64,000 nucleotides of DNA from a virus, in the IMG/VR virus record IMGVR_UViG_3300044712_001292, positions 39,000-102,999 of that record; one strand, given 5' to 3'. The position numbers and the translations under genes are program-made. Below are positions 1-64,000 of this stretch, piece by piece (position 1 is the first letter of the stretch; the number at the start of each line of letters is the position of its first letter). The notes under the pieces were generated by a model. The model made no database searches, was not told the origin of the DNA, and was given only the letters and a program-made list of their open reading frames with translations.

Positions 1-606
1 TTCGAACAGAGAGCACCAGACGGAGCTCAGACACCTGGCATACGACTCTTTGTAGCACTCGAGGATGACTTTGTCCCCGTCCTGCCGGTGGGTATGAACG
101 AGATATCCATGCCTCGACATGGACGGTTTCCACGCTCCGAGGTTCATAAAGTCCAGTGGCGCCTGCACGGCTTGACGTACATCGTCGATGAAGCGAGGGG
201 CGTGGTCGAATGGGAAGTGTGCGAAGAGCGTGTACTCCGGCAGGGCATCGTAGTGTTCGGCAATGTATCTGCAGTAGACTGTACCAGCGTACGCGCGCCT
301 GTCGTAGATGGTATGTACATGCCGAAGAGGGAGGCAGCCACCGTCGCTGTAGCAGACGGTCCTACCGTTGATCAGGCGGAGCCAATCCCACGTATTGGAC
401 TCTTTGACGGCATAGTTCGCACACAGCGTCCAGTTCTCTGGCAAGTCGATGCGGTCTGTGTCGAGGTCGAAATCCCAGCTTCCGCGGTGGCCGTAAATAG
501 ACTTCTTCGTAAGACGGAGGGGCGTCGGCATGCAGGAAACTACGTACGGTCCGTGATTCGTCAAGGTCTCTCGAAAAGACCACTTGCAGACCCCGGTGGC
601 CTGCAT
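1..606 (-). CDS. Partial DUF3431-like (glycosyltransferase-associated) protein
   Basis: Reverse-strand frame open from the ATG at 606 to the left window edge (202 codons, 3' end missing). The start is supported by GGAG six bases upstream. The translation reads like a real protein: NWTLCANYAVKES, then WDWLRLINGR, then HYDALPEYTLFAHFPFDH followed by FIDDV. The YDALPEYTLFxH stretch matches the signature I associate with DUF3431, a family found beside sugar-modifying enzymes. The overlapping forward frame at 88-642 lacks such motifs and is treated as a shadow. The gene is divergent from 662-1273. Family assignment is by motif memory only, and activity is not shown. Confidence 0.6.
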   Translation of the reverse strand, partial: MQATGVCKWSFRETLTNHGPYVVSCMPTPLRLTKKSIYGHRGSWDFDLDTDRIDLPENWTLCANYAVKESNTWDWLRLINGRTVCYSDGGCLPLRHVHTIYDRRAYAGTVYCRYIAEHYDALPEYTLFAHFPFDHAPRFIDDVRQAVQAPLDFMNLGAWKPSMSRHGYLVHTHRQDGDKVILECYKESYARCLSSVWCSLFE

Positions 607-661
607 AGTGTTCTCCGCTATGTCAATAACGGTCCTCCGTAGCCCTGTCATCCCTCGGAAC

Positions 662-1273
662 ATGCAAGCGACACGGATGTCCGGCAGCCCCGTAGAAGAC
701 GCCTCGGTGATTCGTAAAGACGCGCCCATACCTGTCTTGATGCAGGAACACGACGGGTCGTTCCGAAACGCAGGCACGACGGTAGCCGCCGACCTCCCAG
801 AGCCTAAGCTGACCGACCCGCTTCCACAGGATGCTGGTTCGACGAGAGCGAAGCCGGAGTTCGAAGTACCAGTAGGGCAGGCTATGGCGCAAGCCTCCGG
901 ACTGGCGGTACCGGCGCCTGCGCAGCCAGCGCAGTTTAAGCCTTCTGTGTCCAATTATACGCCCCCTCCGACCCCAGCACCGCCAGCTAAACGCGTTCGG
1001 GTACGGATGTCGAATCCGGGCATGGGCAGGGTAACGGTCGGTGTTCGCGCGGTCAGTATCTCGGAAACCGTCGTCATCCTCGCTTACCCGCAGGACGCCG
1101 ACAACATCGTTGAACCCCCTGTCTGTGGTGGAGATAACCCCATCCGTGTCGAATTCGAGGGGAAGAAGTACACGTGCGTATTCGGTGGATGGACAACAGA
1201 ACTCGAGGGGATGTTCCTGGTCGTCCTCTTACGCACCGGAGAAGACGAGGACCCAAGCCCTTCTAAGGCTTGA
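662..1273 (+). CDS. Hypothetical protein, Pro-rich linker and C-terminal beta domain
   Basis: Not recognised. I place the start at the ATG at 662 because an upstream in-frame start at 584 would overlap the divergent reverse-strand gene by 23 bases. Residues about 1-75 are polar, residues about 75-115 form a Pro/Ala linker (PTPAPPAKR), and the remainder looks like a compact beta domain (VGVRAVSISETVVILAYP, then VCGGDNPIRVEFEGKKY). The arrangement, disordered N-terminus plus beta domain just upstream of the portal, would suit a minor head protein or an assembly partner, but nothing specific supports that. It ends 36 bases before the portal gene and probably shares its transcript. Confidence 0.6.
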   Translation: MQATRMSGSPVEDASVIRKDAPIPVLMQEHDGSFRNAGTTVAADLPEPKLTDPLPQDAGSTRAKPEFEVPVGQAMAQASGLAVPAPAQPAQFKPSVSNYTPPPTPAPPAKRVRVRMSNPGMGRVTVGVRAVSISETVVILAYPQDADNIVEPPVCGGDNPIRVEFEGKKYTCVFGGWTTELEGMFLVVLLRTGEDEDPSPSKA

Positions 1274-1309
1274 ATCCGCTCGTCGTAACACCACAATCGT
1301 GCGAGACCT

Positions 1310-3163
1310 ATGACGACGTTCATTCCTCCCCCGCGGCCTGTGGCCGGAGCCGTCGGCAGCGGAGGCGCAGACAAGCCGGTTATCTCACCGTGGATGGACT
1401 ACGCATCGTTGACGATGCCGGACAGCCACCAGCTGGTGATGTGGTGGGCGCAGTATCTGTGGATGATGGATGGTAACTATAGGACGGCGATGGAGCGGGT
1501 TGCCGCCCACTTCCTGACCATCATCGAGTTCCCCGATCTGGAGCCTGACGAAGAGAGCGAGTGGCGCGACTTCTTCAGCAACCACATGAACTACCGCCGT
1601 GAGCTGCTTGCCTGCGCTCACGAATACCTCTGCTACGGCAACCTCATCGTTGGCTTGTACCTTCCCTTCAAGCGGTTCGCCCGGTGCCGTAACTGCTCCG
1701 TCGAGAACCCGCTGAGCGAAGTCGATTACGAGCTAGAGCTTGTTGATAAGCACCCGTACCTGCACTGGCGCAGGGTGCGCCCCTGCCCGAAGTGTCAGGA
1801 TAAGCAGACATATGAGGTTTTCGACCGCCGGTCGTCCGATCTATCCAAGGTGCGGCTGAACCGGTATTGCCCGCTTGAAATCGAAATCGCGTTCAACCGC
1901 CACAGCCACAGCAAGAATATCTACTGGAATATACCGGACGATGAGGTTCGTGATATTCAGCAGAAAGCACGCATCCATATCGACGAGACACCGCTCGAGG
2001 TGCTGGAGACGGTCGCGGCCGGCGGTAAGCTGCACTTCAACAGCGACCTGATCCTGCATATCGATGAGCCGTGCATCAGCGGTGTTCGCACGCGTGGCTG
2101 GGGCGTGCCGCGTACGATCGCCAACTTCCGTACGGCGTGGATGCAGCAGGTGACGAGTAAGGCGGACCAGACCGCGATGCTCGACTACACACTCGGTATG
2201 CGCTGGATCTCCCCGTCGCCGACACCCGGCGGCACGGATCCGATGATGAATCGTGGCATGCAGGAGTTCGTCGCGCAGATCAGCGCTGCAGTGCGTGAGC
2301 ATCGTCTCAATCCGGCGTCATACCACACGTCACCGTATCCGCTGACGTACCAGTTCATGGGCGGTGAAGGCGGCGCACTCGTGCCTCCGGAGAAGCTCAA
2401 GTTCCGTCAGCAGGAATACCTGAACCAGCTCGGTATTCCTCTGGAATACCATCAGATGAACCTGAGCACGCAGGCCGCTCCCATGGCGCTGCGTCTGTTT
2501 GAGTCGTACTGGCAAGCCCTCCCGGCGTTCTACAACAAGATCCTTACGTGGATCACGGAGATGCTGTCCAAGACGTATAATCTCGAGGCGACATCGGTTC
2601 AGATGCAGAAGACCACCGTTGTCGACGACGCCAACTACAAGGCGCTGTTGCTGCAGCTGATGTCTGGCAACCAGCTTTCTCCCCAGACCGCGCTCGAGCC
2701 GCTTGGCATCAACGCGCACGAGGAGGTCAAGAAGGTCTACCGTCACCAGGACTATGTCAGCCGGGTACAGTCCGAGTTCGACGAGAAGGCCCAGAAGCGG
2801 CAGGAGATGGCGGCGTTCAAGTCGCAGGTACAGCAGCCGACGGCAGCCCAGCTCGCCCAGCAGCAGCAGGGCGGGGCGCCTCCGCCTCCTGGAACTCCGA
2901 TGGGTGGTGTTCCGACCGGAGGCATGCCTGGCGCATCTCCGAATACGCCTCAGACGCTGGCTGGTCTGGCGGATCAGGCGTCTCAGATCGCTCAGCAGCT
3001 CGTGACGCTGCCTGAGTTCGAGCGTAAACAGCAGCTCAAGCAGCTTCGTGAGGGGAACAAGCAGCTGCACGCCCTGGTTATGAGCGATATGGAGGACCTG
3101 CGGGAGGCAGCTGCCAACCAAGGTAAGCAGATGATCCTTCAACAGGGACCCCCGCAGGGCTAG
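1310..3163 (+). CDS. Portal protein with zinc-ribbon insertion
   Basis: 617 residues, the size expected for a portal of a large tailed phage. The central part, ILHIDEPCISGVRTRG then WGVPRTIANFRTAWMQQ, and the later LNQLGIPLEYHQMN with an Ala-Pro-Met loop fit the wing/stem/crown layout of portals that form the dodecameric DNA channel and head-tail vertex. Residues about 125-165 hold two Cys pairs (CRNC and CPKC), so a zinc ribbon is likely inserted in the N-terminal wing; that is not universal in portals. The last 120 residues are a Gln/Pro/Gly-rich tail with a helical end, typical of a disordered crown. The first-in-cluster position before head genes supports the call. Alternative: another large head-vertex protein. 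Confidence 0.7.
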   Translation: MTTFIPPPRPVAGAVGSGGADKPVISPWMDYASLTMPDSHQLVMWWAQYLWMMDGNYRTAMERVAAHFLTIIEFPDLEPDEESEWRDFFSNHMNYRRELLACAHEYLCYGNLIVGLYLPFKRFARCRNCSVENPLSEVDYELELVDKHPYLHWRRVRPCPKCQDKQTYEVFDRRSSDLSKVRLNRYCPLEIEIAFNRHSHSKNIYWNIPDDEVRDIQQKARIHIDETPLEVLETVAAGGKLHFNSDLILHIDEPCISGVRTRGWGVPRTIANFRTAWMQQVTSKADQTAMLDYTLGMRWISPSPTPGGTDPMMNRGMQEFVAQISAAVREHRLNPASYHTSPYPLTYQFMGGEGGALVPPEKLKFRQQEYLNQLGIPLEYHQMNLSTQAAPMALRLFESYWQALPAFYNKILTWITEMLSKTYNLEATSVQMQKTTVVDDANYKALLLQLMSGNQLSPQTALEPLGINAHEEVKKVYRHQDYVSRVQSEFDEKAQKRQEMAAFKSQVQQPTAAQLAQQQQGGAPPPPGTPMGGVPTGGMPGASPNTPQTLAGLADQASQIAQQLVTLPEFERKQQLKQLREGNKQLHALVMSDMEDLREAAANQGKQMILQQGPPQG

Positions 3164-3199
3164 TCTTGCAGGCTCGAAAAGGACCCATAAGGTACCCCC

Positions 3200-3718
3200 A
3201 TGCGTACGACTGATATCCTGACCAAGGCTATGTGTAAGGCGGCCGCTGATTCGGGTGAGTCTGCTAGTTATCTCGATCAGCTCCCGTTCCTGGGCAGCAC
3301 GGTTCTCGGCGGTATCATCGGACGCCGCATGGGCGCTTCTGGAAGCGCCCGCCGCGGATTCGGAGCAACGCTTACAGGCGCTACGCTGGGTGGGGTGGCG
3401 GGAGTGAAGGCTCAGGACGCACGCGATTCAGCGTTGCGTGAGATCGATCGCCACGGCGACGCCCCGCTTGTTCAGGGCGCGAACGCAGCTATCGACGCTG
3501 CTGGGGCCGCCACTGAACGCATGCGCGACCCGTTTAAGGATACGCTGGCTCGGAAGCCGGAGCCGACCTTACTCGAGCGCGCTGGTAACGTCGCCGGACA
3601 GTACTGGCGGAATCTCAAGTCAGGGGATCCGCTGACGATTGCGGGAACCGGGGCCGCAGCTATACTCGCAGGCGTGCTAACGCACCAACTCCTCAAGAAG
3701 AAGCGCGCTCGCGCTTAA
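3200..3718 (+). CDS. Small Gly/Ala-rich membrane-segment protein
   Basis: Unknown function. 172 residues with a glycine-rich stretch near residues 30-75 (GSTVLGGIIGRRMG and GATLTGATLGGVAG) resembling a glycine zipper. A C-terminal hydrophobic helix (GAAAILAGVLTHQLL) is capped by the basic end KKKRARA, so the protein probably inserts in or crosses a membrane with its tail cytoplasmic. That C-terminal helix-plus-KKKR block is nearly repeated inside the next gene (GAAAVLAGVLTYNAL, then KKKR), so the two are partial paralogues. Such proteins among virion genes are often ejected internal proteins that help DNA cross the membrane; this role is inferred. Confidence 0.6.
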   Translation: MRTTDILTKAMCKAAADSGESASYLDQLPFLGSTVLGGIIGRRMGASGSARRGFGATLTGATLGGVAGVKAQDARDSALREIDRHGDAPLVQGANAAIDAAGAATERMRDPFKDTLARKPEPTLLERAGNVAGQYWRNLKSGDPLTIAGTGAAAILAGVLTHQLLKKKRARA

Positions 3719-3733
3719 TAAAGGAACATCACC

Positions 3734-4510
3734 GTGTCTACGAAGCTCGAGAAGACTGCTCAGTTCCTGAAGAAAGTGGCCGCCGAGGGCGGCTCTATCT
3801 GGAACAAGAGCCTGTACGGTGGCCCAGAGGCCCCCTTCCAGCAGCCGAGTCACTACCCGGCTGAGGTCATACATCGCCTCCTTGCCGAGGCTGATAAGCT
3901 CCCTGAGGGCTCGGACGAGGCTGCCGCAGCTGCGAGTGCTCGGCAGGCGATCACTGAGGCCGGTGGTATGCACAAGCTCGATCAGGCCGGGATTGATCGC
4001 ATTGCGGTTCGCGCCGGTGCGAGCCCCGCCGACAAGAACACTCCGGGCTTCTGGAGCAACTATCGCGCAGCTATGGGCCGTGGCCACCTGGGAGCTACCG
4101 CTGCCACCGTCGGCATTGGCGCTGCAGCCGTTCTGGCCGGTGTGCTGACCTACAATGCGCTGAAGAAGAAGCGTACGCAGACAAAGACCGCCGGACTCTT
4201 CAGCTTCCGGCGGAGTAATTCGCCGAATGCCCAGGGCCCTGCTCCTACCCGCGCCGCAGAACGTACCCAGAAGGTCCGCGATCTCGTAGGCAAGAAGGTT
4301 CGTAATGCGGCGCTGCTGGCAGGTGGCGGTGGCGCCCTCGCCGGCACGGCCGCTGGCGCTGCCCTGGCCTCCCCCGGCGATACCGTCGCGGGCGGCCACG
4401 GTCTCCCCACCACAGGCAGCAACCTGGGGGACGCAGCTGTCCTCGCTGGCGGCCTGGGCCTCGGGGGAGCCGGCCTGTACGCGCTGTACCGCTCCCTGCG
4501 CGACGAGTAA
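3734..4510 (+). CDS. Gly/Ala-rich membrane-segment protein, partial paralogue of upstream gene
   Basis: GTG start at 3734, 15 bases after the previous stop. 258 residues. The N-terminus LEKTAQFLKKVAAEGGS carries two Lys-x-Ala motifs of the kind repeated through this gene block. A first hydrophobic helix (GAAAVLAGVLTYNAL) followed by KKKR is shared with 3200-3718. After KTAGLFSF a second half adds Gly/Ala-rich helices near residues 195-250 (LLAGGGGALAGTAAGAAL and LAGGLGLGGAGLYALY). Two or three membrane-capable segments are visible. The transcript ends in a strong hairpin terminator directly downstream. Function unknown; an internal virion or membrane-active protein is the best guess. Confidence 0.6.
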   Translation: MSTKLEKTAQFLKKVAAEGGSIWNKSLYGGPEAPFQQPSHYPAEVIHRLLAEADKLPEGSDEAAAAASARQAITEAGGMHKLDQAGIDRIAVRAGASPADKNTPGFWSNYRAAMGRGHLGATAATVGIGAAAVLAGVLTYNALKKKRTQTKTAGLFSFRRSNSPNAQGPAPTRAAERTQKVRDLVGKKVRNAALLAGGGGALAGTAAGAALASPGDTVAGGHGLPTTGSNLGDAAVLAGGLGLGGAGLYALYRSLRDE

Positions 4511-4524
4511 GCCAGGGCGCCTCG

Positions 4525-4559
4525 AAAGACCCTCGCTATTGGCGAGGGTCTTTTCGTTT
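4525..4559 (+). terminator. Rho-independent terminator
   Basis: A 12-bp perfect stem (AAAGACCCTCGC with GCGAGGGTCTTT), a 5-base loop and a following T-rich run, 15 bases after the stop of the 3734-4510 gene. It closes the portal transcript. A TATAG promoter-like element starts right after it. Confidence 0.85.
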
Positions 4560-4563
4560 ATAG
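4559..4563 (+). promoter_or_regulatory. Promoter-like TATAG element upstream of 4573
   Basis: TATAG with its G exactly 10 bases before the A of the ATG at 4573, immediately after the terminator at 4525-4559. The same element at the same distance precedes the genes at 14919, 22610 and 51990. It may be a -10 box giving a very short leader or a phage-polymerase promoter. Here it also overlaps a weak ribosome-binding AGGAT. Confidence 0.45.
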
Positions 4564-4572
4564 GATGTCACC

Positions 4573-6378
4573 ATGCGGATAGACACGCGTAAGTCGTTGA
4601 TGTTGTCAGACTCACAGCAGCTGACGCCGACGACGAACCTATTGAACCCGGCATGGCGTAAGTCATTTCAGGACGCGTTGCTCAAGCTCAGTGGAACAGT
4701 CGATATCGTCGCACCTCCCGCAGTCGACCCTGCAGTATCCGGTGAGGCAGCGGTCGACGCTGCCCGTCTGAACTATTCAAAACTGCCATCGAGCCCGACG
4801 GTACAGAACGCAGGTGAGGGCCGTGTCTATGCAGATAGGCTTGAGCGGTCCGCCCAGCGGATATCGCCACGCGTTTCTGCCGTTGACCGTCCGGGCGAAG
4901 TACCCTACGGGCCAGGACAACGTAGGGGTGTCGATACGTTCGCAGCGTTCGATACCGCAGGAAACACCGTAGCAGCTACGCTAGGAAATAGGCACCCGTT
5001 GATCGCAGGGGCGGCGAACATAGCGCTGCCATTTCTGACCCCGCTATGGTCGAAGTATGTACAGAACCCCGTCGCCGATCTGACGCCGTCAACTCTCACA
5101 GCGTCTCCGGAGCTCCAGGTTGGCGGCGTCCTCGCTCGCGAGGAGGCACGCCGACTGCAGACCCCAGTTGGCCAGTTCTCGAGTTCTCCGGAGCTGTCGG
5201 ACGCATACCGCGTTGGTAATCCGTATGCCGGCATGTTCGCGGGTGACACCATGTCACAGGCGGAACGGAACGCACGTCTTCTCCCAGGTGAAGGCATGTC
5301 GGCGTGGCTCGGACGTGCCAGCCCGCTGTACCCCGTTCTAGGTGCAGCTGTACCGGCCATTGCCGCTACAGGGCAGGATCTCTGGGAAGGTAAAGGCCTT
5401 CGCATTGCAGAAGACCCGGTTTTCTACACCTCATCCGCTCTGACACCGGCAGCAGCCTGGGCGGCGGCTCGCAGCATGTTGCCTCTCAGCGGGGCAGTCA
5501 GCAAGATTCCTTACGTCGGTACCACACTAGCTCGTATACCTGCTGTCGGTACCGCTATGGCTGCCGCAGGTGCTATGCAGTCGGTTGGTGAGATAGCGCG
5601 TGGTGCCCTCTCACCGGAACGCGTCGATGAGGCTCGGAGAGCATCTGGTACGGATACCGGCTGGGGCACAGCGACCGGCAGGGCTGTTGTAGGCGACCCA
5701 TTCGGGGCCGCTACCGCGCTCGATCCTGAGGCTGTTGAGGCTAACAAGCGTGAGTTCCTGCGTGGTCGGCGCGATATCGTGGAAGATGCGTCCGGCACGC
5801 GTATTCCCTTTGACCGGGACATGGTCATACAGCGTCTCTCACGTTCTGCCGAATCCGCCCCGAGTGTCCCAAACTCCATCCTCTCTGAGCTTGTGGCAAA
5901 GGGTCTGTGGACTGATGGCGGTCTGAAGCACATGGCCAAAGAGCGGTACACGCGCGAGACACCAGCCGAGCGCGGAGCGTATCGTATGGCGCAGCGGTTT
6001 GCCGATCAGAAGGGCTTCACCCCAGAGGACCCGCGTCGGATAGAGTTGTTCCATCAGCAACTGAAGAAGATGGGCATCACCCCGTCGGCGGCAGGCGATA
6101 AGCGGCAATGGATCGGTGCGGCTAAGACGATCGCCTCTGCACTAGAGAACCGGTTCCCCGGCGTCCGCATTTCAAAGACAGGTATTGTCGAGCTTGCTAA
6201 CCTCGTTCGTACCAACGGGGTAGAGGCTACGGCTGCTTCGTTTATGCCAACTGGAAGGCCCGACGATGCGCTTGAGTCGCTGCGCCTTCAGGCTATCCTC
6301 AATTCCGCATGGGCCGACCCGTCAACGAAGGCCCAAGCAGGCGCCATCTACCAACAGCATTTCCAGAATCCTCGCTAG
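4573..6378 (+). CDS. Hypothetical large structural-type protein
   Basis: 601 residues, not recognised. The N-terminal 120 residues are polar and rich in Pro/Ser. The central region is alanine- and glycine-rich with hydrophobic stretches (AANIALPFLTPLW, SPLYPVLGAAVPAIAATG, VGTAMAAAGAM), while the C-terminal 200 residues are helical and charged (AYRMAQRFADQKGF, LFHQQLKKMGI, FPGVRISKTGIVELANLV). The first gene of a new transcript after a terminator. The mix of amphipathic and weakly hydrophobic helices resembles internal head or ejection proteins of other phages, but no family signature was found. A tape-measure role cannot be excluded. Confidence 0.6.
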   Translation: MRIDTRKSLMLSDSQQLTPTTNLLNPAWRKSFQDALLKLSGTVDIVAPPAVDPAVSGEAAVDAARLNYSKLPSSPTVQNAGEGRVYADRLERSAQRISPRVSAVDRPGEVPYGPGQRRGVDTFAAFDTAGNTVAATLGNRHPLIAGAANIALPFLTPLWSKYVQNPVADLTPSTLTASPELQVGGVLAREEARRLQTPVGQFSSSPELSDAYRVGNPYAGMFAGDTMSQAERNARLLPGEGMSAWLGRASPLYPVLGAAVPAIAATGQDLWEGKGLRIAEDPVFYTSSALTPAAAWAAARSMLPLSGAVSKIPYVGTTLARIPAVGTAMAAAGAMQSVGEIARGALSPERVDEARRASGTDTGWGTATGRAVVGDPFGAATALDPEAVEANKREFLRGRRDIVEDASGTRIPFDRDMVIQRLSRSAESAPSVPNSILSELVAKGLWTDGGLKHMAKERYTRETPAERGAYRMAQRFADQKGFTPEDPRRIELFHQQLKKMGITPSAAGDKRQWIGAAKTIASALENRFPGVRISKTGIVELANLVRTNGVEATAASFMPTGRPDDALESLRLQAILNSAWADPSTKAQAGAIYQQHFQNPR

Positions 6379-6384
6379 GCACCC

Positions 6385-7587
6385 ATGTCTGACACCTATC
6401 AAGCTCTCTGGACTATGTGCCCGACGATCGTCGCGGCTGTACTGAAGACGGCTTCCGCTGACGGGGTTGTTACCGCAGCCGATCTTGACACACCTGCTGC
6501 CGGATCACCCCCTCCCGCAGCCGTGACACCGCCGGCCCCCGCGCCGAAGCCCGTGACCCCTGCTCCTACGACCGGCCAGCTGGCCGAGTCGACCGATAAC
6601 GTCATTGCACCGTTCCATAGCACGTTAACTGAGATCGCCACAGGCAAGAAGTCCCTGATCACTCCGCTGAATTGGGGAAATCTCCAGCCCGAGCAGCTGG
6701 CGGTCGATAAGCTTCTGCGTACGGATGTCGATAAGCTGACGCCGCAAGAGCTGGCGCAGCAGACACGCACGTACCTCGCTCTTCAGAACAGCGGTTTTGA
6801 CAAGGCCATGGGCAACAAGCGCCTGTTTGCCAACCCATTCGCTACCGATCCAGCCGATCAGAAGAGCAGGCTGACGTTCGGCAACCTCTCGTCGCTGTAC
6901 AGTAAGCGCTATGAGCAGCTTAGCCCGGAGGAGGCCAAGGCGTACAGCGATAGCCTCGGAGACGAGGCAGAGAAGATGGGTTTGGCGCTCAAGGCCCCTG
7001 GGTTGATCAAGGAGAAGGTGGGAACCAAACTCGACGAACTGCATAAGGCTATTGCTGAGGTAGACAAGAACCCGGACGCCACGGGCTTCACTGACTGGTT
7101 CACGTCGTCGTGGGCGAATATGGCGGTGCCTGCCGGATTCCTGATGATGATTTTCGGCGGAAACACCGGGGCTATCATCGGTGGCCTGGCTATGGCTGCC
7201 GGCGGATACAACCTCTACAACAGGTACAGCACGTTGATGAAGGATCCTGTTGCGCAGGATGCTATCCACGAGTATGTCGCGAGTAATTTCAGCAAGGAGG
7301 CGCTGAAGAAGGTCGAGGAACAGTACGGCCCGCAGTATGCGCAGGCCGCGAATGATTTCGGCTTCCTCTCCCGGTACGGCTTTTTGTCGTCGGTACAGTC
7401 CGCCTACCAGAATGCCGGTGCCGGGGCTTACAAGTGGCTCGTACCCGGCGCTGATGAGAAGAACGTGAATGCGTTCCGCGCTCAGCTTGCTCCGAAGCCG
7501 AACGGCCCGAACACCTGGATAAATGACTGGTCCGGGAAGGCCTGGGACACGGTATCCGCACCCTTCCGGCAGACAGGGCAGCAGTAA
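6385..7587 (+). CDS. Hypothetical protein with central glycine-zipper membrane segment
   Basis: 400 residues, six bases after the previous stop. Layout: short helical N-terminus with an LKTASADG motif, a Pro/Ala linker at about residues 35-70, a helical domain to about residue 230, then a hydrophobic pair (WANMAVPAGFLMMIFGG and TGAIIGGLAMAAGGYNL) that would span a membrane, and a charged helical C-terminal part ending in WINDWSGKAWDTVS. Membrane insertion is a direct reading of hydrophobicity; the role is unknown. The position between portal and RNA polymerase suggests a virion or early-infection membrane protein. Confidence 0.6.
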   Translation: MSDTYQALWTMCPTIVAAVLKTASADGVVTAADLDTPAAGSPPPAAVTPPAPAPKPVTPAPTTGQLAESTDNVIAPFHSTLTEIATGKKSLITPLNWGNLQPEQLAVDKLLRTDVDKLTPQELAQQTRTYLALQNSGFDKAMGNKRLFANPFATDPADQKSRLTFGNLSSLYSKRYEQLSPEEAKAYSDSLGDEAEKMGLALKAPGLIKEKVGTKLDELHKAIAEVDKNPDATGFTDWFTSSWANMAVPAGFLMMIFGGNTGAIIGGLAMAAGGYNLYNRYSTLMKDPVAQDAIHEYVASNFSKEALKKVEEQYGPQYAQAANDFGFLSRYGFLSSVQSAYQNAGAGAYKWLVPGADEKNVNAFRAQLAPKPNGPNTWINDWSGKAWDTVSAPFRQTGQQ

Positions 7588-7590
7588 GCC

Positions 7591-8211
7591 ATGGACCTCG
7601 GTGACGCCGCTGACTACGCTGCCGTGCTGACCGCACAAGATCGCGTGGCCTCCGACCCCAGCCGGTCGTGGCTGCAGAAGGTCCGCGACTACATCCCAAC
7701 GACCGGACTGCGTCCGGCATCGCAGCGTTCGTCTGGTACGTTCGGAGACATCCTGCGCGTAGCCATCGGAGGGGCGCTCGGGTACGGCGTTGCCCGAGGG
7801 GCCGCCTCCGTCCTAGGCCTATCCGATAGCTCAACGAACGCTCTTTCTCTCGCAGGCGCATCCGCCGGAGGTCTTATGGGTCTTACCAAGTCTGGTTCAG
7901 ATGAGCGCATCGCCTTCCGGGTGGCGTTTATCAAGTCTGCGATCGACAAGGGGTACTTCACGAAGAAGGCGTTCATCGCACCGCTTATCCTTGCCCCTAT
8001 TAGCGGGTTGACGGGTACGATGAACCGCATCGGCGAGTCCGCGGGCTCAGTCGTCGGTTCGGCGGACGCGCCTGATGACGTCGACAAGGACATTGTCCAG
8101 ACGCAGGTCGAATCGGAGCTTCTGCGCCAAGAGGAAGCGCGCGTCGAGGCACAGCGGCAGAACCAGATCCTGAAACAGGTACTTGCTAAACGTCGACTGA
8201 AGCGTAAGTAA
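7591..8211 (+). CDS. Hypothetical protein with two hydrophobic segments
   Basis: 206 residues starting three bases after the previous stop, so translationally coupled. A Gly/Ala stretch near residues 50-75 (VAIGGALGYGVARGAASVLG), a second Gly-rich turn (ALSLAGASAGGLMG) and a third hydrophobic stretch near residue 130 (AFIAPLILAPISGL) suggest membrane association. The last 50 residues are a highly charged helix ending in AKRRLKRK. The KKAFIAP and IKSAIDK motifs are further Lys-x-Ala sites. No family recognised. Confidence 0.55.
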   Translation: MDLGDAADYAAVLTAQDRVASDPSRSWLQKVRDYIPTTGLRPASQRSSGTFGDILRVAIGGALGYGVARGAASVLGLSDSSTNALSLAGASAGGLMGLTKSGSDERIAFRVAFIKSAIDKGYFTKKAFIAPLILAPISGLTGTMNRIGESAGSVVGSADAPDDVDKDIVQTQVESELLRQEEARVEAQRQNQILKQVLAKRRLKRK

Positions 8212-8217
8212 GTTCGC

Positions 8218-8562
8218 ATGACGAACCCGCCGAACGTGACCCCTCGCACACTCGACGTGCCCCGCGGGGTGCCGGTGGCACGTTATAAGCCGCCTGCCAA
8301 GGTCGAGATCGGGCCTGGGGCTGAAATACCGCTGATTCCGAAAGACGGTCCAGACGAGCGTAAGCTTCAGGAAGTCTGGGTAGCTCACGCTCGTGTGTTT
8401 CGTCTGAACAACGCGGAGGACCTTCGGGCGTACGAAGAGGTCTGGCAAAAGGTAACTGACGGCCTGGCAGTCATGTCGGAGTCGCGCGTCGACTTTACAG
8501 ATGGCCAGTACGTAGCTCTATTGCGCTGGGCCGACTTCGTTTATAAGCTTCCTAACGTATGA
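8218..8562 (+). CDS. Small hypothetical protein
   Basis: 114 residues with no membrane segment. A Pro-rich N-terminal half (DVPRGVPVARYKPPAKVEIG) leads to a helical C-terminal half (LQEVWVAHARVFRLNN, then YEEVWQKVTDGLAV). The stop overlaps the next start (ATGA), so the two are co-translated. The gene lies in the virion-type block upstream of the RNA polymerase. Nothing points to a specific function. Confidence 0.55.
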   Translation: MTNPPNVTPRTLDVPRGVPVARYKPPAKVEIGPGAEIPLIPKDGPDERKLQEVWVAHARVFRLNNAEDLRAYEEVWQKVTDGLAVMSESRVDFTDGQYVALLRWADFVYKLPNV

Positions 8563-9311
8563 CGCAGTACAAGTCGTTCTGGGAAGCCGCCCCCTTCGTT
8601 GGCGGCGGTGCGCTCTTACTCGGCGGTGGTGCCCGCGTAGGCAAGGGCCTGCTCGATCTGTTGCGTCGTCCGGACCCTGAGGGTGCTCCGGAGAAGATCG
8701 AGAAACAGGAGAACCCAGTTGTCGAGATTCCCGTCCCCGTGACAGCCGAAGAAGCGGCTGAGCTGCGTCGTAAGGGTGTGCGGGTCAAGAAGGCTGGTTT
8801 CCTGGATCGGTTCGATGTCGATGCTGGCGACGCCTTCCTACTGGGCGGTCTGGGCACCGCTGCCGCTATGGGTGGATGGGCGCTTACCGATAAACTGGTG
8901 GATACGTATCGCAAGAATCGTGCGCTGCAGAAGCGTGAGAAGGTGCGCCGACGCATTCAGAGCATGCTCGACGACAAGCCGGCCCCGGAAGACGTGCCTC
9001 TCTACACGCACATGAAGGCGGCCGAGGCGCTGTACTTCATGGAGAAGCGCGGAGCACTCTCGGATCTGTTCAGCGTGCAGCGGTCGGTCATCAATCCGAT
9101 CGCGGCTCTGCTGGGCGGTGCCGCCCTCCTCTCCGGCGTCCGTGCGTATCGTAGCACAGCCGCTGCTGGCGAGACAGACAAGGTCAAGGCTCTGAAGGCC
9201 TACCTGAAGCGCCAGAAGACGCAGCAGCCCATCGTATCGACCGTCCCTGTCGAAGTGTCGGATACGGCAAGTCCCACGCAGCAGTCTACCGCTAACGCTT
9301 TAACATCGTAA
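8559..9311 (+). CDS. Hypothetical membrane-segment protein
   Basis: 250 residues, start overlapping the previous stop by four bases. An N-terminal hydrophobic/Gly segment (FVGGGALLLGGGARVG), a second near residues 90-110 (AFLLGGLGTAAAMGGWAL) followed by a strongly basic stretch (REKVRRRIQ), and a third near residue 185 (AALLGGAALLSGV). Lys-x-Ala motifs occur at VKKAGFL and MKAAEAL. Three membrane-capable segments with basic loops suggest an integral or peripheral membrane protein. It immediately precedes the polymerase gene with only nine bases between. Role unknown. Confidence 0.55.
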   Translation: MTQYKSFWEAAPFVGGGALLLGGGARVGKGLLDLLRRPDPEGAPEKIEKQENPVVEIPVPVTAEEAAELRRKGVRVKKAGFLDRFDVDAGDAFLLGGLGTAAAMGGWALTDKLVDTYRKNRALQKREKVRRRIQSMLDDKPAPEDVPLYTHMKAAEALYFMEKRGALSDLFSVQRSVINPIAALLGGAALLSGVRAYRSTAAAGETDKVKALKAYLKRQKTQQPIVSTVPVEVSDTASPTQQSTANALTS

Positions 9312-9320
9312 GAGGGGTGC

Positions 9321-12300
9321 ATGGACGCACCAGTTACGTACCGCCGCTTCGATGATATCGACGGGCAGCGCCAGGACATCTTCGACCTCGCGAAGCAGTC
9401 CATCGGGTCTATGAAGCCGTTCTCGACGCCGTCACACAGCGTCGAGATAGCTGACGTCGACTACGATGACGACTACAATCCGTCGATCGCTGAGGAGAAG
9501 GACGCCATCCTCAAGAGGAAGTCGTTGCAGCGTGCGCTGAAGGGTACGGTACGGCTGAAAGACGCTCAGGGTAATGTCGTCGAAGAGCAGCGGATGACGC
9601 TGGCCCACGTCCCCTATCTCAACTCACGCGGGCTCTTCATCCGAAACGGCGTGCCCTACGCGGTCCGTAACCAGCTGCGGCTGCGTCCGGGAGTTTATAC
9701 ACGCAAGCAGCGGAGCGGCGGCTACGAGAGCCAGTTCAACGTCCGCCCGGGGACCGGGCGCGGATTCCGTGTAGAGATGGACCCTGAAAGCGGTCTCTTC
9801 AAGATGCGCGTCGACCAGTCGACGACCAAGCTCTATCCTGTCCTCAGGGCGATGGGAGTGTCTGACGACGACATGCGTCAGGCGTGGGGCGACGATCTGT
9901 TTGAGAAGAACGCCGCAACCAGCAAGGGTCGAGACGAGCTAGACCTCTCCAAGCTGGTCCGCAAGCTCAGCGGCAAAGACGAGGATGTCGATCCCGAGAC
10001 AGCAGCGGAAGCCCTTCGTAACATCCTGCAGAAGAGTGAAGTGGATGAGGATACGACGGAGCTGACGCTCGGTGAGCGCGTTGCCCGTATCGAACCGAGG
10101 CACATCCTGGCTGCAACGCGGAAGCAGCTCGCTGTCGCACGCGGAGAGGCGGAGTCCGACAACCGTGACTCACAGGCGTATCAGTCGTTTCATGCCGCCC
10201 AGGACCTGCTGGCAGAACGTATGCGGCGTGACGCTACGGGGGCCGCTCGCAACTCGTTCTGGAAGGCTGCGCGGTTACAGTCGCTGAAGAACCTGCAGCC
10301 GGGGTTCATGAACCCGAACATCGGGTCGTTGTTCGAGGGTAGCGGGCTTGCCCTGACCGTTGAAGACATCAATCCGATCGACGTGTACGACACGCGCCAG
10401 GCAGTTACCCGTCTCGGGGAAGGCGGCATGTCGCGTGATGCGGTCAGTCGTGACGCTCGCAACGTCCAGAGCAGCTACATCGGCGTTATCGACGCTTCGC
10501 GCGCACCCGAGTCGGACGCGATCGGCGTAGACCTGCGCGTAACTGACGCCGCGATGCGCGGAAGTGACGGCCAGCTGTATACAACCGTGCGTAACCTGAA
10601 GACCGGCCAGCTCGAGACGCTGTCCGCGCGAACACTCTCGACAAAGTCCGTTACGTTTCCGGGAGAGATGGGGAACGAGGGAAAGCGCGTGCCTGCCATA
10701 CGGGGTGATCGCATCACCTACGTTCCTAAGAGCGAAGTCGACTACGAGGTCGTGAGCCCGGATGACATGGCGTCGCGCGCATCACGCCTGATTCCTTTCC
10801 CGGAAGGCATCAAGGGACAGCGTCTGCTCATGGGCGCTCGTATGACATCTCAGGCGGTTCCGCTTCAAGAGCCTGAGGCCCCATTCGTTCAGACGGGTAA
10901 CGCGGACGGGTCGTCTCTGCACGCTGCAATGGGCAGGGACGTCGGTGCCCGCATGTCTCCAGCCGACGGCATCGTGACCAAGGTAACACCAGACGTCATT
11001 GAGATGACGGGTAACGACGGACAGAAGCATCAGATTCAGCTCTATAACAACTACCCCACGGCCCGGAAGACCGTGCTGCACAACGACCCCGTCGTGCAGC
11101 CTGGCACGGTTGTGAAGGCCGGTCAGATGCTGGCCAGGTCCAATTTTACCGACGATAAGGGAACCTTCGCTATCGGGCGTAACCTGCGCGTTGGATACAT
11201 GGTTGCCGAGGGCGATAGCATCGAAGACGCCTTCGTCATCTCCGAAAGCGCAGCCAAGAAGCTGGGCGCTCAGGCGATGTACAAGGCGGATCTCGACCTC
11301 GGTCAGATCGCCTCGACAGACAAGTCCTCCTATAACGCGGTGTACGCCGGCAAGTACAGCCCCCAGCAGCTGGATCAGATCGATGACGACGGCGTCATCA
11401 AAGTGGGTGCTACCGTTCAAAAGGGCGACCCGCTGATACTCGCCATCGGCAACAAGCCGCAGTCCCTGGTCGGGGCAGTGACGAAGTCAGCCAAGTCTCA
11501 GGTGTCTGACCAGTCGCAGGTGTGGGAACACGCCGCTCCGGGAATCGTTACCGATATCAGCCGGACGAAGGACGGCATACGTGTGCTGGTCCGTTCGTAC
11601 GATGTCACGCAGGTTGGCGACAAGCTCTCCGGTCGTTACGGCAATAAGGGCGTGGTCAGCGCTCAGATTCGGCCAGACGACCAGATGCCGATCGCTGCCG
11701 ACGGGAAGCCGCTGGAAGCCATCATCAACGCCAATGGCATCATCAGTCGCGTCAATCCGGCAGCCCTAGCAGAGTCGCTGTTGGGTAAGATCGTGGAACG
11801 CACCGGGCGTGATCCGTACATTGTCAAACCGTTCAGCACCCCGGAAGGCATCGCTGATTTTGCGCTGAACGAGGCGGCCAAGCACGGGATCAGCGAGACG
11901 GAGACCGTCGTAGACCCGCGCGACGGCCGTAAGATCCCCAATGTCTTCGTCGGCAACTCCTACATCATGCGCCTTCATCATAAGGCCGAAGGCAAGATCA
12001 GCGGTAGAGATCAGGGCACCTACACGGTCGACGAATACCCAGCCCGTGGCGGCGCTGAAGGCTGCTTCATCGCCGAGCAGCCTGTTCTTACGCGGTTTGG
12101 CAGCATGCCCATCGGAGATATCGTTCATCTGAAGGCGGAGGTCCATGTATTGACGTGGTCTGACGTCGCCGGTAGCTGGGTCTATCGCCCCGTGACGGAC
12201 TGGTTCGAGTACACAGCACGGGCGTCCGACCTGCGAGTTGTCGAGCTAGAGCCTTCGACCGGCATTACGCACAACGTATTCACGGCGACACTAAATCACA

Positions 12301-14114
12301 ATGTCGTCATGTACGATGGTGGAATGAAGACGGTAGCGGAGCTGCATCCCGGAGACCGGCTGACGGCCATGAGCCAGGACGGTGCACGCGTTCCGGTTCG
12401 TATCGCCGATATTACACCCTATCAGGCGGACGAGGAGTTCATTGCTGTCTACGACATCACCGTCGACGACACGCATCTGTACTGCGCGGGCGCAGCCCTG
12501 GTGTCCAACTCCAAGCGTATCAGCCTGCTTGATACCGGAACACTTCTCGCAGCGGGAGCCACGAACTTTCTAAAAGATGCGAAGCTGGTTCGCGGTCAAC
12601 GCAATGACGACTACTGGCGACAGGTGCGGCACGGCGAGACGCCCATGCTGCCTACCGGTGCGTTCGCAGATGAACAGTTCAAGTCGCTTCTGAAGGCTGC
12701 AGGGGTCAACGTCCGTGAGGCGGGAACGAAGGAGCAGCTCAGCCCGCTGCTCGATACCGATGTCGACCGCATGGCGTCACATGAGATTCAGAACGCGGAA
12801 ACGTTCGATTTCGAGACGATGCGTCCGGTCGAGGGCGGCCTCTTCGATACAGGCATCACAGGCGGTGCCGGTGGCAACAAGTTCGCCAAGATCACGCTGC
12901 CGGTGAAGGTCCCGCACCCACTCTTCCTCGATCCGATCCGCCGTATCCTGGGCCTTACTGGCAAGGAGCTTGATGCGGTTCTGATGGGAAAGGAGCAGCT
13001 GAACGGGGAGACAGGACCGGGAGCGGTTGAGAAGGCACTCGGGGAGATCGACGTCCCCCGCGAGATGGAGCTTGCCAAGCAGACCATTCGGACGGGGTCC
13101 GCCACCAAGCGTGATGCGGCCGTCAAGCGCCTGCATTATCTTGCTGGGCTTCAGAAGATGCATGTGAGCCCGCAGGATCTCATGGTCAGCAAGATAGCGG
13201 TCGTCCCTCCGCGGTACCGGCCTATCGTCCGTGGTCGTAACACGGACATGATCCATGATCTGAACTACCTCTACAAGGACCTGCTCGAGGCCCGCAAGAA
13301 CTACCAGGATGCGAAGGGTGTATTCGGTGAGGCCCATGACGAGTATGGCACTCTGATGAAGGCTGTGCAGGCGGTCACAGGCATCGAGGGTCCTGTAAAC
13401 CCCAAGACGGCTGAACAGGGCGTCAAGGGTGTTCTACAGTACGCGATAGGCCTCGGCACGAGCCCGAAGGCAGGCGGTTACCAGCGCAAGGTCATCGGTA
13501 CTGCGGTGGATACAGTCGGGCGTAGCGTCATCACCGCCGACCGCTCGCTCGGGCTGGACGACGTCGGCATCCCCGAAACGATGGCGTGGAAGATGTTCCG
13601 GCCGTACGTCATTCGGAGACTGGTCACGCAGGGCATGCCGCCTGCAGAGGCGCTGCAGGCTGTAGAGGACCGTACCCCTGCAGCGGCAGCCATGCTCGAT
13701 GAGGAGATGAAGGTTCGCCCTGTCGTCTACAATCGGGCACCGGCCCTCCACCGCTACGCGTATCAGGGGGCGTGGGCTCGACGGGTGCCTGACGACTCCA
13801 TCCACGTGCCATACTACACGCTGAAGGCGATTGGTGGGGACTTCGACGGCGACGCTATAAACATCCACGTGCCATCCAGTTACGAGGCTATTGAAGACGT
13901 CAAGGAGAAGCTCATGCCGTCGAAGAACCTGTTCTTTACAGGTAACTTCGAGACGCATTACGAGCCGACGCAGGATTATACGCTCGGGCTGCACCTGGCT
14001 GGTAAGATGGACCCGAGCCAGAAGCCCGTTACCTTTGCTAACGCGCAGGAGGCTAAGGCCGCCTACGCTCGCGGGCTGATCAACGCACGCACCCCGATCA
14101 GGATCCTGTCATGA
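9321..14114 (+). CDS. Phage RNA polymerase beta / beta'(N) fusion, intein-containing
   Basis: 1597 residues. Two cellular RNA polymerase subunits can be read in one chain. Beta part: GRNLRVGYMVAEGDSIEDAF near residue 620 (cellular GRNLLVAF...FED), DKLSGRYGNKGVVS near 767 (GDKMAGRHGNKGVVS, active-site region) and LHHKAEGKISGR near 885 (KLHHMVDDKIHAR). Beta' N-terminal part: NRAPALHRYAYQG near 1470 and GDFDGDAINIHVP near 1507, whose three aspartates are the Mg-binding catalytic triad (cellular NADFDGD). The chain stops about 90 residues after that triad; the rest of beta' is encoded at 17433-19310. A 149-residue mini-intein interrupts the beta C-terminal region. The start has GAGGGG at good spacing. 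It probably transcribes phage genes and may be packaged, as in phiKZ-like phages; packaging is inferred from its virion-gene neighbours and Lys-x-Ala sites (LFEKNAATS). Confidence 0.9.
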   Translation: MDAPVTYRRFDDIDGQRQDIFDLAKQSIGSMKPFSTPSHSVEIADVDYDDDYNPSIAEEKDAILKRKSLQRALKGTVRLKDAQGNVVEEQRMTLAHVPYLNSRGLFIRNGVPYAVRNQLRLRPGVYTRKQRSGGYESQFNVRPGTGRGFRVEMDPESGLFKMRVDQSTTKLYPVLRAMGVSDDDMRQAWGDDLFEKNAATSKGRDELDLSKLVRKLSGKDEDVDPETAAEALRNILQKSEVDEDTTELTLGERVARIEPRHILAATRKQLAVARGEAESDNRDSQAYQSFHAAQDLLAERMRRDATGAARNSFWKAARLQSLKNLQPGFMNPNIGSLFEGSGLALTVEDINPIDVYDTRQAVTRLGEGGMSRDAVSRDARNVQSSYIGVIDASRAPESDAIGVDLRVTDAAMRGSDGQLYTTVRNLKTGQLETLSARTLSTKSVTFPGEMGNEGKRVPAIRGDRITYVPKSEVDYEVVSPDDMASRASRLIPFPEGIKGQRLLMGARMTSQAVPLQEPEAPFVQTGNADGSSLHAAMGRDVGARMSPADGIVTKVTPDVIEMTGNDGQKHQIQLYNNYPTARKTVLHNDPVVQPGTVVKAGQMLARSNFTDDKGTFAIGRNLRVGYMVAEGDSIEDAFVISESAAKKLGAQAMYKADLDLGQIASTDKSSYNAVYAGKYSPQQLDQIDDDGVIKVGATVQKGDPLILAIGNKPQSLVGAVTKSAKSQVSDQSQVWEHAAPGIVTDISRTKDGIRVLVRSYDVTQVGDKLSGRYGNKGVVSAQIRPDDQMPIAADGKPLEAIINANGIISRVNPAALAESLLGKIVERTGRDPYIVKPFSTPEGIADFALNEAAKHGISETETVVDPRDGRKIPNVFVGNSYIMRLHHKAEGKISGRDQGTYTVDEYPARGGAEGCFIAEQPVLTRFGSMPIGDIVHLKAEVHVLTWSDVAGSWVYRPVTDWFEYTARASDLRVVELEPSTGITHNVFTATLNHNVVMYDGGMKTVAELHPGDRLTAMSQDGARVPVRIADITPYQADEEFIAVYDITVDDTHLYCAGAALVSNSKRISLLDTGTLLAAGATNFLKDAKLVRGQRNDDYWRQVRHGETPMLPTGAFADEQFKSLLKAAGVNVREAGTKEQLSPLLDTDVDRMASHEIQNAETFDFETMRPVEGGLFDTGITGGAGGNKFAKITLPVKVPHPLFLDPIRRILGLTGKELDAVLMGKEQLNGETGPGAVEKALGEIDVPREMELAKQTIRTGSATKRDAAVKRLHYLAGLQKMHVSPQDLMVSKIAVVPPRYRPIVRGRNTDMIHDLNYLYKDLLEARKNYQDAKGVFGEAHDEYGTLMKAVQAVTGIEGPVNPKTAEQGVKGVLQYAIGLGTSPKAGGYQRKVIGTAVDTVGRSVITADRSLGLDDVGIPETMAWKMFRPYVIRRLVTQGMPPAEALQAVEDRTPAAAAMLDEEMKVRPVVYNRAPALHRYAYQGAWARRVPDDSIHVPYYTLKAIGGDFDGDAINIHVPSSYEAIEDVKEKLMPSKNLFFTGNFETHYEPTQDYTLGLHLAGKMDPSQKPVTFANAQEAKAAYARGLINARTPIRILS
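12063..12509 (+). other. Mini-intein (149 aa) inside the RNA polymerase beta region
   Basis: Residues 915-1063 of the fusion. Block A begins with Cys1 (CFIAEQPVLTRFGSMPIGDI), block B has TLNH within the THNVFTATLNHNVV stretch followed by GGMKTVAELHPGDRL, and blocks F/G are EEFIAVYDITVDDTHLYCAG then ALVSN, with Ser as the first downstream extein residue. There is no homing-endonuclease domain and no room for one. The penultimate residue is Ser instead of the usual His, which can slow Asn cyclisation but occurs in some active inteins. Removing it rejoins GGAEG to SKRISLLDTG, matching the conserved beta C-terminal segment GG...GGQR.GEMEVWAL. Confidence 0.88.
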
Positions 14115-14881
14115 ACTTCTGGAAGCTTGCTCAGGATATACAGCTTGCGAAGCCGCCGCTCGATAGCCTCGGAGGGTTTCAGCAGCCGGCCCTGCTTGGC
14201 ACATACACGCGCAGAGGTGACCTCGTACTCGGCGACCCCGGCGCAGAGGCTATGCGGCATGCGCGTATGCAACCGCATTTCTATAGGTCGCCACACATGG
14301 TGGCCTCCGAACTGAATAGTCGTCGTGTGCCAGCAGCCGCGCTCCCGTATCCGGCGTCCATGCTGCCACCTGGCATGGCAGACACGGCTCCGCCGCAGGA
14401 TCCGACGAAGTCGTACCTGGACGGGTACATGACTAACAACGTCAGGCGCACGGTATCGGCTCCGCGTGACCCGCAGGGGAACGTATCGCTGTTGTCGCTG
14501 TATCACGAAAAGGCGCATCAGAGCGATCCGGCGGAACTCGTTACGCGTGACCTCGAGCGAGAGATTCCAGCAGCGGTAGCAGACACGTCTGCGTACATGC
14601 AGAATGAGCTGCCGTACACCCCAGCAGGCGTTGACAGGGCGCAGACGGTGGTGAACCGTATGGCGCAGTACGATACGTCTATACCACCGTGGGTTTACAG
14701 TCACATGCTCAAGTATGGGCCGAAGGTACGGTTCGACAGTCCGGAGGAGGACGCTAAGTCGGTGCGCGACTGGATACGCTCTCTGCGCAGGAACACGGAG
14801 CTTGGGAACAAGTACCGTGCGTGGGCCGCCTCTCCCGCCGTAGGACCTGTTTTTAAGGCACCGCCCGCCATCGCATGGTAG
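14111..14881 (+). CDS. Hypothetical protein with HExxH metal-binding motif
   Basis: 256 residues, start overlapping the polymerase stop by four bases. Residues 132-136 are HEKAH in the context SLLSLYHEKAHQSD, followed 15 residues later by EIPAAVADTSAYM. HExxH plus a downstream Glu is the gluzincin-type zinc protease pattern, and the sequence around it is helix-compatible. The rest is Pro-rich and not recognised. The motif is short and could be chance, but its hydrophobic lead-in and downstream Glu are right. Coupling to the polymerase gene suggests co-regulation. A virion-associated peptidase is possible; a structural protein without catalytic activity is the alternative. Confidence 0.5.
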   Translation: MNFWKLAQDIQLAKPPLDSLGGFQQPALLGTYTRRGDLVLGDPGAEAMRHARMQPHFYRSPHMVASELNSRRVPAAALPYPASMLPPGMADTAPPQDPTKSYLDGYMTNNVRRTVSAPRDPQGNVSLLSLYHEKAHQSDPAELVTRDLEREIPAAVADTSAYMQNELPYTPAGVDRAQTVVNRMAQYDTSIPPWVYSHMLKYGPKVRFDSPEEDAKSVRDWIRSLRRNTELGNKYRAWAASPAVGPVFKAPPAIAW

Positions 14882-14896
14882 CCGTGGACTACCCCG

Positions 14897-14909
14897 TAAC
14901 TCCCTATAG
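14897..14909 (+). promoter_or_regulatory. Promoter-like motif TAACTCCCTATAG
   Basis: Thirteen bases identical to 51968-51980. In both places the final G lies 10 bases before the A of the start codon. It sits in the 37-base gap between 14881 and 14919, where a new transcript could begin. Confidence 0.5.
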
Positions 14910-14918
14910 GATCTGACC

Positions 14919-15545
14919 ATGATCTCCGCGCAGCGTCTCTTCAAGCGTGCTCTGGCTGAAAAGCTGGCCTTCACTCCGATGGGTGCCTCTCAGCAGGCCG
15001 CCGGCCCTGGCGGTGCTCCCGTCTCCCCTGGGCAGCCGCCTCCTGCCGGTCCTCCTGGCGCTCCGATGGATCCCGCCGCTATGGGCGGCGCTCCGATGGA
15101 CCCTGCTGCTATGGGTGGAGCTCCTCCGATGGATCCGTCCATGGCCGGAGCCCCTCCGATGGATCCCGCTGCTATGGGTGGAGCTCCTCCGATGGACCCG
15201 TCCGCCATGGGTGGCATGCCGCCCCTGGATCCGTCCATGCTCGGTGCCCCGCCGGAAGCTCCTCCTGTAAACGATCCGTCCACAGACGTGGATAGTGACG
15301 GCAAGCCGGACACGATGGTCCCGCTGGCAGCGATGAAGGACTTCGCCGTCGGTATCATCGAGGCGATGAAGGGCCGCCAGACCGCTCCGGCCAAGGCTGA
15401 GAAGGAGAAGGCGGAGGCAGCCGCAGCCGCCGATTCGATGTCCATGCCTGGCCCTGTGACTGGGCAGCCTGGGTTCGATCCGTCGATGATTTCCGGACCG
15501 CTGAAGACCGCCTCTGTGTTGACAAAGGTCCTGCGGAAGCGCTGA
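14919..15545 (+). CDS. Pro/Gly/Met repeat protein
   Basis: 208 residues of low complexity. After a basic N-terminal helix (AQRLFKRALAEKLAF), residues about 45-110 are six to seven imperfect copies of a decapeptide of the type APPMDPxAMGG. A linker follows (DVDSDGKPD, a calcium-loop-like Asp pattern), then a helix (MKDFAVGIIEAMKG), a Lys/Glu/Ala segment and a basic C-terminus (LTKVLRKR). The repeat array is flexible and probably acts as a spacer in a virion protein or a scaffold-like partner. It is encoded between the two RNA polymerase genes behind a promoter-like motif. No known family. Confidence 0.6.
   Translation: MISAQRLFKRALAEKLAFTPMGASQQAAGPGGAPVSPGQPPPAGPPGAPMDPAAMGGAPMDPAAMGGAPPMDPSMAGAPPMDPAAMGGAPPMDPSAMGGMPPLDPSMLGAPPEAPPVNDPSTDVDSDGKPDTMVPLAAMKDFAVGIIEAMKGRQTAPAKAEKEKAEAAAAADSMSMPGPVTGQPGFDPSMISGPLKTASVLTKVLRKR
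15058..15245 (+). repeat. In-frame tandem repeat encoding APPMDPxAMGG units
   Basis: A block of about 30-base units varying around GGAGCTCCTCCGATGGA, with some copies shortened by one codon. Unit-to-unit identity is high enough at the DNA level for slippage or recombination to change copy number. Confidence 0.7.
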
Positions 15546-15546
15546 C

Positions 15547-17268
15547 ATGTTGGGCCTGCTGTACGTGAAGCTCGCTGCTGAAGGCGAGGCCCCGGACTGG
15601 CTCACGCGTATGGGCGTAGGTGCCCCAGCGCCGACCTACGGCGCCGGTCTTCCCGTGACGTCTGGTACGTCGACCATATTCGGCGCTGCAAGCGGTATCA
15701 TAGGTGACGCAGACCCGGACGTCGGGCTCGTCATGAACCTGCTGCAGCCCTTCTTGCGGGATCTACTGCCGAAGGATATCGCCGAGAAGCTGACGCAACA
15801 GCAGCAGCGCATCGCCACTGGCGCAGGCACGTTGGCGCAGTCGTCGCAGATCTCCAACATACTCATGGGCGCGAACCAGTCGCTCATGGACCAGCAGGCA
15901 GAGCGGCTGGGTAGAGTACTGACGGGAAGCGCTGATCAGGTCGAGAACCCGCTCGCGAAGAAGGGCCTGACGTGGCTCGCTAACCTTGCTACGTCGCATC
16001 CTAAAGAGGCTGGTAAGCTGGTGCAGATGGCTCGCACCATGCAGATCCCGGTTCTGTCCCCCGCACTGAACGTGCTGTTCCGTGATGTACCGCTGACGTA
16101 CATGCCGCTTGTGCAGGCGTCGTACGACATGGGTGGTGATGAGCAGTCTCCGCAGGTCCTCGAGGAACTGCTGAACAACTACAACAAGGCGTATAGCGCC
16201 GGTGTATTCAAGGACGCGGAAGGTAACCAGCTTGACGCATCGATGGCGATGGCCGGGTTTGGGCTGGCAGCGCACTCGCTTGGCTCTCGCGCGACACTCA
16301 GCGATAGCGTCAACCTTGCCCGCGCAGCGTCGTACGTCACGACCGCCGGTCTCGCTTCGAACCCGCAGGTCGCCTACGAGATCGTTCGTCAGATGGGCCC
16401 TGAGCAGGTGCTGCGCGACCTGAACGGGTTCGCCACGAAGATGAAGACCATCAGCGCCCGTATGCAGGGGGCGTCGATCGGTGATAAGCAGTCGGCAATG
16501 CTGAAGACTCTCGAGCTGTCCGAGAAGACGGGCCTCCCGTTCGAGCACGGTATCGCCAATACGCTGATGCAGGCGGAACGTGAGAAGGTGTTCCGTCAGA
16601 GCGGTAAGACGCCACAAGAGCTATCGCAGATCGCGTCGCTGCAGCAGGCCCGCCAGCAGGCGGACACGGAGGGTTTCGCCCAGGCGGACACCACGCGTGG
16701 CCTCACCGCATGGGCCATGGAGACCCAGGAAGGCAACGCGGCGCTAAACGAGTTCCTTCGCAACCCGTCAGCAGAAGCCGCCTCGGATATGCTCACGCGA
16801 GCCCGCCAGTCGGGTGCGTGGTATAATCGCAATAACTACAACCCCAGCATCCTGCGTCAGAAGTTCGGGCCGGAGCACTTCGAGGCGTTTGCTACGGGTG
16901 AGCAGCTGGACCTGGCACGTGAGTTGGGCGGTCAGCAGGGCTCGTTCTATCAGATGCTGCAGAACCGCGATCAGTATAAGCAGCTGTTCGAGGACCCGCT
17001 GAGCGCCCCAGCTAGCATGCGTGAACAGTTCGCGAGCATGCCGGGCTATGTTCGTAAGCAGCTCATGAACCCGGCCGTTCGCGCGGCTTTCGTGAATGAC
17101 TACGCTCGACGTCAGGTTCAGGCTCCGCGTCCGGCCGTACTGCCAGACATTCAGCAGTTCTCTCCGGAAGAGATGGAGCAGATGCCGAAGCCAGCCGCGA
17201 CCCCGGCCACACCGACACAGGAGGGGCCTGACAATGTTGGTCCAGCTCCGACACCAGGAAAGCGGTAA
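15547..17268 (+). CDS. Hypothetical mostly helical protein
   Basis: 573 residues starting with MLGLLYVKLAAEGEAPDWL; the N-terminal YVKLAAE recurs as YVKVAAE at the start of the 34954-36237 protein. The body is predominantly helical with many Gln/Ala/Leu stretches (AEKLTQQQQRIATGAGTLAQ, LLNNYNKAYSAGVF, QASLQQ-type segments), a DUF-like compact middle (MAMAGFGLAAHSLG), and a Pro-rich C-terminal tail. Long helical proteins in this position could be internal virion or ejection proteins, or a short tape measure. It sits between the two polymerase halves. No signature family recognised. Confidence 0.6.
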   Translation: MLGLLYVKLAAEGEAPDWLTRMGVGAPAPTYGAGLPVTSGTSTIFGAASGIIGDADPDVGLVMNLLQPFLRDLLPKDIAEKLTQQQQRIATGAGTLAQSSQISNILMGANQSLMDQQAERLGRVLTGSADQVENPLAKKGLTWLANLATSHPKEAGKLVQMARTMQIPVLSPALNVLFRDVPLTYMPLVQASYDMGGDEQSPQVLEELLNNYNKAYSAGVFKDAEGNQLDASMAMAGFGLAAHSLGSRATLSDSVNLARAASYVTTAGLASNPQVAYEIVRQMGPEQVLRDLNGFATKMKTISARMQGASIGDKQSAMLKTLELSEKTGLPFEHGIANTLMQAEREKVFRQSGKTPQELSQIASLQQARQQADTEGFAQADTTRGLTAWAMETQEGNAALNEFLRNPSAEAASDMLTRARQSGAWYNRNNYNPSILRQKFGPEHFEAFATGEQLDLARELGGQQGSFYQMLQNRDQYKQLFEDPLSAPASMREQFASMPGYVRKQLMNPAVRAAFVNDYARRQVQAPRPAVLPDIQQFSPEEMEQMPKPAATPATPTQEGPDNVGPAPTPGKR

Positions 17269-17440
17269 AATCTACGTCATACCGGCTTCCCAGGTCGTTG
17301 TATTCAACGATGACGGGGATCCTGTCGACATTACGTACGAGCGCGACCGCCTGATCCTCTGTACTGACGCTGGACAGTCGGATTTCGTCAACACGATAGC
17401 CGCTCTTAAGATATCCAAGCTGGACACGAAACGTGGCTGA
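17234..17440 (+). CDS. Small beta-rich hypothetical protein
   Basis: 68 residues from the ATG at 17234, preceded by AGGAGGGG at seven bases. It overlaps the end of the previous gene by 35 bases and the GTG of the next by eight, so it is embedded in a coupled series. The sequence MLVQLRHQESGKIYVIPASQ followed by VVVFNDDGDPVDITYE and IAALKISKLD looks like a small beta barrel or SH3-like fold. An extended version from 17096 is possible but would lie wholly over the upstream gene. Possibly an accessory to the polymerase half that follows; that is guesswork. Confidence 0.6.
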   Translation: MLVQLRHQESGKIYVIPASQVVVFNDDGDPVDITYERDRLILCTDAGQSDFVNTIAALKISKLDTKRG

Positions 17441-19310
17441 AAAGCTGACGAACATCGGTGCGCTATTGATCAGCGAAGCCCTTCCCGAGGAGCTGCGTCA
17501 GGATCAGTACGACCTCAATAAGAAGTCCGTACACGACCTGTTCATGAAAGTGGCCAACACGTACCCTGACCGGTACAAGGATATCCTGCAGAAGCTGTCG
17601 GATGTCGGTGCCACGGCCGCGTGGACAGAGGGGGCGAGTGTTAGCCTCTCGGCGTTAAAGCGTTCAGCTGCGAAGGAGAAGGTGCTGGCTGATGTTCGCC
17701 GTCAGGTACAGTCCATCATCGACGACGATAACCTGACGGACGACCAGCGTGAGAAGGCCATTGTCGAGGCCCTCATCGACAAGATCGAGCCTGTACAGAA
17801 AGCGGTGTACGAAGAATCGAAGCAGGAGGGCAGCCCGTTCGTCATGCAGCTCGACAGCGGTGCGCGTGGAAAGAAGACGGATATCAACAGCCTGAGAGGC
17901 GCAGACCTGCTTGCTACCGACGCACAGGATCGCTTCCTGCCTGTCCCGCTGTGGCGGAGCTATGCTGAAGGCATGACCCCTGCGCAGTATTTCGCGGCAA
18001 GCTACGGACAGCGTAAGGGTGCGGTCGGCGTGAAGCTGGCTACTGCCGACGCAGGCTATATGGCCAAGCGCCTGGCGAATGCGGCACATCGGTTCGTTGT
18101 CAGCCGTGAGACACCTCCTCAGGCACGCCTGCCCGTTGGTCTTCCGGTACCAGTAAAGGACCGGGATAATGTAGGGTCATACCTCGCGCAGGACGCCGGA
18201 CCGTTGAAGGCAGGCACGTTGCTGACAAGCGATCACCTCGATGATCTCGAGGACGCGGGCGTCGACGAGATACTCGTCCACTCACCGATGACCGAGCCGT
18301 CTGAGGACGGCGGCATCAGCCGCCTCGCCGCCGGCAAGCGCCTGAGTTCAGGCCCAGCGCCTATCGGAGAGAACATCGGTCTTCAGTCGGCACAGACCAT
18401 CGGCGAGCGTCTCAGCCAGGGCGCTCTAGGGGCGAAGCACAAAGAGCTGTCGTCAACGACGGTTGACAAGTCCGGTATCGAGTATTTGAACAGACTGCTC
18501 GACGCCCCTGAGAACTTTCCAGAGGCCGGACCCCTTGCTGAGGAGGACGGCGTCGTCGGCAACATCGTGAAGGCTCCGCAGGGCGGCCACCATCTCTCCA
18601 TCGGTAAGCGGACCTATTACATCCCAGAGGGCATAAACCCGGTTGTAAAGTCTGGCGACCATGTGGAAGCCGGAGACGAGTTGACCGACGGAACACCCCA
18701 CCCGGAGCAGCTGGTGCGCCTTCGTGGTGTCGGCGAGGCTCGGCGGGTCTACATGCAGCACTTCCGCGACGCGCTGGCGGCATCCGGTGCGACTACGCAC
18801 CGCCGGAATCTCGAGCCGGTTGTTGCGGGACTGTTGAATTGGGCCCGTGTCACGAACCCCGACGGCATAGGCGATAACGTGTACGACGACGTCGTACCAG
18901 TAAACCGTCTTATAAGTCAATACAAGCCAAGGCCTAATGCGAAGGAAGACTCTCCGGATATGTCGGTAAACCGCTATCTGGAAGAGCCCGTACTGCACTA
19001 CACGCCGGGAACTCGTATTACGAAGCGGGTAGCTAACCATCTGAAGAAGTGGAATATCAAGTCCGTGTTCACGCACGACAGCCCTCCGGACTTCGAACCG
19101 CAGATGGTCAGGTCGATGTATTCCGTCTTCTACGACCCCGACTGGCGTACGAAACTCCTTGGTTTCTACACATCAAACGCGTTTATGCAGTCGCTACACC
19201 GTGGTGCTGAGTCTGACACGGCAAGCACGTCCTACGCCCCCGCCCTCGCCAAGCCGTCCGTTCTTGGCCGTCACCTCTCCTCCCTTGGCAAATACGGACA
19301 TGCCCGTTAG
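17433..19310 (+). CDS. Phage RNA polymerase beta' C-terminal half
   Basis: 625 residues, GTG start. FVMQLDSGARGKKTDINSLRG near residue 136 corresponds to cellular RpoC NPxYMMADSGARGSxxQIRQL. ASYGQRKGAVGV and TADAGYMAKRLANAAHR (about 190-220) match the [25 protein letters not shown] region. GENIGLQSAQTIGER (about 312-326) is the trigger-loop segment (GEAVGxIAAQSIGEPGTQ). GVGEARRVYMQHF and VVAGLLNWARVTNPD near residues 430-475 match the RpoC C-terminal GVxxVxxVYxxQ and conserved helix. It completes the subunit started in the fusion at 9321; the split lies between the catalytic triad and the bridge-helix/trigger-loop half, roughly where cyanobacterial rpoC is split. Lys-x-Ala sites FMKVANTY and LKRSAAKE are present. 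Confidence 0.88.
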   Translation: MAEKLTNIGALLISEALPEELRQDQYDLNKKSVHDLFMKVANTYPDRYKDILQKLSDVGATAAWTEGASVSLSALKRSAAKEKVLADVRRQVQSIIDDDNLTDDQREKAIVEALIDKIEPVQKAVYEESKQEGSPFVMQLDSGARGKKTDINSLRGADLLATDAQDRFLPVPLWRSYAEGMTPAQYFAASYGQRKGAVGVKLATADAGYMAKRLANAAHRFVVSRETPPQARLPVGLPVPVKDRDNVGSYLAQDAGPLKAGTLLTSDHLDDLEDAGVDEILVHSPMTEPSEDGGISRLAAGKRLSSGPAPIGENIGLQSAQTIGERLSQGALGAKHKELSSTTVDKSGIEYLNRLLDAPENFPEAGPLAEEDGVVGNIVKAPQGGHHLSIGKRTYYIPEGINPVVKSGDHVEAGDELTDGTPHPEQLVRLRGVGEARRVYMQHFRDALAASGATTHRRNLEPVVAGLLNWARVTNPDGIGDNVYDDVVPVNRLISQYKPRPNAKEDSPDMSVNRYLEEPVLHYTPGTRITKRVANHLKKWNIKSVFTHDSPPDFEPQMVRSMYSVFYDPDWRTKLLGFYTSNAFMQSLHRGAESDTASTSYAPALAKPSVLGRHLSSLGKYGHAR

Positions 19311-19335
19311 ACTCTGGCACGGATAAGGATACGTC

Positions 19336-21522
19336 ATGCCCGACACCAATGAGACCATGCTGGAGAAGACGTTTTCGGACCTGGCGTATACTACGCTACG
19401 GGATCGGGCTTCGCCGCTGCTGGATTACCTGATCGGTTTCCAGATGCTCAAGCAGGAAGAAGAGGGTCGGCGTGCAGTCGGCATCTTCGGCTTCGAGATC
19501 GACGGCAAGGTCTACTACGGCCCAGTGTTCTTCCTGAACGGTGAGGTACGCGGGCTGGACTCGCTCTACTCCGTCGACGGCGACCTCTTCGTTCCGCTTG
19601 TCGAATCGTGGATCAACGCGATCATCAATAAGCGTCAGCTCGAGGTCGGCAAGGTCGATACACGCAGTGGCAATGAGCGCGGTGTACGTGTTCCGAGCTA
19701 CGTCCGTCTGAAGACGCTTCCGTCGTCGCACGGCACCGTCAACCTCAAGCTGGCCGCCGACCATATGCTGGCTGCCCGCGATTACGACGATGTGATCGAT
19801 GTGCCGGAGGCGCTGAGGCAGGCCGGTGCGGTGACGCTGTTCAAGGAGGCGATGGCTAAGCACCCACGCCTGCGTGAGGCAGTCGAGCAGTTCTACGACA
19901 TGATGGATTTCACGCAGCCACAGGCGCAGGAGAAGAAGGCAGCGGAGACCCGCCCCGTCACCCTGATCAACTCTGTGACGGCTGAAGGCGTGGACGCCCT
20001 GACCGACGAACAGCGCAAGACCATCATGGAAGGTGGAGTCGCTGTCATCGACAAGCGTCCGGAAGTGAATAAGTCGGTGCTCTACGCTACCGAGGCTCGC
20101 CGCGTGCTCGAGAACCCCACTGAGGGCGGCCTCTACGATGTCCTGTGGGCTGACGGTTCCGTCGAGCCTGCGTTCGTCATGCCGACCACCGACGCACTGC
20201 CGACGTTCTTCGTCATGCGTCTCAGCGACGGCAAGCACTGCGAGATCGACGGGCGGCAGATCTACACGCTGCGGCAGTATTCGAAGGCGGAGTACGCCAA
20301 GCAGCTCGACGAGGCCGGCAAGGTCCCGTCCGACGTAACGCCTGGCGACGTGGCTGTGTTCGCGTCCTACGACGGTGTATGCTCGGAAGGCTTCTGCATC
20401 CGTCAGAAGGATTCCGGCCTGAATGGCACGGTGGTGCTGACGCCGCAGGACGTGTACTACTGCAAGTCGAACGGCCTGTTCCGCTCCTCCCCGATCGGTT
20501 ACAGCGAGGCCCCGAGCCGTAACCGGTGGCGCCGCCCCAACCCGAATGATCGCGTTGAGTCCATCATCGTTGGCGGTTTCGGTTCCAAGGAGCCGATCTA
20601 CACCGGCAATAAGCTGGTTGTGAACGACAAGGGCTTCCGCGCCATCATCGTCAACCGTGCGAAGTTCCTATCGAAGGAGACCTACGTTCAGGAGGAGTAC
20701 ACCGAGAACAAGCCGGATGTCCAGCTCGCAGAGACGGATTTCGGGGACTACGACACTGTCATACGTCAGTTGCAGAAGAGCGCACAGGAAGTCGTAACCT
20801 GGCGCACCGACAACCAGATCAACATTCGTGATCAGCGTGGGACAGCGGTTCTGAACAAGACCGCCGCGATCGCACACCTGATCTTCAACCACGGACTGAG
20901 CGAGTCTGATGCTCGGCTGGTCGTTGATGGTGTACGAAACGACACGCAGACGTACTACGTCAAGTACGCCTCGAGCTTCGAAGGCTTCCAGCAGTTCCCG
21001 CCGGACGATATCGACCAGACCTACGGCAACGAGATGACGGCGTACATGCCTGGTCAGGTGCCGATCTCCGTGCAGTCGGTGCAGACACCGCGCGACAACC
21101 GCGAGTTCTACATGTATCAGTCGCCGTTTGCTGGCGGTGGTCATGAGGGTAACGGTATCAACAATCCGCTGAGCGAGGTCATGCAGGCAGCCTCAACGGG
21201 GCAGAAGGAAGTGTTCGACGCCTCCGTGCTCGGCTCCCTGCTGAAGTCGCATGCGCCTGTCGAACTGGTGGATCGGTTTATGCCGACCATCGTTACCGGT
21301 ATGGATCGTCTCGGTCGCATACTCTTCCTGCTCATGTGGCACTACGATGAGTTCGAAGAACGCTACGGCGAGAACGACCTGTCCGAGCTGCTCGACAACC
21401 TGAAGTCGACGTTCAATAACCTCGGCGAGGTCGTGATGTTCCTGAAGAAGCGTACCCTGGCCGGCGACCCCGACGCCTACGGCGTGGGTGTTGGCGAGAG
21501 CAACATTGCAGGAGATGTCTGA
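19336..21522 (+). CDS. Large hypothetical virion-type protein
   Basis: 728 residues, well-formed coding sequence with AAGGA just upstream of the start. Segments include a compact N-terminal domain (GIFGFEIDGKVYYGPVFFLN), a linker with QEKKAAETR, a Tyr-rich middle (VYYCKSNGLFRSSPIG), and a C-terminal alpha domain (FMPTIVTGMDRLGRILFLLM, then FNNLGEVVMFLKK). There is no enzymatic motif I can name. Immediately downstream of the second polymerase gene and codon-similar to it, so possibly a polymerase-associated or internal head protein. High-copy structural or ejection function is the neutral guess. Confidence 0.6.
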   Translation: MPDTNETMLEKTFSDLAYTTLRDRASPLLDYLIGFQMLKQEEEGRRAVGIFGFEIDGKVYYGPVFFLNGEVRGLDSLYSVDGDLFVPLVESWINAIINKRQLEVGKVDTRSGNERGVRVPSYVRLKTLPSSHGTVNLKLAADHMLAARDYDDVIDVPEALRQAGAVTLFKEAMAKHPRLREAVEQFYDMMDFTQPQAQEKKAAETRPVTLINSVTAEGVDALTDEQRKTIMEGGVAVIDKRPEVNKSVLYATEARRVLENPTEGGLYDVLWADGSVEPAFVMPTTDALPTFFVMRLSDGKHCEIDGRQIYTLRQYSKAEYAKQLDEAGKVPSDVTPGDVAVFASYDGVCSEGFCIRQKDSGLNGTVVLTPQDVYYCKSNGLFRSSPIGYSEAPSRNRWRRPNPNDRVESIIVGGFGSKEPIYTGNKLVVNDKGFRAIIVNRAKFLSKETYVQEEYTENKPDVQLAETDFGDYDTVIRQLQKSAQEVVTWRTDNQINIRDQRGTAVLNKTAAIAHLIFNHGLSESDARLVVDGVRNDTQTYYVKYASSFEGFQQFPPDDIDQTYGNEMTAYMPGQVPISVQSVQTPRDNREFYMYQSPFAGGGHEGNGINNPLSEVMQAASTGQKEVFDASVLGSLLKSHAPVELVDRFMPTIVTGMDRLGRILFLLMWHYDEFEERYGENDLSELLDNLKSTFNNLGEVVMFLKKRTLAGDPDAYGVGVGESNIAGDV

Positions 21523-21523
21523 C

Positions 21524-22009
21524 ATGTCCCTTCGTGAGACCTACGATCGCCAACAGGCTTTCGCCGTCGGCTTCGCTCTGGCAGCCCGTGACTGGGGACT
21601 CAGCGACGCAGAACACGCTGCTATGTGCAAGCTCGCCGCTCAGGCGGCCGCCCCGGTGCCTCCGCTGTCGGAGGACGCTCAGCGGGAGGCACAGCGTCAG
21701 AATTTCGTCAAGCAGCGTGCTGCGCAGGTCGCTAAGGGTGGCAAGCCTGCCCCCGCTCCTGCTGTAAAGCAGGGGGCTGACAATGGTCCTCCGCTCTACT
21801 TCGAGAATGATCCGTATGCTCAGCCGCCTGCTGCCAAGCCGGCCCCGACCCCGGCGCCAGCACCAGCTCCGGCTCCAGCACCAACCCCTGCCGCCCCGCA
21901 GAAGCCCGTAGCTCCCAAGGCTCCGGCCCCACCCGTCGACCCAAAGAAGACGTCGCCCGGGTCGCTGGCCCCGAAACTGCGTGAGTTTCTGAGGAATCCG
22001 TCTCCGTGA
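21524..22009 (+). CDS. Small protein with GF-motif and Pro/Ala tail
   Basis: 161 residues from the ATG at 21524, chosen because AGGAG lies ten bases upstream; an earlier ATG at 21488 would overlap the preceding gene. The N-terminal motif AFAVGFALAARDWGLSDAEH, then MCKLA, is closely echoed in the next protein (AFDIGFARAAHDAGLDESQ, then MRKIA), so the two share a small helical module. A long Pro/Ala region with repeated PAPAPA dipeptides follows. Function unknown; the module plus flexible linker suggests an adaptor or scaffold-associated role. Confidence 0.6.
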   Translation: MSLRETYDRQQAFAVGFALAARDWGLSDAEHAAMCKLAAQAAAPVPPLSEDAQREAQRQNFVKQRAAQVAKGGKPAPAPAVKQGADNGPPLYFENDPYAQPPAAKPAPTPAPAPAPAPAPTPAAPQKPVAPKAPAPPVDPKKTSPGSLAPKLREFLRNPSP

Positions 22010-22554
22010 AGAGCCCGCAGCGTTTTCTCAGGGACCAGCTCGTCCTTGCTCAGCACCATATTAACGATGCTGAGTCGGCGACGAATCGTGCAACGCTGCA
22101 AAGTAGCTTGTCTGATACGGAAGACATGATCCAGCGTATGGGTAGTGTCCTCCCAGCACGTGACCGCGTCAGTGTGAAAGCCGAGAAGTACCGTAAGGAA
22201 GCGGGGCTTGCTGACTCGGCACATCCTCGTACAGTAGCACCCAAGGATATATCCATGTCTTTCGCCGATCTCCTGAAGAAGGCCCATGAAGCTGAGATCA
22301 TCGACCGCGCCAATGCGTTCGACATCGGCTTCGCCCGTGCCGCTCACGACGCTGGTCTTGACGAGAGTCAGTACCAGGCCATGCGCAAGATCGCCATGGA
22401 TAAGTTGTCCGCGGACATGAAGAACGAGGCCCAGCCCGCCACCAACGAGAAGATGGGACCCGAGGCTCCTCAGCAGGAGAAGCACGAGAAGTCCGTCAAG
22501 AAGGTCAAGGACACCCCGAGCGCGATCGCCGGCTCGGGCCGCGGCTGCAAGTAA
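22006..22554 (+). CDS. Small helical protein sharing GF-motif with upstream neighbour
   Basis: GTG start overlapping the previous stop by four bases. 182 residues, mostly helical and charged. An N-terminal coiled-coil-like part is followed by FADLLKKAHEAEIID and the module AFDIGFARAAHDAGLDESQ seen also in 21524-22009. It ends in a Lys/Glu-rich tail and GSGRGCK. A later start at the ATG near 22255 (MSFADLLKKAH) is possible: it is preceded by AAGGA and would begin the protein right at the shared module. Function unknown. Confidence 0.55.
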   Translation: MKSPQRFLRDQLVLAQHHINDAESATNRATLQSSLSDTEDMIQRMGSVLPARDRVSVKAEKYRKEAGLADSAHPRTVAPKDISMSFADLLKKAHEAEIIDRANAFDIGFARAAHDAGLDESQYQAMRKIAMDKLSADMKNEAQPATNEKMGPEAPQQEKHEKSVKKVKDTPSAIAGSGRGCK

Positions 22555-22563
22555 ACCTCGCGC

Positions 22564-22598
22564 ATACGTAGGCTGTTGATTACTAACAGCCTACGTAT
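22564..22598. promoter_or_regulatory. Perfect 14-bp inverted repeat overlapping a promoter-like box
   Basis: ATACGTAGGCTGTT and AACAGCCTACGTAT are perfect reverse complements around the 7-base spacer GATTACT. The right arm runs into TATAG (22596-22600), whose G is 10 bases before the ATG at 22610. No T-run follows, so it is not a classical terminator. It could be an operator for a dimeric repressor or an RNA hairpin in the 5' leader. Confidence 0.6.
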
Positions 22599-22609
22599 AG
22601 TATGCGTCT

Positions 22610-23398
22610 ATGCTTGCTCCTGACAAGCCGGATTGGCGCTGGCACGTTGTAACGCCGCTGCTGGAATTTTCCGCGGTACACGCTGCCCCGTATATTCAAA
22701 AGCTCGACCCAGCAACCCAAAAGGTCTACCGGTTCCGCCGGCAATTTCGTGACCGCGCGGTCACAACGCTTGGGGAGTTCGTCAACGCGCACGAAGTGTG
22801 GATGAACCGCCCGTATCAGCGAGCCGTGCTTGAGGGCCTCCTCGTTGGCGGAGCTACTGATGACGTCATTCAAGGGGAGATGGAGATCGGTAAAGACGAC
22901 ATCAGTGCCTACGTATCCATGTTTTTCGATATTCGCGGTCGGAAGCGCGTTGATATCGCTAACATGGTATTCCAGGGTATGCCCCATAAAGGGTTTCATC
23001 CGCAGGATCGCACCGGTTCGCTGCATCGATTGGGTTGGTTCGGGGGCCACAAGTTAATACGCGCTATCCTGGCCCAGGGTCTGAACGCTGACGAAGAACA
23101 GCTGCTGTGCGCCAAGGTCTGCCGTGATATCGTGCGTCGCCAGCTTCCGGAAATCGGCCTCAATACAGGCACGCAGTCGCAGTTCGCCCCCGATGTGCTC
23201 CGTCTGTCCACCGAATGGGATGAGGGCACTAAGACCGATGACGACCCGTTGTCCGAGGTTGCCGGCCACCTGGTTCAGTTGGTGCGCGGCCCGGGTAGCA
23301 GCGGTGGCGTGAGCGTTGCAGACCCCTCAGACCCAGCTAATCTCAACCTGCCGGCCGCTGAGCCGCCCTACGTCGTACCCCATGAGGCTCGCCCATGA
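22610..23398 (+). CDS. Hypothetical protein, possible HTH in the middle
   Basis: 262 residues. The start has no visible ribosome-binding site, and a promoter-like TATAGT lies eight bases upstream, so it may be translated from a near-leaderless mRNA. Residues about 65-105 (YQRAVLEGLLVGGATDDVIQ, then GEMEIGKDDISAYVSMF) have the spacing of a helix-turn-helix with an alternating next segment. A CAKVCRDIVRRQLPE helix follows, and the C-terminus is disordered and Pro-rich. A regulatory or small-terminase-like DNA-binding role is conceivable, but no family match is certain. Confidence 0.5.
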   Translation: MLAPDKPDWRWHVVTPLLEFSAVHAAPYIQKLDPATQKVYRFRRQFRDRAVTTLGEFVNAHEVWMNRPYQRAVLEGLLVGGATDDVIQGEMEIGKDDISAYVSMFFDIRGRKRVDIANMVFQGMPHKGFHPQDRTGSLHRLGWFGGHKLIRAILAQGLNADEEQLLCAKVCRDIVRRQLPEIGLNTGTQSQFAPDVLRLSTEWDEGTKTDDDPLSEVAGHLVQLVRGPGSSGGVSVADPSDPANLNLPAAEPPYVVPHEARP

Positions 23399-24681
23399 CT
23401 GAACTTATGTCCGACCAGCGTCACGAGCAGCTCGTGAAGGCGGCTGAAGACTGCATCGATCTGATGAACCTGGGTGCCCACCCAGATGCTGCGCTTCGTC
23501 ATGTGAAGCGTGCCTTCGACATGAACGACAACGAAGTTGTGCTTGTCAGCCACGCTGTGAACAACTCGAAGCAGCTCGCCCACCTCCAGACGGCGAGCGA
23601 CAAGACGACCCCGTGCGTGCTGACGAACGCCGACGCCGTCACCGGCGCGAATTCTAAGGCCGACATGGATACGCCGGGGGATCAGGCGGAAGCGAAGGCC
23701 GAGCAGCCCGACGCCGTCGAGATCAAGGACAAGGTGAAGAAGGAAGCCGCAGCTCCGTCCTATACGGAAGAGGCGTCGTATCGCAAGGTGGCTTTCGACG
23801 CTCAGGAGGCCATCGCTACCCTACGGAGCAGCTGGGGCACCCCGTCCGCAGACATGCCAGTGACGGATCTCAGCAACCCCTACGACGGTATCACGCAGGT
23901 GAAGATCGCTGCAGAACAGGCTCGGACCACGGCCTCGCGTCTGCGCGATGCGTCTTGCTCCTGCCTCGACAAGGTGGCGGAGGCTCTCGTTACCTCTGGA
24001 GCTCCCGCGTTCGCCGAGTTCGAGAAGGTGGCTCTTGCTGCCGGAGTGACTCCGGAGCTGATCGACATCATCTACGAGATGGGCCCGGCACATCTCGAGC
24101 TGCCGCGTCTGCAGGAAAAGGTCGCTTCGGAAGGTCGCCTGTACGTGTCGCCTGCGATGGGCGAGCTGCTAAAGAAGGCGGAGTCCGCCGATGCCCTGTG
24201 GCAGGAATCGGCTGACTACGAGGCCGCACGGCAGCATCTGCAGCAGCAGATCGATGAGTTCGAGCGCAAGACGGCTGCAGATGTAACCCAGGCGCTGCAG
24301 GACCTCGAGAAGGCCCCACAGGTAGCCGAGTCCCTCCTGCCGCTAGACCCGGAAAAGGTGACTGCCCTCGGCCCTGCGAAGGCGGCTCCGGTCGACAACG
24401 TCGAGAACCTGATCGACTACAAGACCAAACAGCAGCTGCAGAACACGCGTGCTCGGTCGCAGATCGAGTCGCTAATGCAGGACGATTTCGTCGGCAAGCA
24501 CGAGATTCCTGAAGTCGTCGAGTCGTACAATCGTGCCATGTCGGTAAATCCGAAATTCGGCGACGCTGAGGTGATGGCGTTCGTCCGCCAAGACCTGGCG
24601 AGCAAGAACGCCATTCCGCTGGATCTGATGATTCGCGCCTCGAACGCTCATCAGAAGACCCATGCCGGTGGTGACGCATGA
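23395..24681 (+). CDS. Hypothetical helical protein rich in Lys-x-Ala motifs
   Basis: 428 residues overlapping the previous stop by four bases (ATGA). Mostly helical. Lys-x-Ala tripeptides occur at regular spacing: LVKAAED, YRKVAFD, LDKVAEA, FEKVALA, QEKVASE and LLKKAES. A DMNDNEVVLVSHAVNNS segment near residue 45 is the best-ordered part; an acidic linker (GDQAEAKAEQPDAVEIK) follows. If Lys-x-Ala is a processing site, this protein would be cut into several pieces, as internal or core proteins of some phages are. Function otherwise unknown. Confidence 0.55.
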   Translation: MTELMSDQRHEQLVKAAEDCIDLMNLGAHPDAALRHVKRAFDMNDNEVVLVSHAVNNSKQLAHLQTASDKTTPCVLTNADAVTGANSKADMDTPGDQAEAKAEQPDAVEIKDKVKKEAAAPSYTEEASYRKVAFDAQEAIATLRSSWGTPSADMPVTDLSNPYDGITQVKIAAEQARTTASRLRDASCSCLDKVAEALVTSGAPAFAEFEKVALAAGVTPELIDIIYEMGPAHLELPRLQEKVASEGRLYVSPAMGELLKKAESADALWQESADYEAARQHLQQQIDEFERKTAADVTQALQDLEKAPQVAESLLPLDPEKVTALGPAKAAPVDNVENLIDYKTKQQLQNTRARSQIESLMQDDFVGKHEIPEVVESYNRAMSVNPKFGDAEVMAFVRQDLASKNAIPLDLMIRASNAHQKTHAGGDA

Positions 24682-26198
24682 ACACGGCCGACCTCGCTCA
24701 TGGGCTCGTCAAGCACGCCGAAGAGGCTGGGGTGCTTGACGATAGTGAGGACCTCGACGCCGACCCGAGCTCTGCCGATCGTCGGCAGAAGCTGCGCATG
24801 GCCCTGTACGGAGTCGGTCTTCTGGGAGCTGGTGGTCTCGCTGCATGGGGCCTGTCTGGCGACTTGGGCAAGCGTCTCGGGTCGATGTTCGAAAGCGGCA
24901 AGCGTTCGCTGTTCGGAACGAGTTCCACCAGCGAAACGATGATGAACCCGCTGACGCACGGCCTCGCCGCTGGTGCAGCTGCAGCGGTTACGCGTAATGC
25001 TCCGGCCGGAAAAGCGCTGTCGGACATCGACGAGAGTGGACGTGTTAAGGTACGTCCTCTTCCGGAGAAGTCTGGAAGGCTGCCCGGCAAGGTGGAGGAG
25101 TTCGTTTCCGCCACAGGCCTCGTTCCGCGTACGTCTCCTGAGCGTGTTCGCAGCGACTACAACACGCTGTCATCGAAGGAAGCCCCTCAGGACCACTGGT
25201 TCGGGTCCATGCTTCGTACAGAGTCGCACCCGCCGTCGAGCGAGGCTGTTGATAACGTTCGTACGTTTCAGGACGAACTGAAGTCGAACGTAGCACCGCC
25301 CGCAGGAAACCTGACGGAAGTCCATAAGCCTACGCCTCCGAGCCCGTCTGCTGGCGCTAAGGCGATGAAAGACTACCAGAAGGCCCTCGCTGAGTACAAC
25401 ACGTACGTGCAGGCCAAGCAGGATGAGACCGTGCTGGGTAGCGTTCGCGCCGAACGCAACCCGCAGAAGTTCGTTGATGCCATAGCCGAGTACTCGCGCC
25501 TGCCTGCGAACACGCCGATGAACGCGGTCTTCTCCGGGGCCTTCTACCGCACGAAGGACGGCCTTATTCCGGTTGGTGCTACCGGGATGAACGCTGCCGA
25601 ACTGCTGCAGAACAAGAATAACATCGTGTTCCGGTCGCTGGATCCGAAGACAGGTGTTCTCAAGGATATACCCATCGACACGGTCGACACAGGCTTCGCC
25701 GGGTCCGAGATGGGGCGCGTACAGAGCCGCGGTCTTGCCCGCGACGCATCTGAACTCCTTGCCTCGCCGACAGAGAAGACGCGGCAGTTCCTGATTCAGC
25801 AGGCGCACGCTCCCAACGAACTGAGCCTGGCGCTGCAGCTGAAGGCCCTTGGCACCCCTGAGGCGGATACGCTGGGTCGCGCGCTGATGCAGAGCGGACT
25901 GCTTCGGCACTATACGGGGGCATACGCCAGCTCCCGCCATGTCCCTGATATGCGCTTCTCCCCGACGAACGAGGCGAGGCTCATCCAGCTGATTCGCGAC
26001 TACGTCCAGCCCGACACGCAGCAGCGTGCATCAGCAGTCATAGCGCTCGGTAAGGCTATGAACCAGCGCAGGTACCCGTCCGGCGTTCTTCCGCCGATCC
26101 GGCGTGCCGCTGTCGTCGGCGGGGCTACCGCAGCGCTGTCCGCCCTTCTGCAAACAGGCCTCGGGTACGGGGCGACGGGGATCCTCGGTCGTGATTAA
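24678..26198 (+). CDS. Hypothetical protein with N-terminal membrane segment
   Basis: 506 residues, start overlapping the previous stop (ATGA). Short N-terminal helix with LVKHAEEAG, then a single hydrophobic segment (ALYGVGLLGAGGLAAWGL, residues about 42-60), a Gly/Ala patch (GLAAGAAAAVTRNA), a long polar region, and an ordered domain from about residue 270 (AVFSGAFYRTKDGLIPVGAT). The C-terminus is hydrophobic again (AAVVGGATAALSALLQ). The presence of end-located membrane segments resembles ejection-type internal proteins. It precedes the prohead protease with an 8-base overlap. No family recognised. Confidence 0.55.
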   Translation: MNTADLAHGLVKHAEEAGVLDDSEDLDADPSSADRRQKLRMALYGVGLLGAGGLAAWGLSGDLGKRLGSMFESGKRSLFGTSSTSETMMNPLTHGLAAGAAAAVTRNAPAGKALSDIDESGRVKVRPLPEKSGRLPGKVEEFVSATGLVPRTSPERVRSDYNTLSSKEAPQDHWFGSMLRTESHPPSSEAVDNVRTFQDELKSNVAPPAGNLTEVHKPTPPSPSAGAKAMKDYQKALAEYNTYVQAKQDETVLGSVRAERNPQKFVDAIAEYSRLPANTPMNAVFSGAFYRTKDGLIPVGATGMNAAELLQNKNNIVFRSLDPKTGVLKDIPIDTVDTGFAGSEMGRVQSRGLARDASELLASPTEKTRQFLIQQAHAPNELSLALQLKALGTPEADTLGRALMQSGLLRHYTGAYASSRHVPDMRFSPTNEARLIQLIRDYVQPDTQQRASAVIALGKAMNQRRYPSGVLPPIRRAAVVGGATAALSALLQTGLGYGATGILGRD

Positions 26199-27486
26199 CA
26201 AACTCGTCACATCCAGTTCGTTCGACTTCGGCGATACGGCGTCACGCCTTGTTCCTCTGCATCGAGGTGGCGTCGACAGCCAGTGGATGCGGAAGCACGC
26301 ATCTGGCGATCTCTTCGCCAAAGAGATAGCCGGCTTACGTCCGAATAGCAAAGAGACGGTTCTGCACATCATCGCCTTAGGCGATGAGGAGACGTTCGGA
26401 CCGAATCGAAATGGTGACGCGTTCAGCAAGTCGGACAACGTGAACGCCCACGGGCTGTTCAAGACCATAGGCCATGTCTTCCGGAACCACAAGAATCAGG
26501 ACCCGGCTAAGTCCATCGGCAGAGTGCTCGCCACCGCTCACAACGATATCATGGATCGTGTCGAGCTGCTGGTAGCCCTCAATAACGATAAGTGCCGGAA
26601 CGAGGTCGAGGCCGTTAATAACGGTGAAGACATTCCGTTCAGCATGGGATCGTCGCAGGAGTTCGACGTCTGCTCCATCTGCAAGCATAAGGCTCCGACC
26701 GCAGCGGACCACTGCAGTCATATACAAAATATGCTCGGCGAGGTTCTCTCCGACGGTCGTAAGGTGTACATGAAGAACCCGAATCCGCGGTTCTTCGACA
26801 TCAGCGTCGTGTACAAGCCTGCCGACCGTATCGCCTATAGCCTGCGTAAGGTGGCGTCACACGGAGCGGCTGTCATCGGTGGTCACGAACTGGCGGAGAT
26901 GTTCGGCGTGTCCGCCGCCCCGTCGACAAAGGTCGCTACGATGCAGGCGCTCGCCGAGATGGTCAAAGAGATCCCCGCTGTCGCGCGTAAGGTAGCCTCT
27001 CCGCGGCGTGTTCGCGCAGACACAAAGCAGGAACTCTGCAAGGCAGCGGCTGCCTACGGTATCGACCAGCTTCTCGGTGCGCTAACCCGTTCCGGATTCA
27101 TGCTCGCCCCAGAAGACTTCGCGGAGATCGCTACCGGGGCTCCGGAATCCGACGCCGCTGTAGACGATGCCTGCGGGTGCGGGCTGCAGGATATTCTGGA
27201 CGACCACCAGCAGATCGAGGCGTTCGATCCGCCGCTCGCCCAGGACGTCATTCCTTTGTCGCAAGGCGCTCTGGACGACCTGTCCTGCTCGTGTGGGATG
27301 CAGCCTGCTGCAGCTCAGCGTCGGGCGCTCATTATTGTTATCCGCCCATCCGTCAAGGTAGCCTCTCACGCAGATCCTGTGGCCGTTCACGGTCTGTCGA
27401 TGCTCTATAAGCACTACAAGGTAGCATTCGCTCACGCCCACGCACACCGTCCTGACATGATCAGGTCAGTTGCGTCCACGTTCTAA
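26191..27486 (+). CDS. Prohead maturation protease
   Basis: 431 residues from the GTG at 26191 (overlapping the previous stop). A longer frame from 26104 lies wholly over the upstream gene and is rejected. The N-terminal 210 residues match a protease family common in large phages: TVLHIIALGDEETFGPNRNG, then GHVFRNHKNQDPAKSIGRVL, then RVELLVALNNDKC, a Cys/His cluster (CSICKH...DHC) and GRKVYMKNPNPRFFDISVV, then DRIAYSLRKVAS. It would cleave scaffold and capsid proteins during head maturation; the position just before the scaffold gene fits. The C-terminal half carries Cys pairs (CGCG, CSCG) and several Lys-x-Ala sites, so it may process itself. Catalytic residues were not assigned. Confidence 0.65.
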   Translation: MINKLVTSSSFDFGDTASRLVPLHRGGVDSQWMRKHASGDLFAKEIAGLRPNSKETVLHIIALGDEETFGPNRNGDAFSKSDNVNAHGLFKTIGHVFRNHKNQDPAKSIGRVLATAHNDIMDRVELLVALNNDKCRNEVEAVNNGEDIPFSMGSSQEFDVCSICKHKAPTAADHCSHIQNMLGEVLSDGRKVYMKNPNPRFFDISVVYKPADRIAYSLRKVASHGAAVIGGHELAEMFGVSAAPSTKVATMQALAEMVKEIPAVARKVASPRRVRADTKQELCKAAAAYGIDQLLGALTRSGFMLAPEDFAEIATGAPESDAAVDDACGCGLQDILDDHQQIEAFDPPLAQDVIPLSQGALDDLSCSCGMQPAAAQRRALIIVIRPSVKVASHADPVAVHGLSMLYKHYKVAFAHAHAHRPDMIRSVASTF

Positions 27487-27519
27487 CTCTTGCGGTACGT
27501 AAACCCTACCGTAAGTTAG
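27485..27519. promoter_or_regulatory. Hairpin in the leader of the scaffold gene
   Basis: TTGCGGTA and TACCGTAA pair (one G-U) around a 9-base loop, with TAAC/GTTA flanks, immediately after the protease stop and 30 bases before the scaffold start. TTGCGG and TAAGTT 16 bases apart could also be read as a sigma-70-type promoter. The two readings cannot be separated here. Confidence 0.4.
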
Positions 27520-27547
27520 CCCCCAGTCATCTTCCAAGGAACCGAAC

Positions 27548-28747
27548 ATGTCGAAGAACAAGCTCACCGCTGATCTCGATCGCCTCATCAAGCGGGCCGC
27601 CGAAGTAAAGGCGACCGGCATCAAGAAGGCCGAGGACGTCAGTGCCAAGCTGGACAAGGCCGAGGACGGCACCGTTGCCGCCACCACCGGCGCCCACGCT
27701 GCCGACAACAAGGCTGAGGCCGCCAAGATCACCGCCGGTGCTGTTGACGGTGGTGCCAAGGACAACCAGGCCAACGGCTCTGTCGCCAACAACACGGATG
27801 GCAGCAAGGCCACCGCTACCGACGGCCAGAAGGGCCCGGCTGCTGGCGAGTTCCCCATCAAGGGCGAGGCCGACAACGGCCCCACCAAGGGCGAGGGCAA
27901 GTTCGCTGGCGTCCGCAAGCTGGCGAATGACCTGCGTGCTGCCGCTGACGGTCTGCTGACCGGCTTCGACAAGTTCCTGGTCAAGTCGGCTCGCGCCTCC
28001 GAGGATAAGCAGGTCAAGACTGCTGCCGAGGGCATGGGCGACGACGAGCTGGCTGATCAGGCCTCGGATGCTCTGATGGAGCAGATCGCGGCTGGTCAGG
28101 TCAGCGACGCAGATGCCGAGCAGATCCTGCAGGAGGCGGTCCAGGCCGGCGCTATCACCCCGGACGAGCTGGAGCAGGCTGCTCAGCTCGCTCACGAGGC
28201 CAGCGGCGGTGCTGAGGCCGAGGCCGCTCCTTCTGACGAGGAGCAGATGAAGGTCGCGGCTGCTCAGATCACCCCGGAGCACCCGAAGTACCTCGAGAAG
28301 CTCGCCTCGATCTACGACGAGGATATGCGCGCTGGCTACGCCTTCTTCACCAAGCTCGCGTCGGAACTCGTGGCTGAGGCCGAGAAGGCCCCGGCTGAGG
28401 AGAAGGAAGAGAAGGCTGAGGAGGCCGCTGAGACCCCGGCCGAAGAGAAGGCTGAGGAAAAGGCTGAGGGGAAGGAAAAGGCTGCTCCGCTCGCTGGCGC
28501 TGAGACCCCGGCTGAGGAGAAGAAGGAGCAGGAGATCGTCGACGCTATGTCTGGCGTCGATCTCAAGCCCGCCGACGACGCTGAGAAGCAGGCCCTCGAG
28601 GCCGTCAAGCAGGAGCTCGGCCTGAACGACGGTCAGCTGGCCGAGATCGCTGCCGCCCCGCTGCCTGCCCCTCAGGACAAGGTGGCCGCCGCAAAGGCCA
28701 AGTACCGTTCTGCTATCATGGCCAAGGTTGCGGCCCTGAAGAAGTAA
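27548..28747 (+). CDS. Probable capsid scaffolding protein
   Basis: 399 residues of Ala/Glu/Lys-rich low complexity with a coiled-coil-like centre (EEKEEKAEEAAETPAEEK) and a basic helical C-terminus (KAKYRSAIMAKVAALKK), which is the usual capsid-binding end of scaffolds. It lies between protease and capsid genes, the standard slot. Lys-x-Ala sites are dense (LIKRAAEVK, QVKTAAEG, MKVAAAQ, LEKLASIY, FTKLASEL, DKVAAAK, MAKVAAL), as expected if the neighbouring protease degrades it. AAGGA lies eight bases before the ATG. The long open reverse frame over this gene is a composition artefact. Confidence 0.7.
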   Translation: MSKNKLTADLDRLIKRAAEVKATGIKKAEDVSAKLDKAEDGTVAATTGAHAADNKAEAAKITAGAVDGGAKDNQANGSVANNTDGSKATATDGQKGPAAGEFPIKGEADNGPTKGEGKFAGVRKLANDLRAAADGLLTGFDKFLVKSARASEDKQVKTAAEGMGDDELADQASDALMEQIAAGQVSDADAEQILQEAVQAGAITPDELEQAAQLAHEASGGAEAEAAPSDEEQMKVAAAQITPEHPKYLEKLASIYDEDMRAGYAFFTKLASELVAEAEKAPAEEKEEKAEEAAETPAEEKAEEKAEGKEKAAPLAGAETPAEEKKEQEIVDAMSGVDLKPADDAEKQALEAVKQELGLNDGQLAEIAAAPLPAPQDKVAAAKAKYRSAIMAKVAALKK

Positions 28748-28772
28748 CATAATCTTCCAACAGGATACACCT

Positions 28773-29192
28773 ATGTCGTACAAGCTCCTCAAGCAGGCTG
28801 CTGACCAGCTCGATAAGCTGGCCTCCGAACTGGAGGCCAGCGAGAAGGCCCTCGCCCAGGCTACCGCCCAGGCGAAGACCGCAGCTGCTACCCCCGCACC
28901 CGTCAAGCCCAGCGAGGACGAGAAGGCTGCTCGCCTGTCTCAGGCCAAGCTCGCTGCTGACAAGCTCCTCGAGGCAGGTCTGCTGAGCAGCGCTGAAAAG
29001 CGTGATCAGTTTGCTGCCGAAATCGTCGACCCGGTCGTGGCGATCCAGAAGATCGCCAAGCTGGCGGAGACGGTCTCTGTTCCTCGGCTGGGACGCGTCG
29101 TTGTCGACGAGACTCAGACCAAGGTCGCTAGCTCCGACGACGTCTGGGCTGGTCACGTGCGTTCCGCCCTGTCCCGTCTCAACCTCAAGTAA
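28773..29192 (+). CDS. Small head-assembly protein (scaffold-like)
   Basis: 139 residues. Starts with LLKQAADQLDKLASELEASE, a heptad-like helix, then an Ala/Pro linker, a second helical part (LAADKLLEAGLLSSAEKR) and a short ordered end (LGRVVVDETQTKVASSDDVW). Four Lys-x-Ala motifs are visible. The location between scaffold and decoration genes and the helical composition suggest a second scaffold or core protein processed by the protease. Own ribosome-binding site (AACAGGA). No family recognised. Confidence 0.55.
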   Translation: MSYKLLKQAADQLDKLASELEASEKALAQATAQAKTAAATPAPVKPSEDEKAARLSQAKLAADKLLEAGLLSSAEKRDQFAAEIVDPVVAIQKIAKLAETVSVPRLGRVVVDETQTKVASSDDVWAGHVRSALSRLNLK

Positions 29193-29224
29193 CCTCGTAG
29201 TCAGTCCTACAAGGAAGGTAAGTT

Positions 29225-29884
29225 ATGATCCAGTCCTCAATGGGAGCCCACAAGCTCGACGTCCGGTACGGCGACCGTAACACGCTGCCGTACTACAACG
29301 GTATCCTCAACAGCGCTCTGCTGTCGGACGCCGACGTCGTGGCGGCCATCTGCGCCGGTGCGGTCTACTCGATCAACACCAGCGGCCTGCTGGTCCCCGG
29401 CGTTCTCGCCGCGGCCGGCGCCAACGGCGGCACCCAGCCCTTCTACGGCTGGTCCGGCCTCGACGCCAACAACTACCCGGACGTCAAGCGTACCGCTGGT
29501 ATGCCTGGCTTCCTGGACAAGCCGCAGCCTGCTCCGGGCGGCTATCCCTCGGGAACCAACGGCTTCCCGTTCCACGGCGTTCCCACCAGTGCTGGCCTTG
29601 TTGGCGCCTTCGCCACCATCGCTCACACCTTCGCGGGCGAGCTCAGCTCGACTGAGTTCAACACCGGCGCGTCCTACACCGTCGGCGCTCCTCTGACCTG
29701 CGTCGCAGCTGACAGCGTCAACAAGACGCTGCGCGGCAAGCTCCGTCCTGTGGCTGCGGCTACCGACACCATCGTCGGCTACGTCGCTCCCGCCGGCAAG
29801 TTCCTGAGCCCGGAGGGTTACAACACCCTGGCCTTCTACCCGGCCTTCGTGCTCGGAACCACCGTTCCCGCGAGCTTCGCCTAA
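29225..29884 (+). CDS. Probable capsid decoration or minor head protein
   Basis: 219 residues with strong ribosome-binding AAGGAAGG. Gly/Ala/Thr-rich beta-type sequence (VYSINTSGLLVPGVLAAAGA, FPFHGVPTSAGLVGAFATI) and a C-terminal segment GKFLSPEGYNTLAFYPAFVL. No Lys-x-Ala sites, unlike the genes before it. Sitting directly before the major capsid gene, with comparable codon bias (highly biased to C-ending codons, as in highly expressed genes), it is most simply an abundant capsid-associated protein. No family match claimed. Confidence 0.55.
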   Translation: MIQSSMGAHKLDVRYGDRNTLPYYNGILNSALLSDADVVAAICAGAVYSINTSGLLVPGVLAAAGANGGTQPFYGWSGLDANNYPDVKRTAGMPGFLDKPQPAPGGYPSGTNGFPFHGVPTSAGLVGAFATIAHTFAGELSSTEFNTGASYTVGAPLTCVAADSVNKTLRGKLRPVAAATDTIVGYVAPAGKFLSPEGYNTLAFYPAFVLGTTVPASFA

Positions 29885-29913
29885 TCCCTGATAAACACTG
29901 AAAGGTCACTGTC

Positions 29914-30852
29914 ATGTCACAGACGAAGCTCAGCGCTGCTCAGTCCAATAAGGCCTTCTTCGGCCTGCTCGAAGCCGGGCAGACCAAGGAAGCCCAGGAT
30001 ATGGTGTCGGACTTCACCCGCATCCGTATCCGCGAGTCCAGCGCGTTCGAGAAGATCATGCCGGGTGTCAAGATCAGCAATGATCAGCTGACCCCGCAGC
30101 TCGACACCGATAAGAATGTCAAGCTGGTGGAGCGCGAGCCCGGCTCGCCCGCCGCCATCACCATTCCTCTCGGCACCCAGCCCATCCAGTACTACTTCCG
30201 CGGCGACCGCTACCCGGTGTTCTTCGACCGTATCACCACGGTCAAGTTCACCAAGGACGTCTCGGAACTCCGCACCTACTCCATGGACATCCGCCAGGTC
30301 CTCACCGACCAGGCTATCCTGGACATGGACTTCGAGTTCGACCGCAAGATGCTTGCGGCCGTCGACTCGATCGTGGGCGGTGAGGGCAGCACTGTCGCTG
30401 CTACCGGCGTCATCCAGAACCGCAAGATCGTCGACGCGCTCGGCATCACCCGCAACTCGCTCTTCGAGCTGCGCAAGATCCTGCCCTCGACCTTCGCGCA
30501 CCTGGAGACGGTGACCATCCTGGTCAACAGCATCACCATCAACGACGTCGCGAAGTTCGGTCGCGATGAGGTCGGTGGCGATCTGAGCCAGAACATGTTC
30601 ACCAACGGCTTCCAGGAGAAGAACCTCCTGGGCTGCAACTGGATCGTCAGCAACAAGACCGAGCTGATCCCGGACAACACCTTCTACCTGTTCGCCTCGC
30701 CCGAGTTCATCGGCAAGTCGTTCATCCTGGAAGAGGTCACCGTCTTCCTCGACAAGAAGGCCTACAACATCGAGTGGTTCGCCTACTGCGAGCGCGGCGC
30801 CTCGATCGGCAACCCGGCCTCGGTCGCCAAGGCCCGTATCGCGACGTCGTAA
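29914..30852 (+). CDS. Major capsid protein (HK97 fold)
   Basis: 312 residues. N-terminal helix, then FTRIRIRESSAFEKIMPGV, a P-domain-like RGDRYPVFFDRITTVKFTKD, the central segment TYSMDIRQVLTDQAILDMDF and LETVTILVNSITINDVAKFG, and the closing ILEEVTVFLDKKAYNIEWFA, in the order typical of HK97-fold capsids. Position after scaffold and protease, the strongest C-ending codon bias of the window, and a strong terminator right downstream all indicate a highly expressed structural gene. No obvious internal protease site, so it may be only lightly processed at the N-terminus. Confidence 0.8.
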   Translation: MSQTKLSAAQSNKAFFGLLEAGQTKEAQDMVSDFTRIRIRESSAFEKIMPGVKISNDQLTPQLDTDKNVKLVEREPGSPAAITIPLGTQPIQYYFRGDRYPVFFDRITTVKFTKDVSELRTYSMDIRQVLTDQAILDMDFEFDRKMLAAVDSIVGGEGSTVAATGVIQNRKIVDALGITRNSLFELRKILPSTFAHLETVTILVNSITINDVAKFGRDEVGGDLSQNMFTNGFQEKNLLGCNWIVSNKTELIPDNTFYLFASPEFIGKSFILEEVTVFLDKKAYNIEWFAYCERGASIGNPASVAKARIATS

Positions 30853-30876
30853 GTCGTCATACGGTAGTGGTTGTAG

Positions 30877-30912
30877 AAACCGCCCAGGGCTTTCGGCTCT
30901 GGGCGGTTTTCT
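30877..30912 (+). terminator. Rho-independent terminator after the capsid gene
   Basis: AAACCGCCCAG pairs with CTGGGCGGTTT across a small loop containing CTTTCGG, followed by TTTTCTTGTTT. It closes the scaffold-capsid transcript 24 bases after the capsid stop. Confidence 0.88.
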
Positions 30913-31003
30913 TGTTTCTGGGCCCCAGTTCATAAGTAGCACATGGCTCTTGCCCTTACTTGTATTTAGCGGAAGCTGACGGCTACTCCTGAAGGATACT
31001 CTC

Positions 31004-31603
31004 ATGCCTCTTCCCCAGCGTGTATCTCAGCCGACGCGTGACGCCCTCGCCGCCACCGTCCCCGCTTCCTATGGCGACGGCATCAGCGCTGTCGTTCTGT
31101 CGAACGCCTCTGCCGACGCTCAGCGTATGCCGCAGTCGCGCGTTCGCGCTATGCTGCGCAAGGTGACTGACCTGTACGCTCCGGCGGCTGTGGTCCTCGA
31201 CGCCGCTGTGAAGCGCGGCGTAGCCACGATCGCCGACGGTGGAACAGACGCTGTCGCCGGGACGGTGCACGGAACCCCCACGGCGCTGACCTATGACATC
31301 ACCAACACCGGCTCCGAGCTGCTGGTGCTGGGCGGTCTGACGCTGGGCACCCCTGTCAACTGCACGGTAGCCGTCGCCACCGTGTGGGCGCTGTCCCAGC
31401 CGGCCATCCTTCAGGACGGCTCGTCTTCGACCGTGTCTGAGTCGGCTCCCTCGGTCGACAACGTGCCGGTCGCTGGCGCTGGCAGCATCGTTGTCACCGT
31501 CACCCCCACCGCCGCCGGTGCGTGGTCGTGCACGATCAGCATTCCGACGAATGCGACGGGAAAGAACCCGTACAACTGGACGATGAGCGGCACAGCGACC
31601 TAA
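31004..31603 (+). CDS. Ig-like capsid decoration protein
   Basis: 199 residues. Helical N-terminal 60 residues (MPQSRVRAMLRKVTDLYAPA) followed by a beta-sandwich: LTYDITNTGSELLVLGGLTL, then NVPVAGAGSIVVTVTPTAAG and ENPYNW-type closing strands (GKNPYNWTMSGT). The NTGSxxLxLGGL pattern is that of ASPM/SPD2/Hydin or other Ig-like domains often displayed on phage heads. First gene after the capsid terminator; the 90-base gap before it must contain its promoter, though I cannot fix one. Display of an Ig-like domain on the head is inferred. Confidence 0.6.
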   Translation: MPLPQRVSQPTRDALAATVPASYGDGISAVVLSNASADAQRMPQSRVRAMLRKVTDLYAPAAVVLDAAVKRGVATIADGGTDAVAGTVHGTPTALTYDITNTGSELLVLGGLTLGTPVNCTVAVATVWALSQPAILQDGSSSTVSESAPSVDNVPVAGAGSIVVTVTPTAAGAWSCTISIPTNATGKNPYNWTMSGTAT

Positions 31604-31620
31604 TAGGTACTTGCAAATCT

Positions 31621-31647
31621 CATGGCAGCGTGTAGTACGCTGCCATG
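31621..31647 (+). promoter_or_regulatory. Perfect 10-bp hairpin sequestering the glycosyltransferase start codon
   Basis: CATGGCAGCG (31621-31630) pairs perfectly with CGCTGCCATG (31638-31647) around TGTAGTA. The ATG of the next gene is bases 31645-31647, inside the right arm, and there is no ribosome-binding site before it. Start-codon access would depend on opening the hairpin. Confidence 0.7.
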
Positions 31648-33159
31648 ACGTCGTTTAAGGCCCTGTTCGATCAAGCCGAAGATGCCAAGCGCGCGGGACA
31701 ACACGACCGCGCGCTTGGCATTTACACGTATATTCAGAGCATTTCCGGAAGGTCTGACGCGAACGTCCATGCCGCGATTCAGCTCGGGTCCCTGTGGAAG
31801 GACCTGGGCTGCATGGACACAGCTTTCAAGGTAACGTACGAGGCGGCGCAGTCCCTTGATGCGTTGGGTAAGTACAGCGCTTCCGGCGGTATCTACACGT
31901 CGTTGGCATGTGCGGTCCTCTACGCGCCGGGCGTCACGCTCGAGAGCTATAGCAAGCTGGTACGGCGCGTGACCATGTCGTTGGATATGTCGATGCCGAA
32001 GGTTTCGCATCTGAACCATGATATGACGACACAGCGCCGACTGCGTGTAGGCATCCTCAGCCCAGATATCTGTCTCCACTCATTAGCATATCTGGTGGCG
32101 CAGCCACTGATGCGTTTTACCCGTGTTACGCCGCATGAATTGTACTTATACCACTTACGACCATCCATCGATTCCGTTACGAAGCAGGTAGGGCAGGCGG
32201 CAACGAAGCTCGTCCACGTACACGGCATGACCGACGACGCCATCGTCGACGCCATTACGGCTGACCACATCGACGTTCTCATCGATCTGTCCGGTTACAC
32301 CGCTGAGAGTCGTCTGTCCGTCTTTTGCCGACGCCCGGCCCCGGTACAGATGGGGTGGATCAGCGGAATGATGACGCCGACCGGTCTTCCGTCGCTGCCG
32401 TATTTTATGACGGATTCGTATATGCTGCCCCCGCAGCTACCTACTGGTCTGTGCATACCGATCACCGCAAAGACGGCTCTCACGTATCATACGCTGCGCA
32501 GCCAGGAGCTCGACATCGGACAACTTCCGCGAGATAAGACCGGTGTTATAAACTTCGCGAGCTTCAACAACCCGTGCAAGATCAATAACGATGTCCTGCA
32601 GGCGTGGGCCAGGATCATGCACGGGGTGCCGGGCAGCAGACTGCACCTGAAAACGTACAGTCCCATGGATTCGGCACGTATCGCCGAGTTCATGGCTAAC
32701 GCCAAGGTCGATCCGGGACGACTCGTACTGATGCCCCAGCTGCCGTCATCGACAGACGTGCAGAAGTATTACAGCGAGCGCGTCGATATCTTCCTCGACG
32801 CGTGGCCTTGCAGTGGCTGCCTGACGACAGCGGAAGCTTTATGGATGGGCGTACCCGTCGTTTCGTACTACACTGACGTATTCTGTTCGCGGCAGTCACA
32901 TTCCATCCTCAACACTATCGGTGTTACCGATCTATCACACCCGACGGTCGACGGCTACGTACAAGCAGCCGTGAATTTGGCCCGAGACGTCGGACGCTTA
33001 CGCGAGCTGAGGTCCACCCTGCGCTCACGCATGTCTCAGAGCCCGCTGTGCGACTACGACAGCATGGCTCGTGAAATAGGAAACGCCGTCGTAACTGCGT
33101 GGCAGCACGCCGCTGCCGCACGCAAAGACTCCCTTGACGCCCTGAGAAAGGCAGCCTAG
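31645..33159 (+). CDS. O-GlcNAc transferase / SPINDLY-type glycosyltransferase (GT41-like)
   Basis: 504 residues: an N-terminal TPR-like helical part (about 1-120), then a GT-B catalytic part. Signature segments in order: VGILSPDICLHSLAYLV near 136 (family SPDFxxHxVxxFL), DVLIDLSGYTAESRLSVFC then RRPAPVQMGW near 210-238, ASFNNPCKINNDVLQAWARI near 303 (FxSFNNxxKIxP), GSRLHLK, and PCSGCLTTAEALWMGVPVVS near 388-407 (family PYxGxTTTxxALWMGVPV). These build the UDP-sugar site. It probably adds a sugar to Ser/Thr of proteins; the location beside capsid and decoration genes points to a virion target, or to host proteins. A single-frame gene with normal local codon use. Confidence 0.85.
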   Translation: MTSFKALFDQAEDAKRAGQHDRALGIYTYIQSISGRSDANVHAAIQLGSLWKDLGCMDTAFKVTYEAAQSLDALGKYSASGGIYTSLACAVLYAPGVTLESYSKLVRRVTMSLDMSMPKVSHLNHDMTTQRRLRVGILSPDICLHSLAYLVAQPLMRFTRVTPHELYLYHLRPSIDSVTKQVGQAATKLVHVHGMTDDAIVDAITADHIDVLIDLSGYTAESRLSVFCRRPAPVQMGWISGMMTPTGLPSLPYFMTDSYMLPPQLPTGLCIPITAKTALTYHTLRSQELDIGQLPRDKTGVINFASFNNPCKINNDVLQAWARIMHGVPGSRLHLKTYSPMDSARIAEFMANAKVDPGRLVLMPQLPSSTDVQKYYSERVDIFLDAWPCSGCLTTAEALWMGVPVVSYYTDVFCSRQSHSILNTIGVTDLSHPTVDGYVQAAVNLARDVGRLRELRSTLRSRMSQSPLCDYDSMAREIGNAVVTAWQHAAAARKDSLDALRKAA

Positions 33160-33167
33160 TATCCGCC

Positions 33168-33857
33168 ATGATCTTCAACGACGTTGACAAAACGAAGCCC
33201 TATACGGTACTACTCGTATCGACACCCGTACGACTCGCGTGCCTGAGCTTCAGCGGCCTCGCCCGTGGTGTGTACTACATCCAGGGTGACTTTCGAAGCA
33301 AGATTTCGAAGCCGCATGATAAGCGCCTCATACAAGTCGGGGCTGTAGCCCTGCGCTACGTCGTCGGTTCCGAGGAGTTCTCCATGGGCAAGCTGGTGAG
33401 CTCGGAAGACCTCCCGGACCGGACGAGCGCACTTCCCGCTTTCAGCGATATTCCCGAACAGAAAGAGGGATCCAACGCGACAGGTATCACCGTGGCTGGC
33501 CCCACGCTGCCCCCAGTGCGCGTGGTGGAGTACAGCGCCCCGGCCCCTCTCGAGTCCATCCCTGTCGTTCAGGAAGTGGCTGCACCCGTTGTACGCGTGG
33601 CACCCGAACCTCCCGTTACCCCCGAGCTCCCGCAGGCGGTGGTTGGCGCTCTTCCGAAACTGTCCGACGATGAGCCTATCGTTGTGCTGGATGACAAGCC
33701 AAAGAAGCGCCGTGGTCGTAAGCCCAAGTCCGCCCAATCCGTTGCCTCAGCGGCAGTAGAGGCTAAGCTCGATGGGCATGATCAAGACAGCGCAACTGCT
33801 GACGAGGGCGTTCCAGCAGCGCCTAGTGAAGACCGCGTCGATCACCAAGACAGCTAA
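33168..33857 (+). CDS. Hypothetical protein with AT-hook-like C-terminus
   Basis: 229 residues. N-terminal 85 residues form an ordered domain (YTVLLVSTPVRLACLSFSG, YYIQGDFRSKISKP). The middle is a Pro/Val linker, and residues about 178-190 read KPKKRRGRKPKS, the RGRKP core of an AT-hook that inserts in the DNA minor groove. The tail is acidic. A head-linked protein contacting packaged DNA would fit, but an AT-hook-like run can also be a simple basic linker. It overlaps a small basic gene at its 3' end. Confidence 0.55.
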   Translation: MIFNDVDKTKPYTVLLVSTPVRLACLSFSGLARGVYYIQGDFRSKISKPHDKRLIQVGAVALRYVVGSEEFSMGKLVSSEDLPDRTSALPAFSDIPEQKEGSNATGITVAGPTLPPVRVVEYSAPAPLESIPVVQEVAAPVVRVAPEPPVTPELPQAVVGALPKLSDDEPIVVLDDKPKKRRGRKPKSAQSVASAAVEAKLDGHDQDSATADEGVPAAPSEDRVDHQDS

Positions 33858-33918
33858 GCGCTGGCTCGACGACCAGACCCTGGTCAAGCTGTGCGCTCGT
33901 ACCAGGAAGAGGAAGTAA
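33772..33918 (+). CDS. Small basic protein, overlapping gene
   Basis: 48 residues: MGMIKTAQLLTRAFQQRL, then KTASITKTAKRWLDD and a basic end CARTRKRK. It begins inside the last 86 bases of 33168-33857 in another frame and fills the gap before the next gene, ending four bases before its ATG. AGAGG lies 11 bases upstream; a second ATG two codons in is closer to ideal. The sequence has three Lys-x-Ala motifs and is coherent and helix-compatible, which argues for a real gene. Function unknown. Confidence 0.6.
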   Translation: MGMIKTAQLLTRAFQQRLVKTASITKTAKRWLDDQTLVKLCARTRKRK

Positions 33919-33921
33919 GCC

Positions 33922-34950
33922 ATGAGCGTTCCTACTCGTATCACCCTGGAGCGCTCTGCGAGTCAGGTGTTCCTGGCCTTTGACCAGGATATTACACGTG
34001 TGAGCGGCATCCTGCCGTGGGACAATGGGTTCACGCTGACCGTGAACGCTGCGCCCACGGCTATCACTGTCGTCACAAAAGTCGCGAACGGCATCTGGTT
34101 TCAGACGGCGTCGCCCTTCCTCGATTCAGACACCGTTCAACTGACGTATGCCGGTAGCAACCTCGTCGACGCAGCTACATCCACCGATCCCGTAGCTGCG
34201 TTTGCTGCCACGACCGCGCCTCCCTTCTGGCTGAACGGCAACCTGGTTCGCTCGGCCCTCGTGCCGCTGGCAGCACCGGATACGATCGTCATCACGCTGC
34301 GCGACCCCGTCGCATCGCTGACCAACAACCTCAAGAATGGCCTGGCAGTCACCATCAACGCCGTGGCTGTATCGCTGACGTCAGCTGTGGTGACAGGCAC
34401 GGGCCGAACAGTTACCATCGATTTGACGAATGACGTGTCGTATAACGACACTGTTGTCGTGACGTATACGTCGGGTTCTGGCGACTGGTACGCTGTCGAA
34501 GCGAATACGGCGGTCGCCTCGTTCACTGTCACGGCAGACAACGCCAGCGTGGTCGGTACCCCTGAGTCTGAGTATCCGCTCAGCACCGTCATCGCAGAAC
34601 CGCTGGCTATCACCGATAATGTGGTGACGGCGAAGCTCACGGTGTCGCTGAATAGCGTCGATCGCGAGATCGCATCCCGGTATGCTCCGACGTTCGATCA
34701 GGGCGGCTACTACGGCCTCCCTACCGTCAATCCGCCGACGGGCTTCTTCGTCCCGAGCAAGCAGCTGCCTATCCGCGACGGTCAGGTCTACGCTTACGCG
34801 TTCTCCATCCCCGGCAACCCTCAGTGGGCGTCGCTCGCTGCGGCCGAGTGGCTGTCGACCATGGTCGCCCGCATCGGCATCTCCCTGAACACTGCTAGGG
34901 CAACCGACCAGAGCATTACACTCGGCAACCGCACGATCACACAGGTGTAA
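33922..34950 (+). CDS. Virion protein with tandem Ig/SwmB-like beta domains
   Basis: 342 residues. Two similar beta modules of about 100 residues can be seen: first VFLAFDQDITRVSGILPWDN...DTVQLTYAGSNLVDAA, second IVITLRDPVASLTNN...YNDTVVVTYTSGSG, the pattern of SwmB/Ig-like surface repeats. A distinct C-terminal domain carries GGYYGLPTVNPPTGFFVPS and ASLAAAEWLSTMVARIG. Codon use is like that of the capsid block. Probably an exposed head or neck protein; placement between the head genes and head-tail joining genes fits but does not prove it. Confidence 0.6.
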   Translation: MSVPTRITLERSASQVFLAFDQDITRVSGILPWDNGFTLTVNAAPTAITVVTKVANGIWFQTASPFLDSDTVQLTYAGSNLVDAATSTDPVAAFAATTAPPFWLNGNLVRSALVPLAAPDTIVITLRDPVASLTNNLKNGLAVTINAVAVSLTSAVVTGTGRTVTIDLTNDVSYNDTVVVTYTSGSGDWYAVEANTAVASFTVTADNASVVGTPESEYPLSTVIAEPLAITDNVVTAKLTVSLNSVDREIASRYAPTFDQGGYYGLPTVNPPTGFFVPSKQLPIRDGQVYAYAFSIPGNPQWASLAAAEWLSTMVARIGISLNTARATDQSITLGNRTITQV

Positions 34951-34953
34951 GCC

Positions 34954-36237
34954 ATGGAACACCCGAAGCTGGGGATCATGTACGTAAAGGTGGCGGCAGA
35001 GTTACCTTTCAATTGGTTGCGGCCTTTCGATTCTGCCCTCAACTCCGCCACGTTACAGTGGCTGACGCCCTATATCGCCACTAAGTCATCTGAGGGTGAG
35101 TCCCCAAGAGCCGCGCCGACACAGCAAGCTCCGACGCCCGCGCCAGCCCCTCGGCAGGCACAGCCGGCACCGACTCCTCCGGCGGCACCGGCTTCGCAGG
35201 CTGCGCCTACACCACCAGCCGCTCCGGCTGGTCCAGTGGCCCCGCCGCAGGCTCCCGCAGAAAGCCCAGTGCAGACGCTGCTGAACGGCGGTCGTACGGT
35301 GGACGGTACGTTCGTCCCGTTGACACTGCAGGAACGTACACGGCTGTGGAACAGCCTTGGACCGCCGGCTACTCCAGGCAAGCGTCCCGGCCTGTCTCCG
35401 GCACAGCGCGATATACTGCGTGCACGCGAGCAGGAGCGCCTCGACACAGATAGGATGATCGCTACAGAGGTAGCTCGTCAGAAGATCAACCGTTCGATCG
35501 CGAAGTCACGCGGTGAAGCCTATACCGGCCGGGATGACCAGTTCGGCATCTTTAATGACACTGACCCGAGAACCGGTAACCGTAAATTCGAGATAGACCC
35601 GAAAACGGGTAGGCCCGTGTCTGTTTACGGTGGGCTTTTACCACAGGCACCGTTGACGACCCCACAGCAGGTGCAGAGCTACGCGCTGAAGCGACTTGCC
35701 CCTCAGACAGCTACCCCAACCGCCGGTGCCGACGCTCGCGCTGTTGCCGGCATGATTCAGAAGGACTTCGAACAGAAGCAAGACGAGCGCCGCGCCCGGC
35801 TGTTGGCAAATTCGCGACGGTCGCCCTACGGCCCTGGTGCAGCACAGTGGACGCCGGGTGGCACGAACCTGACGAGGACGCAGGAAGCGAACGCCATAAA
35901 CCGCTACCTCGATAGCGAGCGCCGCCGCACAGACGGATGGGATCCGGACGAGGCTTGGCTCCAGTCGTCAGACGCACGGGAGCTAGGCAATCGGGCCCGT
36001 GTCGTGCGGCAGGGTGATCCGTCGATGACTGAGTATGACTCCATCCGTCAGGTCCAGGGTGCGCCAGCCCGCTTCGACGCGTATAAGGAGGAAGCCGCTC
36101 GTCGTATGGCTGGTCCTGCCGAATATCCCGCCCAGCCGCCTGTAGCAACTCAGCAGCTGCCTGCTGCGAAGCCTATGGCACCCACCCCGTTGGCGAAGCC
36201 GCCGCAGATCTCTCGTGCTGGATTCCGTCGTCAGTGA
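34954..36237 (+). CDS. Hypothetical protein with Pro/Ala linker
   Basis: 427 residues. N-terminus MEHPKLGIMYVKVAAELPFN contains a Lys-x-Ala motif and resembles the start of 15547-17268 (YVKLAAE). Residues about 48-110 are nearly pure Pro/Ala/Gln. The remainder is charged and helical with Arg-rich segments (LSPAQRDILRAREQERLD, IQKDFEQKQDERRARLL). No enzymatic motif. The design, a short conserved N-terminal tag plus flexible linker plus charged body, would suit an internal or processed virion protein. Confidence 0.55.
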   Translation: MEHPKLGIMYVKVAAELPFNWLRPFDSALNSATLQWLTPYIATKSSEGESPRAAPTQQAPTPAPAPRQAQPAPTPPAAPASQAAPTPPAAPAGPVAPPQAPAESPVQTLLNGGRTVDGTFVPLTLQERTRLWNSLGPPATPGKRPGLSPAQRDILRAREQERLDTDRMIATEVARQKINRSIAKSRGEAYTGRDDQFGIFNDTDPRTGNRKFEIDPKTGRPVSVYGGLLPQAPLTTPQQVQSYALKRLAPQTATPTAGADARAVAGMIQKDFEQKQDERRARLLANSRRSPYGPGAAQWTPGGTNLTRTQEANAINRYLDSERRRTDGWDPDEAWLQSSDARELGNRARVVRQGDPSMTEYDSIRQVQGAPARFDAYKEEAARRMAGPAEYPAQPPVATQQLPAAKPMAPTPLAKPPQISRAGFRRQ

Positions 36238-36267
36238 CGAGAGTATGCATGGCACGTAAGGCCATCT

Positions 36268-37131
36268 ATGATCACCCCTATCGAAGTAACTCCGTCATCC
36301 ATAAGTAACCCGGTTAAGGTTACAAGGACTGCGGCTACCTCGCGCAAGCAGTTGGTCTTCAAACTCCTGGATGCAGAGGGTCGCCCTATCGATCTGCGGG
36401 AAGAAGTTCCGAACCCGCCGGCACGGAAGCCGACCTTCGGCACAGAACCGCCTGCGCAGGGGTCGAACGTCACCGTCCGGCTGCGTGCTCGCGATGGCGA
36501 ACTTTACGGACCAGTGCAGTTCGATGTCACCGGGCAGCTGCTTGACGAGCGTGGTTTCGTCGAGTTCCTGTTGACTGAGACCGAGACAAGCAAACCGGGT
36601 GTCTATCAGGCTGAGATCGGCCGATTCGCAGGTTCATGGCTCGTTGATACCTGGCCCGTCCTCGTCGTCGTCGAACCGTCCGTCTTTCAGACACTGAGCG
36701 GCAACGGTCCTATCACGATCCCGGAAATCCGGCTGGCCCTTCTGGACAATAACAACGGAGCTGACGGTGCCCCCTTCAACAACCTGCTGACAGACGTCGA
36801 ATTCTCTGACGTCGAGATCGCAAACGCGATTCGTCGTGTTGTCGACATGTGGAACGAGACGCCGCCCAACGTGATGTACTTCAGTACAAACGACTTCCCT
36901 TACCGCTACTGGTGGATTATGGGGACGTCGGCCATCTTGCTGCGGGCTGGGGCTGCCCGGTACCGCCGTAACAGGCTGGCGTACTCGGCAGGCGGCGTGT
37001 CTATAGACGACCAGTCGAAGGCTGAGGAATACGAGCAGGTCGGCGAGGCCCGTATGCGCGAGTTCAAGGAGTGGATGATGTCGGAGAAGGTCCGCATCAA
37101 TATGGGCTACTGCTGGGGCAACGGGATCTGA
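36268..37131 (+). CDS. Head-tail adaptor-type protein
   Basis: 287 residues. The N-terminal 140 residues form an Ig-like domain (VTVRLRARDGELYGPVQFDV). The C-terminal half is helical: TIPEIRLALLDNN, FSDVEIANAIRRVVDMWNET, then YRYWWIMGTSAILLRAGAAR and a charged closing helix. This resembles connector proteins that read LTDxEIxxAIxxAVxxWN..., which dock under the portal. It starts the head-tail joining block and is followed without a gap by the next joining gene. Assignment rests on helical pattern and place. Confidence 0.55.
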   Translation: MITPIEVTPSSISNPVKVTRTAATSRKQLVFKLLDAEGRPIDLREEVPNPPARKPTFGTEPPAQGSNVTVRLRARDGELYGPVQFDVTGQLLDERGFVEFLLTETETSKPGVYQAEIGRFAGSWLVDTWPVLVVVEPSVFQTLSGNGPITIPEIRLALLDNNNGADGAPFNNLLTDVEFSDVEIANAIRRVVDMWNETPPNVMYFSTNDFPYRYWWIMGTSAILLRAGAARYRRNRLAYSAGGVSIDDQSKAEEYEQVGEARMREFKEWMMSEKVRINMGYCWGNGI

Positions 37132-37136
37132 CCTTC

Positions 37137-37946
37137 ATGCCCGAACGCGTATTCCTTCGCATCAATGTCGACACGCACTTCAGCGTGCTGACGACTCAGC
37201 GGGTGACCGTTTCCTGGGCGATGGAGCCGTCGTTCGTAGAGCCCGGCCCGTGGACGTTTACGCTGCAGCGCGGGTACGCGCCGACGGAAGACGCGTGGGA
37301 GGACATCGCAACCACCGTAGACCAGCCCTGGCTCTACGACAACAGGCCGACAGTCAATGTCGTCGGTACGTCGGTCTACTACCGGATCAAGCTGGTCGAC
37401 GGCAACGGGGTCGTCTACTATTCGCAGGTACAGACGACGTCAGCGTACTGGACGAGGTACGACTGGTCGCTGGCGAAAGAGATCATCCGCAAGGAGACGC
37501 TGCTGCTTCGGAAGAAGACGGGCGTACGCGGCGTCCTGCTGAAGCGCCGTTACTTCGGCGAGCGCTGCCCCGTATGCACGAACCCGACGACTGGGCAAGT
37601 GGAGTCCAGCACCTGCACGACATGCTATGGCACGGGGATCGTCGGCGGCTATTACCCGCCGTTTGAGTACTGGGTCACAATGAATGCTACGCAACGCATG
37701 CGTAAGCTAACGGCGGAGCAGGGCGTCATCGCCTCCACCATCGAAAGCGTCCGTGCGCTCGCGTACCCCGTCCCCGAAGGGAACGATGTGTGGGTGAACG
37801 GTGAGACAAATCAGCGGTATTATGTGACACCGGATATTAAGGTTATCGCCCGTCACCGTGGCATCAGCCTTGTCCTCGATCTGGTGCTGAACGAGGTACC
37901 GACCGACCACGTCATCTACCAGTTCCCGACGCTATGCGCCCCATAA
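37137..37946 (+). CDS. Neck protein with zinc-finger-like Cys cluster
   Basis: 269 residues from the ATG at 37137; an upstream in-frame start at 37071 would lie inside the previous gene. A fibronectin/Ig-like N-terminal domain (VSWAMEPSFVEPGPWTFTLQ, YYRIKLVDGNGVVYYSQVQT) leads to a helix and then a cluster CPVC...CTTCYGTGIVGGYYPP near 165-195, which I know from structural proteins of many myoviruses in the head-tail region. The four cysteines should bind zinc. The C-terminus is beta (VWVNGETNQRYYVTPDIKVI). Function: head completion or neck structure, inferred. Confidence 0.6.
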   Translation: MPERVFLRINVDTHFSVLTTQRVTVSWAMEPSFVEPGPWTFTLQRGYAPTEDAWEDIATTVDQPWLYDNRPTVNVVGTSVYYRIKLVDGNGVVYYSQVQTTSAYWTRYDWSLAKEIIRKETLLLRKKTGVRGVLLKRRYFGERCPVCTNPTTGQVESSTCTTCYGTGIVGGYYPPFEYWVTMNATQRMRKLTAEQGVIASTIESVRALAYPVPEGNDVWVNGETNQRYYVTPDIKVIARHRGISLVLDLVLNEVPTDHVIYQFPTLCAP

Positions 37947-38053
37947 TTCGGAAGCCGAAGGTGCAGCCCGCACAGGCGCCTCCGAGCGAGGCTTCACGGG
38001 TGGTATTAGCCAAGCCTGCGCCTAAGCTGGTACCTAAGCTACCATGCCGCTGA
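37934..38053 (+). CDS. Tiny Pro-rich basic peptide, overlapping gene
   Basis: 39 residues: MRPIIRKPKVQPAQAPPSEA, then VVLAKPAPKLVPKLPCR. It overlaps the preceding gene by 13 bases and the next start by 10, filling what would otherwise be a 97-base gap in a region where genes touch. The tight placement and Lys-Pro periodicity suggest a real gene; a chance frame cannot be excluded. No ribosome-binding site is clear. Confidence 0.4.
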   Translation: MRPIIRKPKVQPAQAPPSEASRVVLAKPAPKLVPKLPCR

Positions 38054-38856
38054 CGAACGACGGAAATGAGCGCGACGTCAGGCTGCGTCCTGACTCGGCC
38101 CCTATTCCGGGTGCCGACGAGAACCTGAATGGTCCTATACCGCCGGGTGCTCCGTGCGACACGGTTGGCACGCAGACAGACCTGCCGGCGAGCGGATACA
38201 CCGTTCAGACGCCATCTGCAACGTTCGAGCAGCAGTACGACTGGTCCGCCCTGGCTGACGTGTGCCCGCGCGGATTCGACATGAGGACGGTAGAGACGGT
38301 CCTCTTCAAGATCGTTGTTTCGCACTTCTCAAACCCCGACCGCATCATCAACCCAGACCTCAAGTCGCTGATCTACACGCCGAACCCGACCACCACCAAG
38401 CTGCGTGTTGCGCTCAATACCGCTTTTGATCTGCCGACGTCGACGAAGCTACCTGCAGTCATCCTGAAGCGCGGACAACAGGAGTTCGAGCGTATTGGCA
38501 TCAACGACAGCAGTGAACAGCGCGTACTTGAGCCCGAGATCATACCGTTCGTCAGGCGCGTGAAGGGTACGCATCTGCTGATGTCGGTATCTTCGGTGCC
38601 CGGGGAGACCGAGAACCTGGCGAACGAGCTCGTCGACGCCTTTACATGCCTATCGCCCGTCCTTCGTTCCGAGCTGCCCTTCGCCGACTTTGAAGTCGCC
38701 GGAGTTACCGAGCTTCAGATCTCGGATGAGCTCGGTAATAGATCAGTCGTAGCCGTGCAACTCGTTTACAAATATGAGCTTGGGTGGACTCTGCGCAAGT
38801 CTACGCCCCTTGCAAGCCGACTTGCGCTTCGTACACTCTTTAACGTCCAGAGCTAG
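38044..38856 (+). CDS. Probable tail terminator / neck protein
   Basis: 270 residues. Disordered Pro-rich N-terminus (APIPGADENLNGPIPPGAPC) then an alpha/beta domain: TVETVLFKIVVSHFSNPDRI, AVILKRGQQEFERIGIND, GTHLLMSVSSVPGETENLAN and a closing beta pair (VVAVQLVYKYELGWTL). Its position directly before sheath and tube genes is where tail terminator proteins (which cap the tube and sheath) are encoded in contractile phages. The fold fits loosely; no motif is diagnostic. Confidence 0.5.
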   Translation: MPLTNDGNERDVRLRPDSAPIPGADENLNGPIPPGAPCDTVGTQTDLPASGYTVQTPSATFEQQYDWSALADVCPRGFDMRTVETVLFKIVVSHFSNPDRIINPDLKSLIYTPNPTTTKLRVALNTAFDLPTSTKLPAVILKRGQQEFERIGINDSSEQRVLEPEIIPFVRRVKGTHLLMSVSSVPGETENLANELVDAFTCLSPVLRSELPFADFEVAGVTELQISDELGNRSVVAVQLVYKYELGWTLRKSTPLASRLALRTLFNVQS

Positions 38857-38864
38857 AGGTAGGC

Positions 38865-40862
38865 ATGACCGAGCCCGTTACTACAGTACTGCCGACGACG
38901 CTCTTCCGGCGTTTCCGCGAAGTGCCGGCCACACTGTCGTCGCAAAACGGCGTCCTCCTCGCCGGTATGGCCTACGTCGAGCACGGATACAAGCGTGCAG
39001 CCGGTACGGGCGGCATCGGTCAGTACGTCGGCTCGACGCTGACAGCTGCGTGGCCGAATCTAGGTGTGAACGAAACGGTTCGTACATCGACGGCTGTCGC
39101 CACCATCGTTTCTGCCATCGTCCGTTACTATACGGAGACCGGCGCTCCCGGTGCTACCAAGGGCACACAGTACGGTACGGCGCCGAATAAGATCACACAT
39201 AACGGTACCGCGACCATCTGGACCGGAGCCGGGTTCACTCCGTCGCTGAACGTGCCTCTGGCTGTCGGTGACTATGTACGGCTGGACAATAACGGGGTGA
39301 CAGTTCTTCACACCCGTGTGACTGGTTTCGAGGCTATCGGCGGTCAGCTGAAGGTTCTTGTTCTCGCGGACAACATCCCGGCCGCGCTGACCGGCGTTGG
39401 CGTATACTTCAACGTCAGTGTCGGTCAGGTAGCGACTCTGGATCTGCTGAACAGCCAGCTGACCACGACTTCCAGCCAGGTCACGATTCCGGCCGCGCTG
39501 ACGGCCGCAACGTCGCGCACGGGCAGTGCCTACCCGGTTATAGGCGCCACGCTGCCGGATGGCACCGTCCTCGGCCAGGCCTATGTCGACTACTTCGCGA
39601 CACTGACGGGCGCCTTCACAGGCAACGTGGTGAAGTTGAAGACCGCCACCGACGTTTATGCGACGTTCCCGGATACCGGCGTAGGTTCGGGACTCGGCTT
39701 CGCCGCGCTCAACGCCCTATCGCCGACGGTTACGGGGCTTCAGCCTGCGCCGGTTGGCGTCATAGCTCCGACGAGCGATACGCTGGGTGGCTATCAGGCA
39801 CTCATCGACGTCATCCGTTTCCGGTCTGACTACAGCGCGATTGCCGTACTCAGCGAGGACTCGAGCGTCATAGCTGCGTTCGCTGATCTGCTGAACTCTC
39901 GCGCATCCAACTATCAGCCCGCTCAGCTGTTCGTCGGCATGTCGTTCACGAAGGACGAGGAAATCGGCTCGTCGACAGCCGTAACGATCAACGACTCGCA
40001 GACCCCAGGTGAGCAACGCACGTTCCTGGTTACGGCCGGAGCTCCGTTCGCAACCGCGGTAAGCGGTGACACCATCCGTCACTACACGTCTCCGACGGTT
40101 TATGTGACGTATGTTATCCAGTCCGTCATCAGCACCCAGACGGCTATCGTCACGTCTGCGGTGCCCGGCGGCCCCCTGGCTGCCCAGACCATCGAAGTCT
40201 GGCACCACCTGACGACGGCTGAGCAGGTCGCTTCGGCGATCGGCGAAGCACAGTCGTTTGCGAACGACTCGGTGAACCTGATCTACCCCGACACCTTCAC
40301 CTACGGCGGTGTATCGGTTCCGCCGTACATGATGGCTGCTTACGCTGCTGCGCTGCAGTCATGGTCCGCCCCGCAGCAGATGCTGTCGTACGTGGTACCG
40401 TCCTCCCCCTGGAGCGCACCGACGCAGGCGGCTGTGTCGGGCTATCAGGATGAGCTGGCGTCCGGCGGTCTGTTCGTGTTCGACGTATCGACGTCCGGTG
40501 TCCTCTACGTCCGCTTCCCGCGTACGACGGACCCGTCGTCTGATCAGACGTCTCAGTCTGTCGTTGTGGCGACGGAGCAGTTCGTTACGCGGTATATCGC
40601 CAGCCAGCTGACTCCGCTGCTGGGTCTGTACCGGACGTCGACGGAACTGTACGCTCAGCTGCGTACGAAGGCCTCCGCAGCACTGGCGTCGTTGCGGAAC
40701 GCGTCCGTCAGCGGTCTCGGTTCCATCATCATCTCTGGCACTGTCGGCGACATAGGCCAGAGCACGACAAACGCCAACACTGTCGTCGTTCCTATTACCG
40801 TATCGATTGCCGGCGTCGCTGAAGACATCCTCCAGCTCGATATCACGGTCACGCTAGGGTAA
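38865..40862 (+). CDS. Tail sheath protein
   Basis: 665 residues, followed after four bases by a 141-residue tube-like protein, the sheath-tube pair of contractile tails. Beta-rich insertion domains (residues about 90-290, e.g. LAVGDYVRLDNNGVTVLHTR) precede the core: GGYQALIDVIRFRSDYSAIA near 305 (the Rossmann-like part where sheath proteins read xxLIxALxxR), YGGVSVPPYMMAAYAAALQS near 475-500 and the C-terminal handshake region RYIASQLTPLLGLYRTS then VPITVSIAGVAEDILQLDIT. It would polymerise around the tube and contract at injection. Confidence 0.75.
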   Translation: MTEPVTTVLPTTLFRRFREVPATLSSQNGVLLAGMAYVEHGYKRAAGTGGIGQYVGSTLTAAWPNLGVNETVRTSTAVATIVSAIVRYYTETGAPGATKGTQYGTAPNKITHNGTATIWTGAGFTPSLNVPLAVGDYVRLDNNGVTVLHTRVTGFEAIGGQLKVLVLADNIPAALTGVGVYFNVSVGQVATLDLLNSQLTTTSSQVTIPAALTAATSRTGSAYPVIGATLPDGTVLGQAYVDYFATLTGAFTGNVVKLKTATDVYATFPDTGVGSGLGFAALNALSPTVTGLQPAPVGVIAPTSDTLGGYQALIDVIRFRSDYSAIAVLSEDSSVIAAFADLLNSRASNYQPAQLFVGMSFTKDEEIGSSTAVTINDSQTPGEQRTFLVTAGAPFATAVSGDTIRHYTSPTVYVTYVIQSVISTQTAIVTSAVPGGPLAAQTIEVWHHLTTAEQVASAIGEAQSFANDSVNLIYPDTFTYGGVSVPPYMMAAYAAALQSWSAPQQMLSYVVPSSPWSAPTQAAVSGYQDELASGGLFVFDVSTSGVLYVRFPRTTDPSSDQTSQSVVVATEQFVTRYIASQLTPLLGLYRTSTELYAQLRTKASAALASLRNASVSGLGSIIISGTVGDIGQSTTNANTVVVPITVSIAGVAEDILQLDITVTLG

Positions 40863-40865
40863 TAT

Positions 40866-41291
40866 ATGGCCAATACCTCATGCAACAGTCGTTCCCTTCA
40901 GGGCGTATTCCGCGGAAGCTCAGCTGTCATCGCTACGGACGATAGCGACTTCAAGGGCATCGTGCAGGGGTACGAGATCACGTTCCAGGTCGACAAGAAG
41001 CAGGTATTCGATCTCGTCTCACCCGGCTTCTACTACCTCGAGCAGCCACCTGTCGGGGCGGCCTCCTTCTCGAAGATCGTCGGACCCAAGGGCCTGCAGA
41101 AGAACCTCTGCTCCTGTGTTCCGAAGACCATCACCATCGACGCCTCCGCTGCAAACTGCTACCCTGGAACCGGGGTGCAGGCGCAGTACGTTCTTGTAAA
41201 CGCTCTTCCAACTGGCCTGAAGGTCAGCAGCACCGTCCAGGACTGGCTCATCGCTTTCTCTGTTTCGTATATATTCAGTGATCTGCAGTGA
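40866..41291 (+). CDS. Tail tube protein
   Basis: 141 residues, Gly/Val-rich beta sequence: FRGSSAVIATDDSDFKGIVQ, YEITFQVDKKQVFDLVSPGF, GLKVSSTVQDWLIAFSVSYI. Size, beta content and direct placement behind the sheath match tube proteins that form the DNA channel. Four cysteines (CNS, CSC, CYP) are unusual for a tube protein. The stop overlaps the next start (GTGA), so translation is coupled to the spike gene. Confidence 0.68.
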   Translation: MANTSCNSRSLQGVFRGSSAVIATDDSDFKGIVQGYEITFQVDKKQVFDLVSPGFYYLEQPPVGAASFSKIVGPKGLQKNLCSCVPKTITIDASAANCYPGTGVQAQYVLVNALPTGLKVSSTVQDWLIAFSVSYIFSDLQ

Positions 41292-43804
41292 ACCCTCCGG
41301 TAAAGCCGCCCTCTGTTCAGCAGCTTGACCCTCAGCAAGCCGGCTTGGGGGCACCGAATCTATCGCAACTCCCTCAGCCATTGGTGGTACCGGAGCCGAT
41401 AGCGTCACAGACGCGTTTACCGGACCCTGGTCGTGGAGCCGTACTGCCCTCGTACATCGTACGGGGCCAGATCAAGATGGCGCTTCCGGCGCTGAACATG
41501 TACGACGTCTATGTCGCGTCGATGGGGCTCGTCGTTGCCCAGGTGATCTCGACGACAGGTGGCAGCAACGTCTTCCGACCGGCGACAACGGCCCAGGCTT
41601 CGATGGTTCCTGGTACCGAGGTGTGGGTGGCGCTGGACCCGGTGAATAACCAGCACGGCTTCATCCTGGGAGCAGCAAACACCAGCGCCCCGCTGCAATC
41701 GTATTCGCAGAACCTGTCGCAGTACCCTCAGGTATCCGGGCTCGAATTCGATCCGAAGACATCGGCTGCGCGGCAGCTGGATGCCAAGGTGGCTGCGGGT
41801 GTTCCGGCAGAAAGCGCCCCGAACACCGTCCACTCCGTCCGAGACGTCGTACCCGGTGACTGGTCCGTAACAAACGCCCAAGGTGGTGGCGTCGGTGTTG
41901 AGTCGTATCGCGTGTGGATTGGTGGCGGACCTATGGTTGGCATTACGTTCTTCTGCGATGAGCAGACGACGCGTATTGCTGGCTCAGGTCTTGAGCTCAT
42001 CACCATGGCCGAGGAGTACGAGGATCGGCTGATGGGCCGTTCACTCGTATCCATCCGTCGCCGCGTCGACTTCCCATCTGACGCGCTATTCGACAACCCG
42101 CCAAACCTTCTTGAGGTACGCGGTCAGACCTACGCTGGCCAGAGCAGCTTTCAGTCGTATCGACCGAAGGACAACCCGGCGCAGAAGAATGACGCCGCAC
42201 AGTGGCCTGATCCGCAGCGGTTTGCGCTGATCCATGAATACCGTGGTGTAGACGGAACCTACGCCCTGACATCCGCAGCGAGCCTGACGCTGCAGAAGTG
42301 GGTGGGCGTACTCATGCCCATCGAGGTCGTCTCGCGCCCTGACGCAGCACCGGTAACAGATTTCCCGGGTGTGGTGCAGCCGAAGGAACAGCCGGAAGAC
42401 CCGAATACGTTCCCGGCCCCAGAGTACACGATTCCCGACCGCAAGGTCATCACAGGCGATAAAGACCTGGAACTGATCTCTGGCGAAGCGATCATGTCCC
42501 GGAACCGCAGCGAGGCCTCTCCGCTGCCTGGAATGACGAACGCCGGAAACATCATAGCATCCATCATCGGATGGCAGTCCGCCCGAGCGTTTGCCAAGAC
42601 CGACATGTGGAAGCTGCTCACGGGGCAGATGCCGAAGTTCATGATGGACGGCTCTCGGCCACGTGAAATCGATGAAATCAACACCGACGCTGGATCATGG
42701 AAGCGCGTCCCGAAGTTCTTCGCCGTAAACCTGAACTCCTATGGTGCGTCCAAGCGGCTGTACATGGGCCGTGCCATGATATCGATAACCGACGAGGGCG
42801 GCATTGTTCTGCAGGATGCCTGGGGTAGCCAGATCATCATGGCTGGCGGTAATATCTACATCACCGCGGAGCACGGCATCATCAGGAACGCGGGTAAGGA
42901 CAACGTCGATCTGAGCGGCCGTGATCACACGATGACGGCTGGTCGCAATACCGATATTTTCGCAAGCGGCGGCAGTGCGACGCTGTCGGCCGGCGCCCAG
43001 CTGTCGCTTATCGGTGGTGTCAGTGGTGACCACGGCGTGCTGATCCACTCGAAGGGTACCGGATCGGCCATGCTGATGAACGGCGACACGGAGACCTACG
43101 CCGCTGCCAACGGTGGCATCGCGCTGCGGTCTGAGGGTGGTATCACAGCTGACGGTAAAGCGATCCGTCTCAAGGCTGCGAAGGGGGCCGTCGGCATCAA
43201 GTCCGAGCTCGGTGTCCTCGTCGAGGCCGGCAAGCTGAGCTCCGCCTTCACGCCGACTGGCATGTGGCTCTCCGACACAGAGGGCGGAACCGACCGTGGC
43301 GTCATGCTCAGCCCGTACGGCTCCTACATGCCGTTGCTGACGGTCACAGTGAATCTCGTTACGTTCGGCATGAGCAACATGCTGACGAACAGCAATTCCC
43401 AGTACGCCGTATACAAAGGCGCACCGACGGACACGCTGCGTAGTTCGCTGAACAGCCTCAAGGTCGGCTCGACGACGCCTGACGCCAAGGAAGAGCTGTA
43501 CCCTGGCTACCTGTCCTCGAGCGACTACGGTGCTGAGACAGAAGCCTTCAAGCTACCGGAACCGGCGTGGCAGACTCGCATCATGACGGCTGGAAATGCC
43601 AACCAGATGCAGAAGAAGTACACGTGGAAGATCAACATGTCCGTTAACGGGCAGATGCCGTTCCCCGGCAAGAAGTACTGGGAGAGCGATAAGAGCGGCG
43701 TGAAGAGCATCGCTAACTACGTCGGATACGGTGAGAACTACGATCACGAGGCCGAGATCGCCGTCCGAGACATGCCTCTTCAGAAGATGTTGCGTGGCCT
43801 ATGA
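41288..43804 (+). CDS. Baseplate spike / VgrG-gp5-like beta-helix protein
   Basis: 838 residues from a GTG. After a Pro-rich lead the OB-fold-like segment YDVYVASMGLVVAQVISTTG...GTEVWVALDPVNNQHGFILG (about 65-130) resembles the gp5/VgrG N-terminal ring. Residues about 505-680 are a repetitive beta-helix (AWGSQIIMAGGNIYITAEHG, GGIALRSEGGITADGKAIRL, KGAVGIKSELGVLVEAG), the needle that pierces the cell. The C-terminal 150 residues hold a Tyr/Lys-rich domain (MQKKYTWKINMSVNGQMPF). No lysozyme domain is evident. Immediately after the tube gene, as expected for a central spike. Confidence 0.7.
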   Translation: MNPPVKPPSVQQLDPQQAGLGAPNLSQLPQPLVVPEPIASQTRLPDPGRGAVLPSYIVRGQIKMALPALNMYDVYVASMGLVVAQVISTTGGSNVFRPATTAQASMVPGTEVWVALDPVNNQHGFILGAANTSAPLQSYSQNLSQYPQVSGLEFDPKTSAARQLDAKVAAGVPAESAPNTVHSVRDVVPGDWSVTNAQGGGVGVESYRVWIGGGPMVGITFFCDEQTTRIAGSGLELITMAEEYEDRLMGRSLVSIRRRVDFPSDALFDNPPNLLEVRGQTYAGQSSFQSYRPKDNPAQKNDAAQWPDPQRFALIHEYRGVDGTYALTSAASLTLQKWVGVLMPIEVVSRPDAAPVTDFPGVVQPKEQPEDPNTFPAPEYTIPDRKVITGDKDLELISGEAIMSRNRSEASPLPGMTNAGNIIASIIGWQSARAFAKTDMWKLLTGQMPKFMMDGSRPREIDEINTDAGSWKRVPKFFAVNLNSYGASKRLYMGRAMISITDEGGIVLQDAWGSQIIMAGGNIYITAEHGIIRNAGKDNVDLSGRDHTMTAGRNTDIFASGGSATLSAGAQLSLIGGVSGDHGVLIHSKGTGSAMLMNGDTETYAAANGGIALRSEGGITADGKAIRLKAAKGAVGIKSELGVLVEAGKLSSAFTPTGMWLSDTEGGTDRGVMLSPYGSYMPLLTVTVNLVTFGMSNMLTNSNSQYAVYKGAPTDTLRSSLNSLKVGSTTPDAKEELYPGYLSSSDYGAETEAFKLPEPAWQTRIMTAGNANQMQKKYTWKINMSVNGQMPFPGKKYWESDKSGVKSIANYVGYGENYDHEAEIAVRDMPLQKMLRGL

Positions 43805-44295
43805 CACCTGAAGCAGATCTCGAGCAGTTTCAGCAGGCCGCCGCAGCAGCTCCCGTGGAGACTCCTCCGCAGGATGCACGGGTCGTGTCCGACGAGGATA
43901 AGCTTGCGTTTCTGGCGCACATCATGACCGGCGCACCGTTCATCAAGCAGTACAACTTTGGTGTCGACGGGCTCATCGAACTGACGACCGTGCCGTCAGA
44001 CGAGCTGTTTCGGATACGTCTGTGCGTTCAGAACACTTTCGACAAGACCGCATGGGAGTACATGGTCCGCAGCATGACCATCGCAGCGTCCGTACGTCGT
44101 TGTGAGGTCGGCGGTAAGATCATCGCCCCCGTCATTGACAGGTCCTGGGCTGGTACGGACGCTTACTCTGGCTTCCTTGAGCGTGTCCCGCAAGGGCTGC
44201 TCAGTATCATCGAGTCGCTCTATCTCGACTTCAGCTCGACACTGTCGACGCTCATCGATAAGGTATCAGACCGAAGTTTTTGGCCGACCCCGTGA
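43801..44295 (+). CDS. Probable tail assembly chaperone
   Basis: 164 residues overlapping the spike stop by four bases. Acidic/Gln-rich N-terminus then a helical body: KLAFLAHIMTGAPFIKQYNF, LFRIRLCVQNTFDKTAWEYM, RVPQGLLSIIESLYLDF. Small helical proteins located after the tube gene in myoviruses are commonly tail assembly chaperones with a frameshifted long form. Here a second frame (44280-44480) overlaps by 16 bases at a TTTTT run in the -1 direction, which is what such a system would look like. Family match not certain. Confidence 0.5.
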   Translation: MTPEADLEQFQQAAAAAPVETPPQDARVVSDEDKLAFLAHIMTGAPFIKQYNFGVDGLIELTTVPSDELFRIRLCVQNTFDKTAWEYMVRSMTIAASVRRCEVGGKIIAPVIDRSWAGTDAYSGFLERVPQGLLSIIESLYLDFSSTLSTLIDKVSDRSFWPTP

Positions 44296-44480
44296 CCGCC
44301 AGCGCCTGCGCAGCGGTATCACGGGGTCTCCTCCAGCTGGACAGGTTCGACAATTCAGCTCGGTGGTGGATGGGGGCGTCCGTAGCGCTCGCGCAGTCCG
44401 GCTTCACGTCCTCCGGCTCTACAAGCGATGCGGAACTGGCCACGTTGTGGACCCAGCTGCACGCGCAGGGTAAGGTATGA
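44280..44480 (+). CDS. Downstream frame of tail assembly chaperone, or TTG-started small gene
   Basis: 66 residues if read from the TTG at 44280; overlaps the end of 43801-44295 in the -1 frame. The preceding gene reads AGT TTT TGG at 44275-44283; a slip of one base back on the T-run (44277-44281) would continue into this frame and give a fused protein of about 225 residues (43801-44480). Sequence: ACAAVSRGLLQLDRFDNSAR then GFTSSGSTSDAELATLW. Stand-alone translation from TTG is the alternative; no good ribosome-binding site is seen, which favours the frameshift. Confidence 0.5.
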   Translation: MADPVTASACAAVSRGLLQLDRFDNSARWWMGASVALAQSGFTSSGSTSDAELATLWTQLHAQGKV

Positions 44481-44860
44481 CCATGAGAGATCCTCAGCTC
44501 GACCTCGCTCGGCCTGGAAAGCTGATAGCCCAGCCTGCAGAGCCGACTGCCTCTGATTCCAGCGCTACTGCCACCGCTATCCTTACCGGAGGTGTTCCGG
44601 CTGCTAAGCCGGTCGCAGCCTCCTCTCAGGGAGCTCCGCTTCACGAGAACGTGGTAGCGCTGACGCCTCCTGCCCAGGCGCTCCGCCAGCAGGTCATGCC
44701 GATCGTTCGTGAGATCGGAACTCCGAGCACAACGGTGCCTCAGCCAGTTACTAAGCCCGACATGTCGTATGTCAATAGGCTTGCTGAGACGGTGGCATCT
44801 CTAAGATCCGCTATGGCTCGTCAACGTCAGCAACCCCTGTATATAAAGGCGTTTCGCTAG
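44477..44860 (+). CDS. Hypothetical Pro/Ala-rich protein
   Basis: 127 residues, coupled to the previous frame by a 4-base overlap. Low-complexity N-terminal 90 residues (AQPAEPTASDSSATATAILT), then a helical end: YVNRLAETVASLRSAMARQR followed by PLYIKAFR. No motif recognised. The stop (TAG) overlaps the next GTG. A linker or assembly protein of the tail is possible; nothing more can be said. Confidence 0.5.
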   Translation: MTMRDPQLDLARPGKLIAQPAEPTASDSSATATAILTGGVPAAKPVAASSQGAPLHENVVALTPPAQALRQQVMPIVREIGTPSTTVPQPVTKPDMSYVNRLAETVASLRSAMARQRQQPLYIKAFR

Positions 44861-45351
44861 TGGCAACCGTCACATCGAGCACCTGCGGATCCCCGCTCGG
44901 ACGGATGGTCGCCGTGAAAACCGGAGCGACCGCTCCGCTGAGCCTGACCTTCGACGGCAAGCCGTTGATGAATATGGGCCTCTGTGTCGGCATGGAGGTC
45001 CATCAGTCGGTTATCGCACAGTTTCAGAACACCTTCGGCAACTACATCTATATCACGCCGTTCGGCGACAAGCCGGGCGAGATCTCCCTGTCGTTCATCA
45101 TCAACAGCACGTGTGATACGTCGGTACAGGCCCTCAACGTCGTTGACTTCTATATCAAGTCCCGCCTGCAGCCGACACAGATCCTCGGAGGAGACGGGAC
45201 GTACCTATACTTGCAGAAGAACGTACCTATCATCGTCGCGGTCGGCAGCCTGTCGCTACGTGGGTTCGTGACGGGACTCGACATGCGCGGGTCTACTGAC
45301 GGAAGCGCCATCATCAGCGCTACACTTCGCATGACGGGATGGCCGGCATGA
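44860..45351 (+). CDS. Tail/baseplate protein, beta-rich
   Basis: 163 residues, GTG start overlapping the previous stop by one base. Beta-type sequence: GRMVAVKTGATAPLSLTFDG, MEVHQSVIAQFQNTFGNYIY, KPGEISLSFIINSTCDTSVQ, FVTGLDMRGSTDGSAIISAT. The last two resemble the closing strands of tube-like or LysM-free baseplate hub proteins. Within the baseplate cassette between chaperone and hub genes, so it is likely a baseplate or tube-initiator protein. No specific family assigned. Confidence 0.55.
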   Translation: MATVTSSTCGSPLGRMVAVKTGATAPLSLTFDGKPLMNMGLCVGMEVHQSVIAQFQNTFGNYIYITPFGDKPGEISLSFIINSTCDTSVQALNVVDFYIKSRLQPTQILGGDGTYLYLQKNVPIIVAVGSLSLRGFVTGLDMRGSTDGSAIISATLRMTGWPA

Positions 45352-45803
45352 ACGGGTTTCTCGCAGCGTTGGACAACATCTCGTCAGCCCCGGTAAACGG
45401 GCTATCGACGACAGGAAATGTCGTGTGGCCATCGCCGTTTCTGGTGAGGTCCTACTCGATCGCCGAAAACGAAGTACGTGTCCGCCTGTTCGGTGACTGT
45501 CCGACACGCTTCATCCATTTCGTCAAGTCCATCCAGCTTCTGTGGCTGGTCGAAGACAGCGTACTGTCCGCAGCTATCGCGCAGACGGACCCTTCGATAA
45601 CGTATACGAGGGCGCAGCTGGTGGGTCAGTTCGAGGGTATTGCTACGGACTACCGCTACGCTGTTCGAGACGCTCTCGCTCAGCTTCCCGGCATAAACCC
45701 GGATATACTCGAAGAAGACCTCCGCCGCGTCTGGGATGCATCGATAACGCCGGCAGACAAGCTCGCAGCGTGTGTCGTTCATTTTGGTCGCATGTATGCC
45801 TAA
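45339..45803 (+). CDS. Hypothetical baseplate-region protein
   Basis: 154 residues overlapping the preceding gene by 13 bases and the next by eight. MNGFLAALDNISSAPVNGL lead, then FLVRSYSIAENEVRVRLFGD, SIQLLWLVEDSVLSAAIAQT, RYAVRDALAQLPGINPDILE and a final ADKLAACVVHFGRMYA. Mixed alpha/beta; no recognisable motif. Strong translational coupling on both sides implies it works with the hub protein that follows. Confidence 0.5.
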   Translation: MAGMNGFLAALDNISSAPVNGLSTTGNVVWPSPFLVRSYSIAENEVRVRLFGDCPTRFIHFVKSIQLLWLVEDSVLSAAIAQTDPSITYTRAQLVGQFEGIATDYRYAVRDALAQLPGINPDILEEDLRRVWDASITPADKLAACVVHFGRMYA

Positions 45804-47268
45804 CAGTTACGTCGACGGGTTCGTCTGCTCCCTGCACGTCGTCAACGGCGGCGACATTCCGCTCGTCGAGGCGAACATCTCGTATGCCGTCGATGGGCTG
45901 AACAAGGCCGTTCTGAAGGCAGCTGTCGGTAATTGGGAGATCAACAGCCTACCGAACGATATCACGCTGACGCGCGGTGCTACCGCGTGGGTCACGATTT
46001 CGTACCCAGGACAGGGGTCGGTACGGATATTCACGGGCGTGCTGTTCGACTACGCACCGTCGACGTCGCTTAGCGGCGGTAACGGTCAGATGTCGTTGGA
46101 GATCATCCTTTACGGCAGGCTGTATCATCTAACGACTGGCACACTGCACTCCAGCATGACGACGCCGCAGGCGTATCTGGACTCGGCTGGCTACTGGTCT
46201 ACCGCTCGTCGCTCCACTGGCCCGGTAACACGCCCAGCGACGATGAACCCTGCCGTAGCACTCGGCAACTTCGGCGTAGCCTACCTGAATATGCTCAGCG
46301 AGATCGCTTCGTCGGCATACGCGCCGACCGACAGCGTTTCTGAGTTCATCAAGAAGGTGTTTGGCGACAACATCAACGGACCTGCGCTCAACGTCCTCAA
46401 CGACATCGAGTCGTTCCTCGTCTTCGACAACTTCGGTCAGGGTAAGCGTAAGGCCATCATTACCGGCATATGCTCCAAGATCGATGAGCTCACGACGGGC
46501 GATTGGGGTGTCAACTCGTTTATGAAGCGCATCGAAGAACTCGGTGTGCTGCTCTATTTCTCTGCTGTCGAGGACGGTTCTACCGTCCGCCTGGTGCCGT
46601 TCAGCCCGTTCTTCAGGACGAACCAGGCTTTCAAGGTGATACCGGAGACGTACTACAACATTACGTCGGGGCAGTCGCCAGACGGTATCGCCATCAACTA
46701 CCAGGGCGCTGTTCTGACAACTGCTACCGGAGCAGCGTTGAGCGGCAGCTCCGCACCCGTGGCCGGTTATTACAGGTCAGCCGACGCAGCGAAGATAGGC
46801 GGCCAGGTATTCACGACTCCTATGCCGTCTATTTTCGTCATGTCGACGAGTGTCACAACCGACGTCGCCGACGCCGCTGTGAACGGCCCTCGCGCATTCG
46901 TCGACGTTACGCCTGATCTCGGTGCTGGCATTGCCAAATACAAGTACTGGGAGCAGCGCTTCCGTAATCGCGTCTACTATGTTGGGTGCCCGTATCTGCG
47001 GCTCGATATCGCCCCGCTGACCCCCGTATGCATCGTAACTCCGTCCTCCGACGAGATACAGTCGACCATAGGCGCTACCAGCATCTATGGTCTCGTAACA
47101 CGTGTTAGCATCCATCTCGACTCAACACAAGGGGTTGCAGATACGCAGATTGAAGTAGGCTACGCGCGAAATCAGGTCGACCAGCAGCGGTTGATCGACC
47201 GCGAGGCGTCTCACCCCATCTGGTCGGGAAACTGGACAGGAAGCACGCTTTATGGAAACCGACACTGA
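45796..47268 (+). CDS. Baseplate hub-type protein
   Basis: 490 residues from the ATG at 45796. N-terminal beta domain (VDGFVCSLHVVNGGDIPLVE, VTISYPGQGSVRIFTGVLFD) resembles the domain-I barrel of gp27/GpD-type hubs. A helical middle (NMLSEIASSAYAPTDSVSEF, FMKRIEELGVLLYFSAVEDG) follows, then a beta C-terminal part (SIYGLVTRVSIHLDSTQGVA). A start eight codons upstream would overlap the previous gene more. In the cassette spike-hub-wedge order expected for contractile tails. Assignment by organisation, not by a diagnostic motif. Confidence 0.55.
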   Translation: MPNSYVDGFVCSLHVVNGGDIPLVEANISYAVDGLNKAVLKAAVGNWEINSLPNDITLTRGATAWVTISYPGQGSVRIFTGVLFDYAPSTSLSGGNGQMSLEIILYGRLYHLTTGTLHSSMTTPQAYLDSAGYWSTARRSTGPVTRPATMNPAVALGNFGVAYLNMLSEIASSAYAPTDSVSEFIKKVFGDNINGPALNVLNDIESFLVFDNFGQGKRKAIITGICSKIDELTTGDWGVNSFMKRIEELGVLLYFSAVEDGSTVRLVPFSPFFRTNQAFKVIPETYYNITSGQSPDGIAINYQGAVLTTATGAALSGSSAPVAGYYRSADAAKIGGQVFTTPMPSIFVMSTSVTTDVADAAVNGPRAFVDVTPDLGAGIAKYKYWEQRFRNRVYYVGCPYLRLDIAPLTPVCIVTPSSDEIQSTIGATSIYGLVTRVSIHLDSTQGVADTQIEVGYARNQVDQQRLIDREASHPIWSGNWTGSTLYGNRH

Positions 47269-47977
47269 GCCGGACCTCGACGCGGAGTGGCAGTCCTGGA
47301 AGAAGAGCCAGGACCCGCAGCGTCTTCGTCAGCTTGTGACAAAGCTGCAGCCAACCATCGGCAAAACGCTCGCTGCCTCCGGCATCCGCAGCCCAGTCGT
47401 CATCGACCGGGCCAAGCTGGTCGCTGCCAAGGCGCTGCACTCGTTCGACCCGACCAAAGGGGCCAAGATCAAGACGTACGTGGCATCACAGCTTCGTTCG
47501 ATCGTACGTGACGCTCCCCAGATCCAGGAGCCCCTGGTGCCGGGTCAGCGTTACCGCTCGGAGATGGCTGAACTCCACAAGGCTCACGCGCAGTTTGCTG
47601 ATGCCTTCGGCCGAGACCCGACCGATGAGGAGCTGTCAGAGACGACGAACATCCCGTTACGCAAGGTCGTACGTCTCCGGTCTGCTTCGCGTGCACGTAT
47701 CCCCATGTCCATGGTGGAGGAGGCTGACGACGACGAGGATGCCCCGGACGTCATCGGCAGCACACGCACGAAGTACGATGACTGGGCCGACGCCGTCTAC
47801 TACGGCTTGGGCGATATAGATCGCTTGATCATGTCACACAAGACCGGGTATCGCAATTATGAGGTACTCGATAACCAGCAAATCGCTCAGCGCCTGAATC
47901 TGACACCGGATACGGTGCAGCGGCGGGCGCAGCGCATTCAACAGCAGCTCGATGCCTTTCAGGAGCGTCGGGTATGA
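47252..47977 (+). CDS. Sigma-70-family transcription factor
   Basis: 241 residues. Region 2-like FDPTKGAKIKTYVASQLR at about 65-82 corresponds to the sigma core FDPxKGxKFSTYAxxxIR, which binds RNA polymerase and melts the -10 box. FGRDPTDEELSETTNIPLRK near 119 is the region 3 pattern (GRxPTxEELA). IAQRLNLTPDTVQRRAQRI near 210-229 is a region 4 helix-turn-helix. The region between is acidic (EEADDDEDAPD). With the phage polymerase at 9321-19310 it could direct the phage enzyme or redirect the host enzyme. Its place between hub and wedge genes, overlapping both, suggests late expression or packaging; that is inferred. Confidence 0.8.
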   Translation: METDTEPDLDAEWQSWKKSQDPQRLRQLVTKLQPTIGKTLAASGIRSPVVIDRAKLVAAKALHSFDPTKGAKIKTYVASQLRSIVRDAPQIQEPLVPGQRYRSEMAELHKAHAQFADAFGRDPTDEELSETTNIPLRKVVRLRSASRARIPMSMVEEADDDEDAPDVIGSTRTKYDDWADAVYYGLGDIDRLIMSHKTGYRNYEVLDNQQIAQRLNLTPDTVQRRAQRIQQQLDAFQERRV

Positions 47978-48495
47978 GCAACCAGAACATCAATAACGCG
48001 GAGTACCAGGAGTGGGTACGGCGTCGGTCGAGTGTGCAGACCAAGCAGGATGCTGCGGTACTCGGTAGTTCGACAGCAGCTATCGGCGGCTCCTCCACAG
48101 GCGCCGTTTCATCAGCGTACAAGAACCAGCAGGCGGCAGACGGCGAGTTCGCGAAAGAGCTCAAGGTAGACGCCGGCTATGGGAGCGTGCCTTACGACAT
48201 GTACGTCGGCGCAGACCAGGGCGACATGGGATACCCGGTCACCGCGGGCATGGAGCAGCGCCTGCTTGAGGCTGCTACAAAGGCATCCTACGCCTATACA
48301 GACACCATCCCGACACAGGTGCAGGTGGCGATACTTCTGGCGGCGCGTAAGGCACATAACAATTGGAAGCAGCGGAGACAGCAGCTTCTTACGCACGCGC
48401 AGATGCGCTCGGCCAATCGACTGGCTATTGACGCCGATATGGCGAAGATGGCCGCCGGCATACCGCTTGACGGTGTAGAACGAACCAATGTCTAA
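47974..48495 (+). CDS. Hypothetical tail-region protein
   Basis: 173 residues, ATGA overlap with the sigma gene and eight-base overlap with the next. Asn/Ser-rich N-terminus, Gly/Ser linker (SSTAAIGGSSTGAVSSAY), then a helical C-terminal half: QRLLEAATKASYAYTDTIPT, VQVAILLAARKAHNNWKQR, LAIDADMAKMAAGIPLDG. No known family. The coupling pattern places it in the baseplate operon. A small tail fibre adaptor or assembly protein is possible but unsupported. Confidence 0.5.
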   Translation: MSNQNINNAEYQEWVRRRSSVQTKQDAAVLGSSTAAIGGSSTGAVSSAYKNQQAADGEFAKELKVDAGYGSVPYDMYVGADQGDMGYPVTAGMEQRLLEAATKASYAYTDTIPTQVQVAILLAARKAHNNWKQRRQQLLTHAQMRSANRLAIDADMAKMAAGIPLDGVERTNV

Positions 48496-48871
48496 AGACA
48501 TCATACTCGACGTGACCCCAGATGGGCAGATGTACAGCCTAGGCGCTACGACCGAGAGCCCCCTCGATCGGACGCGCGGGAGGTTTACGACGCAGTTCCT
48601 GAGCACGCGAAATGAAGTGACCGGACGCGGTTCGGTGTTCATGGACAACCTCCTGCAAGGGAGCGTCCGTACGAACGCTGACATTCTGACGCTTGTAGCT
48701 ACTGCCACGGCTCAGATACGCAGTCTGGAACGGGAACTGTCCCGCGACGTCACGCTTCAGAGCGTAGACTTGCTTTCCATAGAGTTCATTGACAATAACG
48801 CCATAAAAGTAGGAGTTCGTCTGAACTCTACTGAGGGCAGTACGACCTCTGATATCGTGGTGAACACATGA
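48488..48871 (+). CDS. Baseplate wedge protein, gp25-like
   Basis: 127 residues. MYSLGATTESPLDRTRGRF, FLSTRNEVTGRGSVFMDNLL and the closing beta pair LLSIEFIDNNAIKVGVRLNS resemble the small gp25/W-type wedge protein that nucleates sheath assembly (N-terminal extended part, helix, beta pair). It lies directly before the baseplate J-like gene, the usual order in contractile systems. Overlaps that gene's start (ATGA). Similarity is short; moderate confidence. Confidence 0.55.
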   Translation: MSKDIILDVTPDGQMYSLGATTESPLDRTRGRFTTQFLSTRNEVTGRGSVFMDNLLQGSVRTNADILTLVATATAQIRSLERELSRDVTLQSVDLLSIEFIDNNAIKVGVRLNSTEGSTTSDIVVNT

Positions 48872-50511
48872 GTATCAATACGACCGTCACCACTGAAGAC
48901 CGGGATACCGCACGGACTACGATCCGTGCCATCCTAACAGAGTCGCAGCCCGACCTCGACATCAGCACGGGCGGTGTCGTCGACTCGGTCATCGTCGAGG
49001 GCAATGTCGATGTCGCCGTACAGAACAAGGCGAACGTCGACAGCGCCTACCTCCTGCAGCAGATGCAGGCTATCGCCAATGGGACCGTGACCATCAGTGA
49101 TGAGCAGATGGACTCGCTGGCGTCGAACTACTACGTGACCCGGTACACGGACGATCCTGCACACGGTACGGCTGACTTCATCGTCCAGAGCGAGACGACC
49201 TATACCATCCCGAAAGGGTACCGTGTACGTTACGGGGACAGCTCGTACGTCACGGAGAGCGTCTACGTCATCTACCCATCCGGCACCCCCGGAGTGGACT
49301 TCAGCAACCCGACGAACGTCATGCTGCAGGCCATCTACGACGAAGTGACCGGGTACGGTTACCGGTTTACGCTTCCGATCGTCTGCGAGCAGACTGGGCC
49401 TGCCGGCGTGCGCGTCTCCGGCGATGCGCTGACCGCTGATATCGGGTTCACCGGCCTTGGCCGTATTATGGCTGCGGAGACGTTTGCTGGCGGTACAACC
49501 GCCGAAACAAACGCACAGCTCGCGACGCGAGTCATGTCGGGCCTGATAACGAAGACGCTGGGTGGCGGCCAAGACCAGATCAACGCTTTGGCCTCGAGCA
49601 TCTATTCGTCGGCGAAGGTCAGCGCTGTCGGTGTTGAAAGCGCCATGCAGACGCGTGGTCGCCTCAATCCATTCGGTATCAACACCGGTGGTAAGCTCGA
49701 TGTCTACATGAAGTCTGGCGCACTCAGCAGCACGATCCGTGTGGCGAGTGCGATCGTGACAAACGTCGGTCTACGGCAGGTGACCCTGACGCTGACCCGC
49801 GAGCAGGCTGCGGGGGCGTACACCTTTGCCGCAGTCGGACTAACCGGTGTATCCGGTATGACTGGCTCGATCACGACGGTCAGCACGTCGTTTGCCCAGG
49901 CAACCATGTCCGGTTTCAACCCGGAGATGGCAGCCATAGATCTACGCGGTTCAGCGAATACGACCGTGACGATCGTCATCACGGATAACCGTCAGAAGCC
50001 GGACCTGAGCTACGTTGTACCGATCACCACGCTGGGCCAGTCGCTTGCGGATACCTACGGCGTGCTTGTCAGCTACATGCCGGGCGTGCTGGACATCGCT
50101 GATGCGTTCTACAGCGACGACAACCGTCCTCCCGGCATCGACGTACTCGTCAAGTCCGCGCTCCCGTGTTCAGTGACCATGAACATATCGGCGGCCAAGC
50201 CTGTCAACTACAACGGACCGTCCGCCTCAGACCTCGCTGCTCAGATCGCGTTCGCCGTCAACCAGCTGCCTATGCGGCAAAAGTACCTCGATTCGTTCAC
50301 AATCAGCCAGATCATCAAGGATGCTGCTCCGCAGCTGACGATGGTAGGGCTGACGATGTCCGGGGGTATCACCGACGTGCAGGGTACGACAGTGCCTGTC
50401 TGGCAGACCGGAAACAAGCTGGTCATACCCACGCAGGTAACCGGCAAGGTGTCGTACGAGACGGTGTTCTTCACGACAAACCCGTCTCAGGTGGTGGTGT
50501 CTCTTGTATAA
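48868..50511 (+). CDS. Baseplate J-like wedge protein
   Basis: 547 residues. N-terminal helical lead (LDISTGGVVDSVIVEGNVDV, QQMQAIANGTVTISDEQMDS) followed by the J-type barrel GTADFIVQSETTYTIPKGYR and the motif AAETFAGGTTAETNAQLATR, the conserved ...GGxdxEsdxexRxR... segment of baseplate_J/gp6/gp47 proteins. The C-terminal part holds Ig-like modules (VNYNGPSASDLAAQIAFAVN). These proteins form the ring that joins wedge and sheath. Placement after the gp25-like gene strengthens the call. Confidence 0.75.
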   Translation: MSINTTVTTEDRDTARTTIRAILTESQPDLDISTGGVVDSVIVEGNVDVAVQNKANVDSAYLLQQMQAIANGTVTISDEQMDSLASNYYVTRYTDDPAHGTADFIVQSETTYTIPKGYRVRYGDSSYVTESVYVIYPSGTPGVDFSNPTNVMLQAIYDEVTGYGYRFTLPIVCEQTGPAGVRVSGDALTADIGFTGLGRIMAAETFAGGTTAETNAQLATRVMSGLITKTLGGGQDQINALASSIYSSAKVSAVGVESAMQTRGRLNPFGINTGGKLDVYMKSGALSSTIRVASAIVTNVGLRQVTLTLTREQAAGAYTFAAVGLTGVSGMTGSITTVSTSFAQATMSGFNPEMAAIDLRGSANTTVTIVITDNRQKPDLSYVVPITTLGQSLADTYGVLVSYMPGVLDIADAFYSDDNRPPGIDVLVKSALPCSVTMNISAAKPVNYNGPSASDLAAQIAFAVNQLPMRQKYLDSFTISQIIKDAAPQLTMVGLTMSGGITDVQGTTVPVWQTGNKLVIPTQVTGKVSYETVFFTTNPSQVVVSLV

Positions 50512-51946
50512 ATACAGTGACGTAACCGACTCCGTCACGCTTCAGCCACAGCAAGTGTGGGAGGGGCTGGATTCGTTCTGGAGGACGAAGGTCGTCAAGT
50601 CCGATGCTGACCTCGTCAAGTATCAGACATTCGCCACACTTGTCGTCTGCGCGGACACGGTTTCACGGTCGAAGCACTTCATCGACGCACAGGGCATCGC
50701 GACGCTCGAGCCCTATAATATCGTGCCCTGGTATCCGCTGATACTCTATAGGGATCAGCTCGCCAATCTGTCGTACGTCGTCTACGGTGGCCCGTACGTC
50801 TACGATAGCCCACCTGACATCGTGTACGGCGAAGCTGGAGACCCGACATTCACGTACCCCGTACTGCCGACGTTTGCCGAGATACCGACCCTCTACGATA
50901 GCGTCACTTCGACGTCGCTTGTGCTCGACGGATCGATGTTCTCGTACGACCGTTCCCGGCAGACACTGACATTCCGTGTCGACCCGTTCACGTTGCTGCC
51001 GGCCCGCAAGACGGCTTCTGGTCGTGACTACCTTGTTCTGTGGATGCGTAACCCGGCCCTCGATCTGCAGGTCCCCTTCGACTGGACCGGGTGGGTCGTC
51101 AAGATGAGCGGAACGTCGACGCCTGCGTATGTCCGCACGCTGCAGGAGCTCTGGAGCCTCGACGTACGTGCCCCGGCCCTCGGTCCCTATAAGGTTGGTG
51201 CGTGTGCCGGCGGCGGGTTCCCTGTCGCGAAGAAGGCCGGTACGGTACTCGACATCCGCACAGACGGCTACCAGCGCATCGTCGTCATCGACGAGCTGGT
51301 GTATACCTTCCCTCAGGCGCTCGCTGCCTCTGTCAGCATCGGCGACCGAGTTGTTGCAAACCAGCCCCTCTGCGCAGGCATTACGTTCTACGCTGGTATC
51401 GAAGCTGCTTCCGCCCCACAGCAGCGGCTACCCGGCATCGCGTTTGTCGTACCTCTCTCGAACGGCGGCATCGCCACACTGTTCGCCCCCAATGAGACGC
51501 TCGCCTGGTCGTTCGACGCCATGCGGCCGTCACCGTGGCGGTTCCCGTTGGGCGGTGAGGTATCTGACGTCGAGGCATACTGGACCGACCGGAACGTCGA
51601 TCTATCAACGTACTACCCCGGCCTCGTGAACGGCCAGCCTGTCAACCCCATGCAGTTGCTGGTCTCCGATCTCTGGAAGAACGCGCTGACCGTCGCTTCT
51701 GTCGATCTGACCGCTGTGACCGGGGAGGCTATCGGGTTCGTCGATAGAGCCGTGCTGGCGCTCTCACCGTCGACGTATCTCATCGTTCAGCAAGACGTTG
51801 GAGATGTAGAGGACAGCATCGACATGGGCTCGAGCCCCGAGAACGTCGGATACGGGTACCACACGTCGGCCCCTTCAGACACCATCTCCGTTGTCGGTAC
51901 AGACCTCATCCTATCTGACTACGCTCCGATCGTGACCCTATCCTAG
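50504..51946 (+). CDS. Baseplate wedge / fibre-attachment protein
   Basis: 480 residues from a TTG at 50504 (eight-base overlap with the previous gene). Beta-rich with many Tyr/Pro/Asp turns: LILYRDQLANLSYVVYGGPY, LVLDGSMFSYDRSRQTLTFR, DYLVLWMRNPALDLQVPFDW. A Gly turn GACAGGGFPVAKKAGTVLDI recalls a hairpin of wedge proteins (gp7/gp53-like). No catalytic motif. As the last gene of the compact baseplate operon before a fresh promoter-like motif, it probably links wedge to fibres. Confidence 0.55.
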   Translation: MYKYSDVTDSVTLQPQQVWEGLDSFWRTKVVKSDADLVKYQTFATLVVCADTVSRSKHFIDAQGIATLEPYNIVPWYPLILYRDQLANLSYVVYGGPYVYDSPPDIVYGEAGDPTFTYPVLPTFAEIPTLYDSVTSTSLVLDGSMFSYDRSRQTLTFRVDPFTLLPARKTASGRDYLVLWMRNPALDLQVPFDWTGWVVKMSGTSTPAYVRTLQELWSLDVRAPALGPYKVGACAGGGFPVAKKAGTVLDIRTDGYQRIVVIDELVYTFPQALAASVSIGDRVVANQPLCAGITFYAGIEAASAPQQRLPGIAFVVPLSNGGIATLFAPNETLAWSFDAMRPSPWRFPLGGEVSDVEAYWTDRNVDLSTYYPGLVNGQPVNPMQLLVSDLWKNALTVASVDLTAVTGEAIGFVDRAVLALSPSTYLIVQQDVGDVEDSIDMGSSPENVGYGYHTSAPSDTISVVGTDLILSDYAPIVTLS

Positions 51947-51967
51947 CCCTTGCGATGGCGTAACCAC

Positions 51968-51980
51968 TAACTCCCTATAG
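51968..51980 (+). promoter_or_regulatory. Promoter-like motif TAACTCCCTATAG
   Basis: Second copy of the 13-base block at 14897-14909; its G is 10 bases before the ATG at 51990. That gene lacks a ribosome-binding site, so if TATAGA is a -10 box the mRNA would start at or almost at the ATG. Confidence 0.5.
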
Positions 51981-51989
51981 ACTTCTATC

Positions 51990-52526
51990 ATGCGTGACAG
52001 CACTCCTACGCTCCGTGGCTATGTCGAGGTACGCAACGAGAGGGGCGACGTCGTTCGCGCCAAGAACCTCGTCGTTTACACGGGTGGCGACATCATCGCC
52101 AAGCTGCTCGGCGGGTCGCCCGAGTACCGGATCTCGCACATCTATTTCGCCTACGAGAACACGGCAGGCGCTCCAGTGCCGCCGGTTCCGGCTCGAACCG
52201 ACACGGCCGCCATCTTCCACTCGCTGGCAGCGCCGTTCGACTATCTGCGCGCACCTGTACTCGTGCCTCCGGCGTTCTCAGCTTCCGACGTCAACCATAA
52301 CTACAATCAAGCTGCCTTCACCGCGATAGCGTCCGCGGTATCGGGTATGCACGGCGTTCCGTTCGGCGCGATCAACAACAGCAAGGTTTACGCGCTTGGG
52401 CTCGTCGCGGCACCTACTGGCGCTGCTGCTGGCGACATCCTCTACGCGCATTTCGCGCTTCCGGCGGCCCTTCCTGCGGCTGGAAGCGGCCAGATCTCTG
52501 CTACGTGGATGACGGAGGCTGACTAA
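51990..52526 (+). CDS. Tail-tip / fibre-associated protein
   Basis: 178 residues. LRGYVEVRNERGDVVRAKNL then VVYTGGDIIAKLLGG and YRISHIYFAYENTAGAP: the pattern NxxVxxGxxxLAxxLxG..I.YIxxG is found in phage proteins that sit at fibre bases or tail tips. The remainder is Ala/Pro-rich with a beta end. Begins right behind the promoter-like motif and couples to the fibre gene by a one-base overlap (TAATG). Role as fibre-associated protein is an inference from place and pattern. Confidence 0.5.
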   Translation: MRDSTPTLRGYVEVRNERGDVVRAKNLVVYTGGDIIAKLLGGSPEYRISHIYFAYENTAGAPVPPVPARTDTAAIFHSLAAPFDYLRAPVLVPPAFSASDVNHNYNQAAFTAIASAVSGMHGVPFGAINNSKVYALGLVAAPTGAAAGDILYAHFALPAALPAAGSGQISATWMTEAD

Positions 52527-54265
52527 TGGCTATCTACCCGCCGGTTATCCCGGGCGTTGTAAACGGTGGGCCGGTCGAGGCCTCCTATACGAATCAGGCT
52601 GCGGTAGCGCTCGCTCAGCGGACCGACTGGCTGCGTGAGCAGCTGCTGGCGTTAACGACGTCCACGTCGACGTGGCTGCGTGGGCAGGCCATCCAACCCG
52701 GTGTTGTCGACGGCACTCCGGTCTACTTCGACAACGTCACCTCAACCTACAAGCCAGCTCAGGCAGCGGTCGACAACAACGACTTCGTGACTGCGGCCGC
52801 ATCTGCTGTCGTCGAGGGCATCGCTGTCAACGTGTCCGGTGGCGTAGCGGACATCGTTCTGGGAGGGCGCGTCTCGCTGACAACGCTGCAGTGGGCGGCG
52901 GTCTTCGATACTGCTATTTTCGGAACCGGTGAGGTGTTCCTCAGCACCGTAGCAGGCAAGATTTCGCTGGAGCCAGGCTCCCTCGGCATCTCTCTGGGCA
53001 ACATGCGTGCAGACGGCACGCTGATCCTGCGTGTACCGAACAGCGGTCCCTTCCTGGGGCACATCCACCTGCAGCGGTTCCTGTCAGGCAACCCGGCTGG
53101 TACCGTTGTAGATCCGCCGCCCGCTACCCCGCAGACGATCGCCGTACCGAATCCGGCTGTGCAGGGATGGCTGCCGGCTACAAACGTCTACTTCCCGGGG
53201 TACGTGGTCGGCGTGCAGATCCCTGTGGGCGCTGTGTTCGGCTATAATATCCAGCACCCCTCCGAGTCTGCGCTGCGCGACATCTTCCCGATGATTCCGC
53301 CGACGAACGCACAGTTCTCGCAGTCAGGTCTCATCCTCGGAGACAGCAAGGTTGTCGTCAACCAGTACGGCGTCTGGTGGATGGATAACAGCTACGGCAA
53401 CGCCCCGTGGCCGACCAACTACACTGCCAATCTGCCAGCGCCGGCTCCGGAGATAACGCTCTGGACGTCGCGGCTGACTGCCGACGTTTCGCTGTCTGAG
53501 ACGATCATATCCGAGCTCGTCAACGAACTCGCAAACGGTCTTCTCGCTTCACTCGGCGTAACCCGTATCATACCCGGTGACAATACACTTACGGTGTCAG
53601 GTCAGAATGGCGACAACACCAATGGGTGGTACGGGGCAGTGTCCATCTTCAACTCTGGCGTGAAGACAGCGCAGCCCAGCGGTGGTATCGGCATAAGCGG
53701 CTCGCTGGGCGCGGCCCCGCAGCTGCGTGGAAACGTCGTGCTTCGGAGCATCGCCTCGAGGCCTGCTCAGTTCCTCTACAACAAGTTCACCGCGCCCCAG
53801 ACGACCGATATGGTGCTGGCGACGACAAACGGTGTTCCGATTGGCGTGGATATGGGCCTCTACGCCCATGGTCTTGGCGCAAACGCAGCTGACTACATCG
53901 ACTTCATTCTGACGTCAGGGTCTGAGTTTGCTGTGGCCGAAGAGCTGTCGTTCACCCTGGACATCGCGCTTCTGGTCGACCGCCCCGTTGCCGCGCCGAC
54001 CAGCAAGACCTTCCAGCTGCTGTTCTATAGCGTGGATAACGGATCCCCGACCAGCTCGACTTCCCTGGTGCGGACGGAGGACATCACCGTCACCGACGGC
54101 ACGCCGGGCCAAGTGCAGCGGATCACGGTGTCTTCCTTCGCCGACGTCAAGTTGGGGGACAAAAAGGGCTGGATCCTGCGCATTCAGAACGGCATCGGCA
54201 TCAGCGCCCTGGCTGCTGGTAAGCTGCGGGTGCTGAGCGTGACCGCCAACCTGGTGGCGCCGTGA
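52526..54265 (+). CDS. Probable tail fibre protein
   Basis: 579 residues, Gly/Ser/Thr/Val-rich, low in Lys and Cys. N-terminal part (QAAVALAQRTDWLREQLLAL) is helical like fibre attachment domains. The middle has beta strands with aromatic clusters (VVNQYGVWWMDNSYGNAPW) suited to carbohydrate contact, and the C-terminal 170 residues form a beta domain (ELSFTLDIALLVDRPVAAPT). It is one of the longest tail genes downstream of the baseplate, the classic receptor-binding slot. Receptor unknown. Confidence 0.6.
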   Translation: MAIYPPVIPGVVNGGPVEASYTNQAAVALAQRTDWLREQLLALTTSTSTWLRGQAIQPGVVDGTPVYFDNVTSTYKPAQAAVDNNDFVTAAASAVVEGIAVNVSGGVADIVLGGRVSLTTLQWAAVFDTAIFGTGEVFLSTVAGKISLEPGSLGISLGNMRADGTLILRVPNSGPFLGHIHLQRFLSGNPAGTVVDPPPATPQTIAVPNPAVQGWLPATNVYFPGYVVGVQIPVGAVFGYNIQHPSESALRDIFPMIPPTNAQFSQSGLILGDSKVVVNQYGVWWMDNSYGNAPWPTNYTANLPAPAPEITLWTSRLTADVSLSETIISELVNELANGLLASLGVTRIIPGDNTLTVSGQNGDNTNGWYGAVSIFNSGVKTAQPSGGIGISGSLGAAPQLRGNVVLRSIASRPAQFLYNKFTAPQTTDMVLATTNGVPIGVDMGLYAHGLGANAADYIDFILTSGSEFAVAEELSFTLDIALLVDRPVAAPTSKTFQLLFYSVDNGSPTSSTSLVRTEDITVTDGTPGQVQRITVSSFADVKLGDKKGWILRIQNGIGISALAAGKLRVLSVTANLVAP

Positions 54266-54639
54266 CGTACTCAGCTACCATCCAGAAACAGGTAACGGCG
54301 TCGTACACGAGCTGTCCGACACTACCGGCCATCCTGCAGATGTCGGTTCAGAGCGTTGTCGGTTTCTTGGACCTCGGCCTGTTCGTCTACCGGATAGACC
54401 CTGATACGGGATCGGAAGCGTTCAGCCACGTAGCGACCGCCTGCGACCTGCAGGACTACCTCTATAATGGCACATCTGGTACGTTCGTCCGTAGAGCGTC
54501 GATGAGCAAGACCTACTTCGACGCCTCGGCCGCTAACGCCGGCATCGCGGAGATCGAGCTCGCGATTCAGAGCCTATGCAGCATCATGGAACAGATCAGC
54601 GTTCTATCGGCTCCGACAACCGTAACCATCAGTTCGTAG
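54262..54639 (+). CDS. Small fibre-region protein
   Basis: 125 residues from a GTG overlapping the fibre stop (GTGA). FLDLGLFVYRIDPDTGSEAF, FSHVATACDLQDYLYNG, KTYFDASAANAGIAEIELAI. Alpha/beta, no motif recognised. The coupling to the fibre gene suggests a fibre chaperone or tip accessory, as in many phages where a small gene follows the fibre; unproven. Confidence 0.5.
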   Translation: MTYSATIQKQVTASYTSCPTLPAILQMSVQSVVGFLDLGLFVYRIDPDTGSEAFSHVATACDLQDYLYNGTSGTFVRRASMSKTYFDASAANAGIAEIELAIQSLCSIMEQISVLSAPTTVTISS

Positions 54640-54688
54640 CCGTAGACCACGCGTACCTCGTCCGTCTAGCGCAGGATGATCGGTACGC

Positions 54689-54802
54689 GTGGATGTCATC
54701 GATACGGGCTCTTGCGACGTTCAGACCCGCGTCGACAGGCTGCTGCGGGAAAACGGCTATGCCACCTATACCGAACGAGGTGTTCGGTCGCATCGCCAAT
54801 AA
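54689..54802 (+). CDS. Possible 37-aa small ORF
   Basis: GTG-started frame coding VDVIDTGSCDVQTRVDRLL then RENGYATYTERGVRSHRQ. Codon use is like the surrounding genes (GTC, ATC, GAC, CTG), better than in the longer frame covering the same bases. No good ribosome-binding site. It overlaps 54759-54896 by 44 bases and may be the first part of one frameshifted or decayed gene. Confidence 0.3.
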   Translation: MDVIDTGSCDVQTRVDRLLRENGYATYTERGVRSHRQ

Positions 54803-54896
54803 CCCGGCATTCGTAGATGAGCTGCTGGTCTTGAAGGCCAAGCTCGGGGCTGATCGCCTGATCGTCAACGTATCTGGCTATCGAGACACCTTGTAG
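54759..54896 (+). CDS. Possible 45-aa small ORF
   Basis: MPPIPNEVFGRIANNPAFVD, then ELLVLKAKLGADRLIVNVSG. GGGA lies eight bases upstream of the ATG. The sequence is coherent and its codons are typical from GAGGTG onward, whereas the frame upstream of this ATG is not. Its 3' end overlaps that of the convergent reverse-strand gene by 19 bases. Could be a real small gene or the 3' part of a broken one. Confidence 0.35.
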   Translation: MPPIPNEVFGRIANNPAFVDELLVLKAKLGADRLIVNVSGYRDTL

Positions 54897-56074
54897 AGCG
54901 TCACCGTACGCCCGTCAGCCAGGCGCTTGACGTGCAGAGTCCCGCGAGACGGCGAGTAGTACGACATCGTGCACGACGGCGCCCCGCTCTCCGTCAGCTT
55001 GCAGCGGATATCCTGAGCGATCTCATCTCCAGCAGGTGCGGCCGCGTGCTCCTCTTCAGCACGCAGATAATCGTCCGGTGTTCCGAACTCCGGAGCATGC
55101 TTGACGACATGCGTGTCGCGGTTTTCGGGCGACGTCCACTCCGCAGACTTGTCCTGCTTACGAGCCTTCGCCTCCATCTCGTTGGCTATCTCGTGAGCCT
55201 GTGCGTACGGCATGCCTTGTGCCCGCATGAGAGACCGTTCCACGATCTCATGAAGGACGATCTTCCGCTTGTCGCTCTCTTGCAGGTCTTTCTCGACCCA
55301 GATCTGCTTCTTGGGGACGTAGTCGTTGGCCTCGCTGTTGCTACCGCCGATGAAATCGATGTCCTTCTTGTTACGGATCTGGTTGCCATCGACCTCGACG
55401 ATCTCGGTGCCATCGGGAAGCAGTTCTTTGGCAGACTTGACGAAAGGCACCTGTATGCCGATATCGCGTAGCTGGCCCAGCATGACCTGGGTTATCTCTT
55501 CGACGCGGTTATCGATCTCGTTAGACGACTCCTGCTTGCTCATCCACGACGCCGCGAACAACGCCGGATCGGAGGTCTCCTTCGTATTCGGAGGGATGTC
55601 CTTGACGAAGGAGAGGGTCTGTGGCGCGAATGAAATGCCTTCGTCATTGAGAACGACGCGGATGTACCGCTTGATCGGATCCGCCCAGCGGTCCTGCAGG
55701 CGGCTCACTGGAGCCGGGTCTGCCATCTCGATCTCGGTTACAGCCCACGCCACGTCGATAGCCGGTGGGATGTCACGGTACGACCCGACGCCACGACGGC
55801 AGAGCGCGTTGCAGACCTCATCGAACACCTCGACGTCCGTGTAAACCAGATCGGTCGTCAGAGCCGTTATCATCCCCATAAGCTGATCGTAGACACGACG
55901 GGGCATCTCCACGTCGTAGTCCTGCTTGATCTGCATCTGAATGGTCTCGCCCTCCCAATTGAGAGCCTCCGTACCATACGAACGCAGCAACAGGCTGACG
56001 AGAACGGTACCGAACGTCGGCTTTTCGCCGGTCAGGTACGGAGCAGCACGCCTCTTGTAAGTCGCGAGGATCAT
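54878..56074 (-). CDS. Protein with HEIVE metalloprotease-like motif
   Basis: 398 residues. Residues 270-305 contain KRKIVLHEIVERSLM followed by GMPYAQAHEIANEMEAKAR; this HExxE-x13-AHxxA block is familiar from phage proteins that carry a putative metal-binding peptidase-like domain. Upstream of it are VEKDLQESD and a Lys/Asp-rich beta segment. The N-terminal 150 residues are a separate helical domain (YGTEALNWEGETIQMQIKQD), resembling small tail or regulatory proteins. The C-terminus adds a short beta domain (GTLHVKRLADGRTVTLYKVS). Lies 17 bases downstream of 56091-57044 on the reverse strand, so they form an operon. Enzymatic activity is unproven. Confidence 0.5.
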   Translation of the reverse strand: MILATYKRRAAPYLTGEKPTFGTVLVSLLLRSYGTEALNWEGETIQMQIKQDYDVEMPRRVYDQLMGMITALTTDLVYTDVEVFDEVCNALCRRGVGSYRDIPPAIDVAWAVTEIEMADPAPVSRLQDRWADPIKRYIRVVLNDEGISFAPQTLSFVKDIPPNTKETSDPALFAASWMSKQESSNEIDNRVEEITQVMLGQLRDIGIQVPFVKSAKELLPDGTEIVEVDGNQIRNKKDIDFIGGSNSEANDYVPKKQIWVEKDLQESDKRKIVLHEIVERSLMRAQGMPYAQAHEIANEMEAKARKQDKSAEWTSPENRDTHVVKHAPEFGTPDDYLRAEEEHAAAPAGDEIAQDIRCKLTESGAPSCTMSYYSPSRGTLHVKRLADGRTVTLYKVSR

Positions 56075-56090
56075 GTCCGCGCGGACAGAC

Positions 56091-57044
56091 TTAGCTGAGG
56101 ATCTTGGACAGGACGTCCGCGTCCGTGCGGGGCAGCGTCGGCAGTACGTCGATCAGCTCGTCGGTCGACATGGTCGACAGCGCAGGGGATACCGCCGCGA
56201 GGGCTTCCTTCCGCAGTTGACGTACGTCGAGCTCGTGACCGTTGACCAGCGACACGGTGTACCGCTGCTCGTGAGCCACCTTGGTCAGCTCGCTGGCGAT
56301 GAGGGCGTCACCGATGGCTTCTTCGGGCAGGGTGCCCGTGAAGCCGGCTAGGGTGTCGTAGGTGTCGACCGCAGCACAGGCCACCTTGACGAAGTCAGGG
56401 TTCGACCGGAGAGACGGGTCGCTGTACGCACTCTCGATGACCTGAGCGACCTTCGCGAACGCCTCCGAGTTATCCGCCTGCAGCGACTGCTCACGCTCGA
56501 TCAGCAGGTTGTCGAGGCCATCCTCGTCGAAGGCACCGAGGGCGGCGGCCTTCTCGAGGTAGCGCTGGACGTACTCGGGCAGCACCACGTGGTGCTGAGC
56601 CGCCTTATGCAGCAGGTGCTGGGCGGCATCGTGCCGGATGTCGTAGGGGAAGCTCGTACGGCTGTCATAGAAGGCTATGGCAGCCGTTGTCGTCGAAGCC
56701 GGATCATAGGCAGCGAACTTACGCACGGTACGCGCGCCCTTGGCGTCATTGATGTCGATGCAGACCGCGTAATCCGAGTCGGTCAGCTCAGGTACCGTCA
56801 TCAGCTCCGCGTACTTGCTCTTCACACGCGCACACTCGTTCTCGATCTTCCAGAACCGGGCGTGGTGGATGACGTCTTCCATCTCCGATCCAGACGCCTG
56901 CTTGATCAGGGCCTTGACGAAGGAGACATAGGTTGACTCCTTGGTGCGGAAGTCATAGTTGCCATCCTCCGAGATCGAAGCGGACTTGACGAAGTCCGGC
57001 GCACCGGTAGCGCGAATGACCTTGGCGACAGAGGGAGTTATCAT
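56091..57044 (-). CDS. Hypothetical protein packed with Lys-x-Ala motifs
   Basis: 317 residues from the ATG at 57044. Helical. Nine Lys-x-Ala sites: FVKSASI, LIKQASG, VRKFAAY, LHKAAQH, LEKAAAL, FAKVAQV, FVKVACA, LTKVAHE and LRKEALA, the highest density in the window. An ordered N-terminal domain (YVSFVKALIKQASG, VIHHARFWKIENECARVKS) includes DSDYAVCIDINDAKGART. No family recognised. The start codon overlaps, on the opposite strand, the ATG of the primase-like gene in a shared CATG. If the motif is a protease site this protein would be extensively cleaved, like a core or internal head protein. Confidence 0.55.
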   Translation of the reverse strand: MITPSVAKVIRATGAPDFVKSASISEDGNYDFRTKESTYVSFVKALIKQASGSEMEDVIHHARFWKIENECARVKSKYAELMTVPELTDSDYAVCIDINDAKGARTVRKFAAYDPASTTTAAIAFYDSRTSFPYDIRHDAAQHLLHKAAQHHVVLPEYVQRYLEKAAALGAFDEDGLDNLLIEREQSLQADNSEAFAKVAQVIESAYSDPSLRSNPDFVKVACAAVDTYDTLAGFTGTLPEEAIGDALIASELTKVAHEQRYTVSLVNGHELDVRQLRKEALAAVSPALSTMSTDELIDVLPTLPRTDADVLSKILS

Positions 57045-59412
57045 GAGGCTAGACCCTAAGGCTATAGCTGCCCGTGTGGGGTTGAATGGCGAACGTCCTG
57101 TGCCTAGCATCGTAGATTGCCCGCTATGCCATTCCAGTGGGAAGTTCGAGATACGCTCTGTCAACTATGTCCAGTGCCGTGCCTGCGGATTCATCGGGGA
57201 CTTCCTCCAGATGCATGCCGCGGTTCGAAACGAGAGCCTTTCGGCGACGATAGCCTCCCTGACGTCATCCGGGCTGCTCGACATGCAGGGGACCGAAAAG
57301 GCGTACCTGGGGAACGAGGTCGTACAGAGTTGGCTTCGGGCGGTCGTTGAAGACGGGGCCGCTACCCTCAAGAACGGGGCGCCAGGCAGCTTTCTAGCCA
57401 TCCTGAGCCATTATAACTGCCGCCTGGGGGTTCAGATACCTGAATCGCTGTATCGGCACGCTATACCCCTGCTGCAGTCGCGATTCGATAATATCGAGTT
57501 CCCGCTCCCCGCCGAAGCCGATCCGGTCTTCCGGTGGTGGGGCAAGAACGGGGCTATCGCTCTGCCAACTTATGACGGGTCTCGTATTATAGGGTTCTGG
57601 TTAATCACCGTAAAAGGCAACAACTACCTCCCCATCGTCACAAGCAAGACAGGCGCTGCACTCGGCCGCATACCGTCGTTAGGGGACGACGCCGTCTTCG
57701 TGATCGATAACGCTATCGAGGCTCTGCGGCTGACCGTGTGGTCCTCAGTCCACTGCTCTCGGCCGTACGGGTTCGTCGTACCGGTGGGCCTGCAGGACGC
57801 TCTCGAGCACTATGCTGCCAAACGCGTCATCTACTGGAGCATGACCGACGACACGCGCTGGATCATGCGCTCGCGTCACTGCGCACATAACCTGGTTCTG
57901 CTGAACAGCTCCGTGGGTCGAGGGTCCGGTCCTTTCCCCTGCAATGGCGATTTCCCGCACTTCATGGATATCGTCAAGAACTCTGCGGTAAGCACCTATC
58001 ACGGTATTGCCAAGCACCTGCTCACCATCCCTCGTCGACAGGCAGGTGAGGCCATAGCCACAGAGCCGATCGAGCCTACGGACAGGGCCCGCATCATCGC
58101 GCAGGCTACAGGTGAAGATGCAAGGTTTCTGCAGCAACTGTTTTCATCGCAGTCGCAGACGGTCGTCGACTGGTGCGGTACGCCGGTCACCGAGACGACG
58201 CGCGGATGGGTTACAAAAGGCAAGCTGATCAGCGCGGTGATGTTCTATATGGACGAAGTGCGCCCGCACGACACGGGTACGGACGCCACGGTGACCGGGT
58301 CGGTCGTCTACGACGGAAAGTCGGTGGCCTTCCAGGAGAAGCTTTCGACGTTACGTAAGAACACGGCGCAGTGGCTTGAGAGCTTCGTCGTCAAGAAGTT
58401 TGGAGCTATCTGTTTCATAGAACGCGCATGGCGCCCAAGGCTGCTCGAACTGTCGCAGCGTTTCAGAAAACCGAACGCCGTTATGCCGGAACAGCGGTAC
58501 GGCTGGTCAGGCAAGACGCTGCGTATGCCGTTCTTCATCGTCGACGACAAGGACGTTACGCCATCATACGAGATTGTGGACGGTCCGCGCATACCGCTAC
58601 CGTCACCGCTGTCGGCCGCCGAGCGTGACGCCTTCCAGAGCGAGTCGTTCTGTAAGATATTCCTGATGCTGCTACGCAATATGTTGAAGGCCAGAGACGG
58701 GGCTTCACACGGGTGGCTCCTCGTGAATCAGCCAACGCTGATAGACCGCGTAGCCTACGCGCTTGGTATGGACATTCAGTTCAACCCGTCGGATGCGGTA
58801 CTGCTGATGCAGCGGACTGAGCCAGTCATTCGCCCAACCTCGTTGACCGATAGCGTCACGCGCGTACTAGCACAGCGGCCGACGCACGCGTTGATCAGCG
58901 TCGACACGGCTACAGCGAAGATAGCCCACATATTTCACAGCTGGCCTATCATGTCCGTCACATCAGCGGTCGAGTACCAGCCCCTGCGTGGTGTGTTCTT
59001 TGCCGTGCACCACAGCTTATCGCAGCCACGGACGATCAGAAACCACCGTGACTGCGCTGTACTCGTGTCAGAGTGCTTCGATGTGAAAGGCGCTCTGAAC
59101 TACGCTGGACTCGAACTCGATCGCGAGGTCCTGGAATCCGAACAAAGCACGGCGACTAAATTGATGCGGTTTCTCGTAGAGCAGCACCTGGCAGGGGAGC
59201 TGGAGGCTGTGCCTACTGCGGACGGCATACGGGTGCGTACCTCGGATGTCGTAACATGCGTGACTGGCACACAGGTTGAGGTGCCCCCTCTGAAGGACAT
59301 CACCCGTCAGCTGGCATCCGGGGAGTTCCTTGTTGGAAATACCGAGTCGGAGTGGGAGCTGAAGACCGCCATGTGGTCTTTCTACACCTCCCTCGTCATG
59401 GCTGCGCGTTAA
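57043..59412 (+). CDS. Zinc-ribbon, TOPRIM-like primase-type protein
   Basis: 789 residues from the ATG at 57043, which has GGGAG eight bases upstream; an in-frame start at 56959 would lie over the divergent gene. Residues about 26-48 are CPLCHSSGKFEIRS...YVQCRACGFIGDFLQM, a primase-like zinc ribbon. DDAVFVIDNAIEALRL near 217-232 is in the place and style of a TOPRIM core strand-loop-helix (EGxxDAL), though its acidic residues are not canonical. A later RYGWSGKTLRMPFF resembles the turn of DUF927-type phage primase/helicase companions, without a full Walker A. A DNA replication primase or related nucleic-acid enzyme is most likely; the C-terminal 300 residues are unassigned. Confidence 0.5.
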   Translation: MRLDPKAIAARVGLNGERPVPSIVDCPLCHSSGKFEIRSVNYVQCRACGFIGDFLQMHAAVRNESLSATIASLTSSGLLDMQGTEKAYLGNEVVQSWLRAVVEDGAATLKNGAPGSFLAILSHYNCRLGVQIPESLYRHAIPLLQSRFDNIEFPLPAEADPVFRWWGKNGAIALPTYDGSRIIGFWLITVKGNNYLPIVTSKTGAALGRIPSLGDDAVFVIDNAIEALRLTVWSSVHCSRPYGFVVPVGLQDALEHYAAKRVIYWSMTDDTRWIMRSRHCAHNLVLLNSSVGRGSGPFPCNGDFPHFMDIVKNSAVSTYHGIAKHLLTIPRRQAGEAIATEPIEPTDRARIIAQATGEDARFLQQLFSSQSQTVVDWCGTPVTETTRGWVTKGKLISAVMFYMDEVRPHDTGTDATVTGSVVYDGKSVAFQEKLSTLRKNTAQWLESFVVKKFGAICFIERAWRPRLLELSQRFRKPNAVMPEQRYGWSGKTLRMPFFIVDDKDVTPSYEIVDGPRIPLPSPLSAAERDAFQSESFCKIFLMLLRNMLKARDGASHGWLLVNQPTLIDRVAYALGMDIQFNPSDAVLLMQRTEPVIRPTSLTDSVTRVLAQRPTHALISVDTATAKIAHIFHSWPIMSVTSAVEYQPLRGVFFAVHHSLSQPRTIRNHRDCAVLVSECFDVKGALNYAGLELDREVLESEQSTATKLMRFLVEQHLAGELEAVPTADGIRVRTSDVVTCVTGTQVEVPPLKDITRQLASGEFLVGNTESEWELKTAMWSFYTSLVMAAR

Positions 59413-60409
59413 ACAGCGCTTTCATGAGCGACCGTGTAAACACTTCCGGGGTTCTGGCAGCGAAGGCTTCAGCGCCAAGGCATGTGCGTGTCGTATGACC
59501 CGGGACGTCTGATAGGAACGTTTGCAGCGCAAGCAGTATGTCGGTGGAGTTCGCCCTATAGCAGAGTGGGCCGTCCATCACAGCGTCATATGCCGACATC
59601 CCTATGGTGCAGTTGTACTGATCGGAGAATACCTCGTAGACATGCGCCTTGAGCGTAGCCGTCACCAGGTGTCTCGACAGAGCATATGCGACGTCCCAGG
59701 GCCAGTAGGTGCATGGCTTCAGGGAGAGGTATATGTCAGCGGCATCCCAGGCCAGCCGAGAGGTCGTGAAGGCGACGCGAGACGAATCGATGTTATGCAT
59801 GCCGATACGGGTCGCATGGCGCTGGTCCTCCGAACCCAACAGTAGCGCGTTCATATGCTGCGTACGTGCCAGCGCAGCACAGACACTATCAGCGTATTCC
59901 GCTTCAGCGAGAACGACGGGGGCTCGGTGATCCCAGTGAGGCGCGAGTAGCTGGCGTATCTCCGTGCGGTTTATGGTTGTATCGTGCGCCTCCGGATAAC
60001 CCCATGGTACGACCGTCGCAGCTTCCACCGTCGTACCGTAAGCTATGCCGAGAGCGGCACCCGTGAGCTTCGTAGGGACCGCAACGCGTTCCACCTTCCC
60101 CGGGCCGTACCAGCTCATGTGTTCAACGGCGACGAAGTTGGAACTGCATAGGACGTAGGCACCATACACGAGACTGGGGACAATGGGCTGCCGGTGCAGG
60201 AAGTCCGGGTCGCCAATAAGCAGAATATGTGATACCCCCTCCACGGGCTCTCCAGACTGTCGGCGTGAGCAGCCTTGGATACCAAGATCCTCACCGTTGG
60301 TGACGTACGATACTGACGAGAAGTACCCCCGTAGGTGGGGAGCGATGGCACGAGTGAAAACATGCCCCAGTGCGGGGGCCTCTACGATGCATACGGCGGG
60401 TGACGTCAT
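59396..60409 (-). CDS. GT-B-like glycosyltransferase
   Basis: 337 residues from the ATG at 60409 (a GTG at 60430 is the alternative, closer to a TATAC box). N-terminal Rossmann half: VCIVEAPALGHVFTRAIAPH, HILLIGDPDFLHRQPIVPSL, VVPWGYPEAHDTTINRTEIR. C-terminal half: APVVLAEAEYADSVCAALAR, AADIYLSLKPCTYWPWDVAY, then ATLKAHVYEVFSDQ and CYRANSTDILLALQTFLSDV, the order of a GT4-type GT-B enzyme including an ADIYLSLxxxExWPxDxAYAL sugar-nucleotide region. Its 3' end overlaps that of the primase-like gene by 17 bases. Target unknown; it could work with the OGT homologue or on cell-surface glycans. Confidence 0.6.
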   Translation of the reverse strand: MTSPAVCIVEAPALGHVFTRAIAPHLRGYFSSVSYVTNGEDLGIQGCSRRQSGEPVEGVSHILLIGDPDFLHRQPIVPSLVYGAYVLCSSNFVAVEHMSWYGPGKVERVAVPTKLTGAALGIAYGTTVEAATVVPWGYPEAHDTTINRTEIRQLLAPHWDHRAPVVLAEAEYADSVCAALARTQHMNALLLGSEDQRHATRIGMHNIDSSRVAFTTSRLAWDAADIYLSLKPCTYWPWDVAYALSRHLVTATLKAHVYEVFSDQYNCTIGMSAYDAVMDGPLCYRANSTDILLALQTFLSDVPGHTTRTCLGAEAFAARTPEVFTRSLMKALFNAQP

Positions 60410-60469
60410 ACGCTTTACTAACCCCCACACGGGGTATAGTCAAGCAGTGTAATACGGGGGCGTTTTTGC

Positions 60470-61440
60470 ACATGGCGGGGTACGGCGGAGAAACCGTACC
60501 CTCTTAGGGGGCTGTAGCCCATCCCCACCTCCCCCTGGGGTCTGGCAGCCGCGCGTAGGCCCACACCAGCCTACGGCAACAGTATACCCCTAGGAGGGGG
60601 TATACAATATAACCCCTCCTAGGGGGTACCGTCGGGAAACAGCGAAATTGCTGCATATATAGATGAGGGTTGTACTAGGTATGACCTCTCACCGGGAAGA
60701 GACCCGGGCTGGCCTACCCCAGTAGGTTCCACAATCATGTGGCTAGGCTGCCTGCCTAGAGTTGTCCACAAGAGCGATGTGGAGTCGCCACCTTCCCAGG
60801 TATCGCAGGGTGCAACCCCCTGCTGGACCAGTATCTCGAAAGGGGTACTCACCGAGCCATCCGTCATGGTGGTCCCCCTGGCAGGGGCATACGTCGGTAG
60901 ATGTGAGGCGGTGCGATCCCGCTATACGAGGGGACGGGTGTGTCCCTCGCGTACATGGTACACCAGAACACGTTGTAGACGGGTTGAACGGCGTTGGCGT
61001 CCTGAGTGGCGACTTCGCTCTGAGACCATCTACTTCGAGGCTCCGGACGGAAGACTCCGTCTGACCTCTGTCCGATGTCGTAAGGTGTCGGCCAGGTTCT
61101 TCCAATCCGCAGCGGGTCATGCCTCTGCGGGGCGGACTCCCTTTAGGGACAGCAGACCTCGGCGAAAGATACGAGGCGGGCGCCATTGAGAGATATGGCT
61201 CCTGGCGGCTAAAGCCGTGCTAACTAAAGATGTAGCCTGCGTAGCGAGTCTACGGCACGCAGGTATTTCACGACAGAGACGGGCCACGCAAGATGCCTCC
61301 GCATGCGTGGGATGTGGTCGCGGATGCCGGTTCTGTGAAGACGCCGGAAACGTGCGCCGAGAGCACGTACTTCACTTGGCAGCGCACCGACCGCTCCGGA
61401 GGTGCTGTGACGTGGGTAGCCTAGAAACTACCCTGAGCGG
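60470..61440 (+). ncRNA. Candidate giant structured RNA (about 970 nt)
   Basis: No reading frame here has codon use or protein texture like the neighbours. Instead perfect short stems follow one another: 60478-60501 (GGGTACGG/CCGTACCC), 60554-60575, 60582-60605, 60692-60707, 60713-60726, 60729-60742, 60743-60759, 60765-60783, 61046-61061 (GACGGA/TCCGTC), 61157-61176, 61236-61263, 61284-61310, 61350-61368 (ACGTGC/GCACGT) and 61414-61433 (GGGTAG/CTACCC). Loops are purine-rich on the + strand (CGGAGAAA, AAGAGA, GCCGAGA, CCTAGAAA), which favours a + strand RNA. It lies upstream of a tRNA-like gene, the setting in which GOLLD and ROOL giant RNAs occur in phages; I cannot match it to either. Ends are approximate. 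Confidence 0.65.
60587..60625. repeat. Nested inverted repeat with mutually exclusive hairpins
   Basis: CCCCTAGGAGGGG (60587-60599) and CCCCTCCTAGGGG (60613-60625) are exact reverse complements, and each arm can also fold on itself (GTATACCCC/GGGGTATAC at 60582-60605; ACCCC/GGGGT at 60612-60627). Two alternative foldings are therefore possible, as in a switch, or it may be a protein-binding palindrome. Confidence 0.6.
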
Positions 61441-61463
61441 AATTCACTAAAAAGGAGTCCGAC

Positions 61464-61733
61464 GTGAAACACGTCACCAGAGCTATGGCCGTCGCCAGGG
61501 CGGCCCGGTGGGGCGTAGACCCCACCAACCTGACCGCCGCTCAGATTCTGGTGGCGGTCGACACTGCGAAGAACCGCTGGACGGTACTTCGCAGCGTGGC
61601 CCCCATGTCCCCGGAAAGCGGCGGCGACAGTCGCCCCGGGGATAGGACATTTAACTGGCGTGGTAGATCGTACCGCGTCAGTTACTTCCACAGCGGCGAT
61701 GTCGCGGGCATCACCGCTGTGGATGGGGATTGA
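61464..61733 (+). CDS. Small orphan protein
   Basis: 89 residues, GTG start with AAGGAG six bases upstream. Basic, alpha/beta: MKHVTRAMAVARAARWGVD then NLTAAQILVAVDTAKNRWTV, a disordered loop (SPESGGDSRPGD), and a beta end WRGRSYRVSYFHSGDVAGIT. Not recognised. It lies between the candidate giant RNA and the MYG1-like gene, and a pseudoknot begins five bases after its stop. An RNA-linked function is tempting but unsupported. Confidence 0.6.
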   Translation: MKHVTRAMAVARAARWGVDPTNLTAAQILVAVDTAKNRWTVLRSVAPMSPESGGDSRPGDRTFNWRGRSYRVSYFHSGDVAGITAVDGD

Positions 61734-61738
61734 CGACA

Positions 61739-61767
61739 CCCGGAGCCTGCCCGGGTTACCAACAGGC
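61739..61767 (+). ncRNA. H-type pseudoknot, copy 1
   Basis: CCCGG (61739-61743) pairs with CCGGG (61751-61755); the loop GCCTG (61745-61749) pairs with CAGGC (61763-61767) across TTACCAA. Starts five bases after the stop of the 61464 gene. Nearly identical to 62963-62991. Confidence 0.7.
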
Positions 61768-61931
61768 GGTCCGTCGGGGGACCTTAAACCGTGTTAGGCC
61801 CGACGCGTCCGCCATCTGGCGGGGTCACATGACTGACTGTGGGGTGTACCCGCGGGTCGGTGAGGCGCCGGTACCGTAACACCGGGTTTCGCAGGCTCTC
61901 GGAACCTGCATGTTCTCGAAAGGAACATACC
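61768..61931 (+). promoter_or_regulatory. Structured leader of the MYG1-like gene
   Basis: Three small hairpins: CCGCC/GGCGG (61809-61822), GCAGG/CCTGC (61891-61909) and TGTTC/GAACA (61911-61927). The last places the ribosome-binding AAGGA (eight bases before the ATG at 61932) in its loop and right arm, so translation could be controlled. No reading frame is supported here. Confidence 0.45.
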
Positions 61932-62957
61932 ATGCTGCAGATCGTCGGAATCAATACGGCCCGCGCTTGCGCCAAGGAGGGCAGCCTCCTAATCGGTACC
62001 CACTCGGGGCCGTTCCACGCCGACGAGGCCGGGGCCATCGGCCTCGTCGAAATGTACCGGGAGGCGTTCGCCCTCGGCGCCGTCGCCGCGGTGCGTACCC
62101 GCAATCCCGCGGAGCTCGCCTCCATCAAGGAGGCCGGTGGCGTCCTGGTGGACGTCGGCGGCGAGTATGTCCGCCCCAAGGGACCGGATCTCCGCGGTCT
62201 CCTGGCGGACCACCACCAGAAGGGTGGGGCGTGCCCGCCGCGCCCCAATGGGGTCCCCTACTCCAGCTTCGGGCTGGTGTGGCGGGAGATCGGCCCCGCC
62301 ATCTGCCGCCACACCATGGCCCAGCTTGGGGTCCCCGAGCTCGACGAGGCGGTCGTCGTCGATACGGTGGACGAGGGGCTCGTAAGCGCCATCGACGCCA
62401 CGGACAATGGAGCGGTCGATACGGTTGCGACCGTGAAGTCGACGGGGCGCCCCATGGCCCACTGGGGTGTCAGCCTGGTGGTGCACCAGATGAACCCGCC
62501 GGCGATCCCGGGCCTGGAGCAGAACTTTGACGAGGCCTTCATGAAGGCCGTCAAGTTCATGCAGACCTGCGTGGCAGCGGCGGTGGTCTCGGCCATCGCT
62601 GAGGAGGCCGCGAAGGCCACTGTCCGCAAGGCCATCTCCATCTCCACGGGACCGGTCCTCCAGCTCGACACCTATGTCGACTGGCAGGACACCGTGGCGC
62701 GTGAAACGACCGACGTGCTGTACGTGATCTTCCGGAACCCCGAGGGGACCTGGATGGTCCAGCAGGTGCCCAAGGCCCTGGGATCATTCGAGGGCCGCAA
62801 GCCCTTGCCGGCCGCGTGGGCCGGGCTGCGCGACACGGCGCTGCAGGCCGTCACCGGCGTGCAGGACGCGGTGTTCTGCCACAACGGCAGGTTCATCGCC
62901 GGGGCCAAGAGCCGTGAGGGTGCCCTGCGCCTCGCCAGGCTCGCCGTGGAGGCGTAA
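61932..62957 (+). CDS. MYG1 / UPF0160-family nuclease-like protein
   Basis: 341 residues from the ATG at 61932, chosen for AAGGA at eight bases; an in-frame start at 61839 lies in a structured leader. Signature segments: IGTHSGPFHADEA (about 21-33; family THNGxFHCDE), VRTRNP near 54, DVGGEYVRP near 74 (DVGGxYDP), LADHHQKGG near 91 (DHHQ) and AIDATDNGAVDT near 152 (DAIDNG). These acidic and His residues form the metal site of DHH-like MYG1 proteins, which in eukaryotes act as 3'-5' RNA exonucleases. The catalytic set appears intact. The C-terminal third (QVPKALGSFEGRKPLPAAWA, FCHNGRFIAGAKSREGALRL) matches the family end. Setting among structured RNAs suggests RNA processing (inference). Confidence 0.85.
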   Translation: MLQIVGINTARACAKEGSLLIGTHSGPFHADEAGAIGLVEMYREAFALGAVAAVRTRNPAELASIKEAGGVLVDVGGEYVRPKGPDLRGLLADHHQKGGACPPRPNGVPYSSFGLVWREIGPAICRHTMAQLGVPELDEAVVVDTVDEGLVSAIDATDNGAVDTVATVKSTGRPMAHWGVSLVVHQMNPPAIPGLEQNFDEAFMKAVKFMQTCVAAAVVSAIAEEAAKATVRKAISISTGPVLQLDTYVDWQDTVARETTDVLYVIFRNPEGTWMVQQVPKALGSFEGRKPLPAAWAGLRDTALQAVTGVQDAVFCHNGRFIAGAKSREGALRLARLAVEA

Positions 62958-62962
62958 CCCCG

Positions 62963-62991
62963 CCCGGAGCCTGTCCGGGTTACCAACAGGC
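62963..62991 (+). ncRNA. H-type pseudoknot, copy 2
   Basis: CCCGG (62963-62967) pairs with CCGGG (62975-62979); loop GCCTG (62969-62973) pairs with CAGGC (62987-62991). 29 of the 30 bases from the first C onward match copy 1, and again it begins five bases after a stop codon, here that of the MYG1-like gene. Confidence 0.7.
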
Positions 62992-63002
62992 GACCAGGAA
63001 AG

Positions 63003-63270
63003 CCAGGGTGCGACACACCCTGGTTGCCCACCACGGGAAGGTCCAGCTTCGCGAGCTGGCTGCATAACCTGCAGATCATAGCGCATAGGGCGTCAGCTCC
63101 CCGGTCACAGCTGACAAGGACTGTTATGAAGGCGGGAAACCTGCACCGGGGTTCTCAACCCCCGGTGCCGCCGTCAGGTCATACCTGGCGGCAGTTAGCA
63201 CCCCGTCTCTGGCGCCTTGAGCGCCAGTAATGGGGTGCGAAGAAACCAGGGTGGCAACGGCCCTGGTTTC
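63003..63270 (+). ncRNA. Array of strong hairpins (candidate structured RNA)
   Basis: Seven consecutive stems fill a stretch without a credible gene: CCAGGGTG/CACCCTGG (63003-63023), CCAGCT/AGCTGG (63043-63059), GTCAGCT/AGCTGAC (63092-63115), CACCGGGG/CCCCGGTG (63144-63167), GCCGC..CAGG/CCTGGCGGC (63167-63192), a two-level stem GCACCCC..CTGGCGC/GCGCCAG..GGGGTGC (63198-63238) and a perfect 10-bp GAAACCAGGG/CCCTGGTTTC (63242-63270). Such density is not seen in coding parts of the window. Strand is inferred from neighbours. Could be one RNA or a chain of processed units. Confidence 0.6.
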
Positions 63271-63300
63271 TACACCAATACGTTGCACTTTTCACCTCCC

Positions 63301-63393
63301 CTACCAGATAGGTTGGGCCGGTGTAACAATCGTGAATCACGCGCCTTCGGGTTGCGTGGTCACACTGTTACACTGGCTCAGCGTATCTGGTAG
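63301..63393 (+). ncRNA. Three-tier 93-nt hairpin
   Basis: Outer stem CTACCAGATA/TATCTGGTAG (63301-63310 with 63384-63393), middle stem GCCGGTGTAACA/TGTTACACTGGC (63317-63328 with 63366-63377, one G-U), apical stem CACGC/GCGTG (63338-63342 with 63354-63358) closing on a loop containing CTTCGG. It lies just upstream of a T-run and the tRNA-like gene. Confidence 0.65.
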
Positions 63394-63426
63394 GGTCGGT
63401 GTGTTGTGGGTTCGGCCGTTTTTTTT
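63394..63426 (+). terminator. Possible terminator before the tRNA-like gene
   Basis: GGTCG (63394-63398) can pair with CGGCC (63413-63417, one G-U), and eight T residues follow at 63419-63426. The stem is short with a 14-base loop, so this is tentative; the long hairpin just upstream may contribute. Confidence 0.4.
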
Positions 63427-63436
63427 ACCTATGAAC

Positions 63437-63524
63437 GCGGAATGCGCCTAGCAGCCGACTCATAATCGGTCCTCGTTAAACGCTGGGTCGGTCGAGAGAG
63501 GTTCGATTCCTCCATTCCGCACCA
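63437..63524 (+). tRNA. tRNA-like gene, anticodon CAT, atypical D arm
   Basis: Seven-bp acceptor GCGGAAT/ATTCCGC (63437-63443 with 63514-63520), discriminator A and encoded CCA (63522-63524). Anticodon arm GCCGA/TCGGT with loop CTCATAA, anticodon CAT at 63461-63463 (Met, or Ile if the C is lysidine-modified). T arm AGAGG/CCTCC (outer A-C mismatch) around TTCGATT. The D-arm region is only 10 bases (normal about 19), whereas the variable region is 26 bases with CTCG/CGAG able to pair. So it is tRNA-like but not a standard cloverleaf. Confidence 0.55.
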
Positions 63525-63536
63525 CCAAGGACAACC

Positions 63537-64000
63537 ATGACAACCTACATCCAGCACCTGCTCATCCTGCTGACCGAGGCGCTCGCTATCCTCGGCAGCA
63601 AGAACAAGGCCTACGGCCTGTTCAGCAAGCTCATAGAGTATATCACCTCGGAGGTGACGGTGCTCGAGAACCGCCTCGACGCCCGGACGCAAGAGGTCGA
63701 AAACCTGGAGCGACGGCTGCGTGAGCAGCAGGAGACCATCCGCGACCTCGAGCGGCGGTATGCCGTGGCCATGGAAGAACATAAGCGACTGGCTACGTGT
63801 AACAGAGATTTAACCGACCCCATGGTAGAGATGCACGTGAGCTGCCATTCAAACGGCATCTCACGTATCTTCGAGGGTCAGTTCATCGACGCCATCAAGG
63901 TACTCCGGTCGATGTCGGAGCTTGGCCTGGCTGAGGCAAAGGGGTGCGTGTCCCAGCTCGCGTCGTACACCCCGAATCTCGGCGGTCCCGAGAAGGAAGC
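63537..64000 (+). CDS. Partial coiled-coil protein with L7/L12-like C-terminal segment
   Basis: 154 codons visible, cut by the right window edge. N-terminal helix (YIQHLLILLTEALAILG), then a charged coiled coil over about residues 38-85 (VLENRLDARTQEVENLERRL), then a short ordered part with DAIKVLRSMSELGLAEAKGC, which matches the ribosomal L7/L12 C-terminal core (K.xVIKxVRExTGLGLKEAKxLV). In ribosomes this domain recruits translation GTPases; phage proteins with it could interact with translation factors. The start lies 12 bases after the tRNA-like CCA. Function is inferred from one motif only. Confidence 0.6.
   Translation, partial: MTTYIQHLLILLTEALAILGSKNKAYGLFSKLIEYITSEVTVLENRLDARTQEVENLERRLREQQETIRDLERRYAVAMEEHKRLATCNRDLTDPMVEMHVSCHSNGISRIFEGQFIDAIKVLRSMSELGLAEAKGCVSQLASYTPNLGGPEKE

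Follow-up and report, generated by a model that had tools for sequence, protein, structure and literature searches.

GOLLD RNAs are encoded by phages and prophages, often near a tRNA island, and form a homo-oligomeric nanocage. Their 5′ part is variable and their 3′ part is conserved (PMC12286853). Phage ICP1 produces a non-coding RNA of ~800 nt, which is its most abundant transcript (PMC7567579), and phage K encodes two long intergenic RNAs of 0.6-1.2 kb, lnc001 and lnc002, one of which has its own promoter (PMC9241854). Long non-coding phage RNAs as a kind are therefore already known; the locus described here probably represents a new family of them, as judged from RNA libraries and the literature. 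The large phage RNAs described so far are few, and what they do is still to be settled. Another family outside Rfam, its start element defined and its relatives carrying structured counterparts, would help to establish what has to be conserved in them and would demonstrate that searches by sequence overlook RNAs that evolve fast.

The window analysed, a stretch of 64,000 nucleotides, runs from base 39000 to the end of a virus record of 102,999 bases, the source phage of which is designated G000. Comparison of the interval 60431-61463 with 4,227 families of Rfam 15, GOLLD and ROOL included, gave no match apart from WT1-AS_4 at E=5.7, which was taken as chance, and the OLE, HEARO and raiA models were likewise not matched there. 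The GOLLD and ROOL covariance models returned nothing relevant up to E=10 in G000 and up to E=1 in its relatives G006 and G007, and Rfam searches of the wider region and of the relatives returned nothing but tRNAs and a sub-threshold Pistol ribozyme. The first-pass annotation had likened the locus to GOLLD and ROOL and proposed a divergent member or a new class; membership finds no support in these searches, and a new family fits better.

Like GOLLD, the locus is phage-borne, measures about 0.8 kb, holds many stems and is better conserved towards an end, but it matches no covariance model and apparently does not lie beside a tRNA island; its tRNA context is one tRNA-like gene 2 kb downstream and an array more than 60 kb away. 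With ROOL it shares the phage genome, a length of about 0.6-0.7 kb and the many stems; it differs in the missing covariance-model match and in that its counterparts show no common interior structure. A stretch of about 1 kb without an ORF, as described for ICP1 and phage K, is present at the locus, and both it and the ICP1 RNA lie outside known families as far as described; the ICP1 transcript has been observed, whereas the RNA of the G000 locus is predicted from DNA sequence and likened to it by description. The phage K RNAs lie beside tRNA genes and were seen in RNA-seq, in contrast to the locus with its distant array.

The site in the window and in related phages

The phage shows a distant likeness to Salmonella phage Arash and Vibrio phages D69, D148 and D181 (portal 22%, capsid 27% identity). 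Seven related IMG/VR contigs were found via the major capsid protein, the nearest being G005-G008 (75-82%), which have the gene order p398-p357-p817 in common; a search of GTDB genomes with the capsid protein found none, and cultured phages yielded no nucleotide homologue of the locus. The comparison set comprised nine related records of about 1.3 Mb, and the search for homologues of reading frames took in eight related genomes. The G008 contig stops short of the locus and gives no information there, and L143 is a near copy of G007 that adds nothing independent. Arash is the closest relative in culture, and two stretches of 0.9-1.0 kb that its deposited annotation leaves blank were considered and rejected as counterparts; they hold ORFs and are not convincingly hairpin-rich (170752-171655 and 172541-173536, with minus-strand ORFs of about 144 and 151 aa). 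The features of the locus are as follows.

59396-60430, minus strand: divergent gene, remotely homologous to the glycosyltransferase-like genes that occupy the corresponding position in G005-G007
60478-60627, no strand assigned: array of DNA dyads upstream of the start element
60478-60501: dyad GGGTACGG/CCGTACCC
60554-60575: dyad CGTAGGC/GCCTACG
60582-60605: dyad GTATACCCC/GGGGTATAC
60613-60626: dyad CCCCTCCTAGGGGG
60653-60668, plus strand: start element GCATATATAGATGAGG with the core TATATARATGAGG at 60656-60668, conserved, candidate phage promoter
60667-60687, plus strand: P1 hairpin of 9 bp, GGGUUGUAC-UAG-GUAUGACCU, directly at the start element
60667-61440, plus strand: body of the candidate long structured non-coding RNA, based on lack of coding signal and hairpin count; 3′ end approximate
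61284-61310, plus strand: CUCC-loop hairpin near the 3′ end, in a layout common to G006 and G007, with modest support in G000

The divergent gene is homologous among G005, G006 and G007 and remotely so in G000 (E=1.6e-4). It has no Pfam, PHROG or NCBIfam match; its earlier designation as a glycosyltransferase is based on remote homologues. Elsewhere in the window, a gene for a family 41 (O-GlcNAc-transferase-like) glycosyltransferase at 31645-33159 lies within the structural module.

Counterparts of 0.7-1.0 kb, divergent from homologous genes, are present in G006, where 1.1 kb without genes is followed by MYG1, a gene also found in the window, and in G007, where 0.8 kb without genes precedes a 135-aa ORF. 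In G005, dyads are followed by tRNAs; at the place of the RNA (L067, about 6435-6250, minus strand), one tRNA appears by eye to be split, with about 120-170 nt lying within its anticodon region. The CCCC-n-GGGG dyads cluster at the locus in G000, G005, G006 and G007 and are fewer in G001 and G003, and every non-coding dyad of this type in the G006 record sits there. The dyad nearest to the start element lies 24-33 nt away, the distance read from the sequences being 26 nt in four of six phages. The array is probably operator or promoter DNA outside the RNA.

G000, G006 and G007 each have a single copy of the core TATATARATGAGG, at the same place, with no further copy within one mismatch in about 1.3 Mb, and a weight matrix gives the three start elements 25.6-29.5 bits, the next best site reaching 16.1. 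A sister element, GTATATTATAGTGATGG, stands behind similar dyads in G003 and G001, and no sigma-70-like promoter was found at the locus. When IMG/VR was scanned for the start-element pattern, matches beyond G006, G007 and L143 came at about chance level; L104 and L129/L132 have non-coding DNA behind the motif but were unconvincing as members. The 5′ end of the RNA probably lies near 60667, with the first 190 bases of the interval being upstream DNA.

Coding signal and folding of the interval

Codon usage indicates no gene in 60431-61463, where the longest ORF, of 150 aa, scores -47; Pfam gives no match, and the two long ORFs have neither a homologue nor a conserved frame in the eight related genomes. 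The first-pass view that the interval holds no plausible protein was thereby upheld, the conserved frame in homologues that would speak against it having been looked for and found absent. Its count of at least 14 short perfect stems was also confirmed: with a loop of 3-9 nt and a stem of at least 5 bp, 60470-61440 contains 18 perfect hairpins, whereas 200 dinucleotide shuffles average 5.8 and all stay below 18. With a stem of at least 6 bp the interval contains 9 compared with 1.6 in shuffles. The window average per 971-nt tile is 8.0 and 2.8, respectively. The purine-rich loops reported earlier amount to a mild bias, about 63% purine in the loops of hairpins with at least 6 bp as counted by hand from the hairpin list. 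As for the extent of the RNA, the body does lie within the interval first proposed, but the initial 190 bases are set apart as upstream DNA and hairpin enrichment passes 61440 and extends to about 63.4 kb.

The body behind the start element alone has 13 perfect hairpins as against 4.8 in shuffles (p 0.005). For the counterparts of the locus the figures are 20 vs 5.3 (G006) and 9 vs 3.8 (G007). Across the nine records, the densest tiles are the G006 counterpart, the G000 locus, tRNA arrays and some coding tiles; comparable non-coding tiles are the tRNA arrays only, which act as positive control. Folding energy behaves differently. The MFE z-score of the whole interval is -5.6 on the plus and -5.0 on the minus strand, and this signal comes largely from the first 190 bases with the dyads at 60478-60627, upstream of the start element; the body alone (60651-61463) has a z-score of about -2.9, and of 31 control tiles taken from this genome, 6 rank ahead of it. 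Because the folding energy of the body is unexceptional for this genome, the case rests on perfect hairpins, position and conserved ends instead of energy.

The two strands cannot be told apart by their MFE z-scores. In four phages, stable tetraloops whose stem has at least 5 pairs were counted on both strands: the proposed sense strand has two in G000, one in G006, four in G007 and three in G003 (shuffle means 0.26-0.37), and the antisense strand one, none, one and none, respectively. G007 and G003 show a clear excess, G000 (p 0.05) and G006 a weak one; being on the sense strand, the excess favours an RNA in the plus direction.

Directly behind the start element, a hairpin of 9 bp in G000, 13 bp in G006 and 12 bp in G007 is found, the chance of such a P1-type hairpin being 0.004, <0.0003 and 0.0009, respectively. 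Between P1 of G006 (AGUAUUAGCUAU/AUAGCUGGUACU) and of G007 (AGUUAUGCUAUC/GAUAGCGUGGCU), 8 of 12 pairs differ on both sides with pairing kept, in a purely descriptive comparison of two sequences by eye, with a one-base shift behind the anchor. In G000, G006 and G007 alike, the loop of the 3′ hairpin is CUCC, and the helix that carries it differs in sequence and pairs in each. Its layout pattern was drawn up after the sequences had been seen and occurs by chance about once per 80 kb; since, in addition, its sequence is not conserved in G000, support there is modest. A scan of IMG/VR with the CUCC motif gave no new members. BLASTN of the G006 against the G007 region matched nothing but two short segments, 17 nt close to one end (CGTATATATAAATGAGG, E=1.7e-4) and 20 nt close to the other (around AGCCACCTCCACGYGG, E=0.002). 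A global structural-profile alignment of the counterparts in G000, G006 and G007 was no better than shuffles, and their interior could not be aligned and showed no alignable covariation; hence pairing-preserving changes are demonstrable only in the short terminal hairpins, which is as far as the alignment of homologues proposed earlier bears out the stems.

Downstream features and the proposed transcription unit

Downstream of the interval the following features were located.

61464-61733, plus strand: 89-aa ORF with the Shine-Dalgarno sequence AGGAG, of no known family (Pfam etc.)
61739-61768, plus strand: first copy of a 30-nt pseudoknot-like repeat, 5 nt past the stop codon of the 89-aa ORF
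61772-61829, plus strand: candidate Pistol self-cleaving ribozyme, full length, 32.8 bits in Rfam (gathering score 34.5), E=0.0025
61932-62957, plus strand: MYG1 gene (PF03690; UPF0160), which in G006 directly follows the RNA
62963-62992, plus strand: repeat, copy 2, 97% identical to copy 1, 5 nt behind the MYG1 stop
63293-63427, plus strand: very long hairpin with a run of eight T (MFE -81, z -10.75)
63436-63524, plus strand: tRNA-like gene, 25.6 bits with the tRNA-Sec model, below the Rfam threshold

The Pistol candidate, below its gathering score, sits between two phage genes. Eukaryotic MYG1 has been described as a 3′-5′ RNA exonuclease (PMC11167044). The core of the repeat has two exact copies only in the window, and the repeat could form an H-type pseudoknot. 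The tRNA-like gene at 63436, noted earlier, has CAU in the anticodon position (read by eye), a long variable arm and a CCA end, and was not called by ARAGORN. The actual array, just outside the window and about 61-66 kb upstream of the locus, contains at least 27 tRNA genes (L017 12243-18441, record 32.2-38.4 kb; 27 by ARAGORN, many divergent) and is perhaps a nearly complete set.

In the reading that we favour, at about even confidence, a phage transcription unit yields as its first product a long structured non-coding RNA, the start of which is fixed while its body changes fast; that the locus encodes a functional RNA of some kind is somewhat more likely than not. The element GYATATATARATGAGG behind the CCCC-n-GGGG dyads would mark the RNA start, as its conservation suggests, and would be a promoter, perhaps read by the multisubunit RNA polymerase that the phage itself encodes. 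The RNA would open with P1 at about 60667, continue as a chain of stable hairpins over some 0.6-0.8 kb and carry the CUCC-loop hairpin near 61300. No short-loop terminator was found on the plus strand at the locus, and transcription may continue across the 89-aa ORF and MYG1 as far as the long hairpin at 63.3-63.4 kb. This hairpin is likely the end of the unit; it is the nearest strong termination-like structure on the plus strand, so that a primary transcript could take in the RNA, the 89-aa ORF, the Pistol candidate, MYG1 and both repeats. Cleavage by the Pistol candidate or by nucleases would then separate the RNA part from MYG1. In the RNA polymerase beta gene (window 9321-14114), an insert at about residues 915-1063, absent from relatives, seems to be an intein.

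Alternative explanations and the nature of the cargo

Of the other readings, a long structured 5′ leader that controls in cis the gene behind it (the 89-aa ORF and MYG1), for example by pairing of the CUCC loop with the Shine-Dalgarno sequence, survives best; we consider it unlikely, with an appreciable chance nevertheless. No terminator stands between the RNA and the following ORF in G000, G006 and G007 (in the latter two by reading of the sequence), all three have a Shine-Dalgarno sequence 70-150 nt downstream of the CUCC hairpin, and MYG1 is downstream in two of them, G000 and G006. Yet the gene behind varies between the 89-aa ORF, MYG1 and the 135-aa ORF, about 0.8 kb would be very long for a leader, and in G003 about 0.7 kb of hairpins is closed by a terminator, a perfect 17-bp hairpin followed by nine T.

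The site might instead be a variable accessory one, at which a conserved promoter is combined with changing cargo (tRNAs, ORFs, relics) and the cargo in the window is decaying and functionless. The sister locus of G003 and G001 fits this picture, as the two phages agree over the first 184 nt (92%) and again over an 83-nt element further on (97.6%) but have unrelated sequence in between, with an ORF, read by eye, in G001; the site can thus hold different cargo. The tRNAs at the site in G005, the unconserved interior and the ordinary folding energy also agree with it. Decay, however, would not keep 13-20 perfect hairpins and one-strand tetraloops in four phages, and Rfam, Pfam and the eight genomes revealed no tRNA or protein remnants; we consider this reading quite unlikely.

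Very unlikely, in our estimate, is that the site acts as DNA, for example as an origin of replication or in partition, in which case the dyads would be protein sites, the AT-rich element a melting site and the hairpins structures of single-stranded DNA. The dyad cluster, the AT-rich element and the about equal folding of both strands relative to shuffles are as expected for it; relatives show no GC-skew switch at the site, the tetraloops are biased to one strand, and ordinary transcribed cargo lies behind the start element in G005 and G001. A divergent GOLLD or ROOL member, for which size, the tRNA-rich phage genome and the variable 5′ and conserved 3′ parts of GOLLD (PMC12286853) could be adduced, is extremely unlikely given the covariance-model searches.

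For the favoured long structured RNA, we put the chance that it acts independently, and not just as a leader, somewhat short of even. The least certain step is that it may work in trans as a stable fold that binds host RNA or protein machinery, by analogy with GOLLD, ROOL and the ICP1 and phage K RNAs, and that it is under constraint at the ends but can vary freely inside. A broader proposal, tentative and on the unlikely side, is that of a conserved RNA cassette site, at which a promoter made up of the dyads and TATATARATGAGG would drive a different, densely folded RNA of 0.7-1 kb in each lineage; the ends (P1 and the CUCC hairpin) would be fixed, the interior would turn over quickly, and the class would be selected for folding and not for sequence.

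The 83-nt element of the sister locus (G003 about 69721-69803, G001 170602-170682, both minus strand), with unrelated flanks, might adopt a fold of three stems ahead of a gene start and is perhaps a regulatory RNA.
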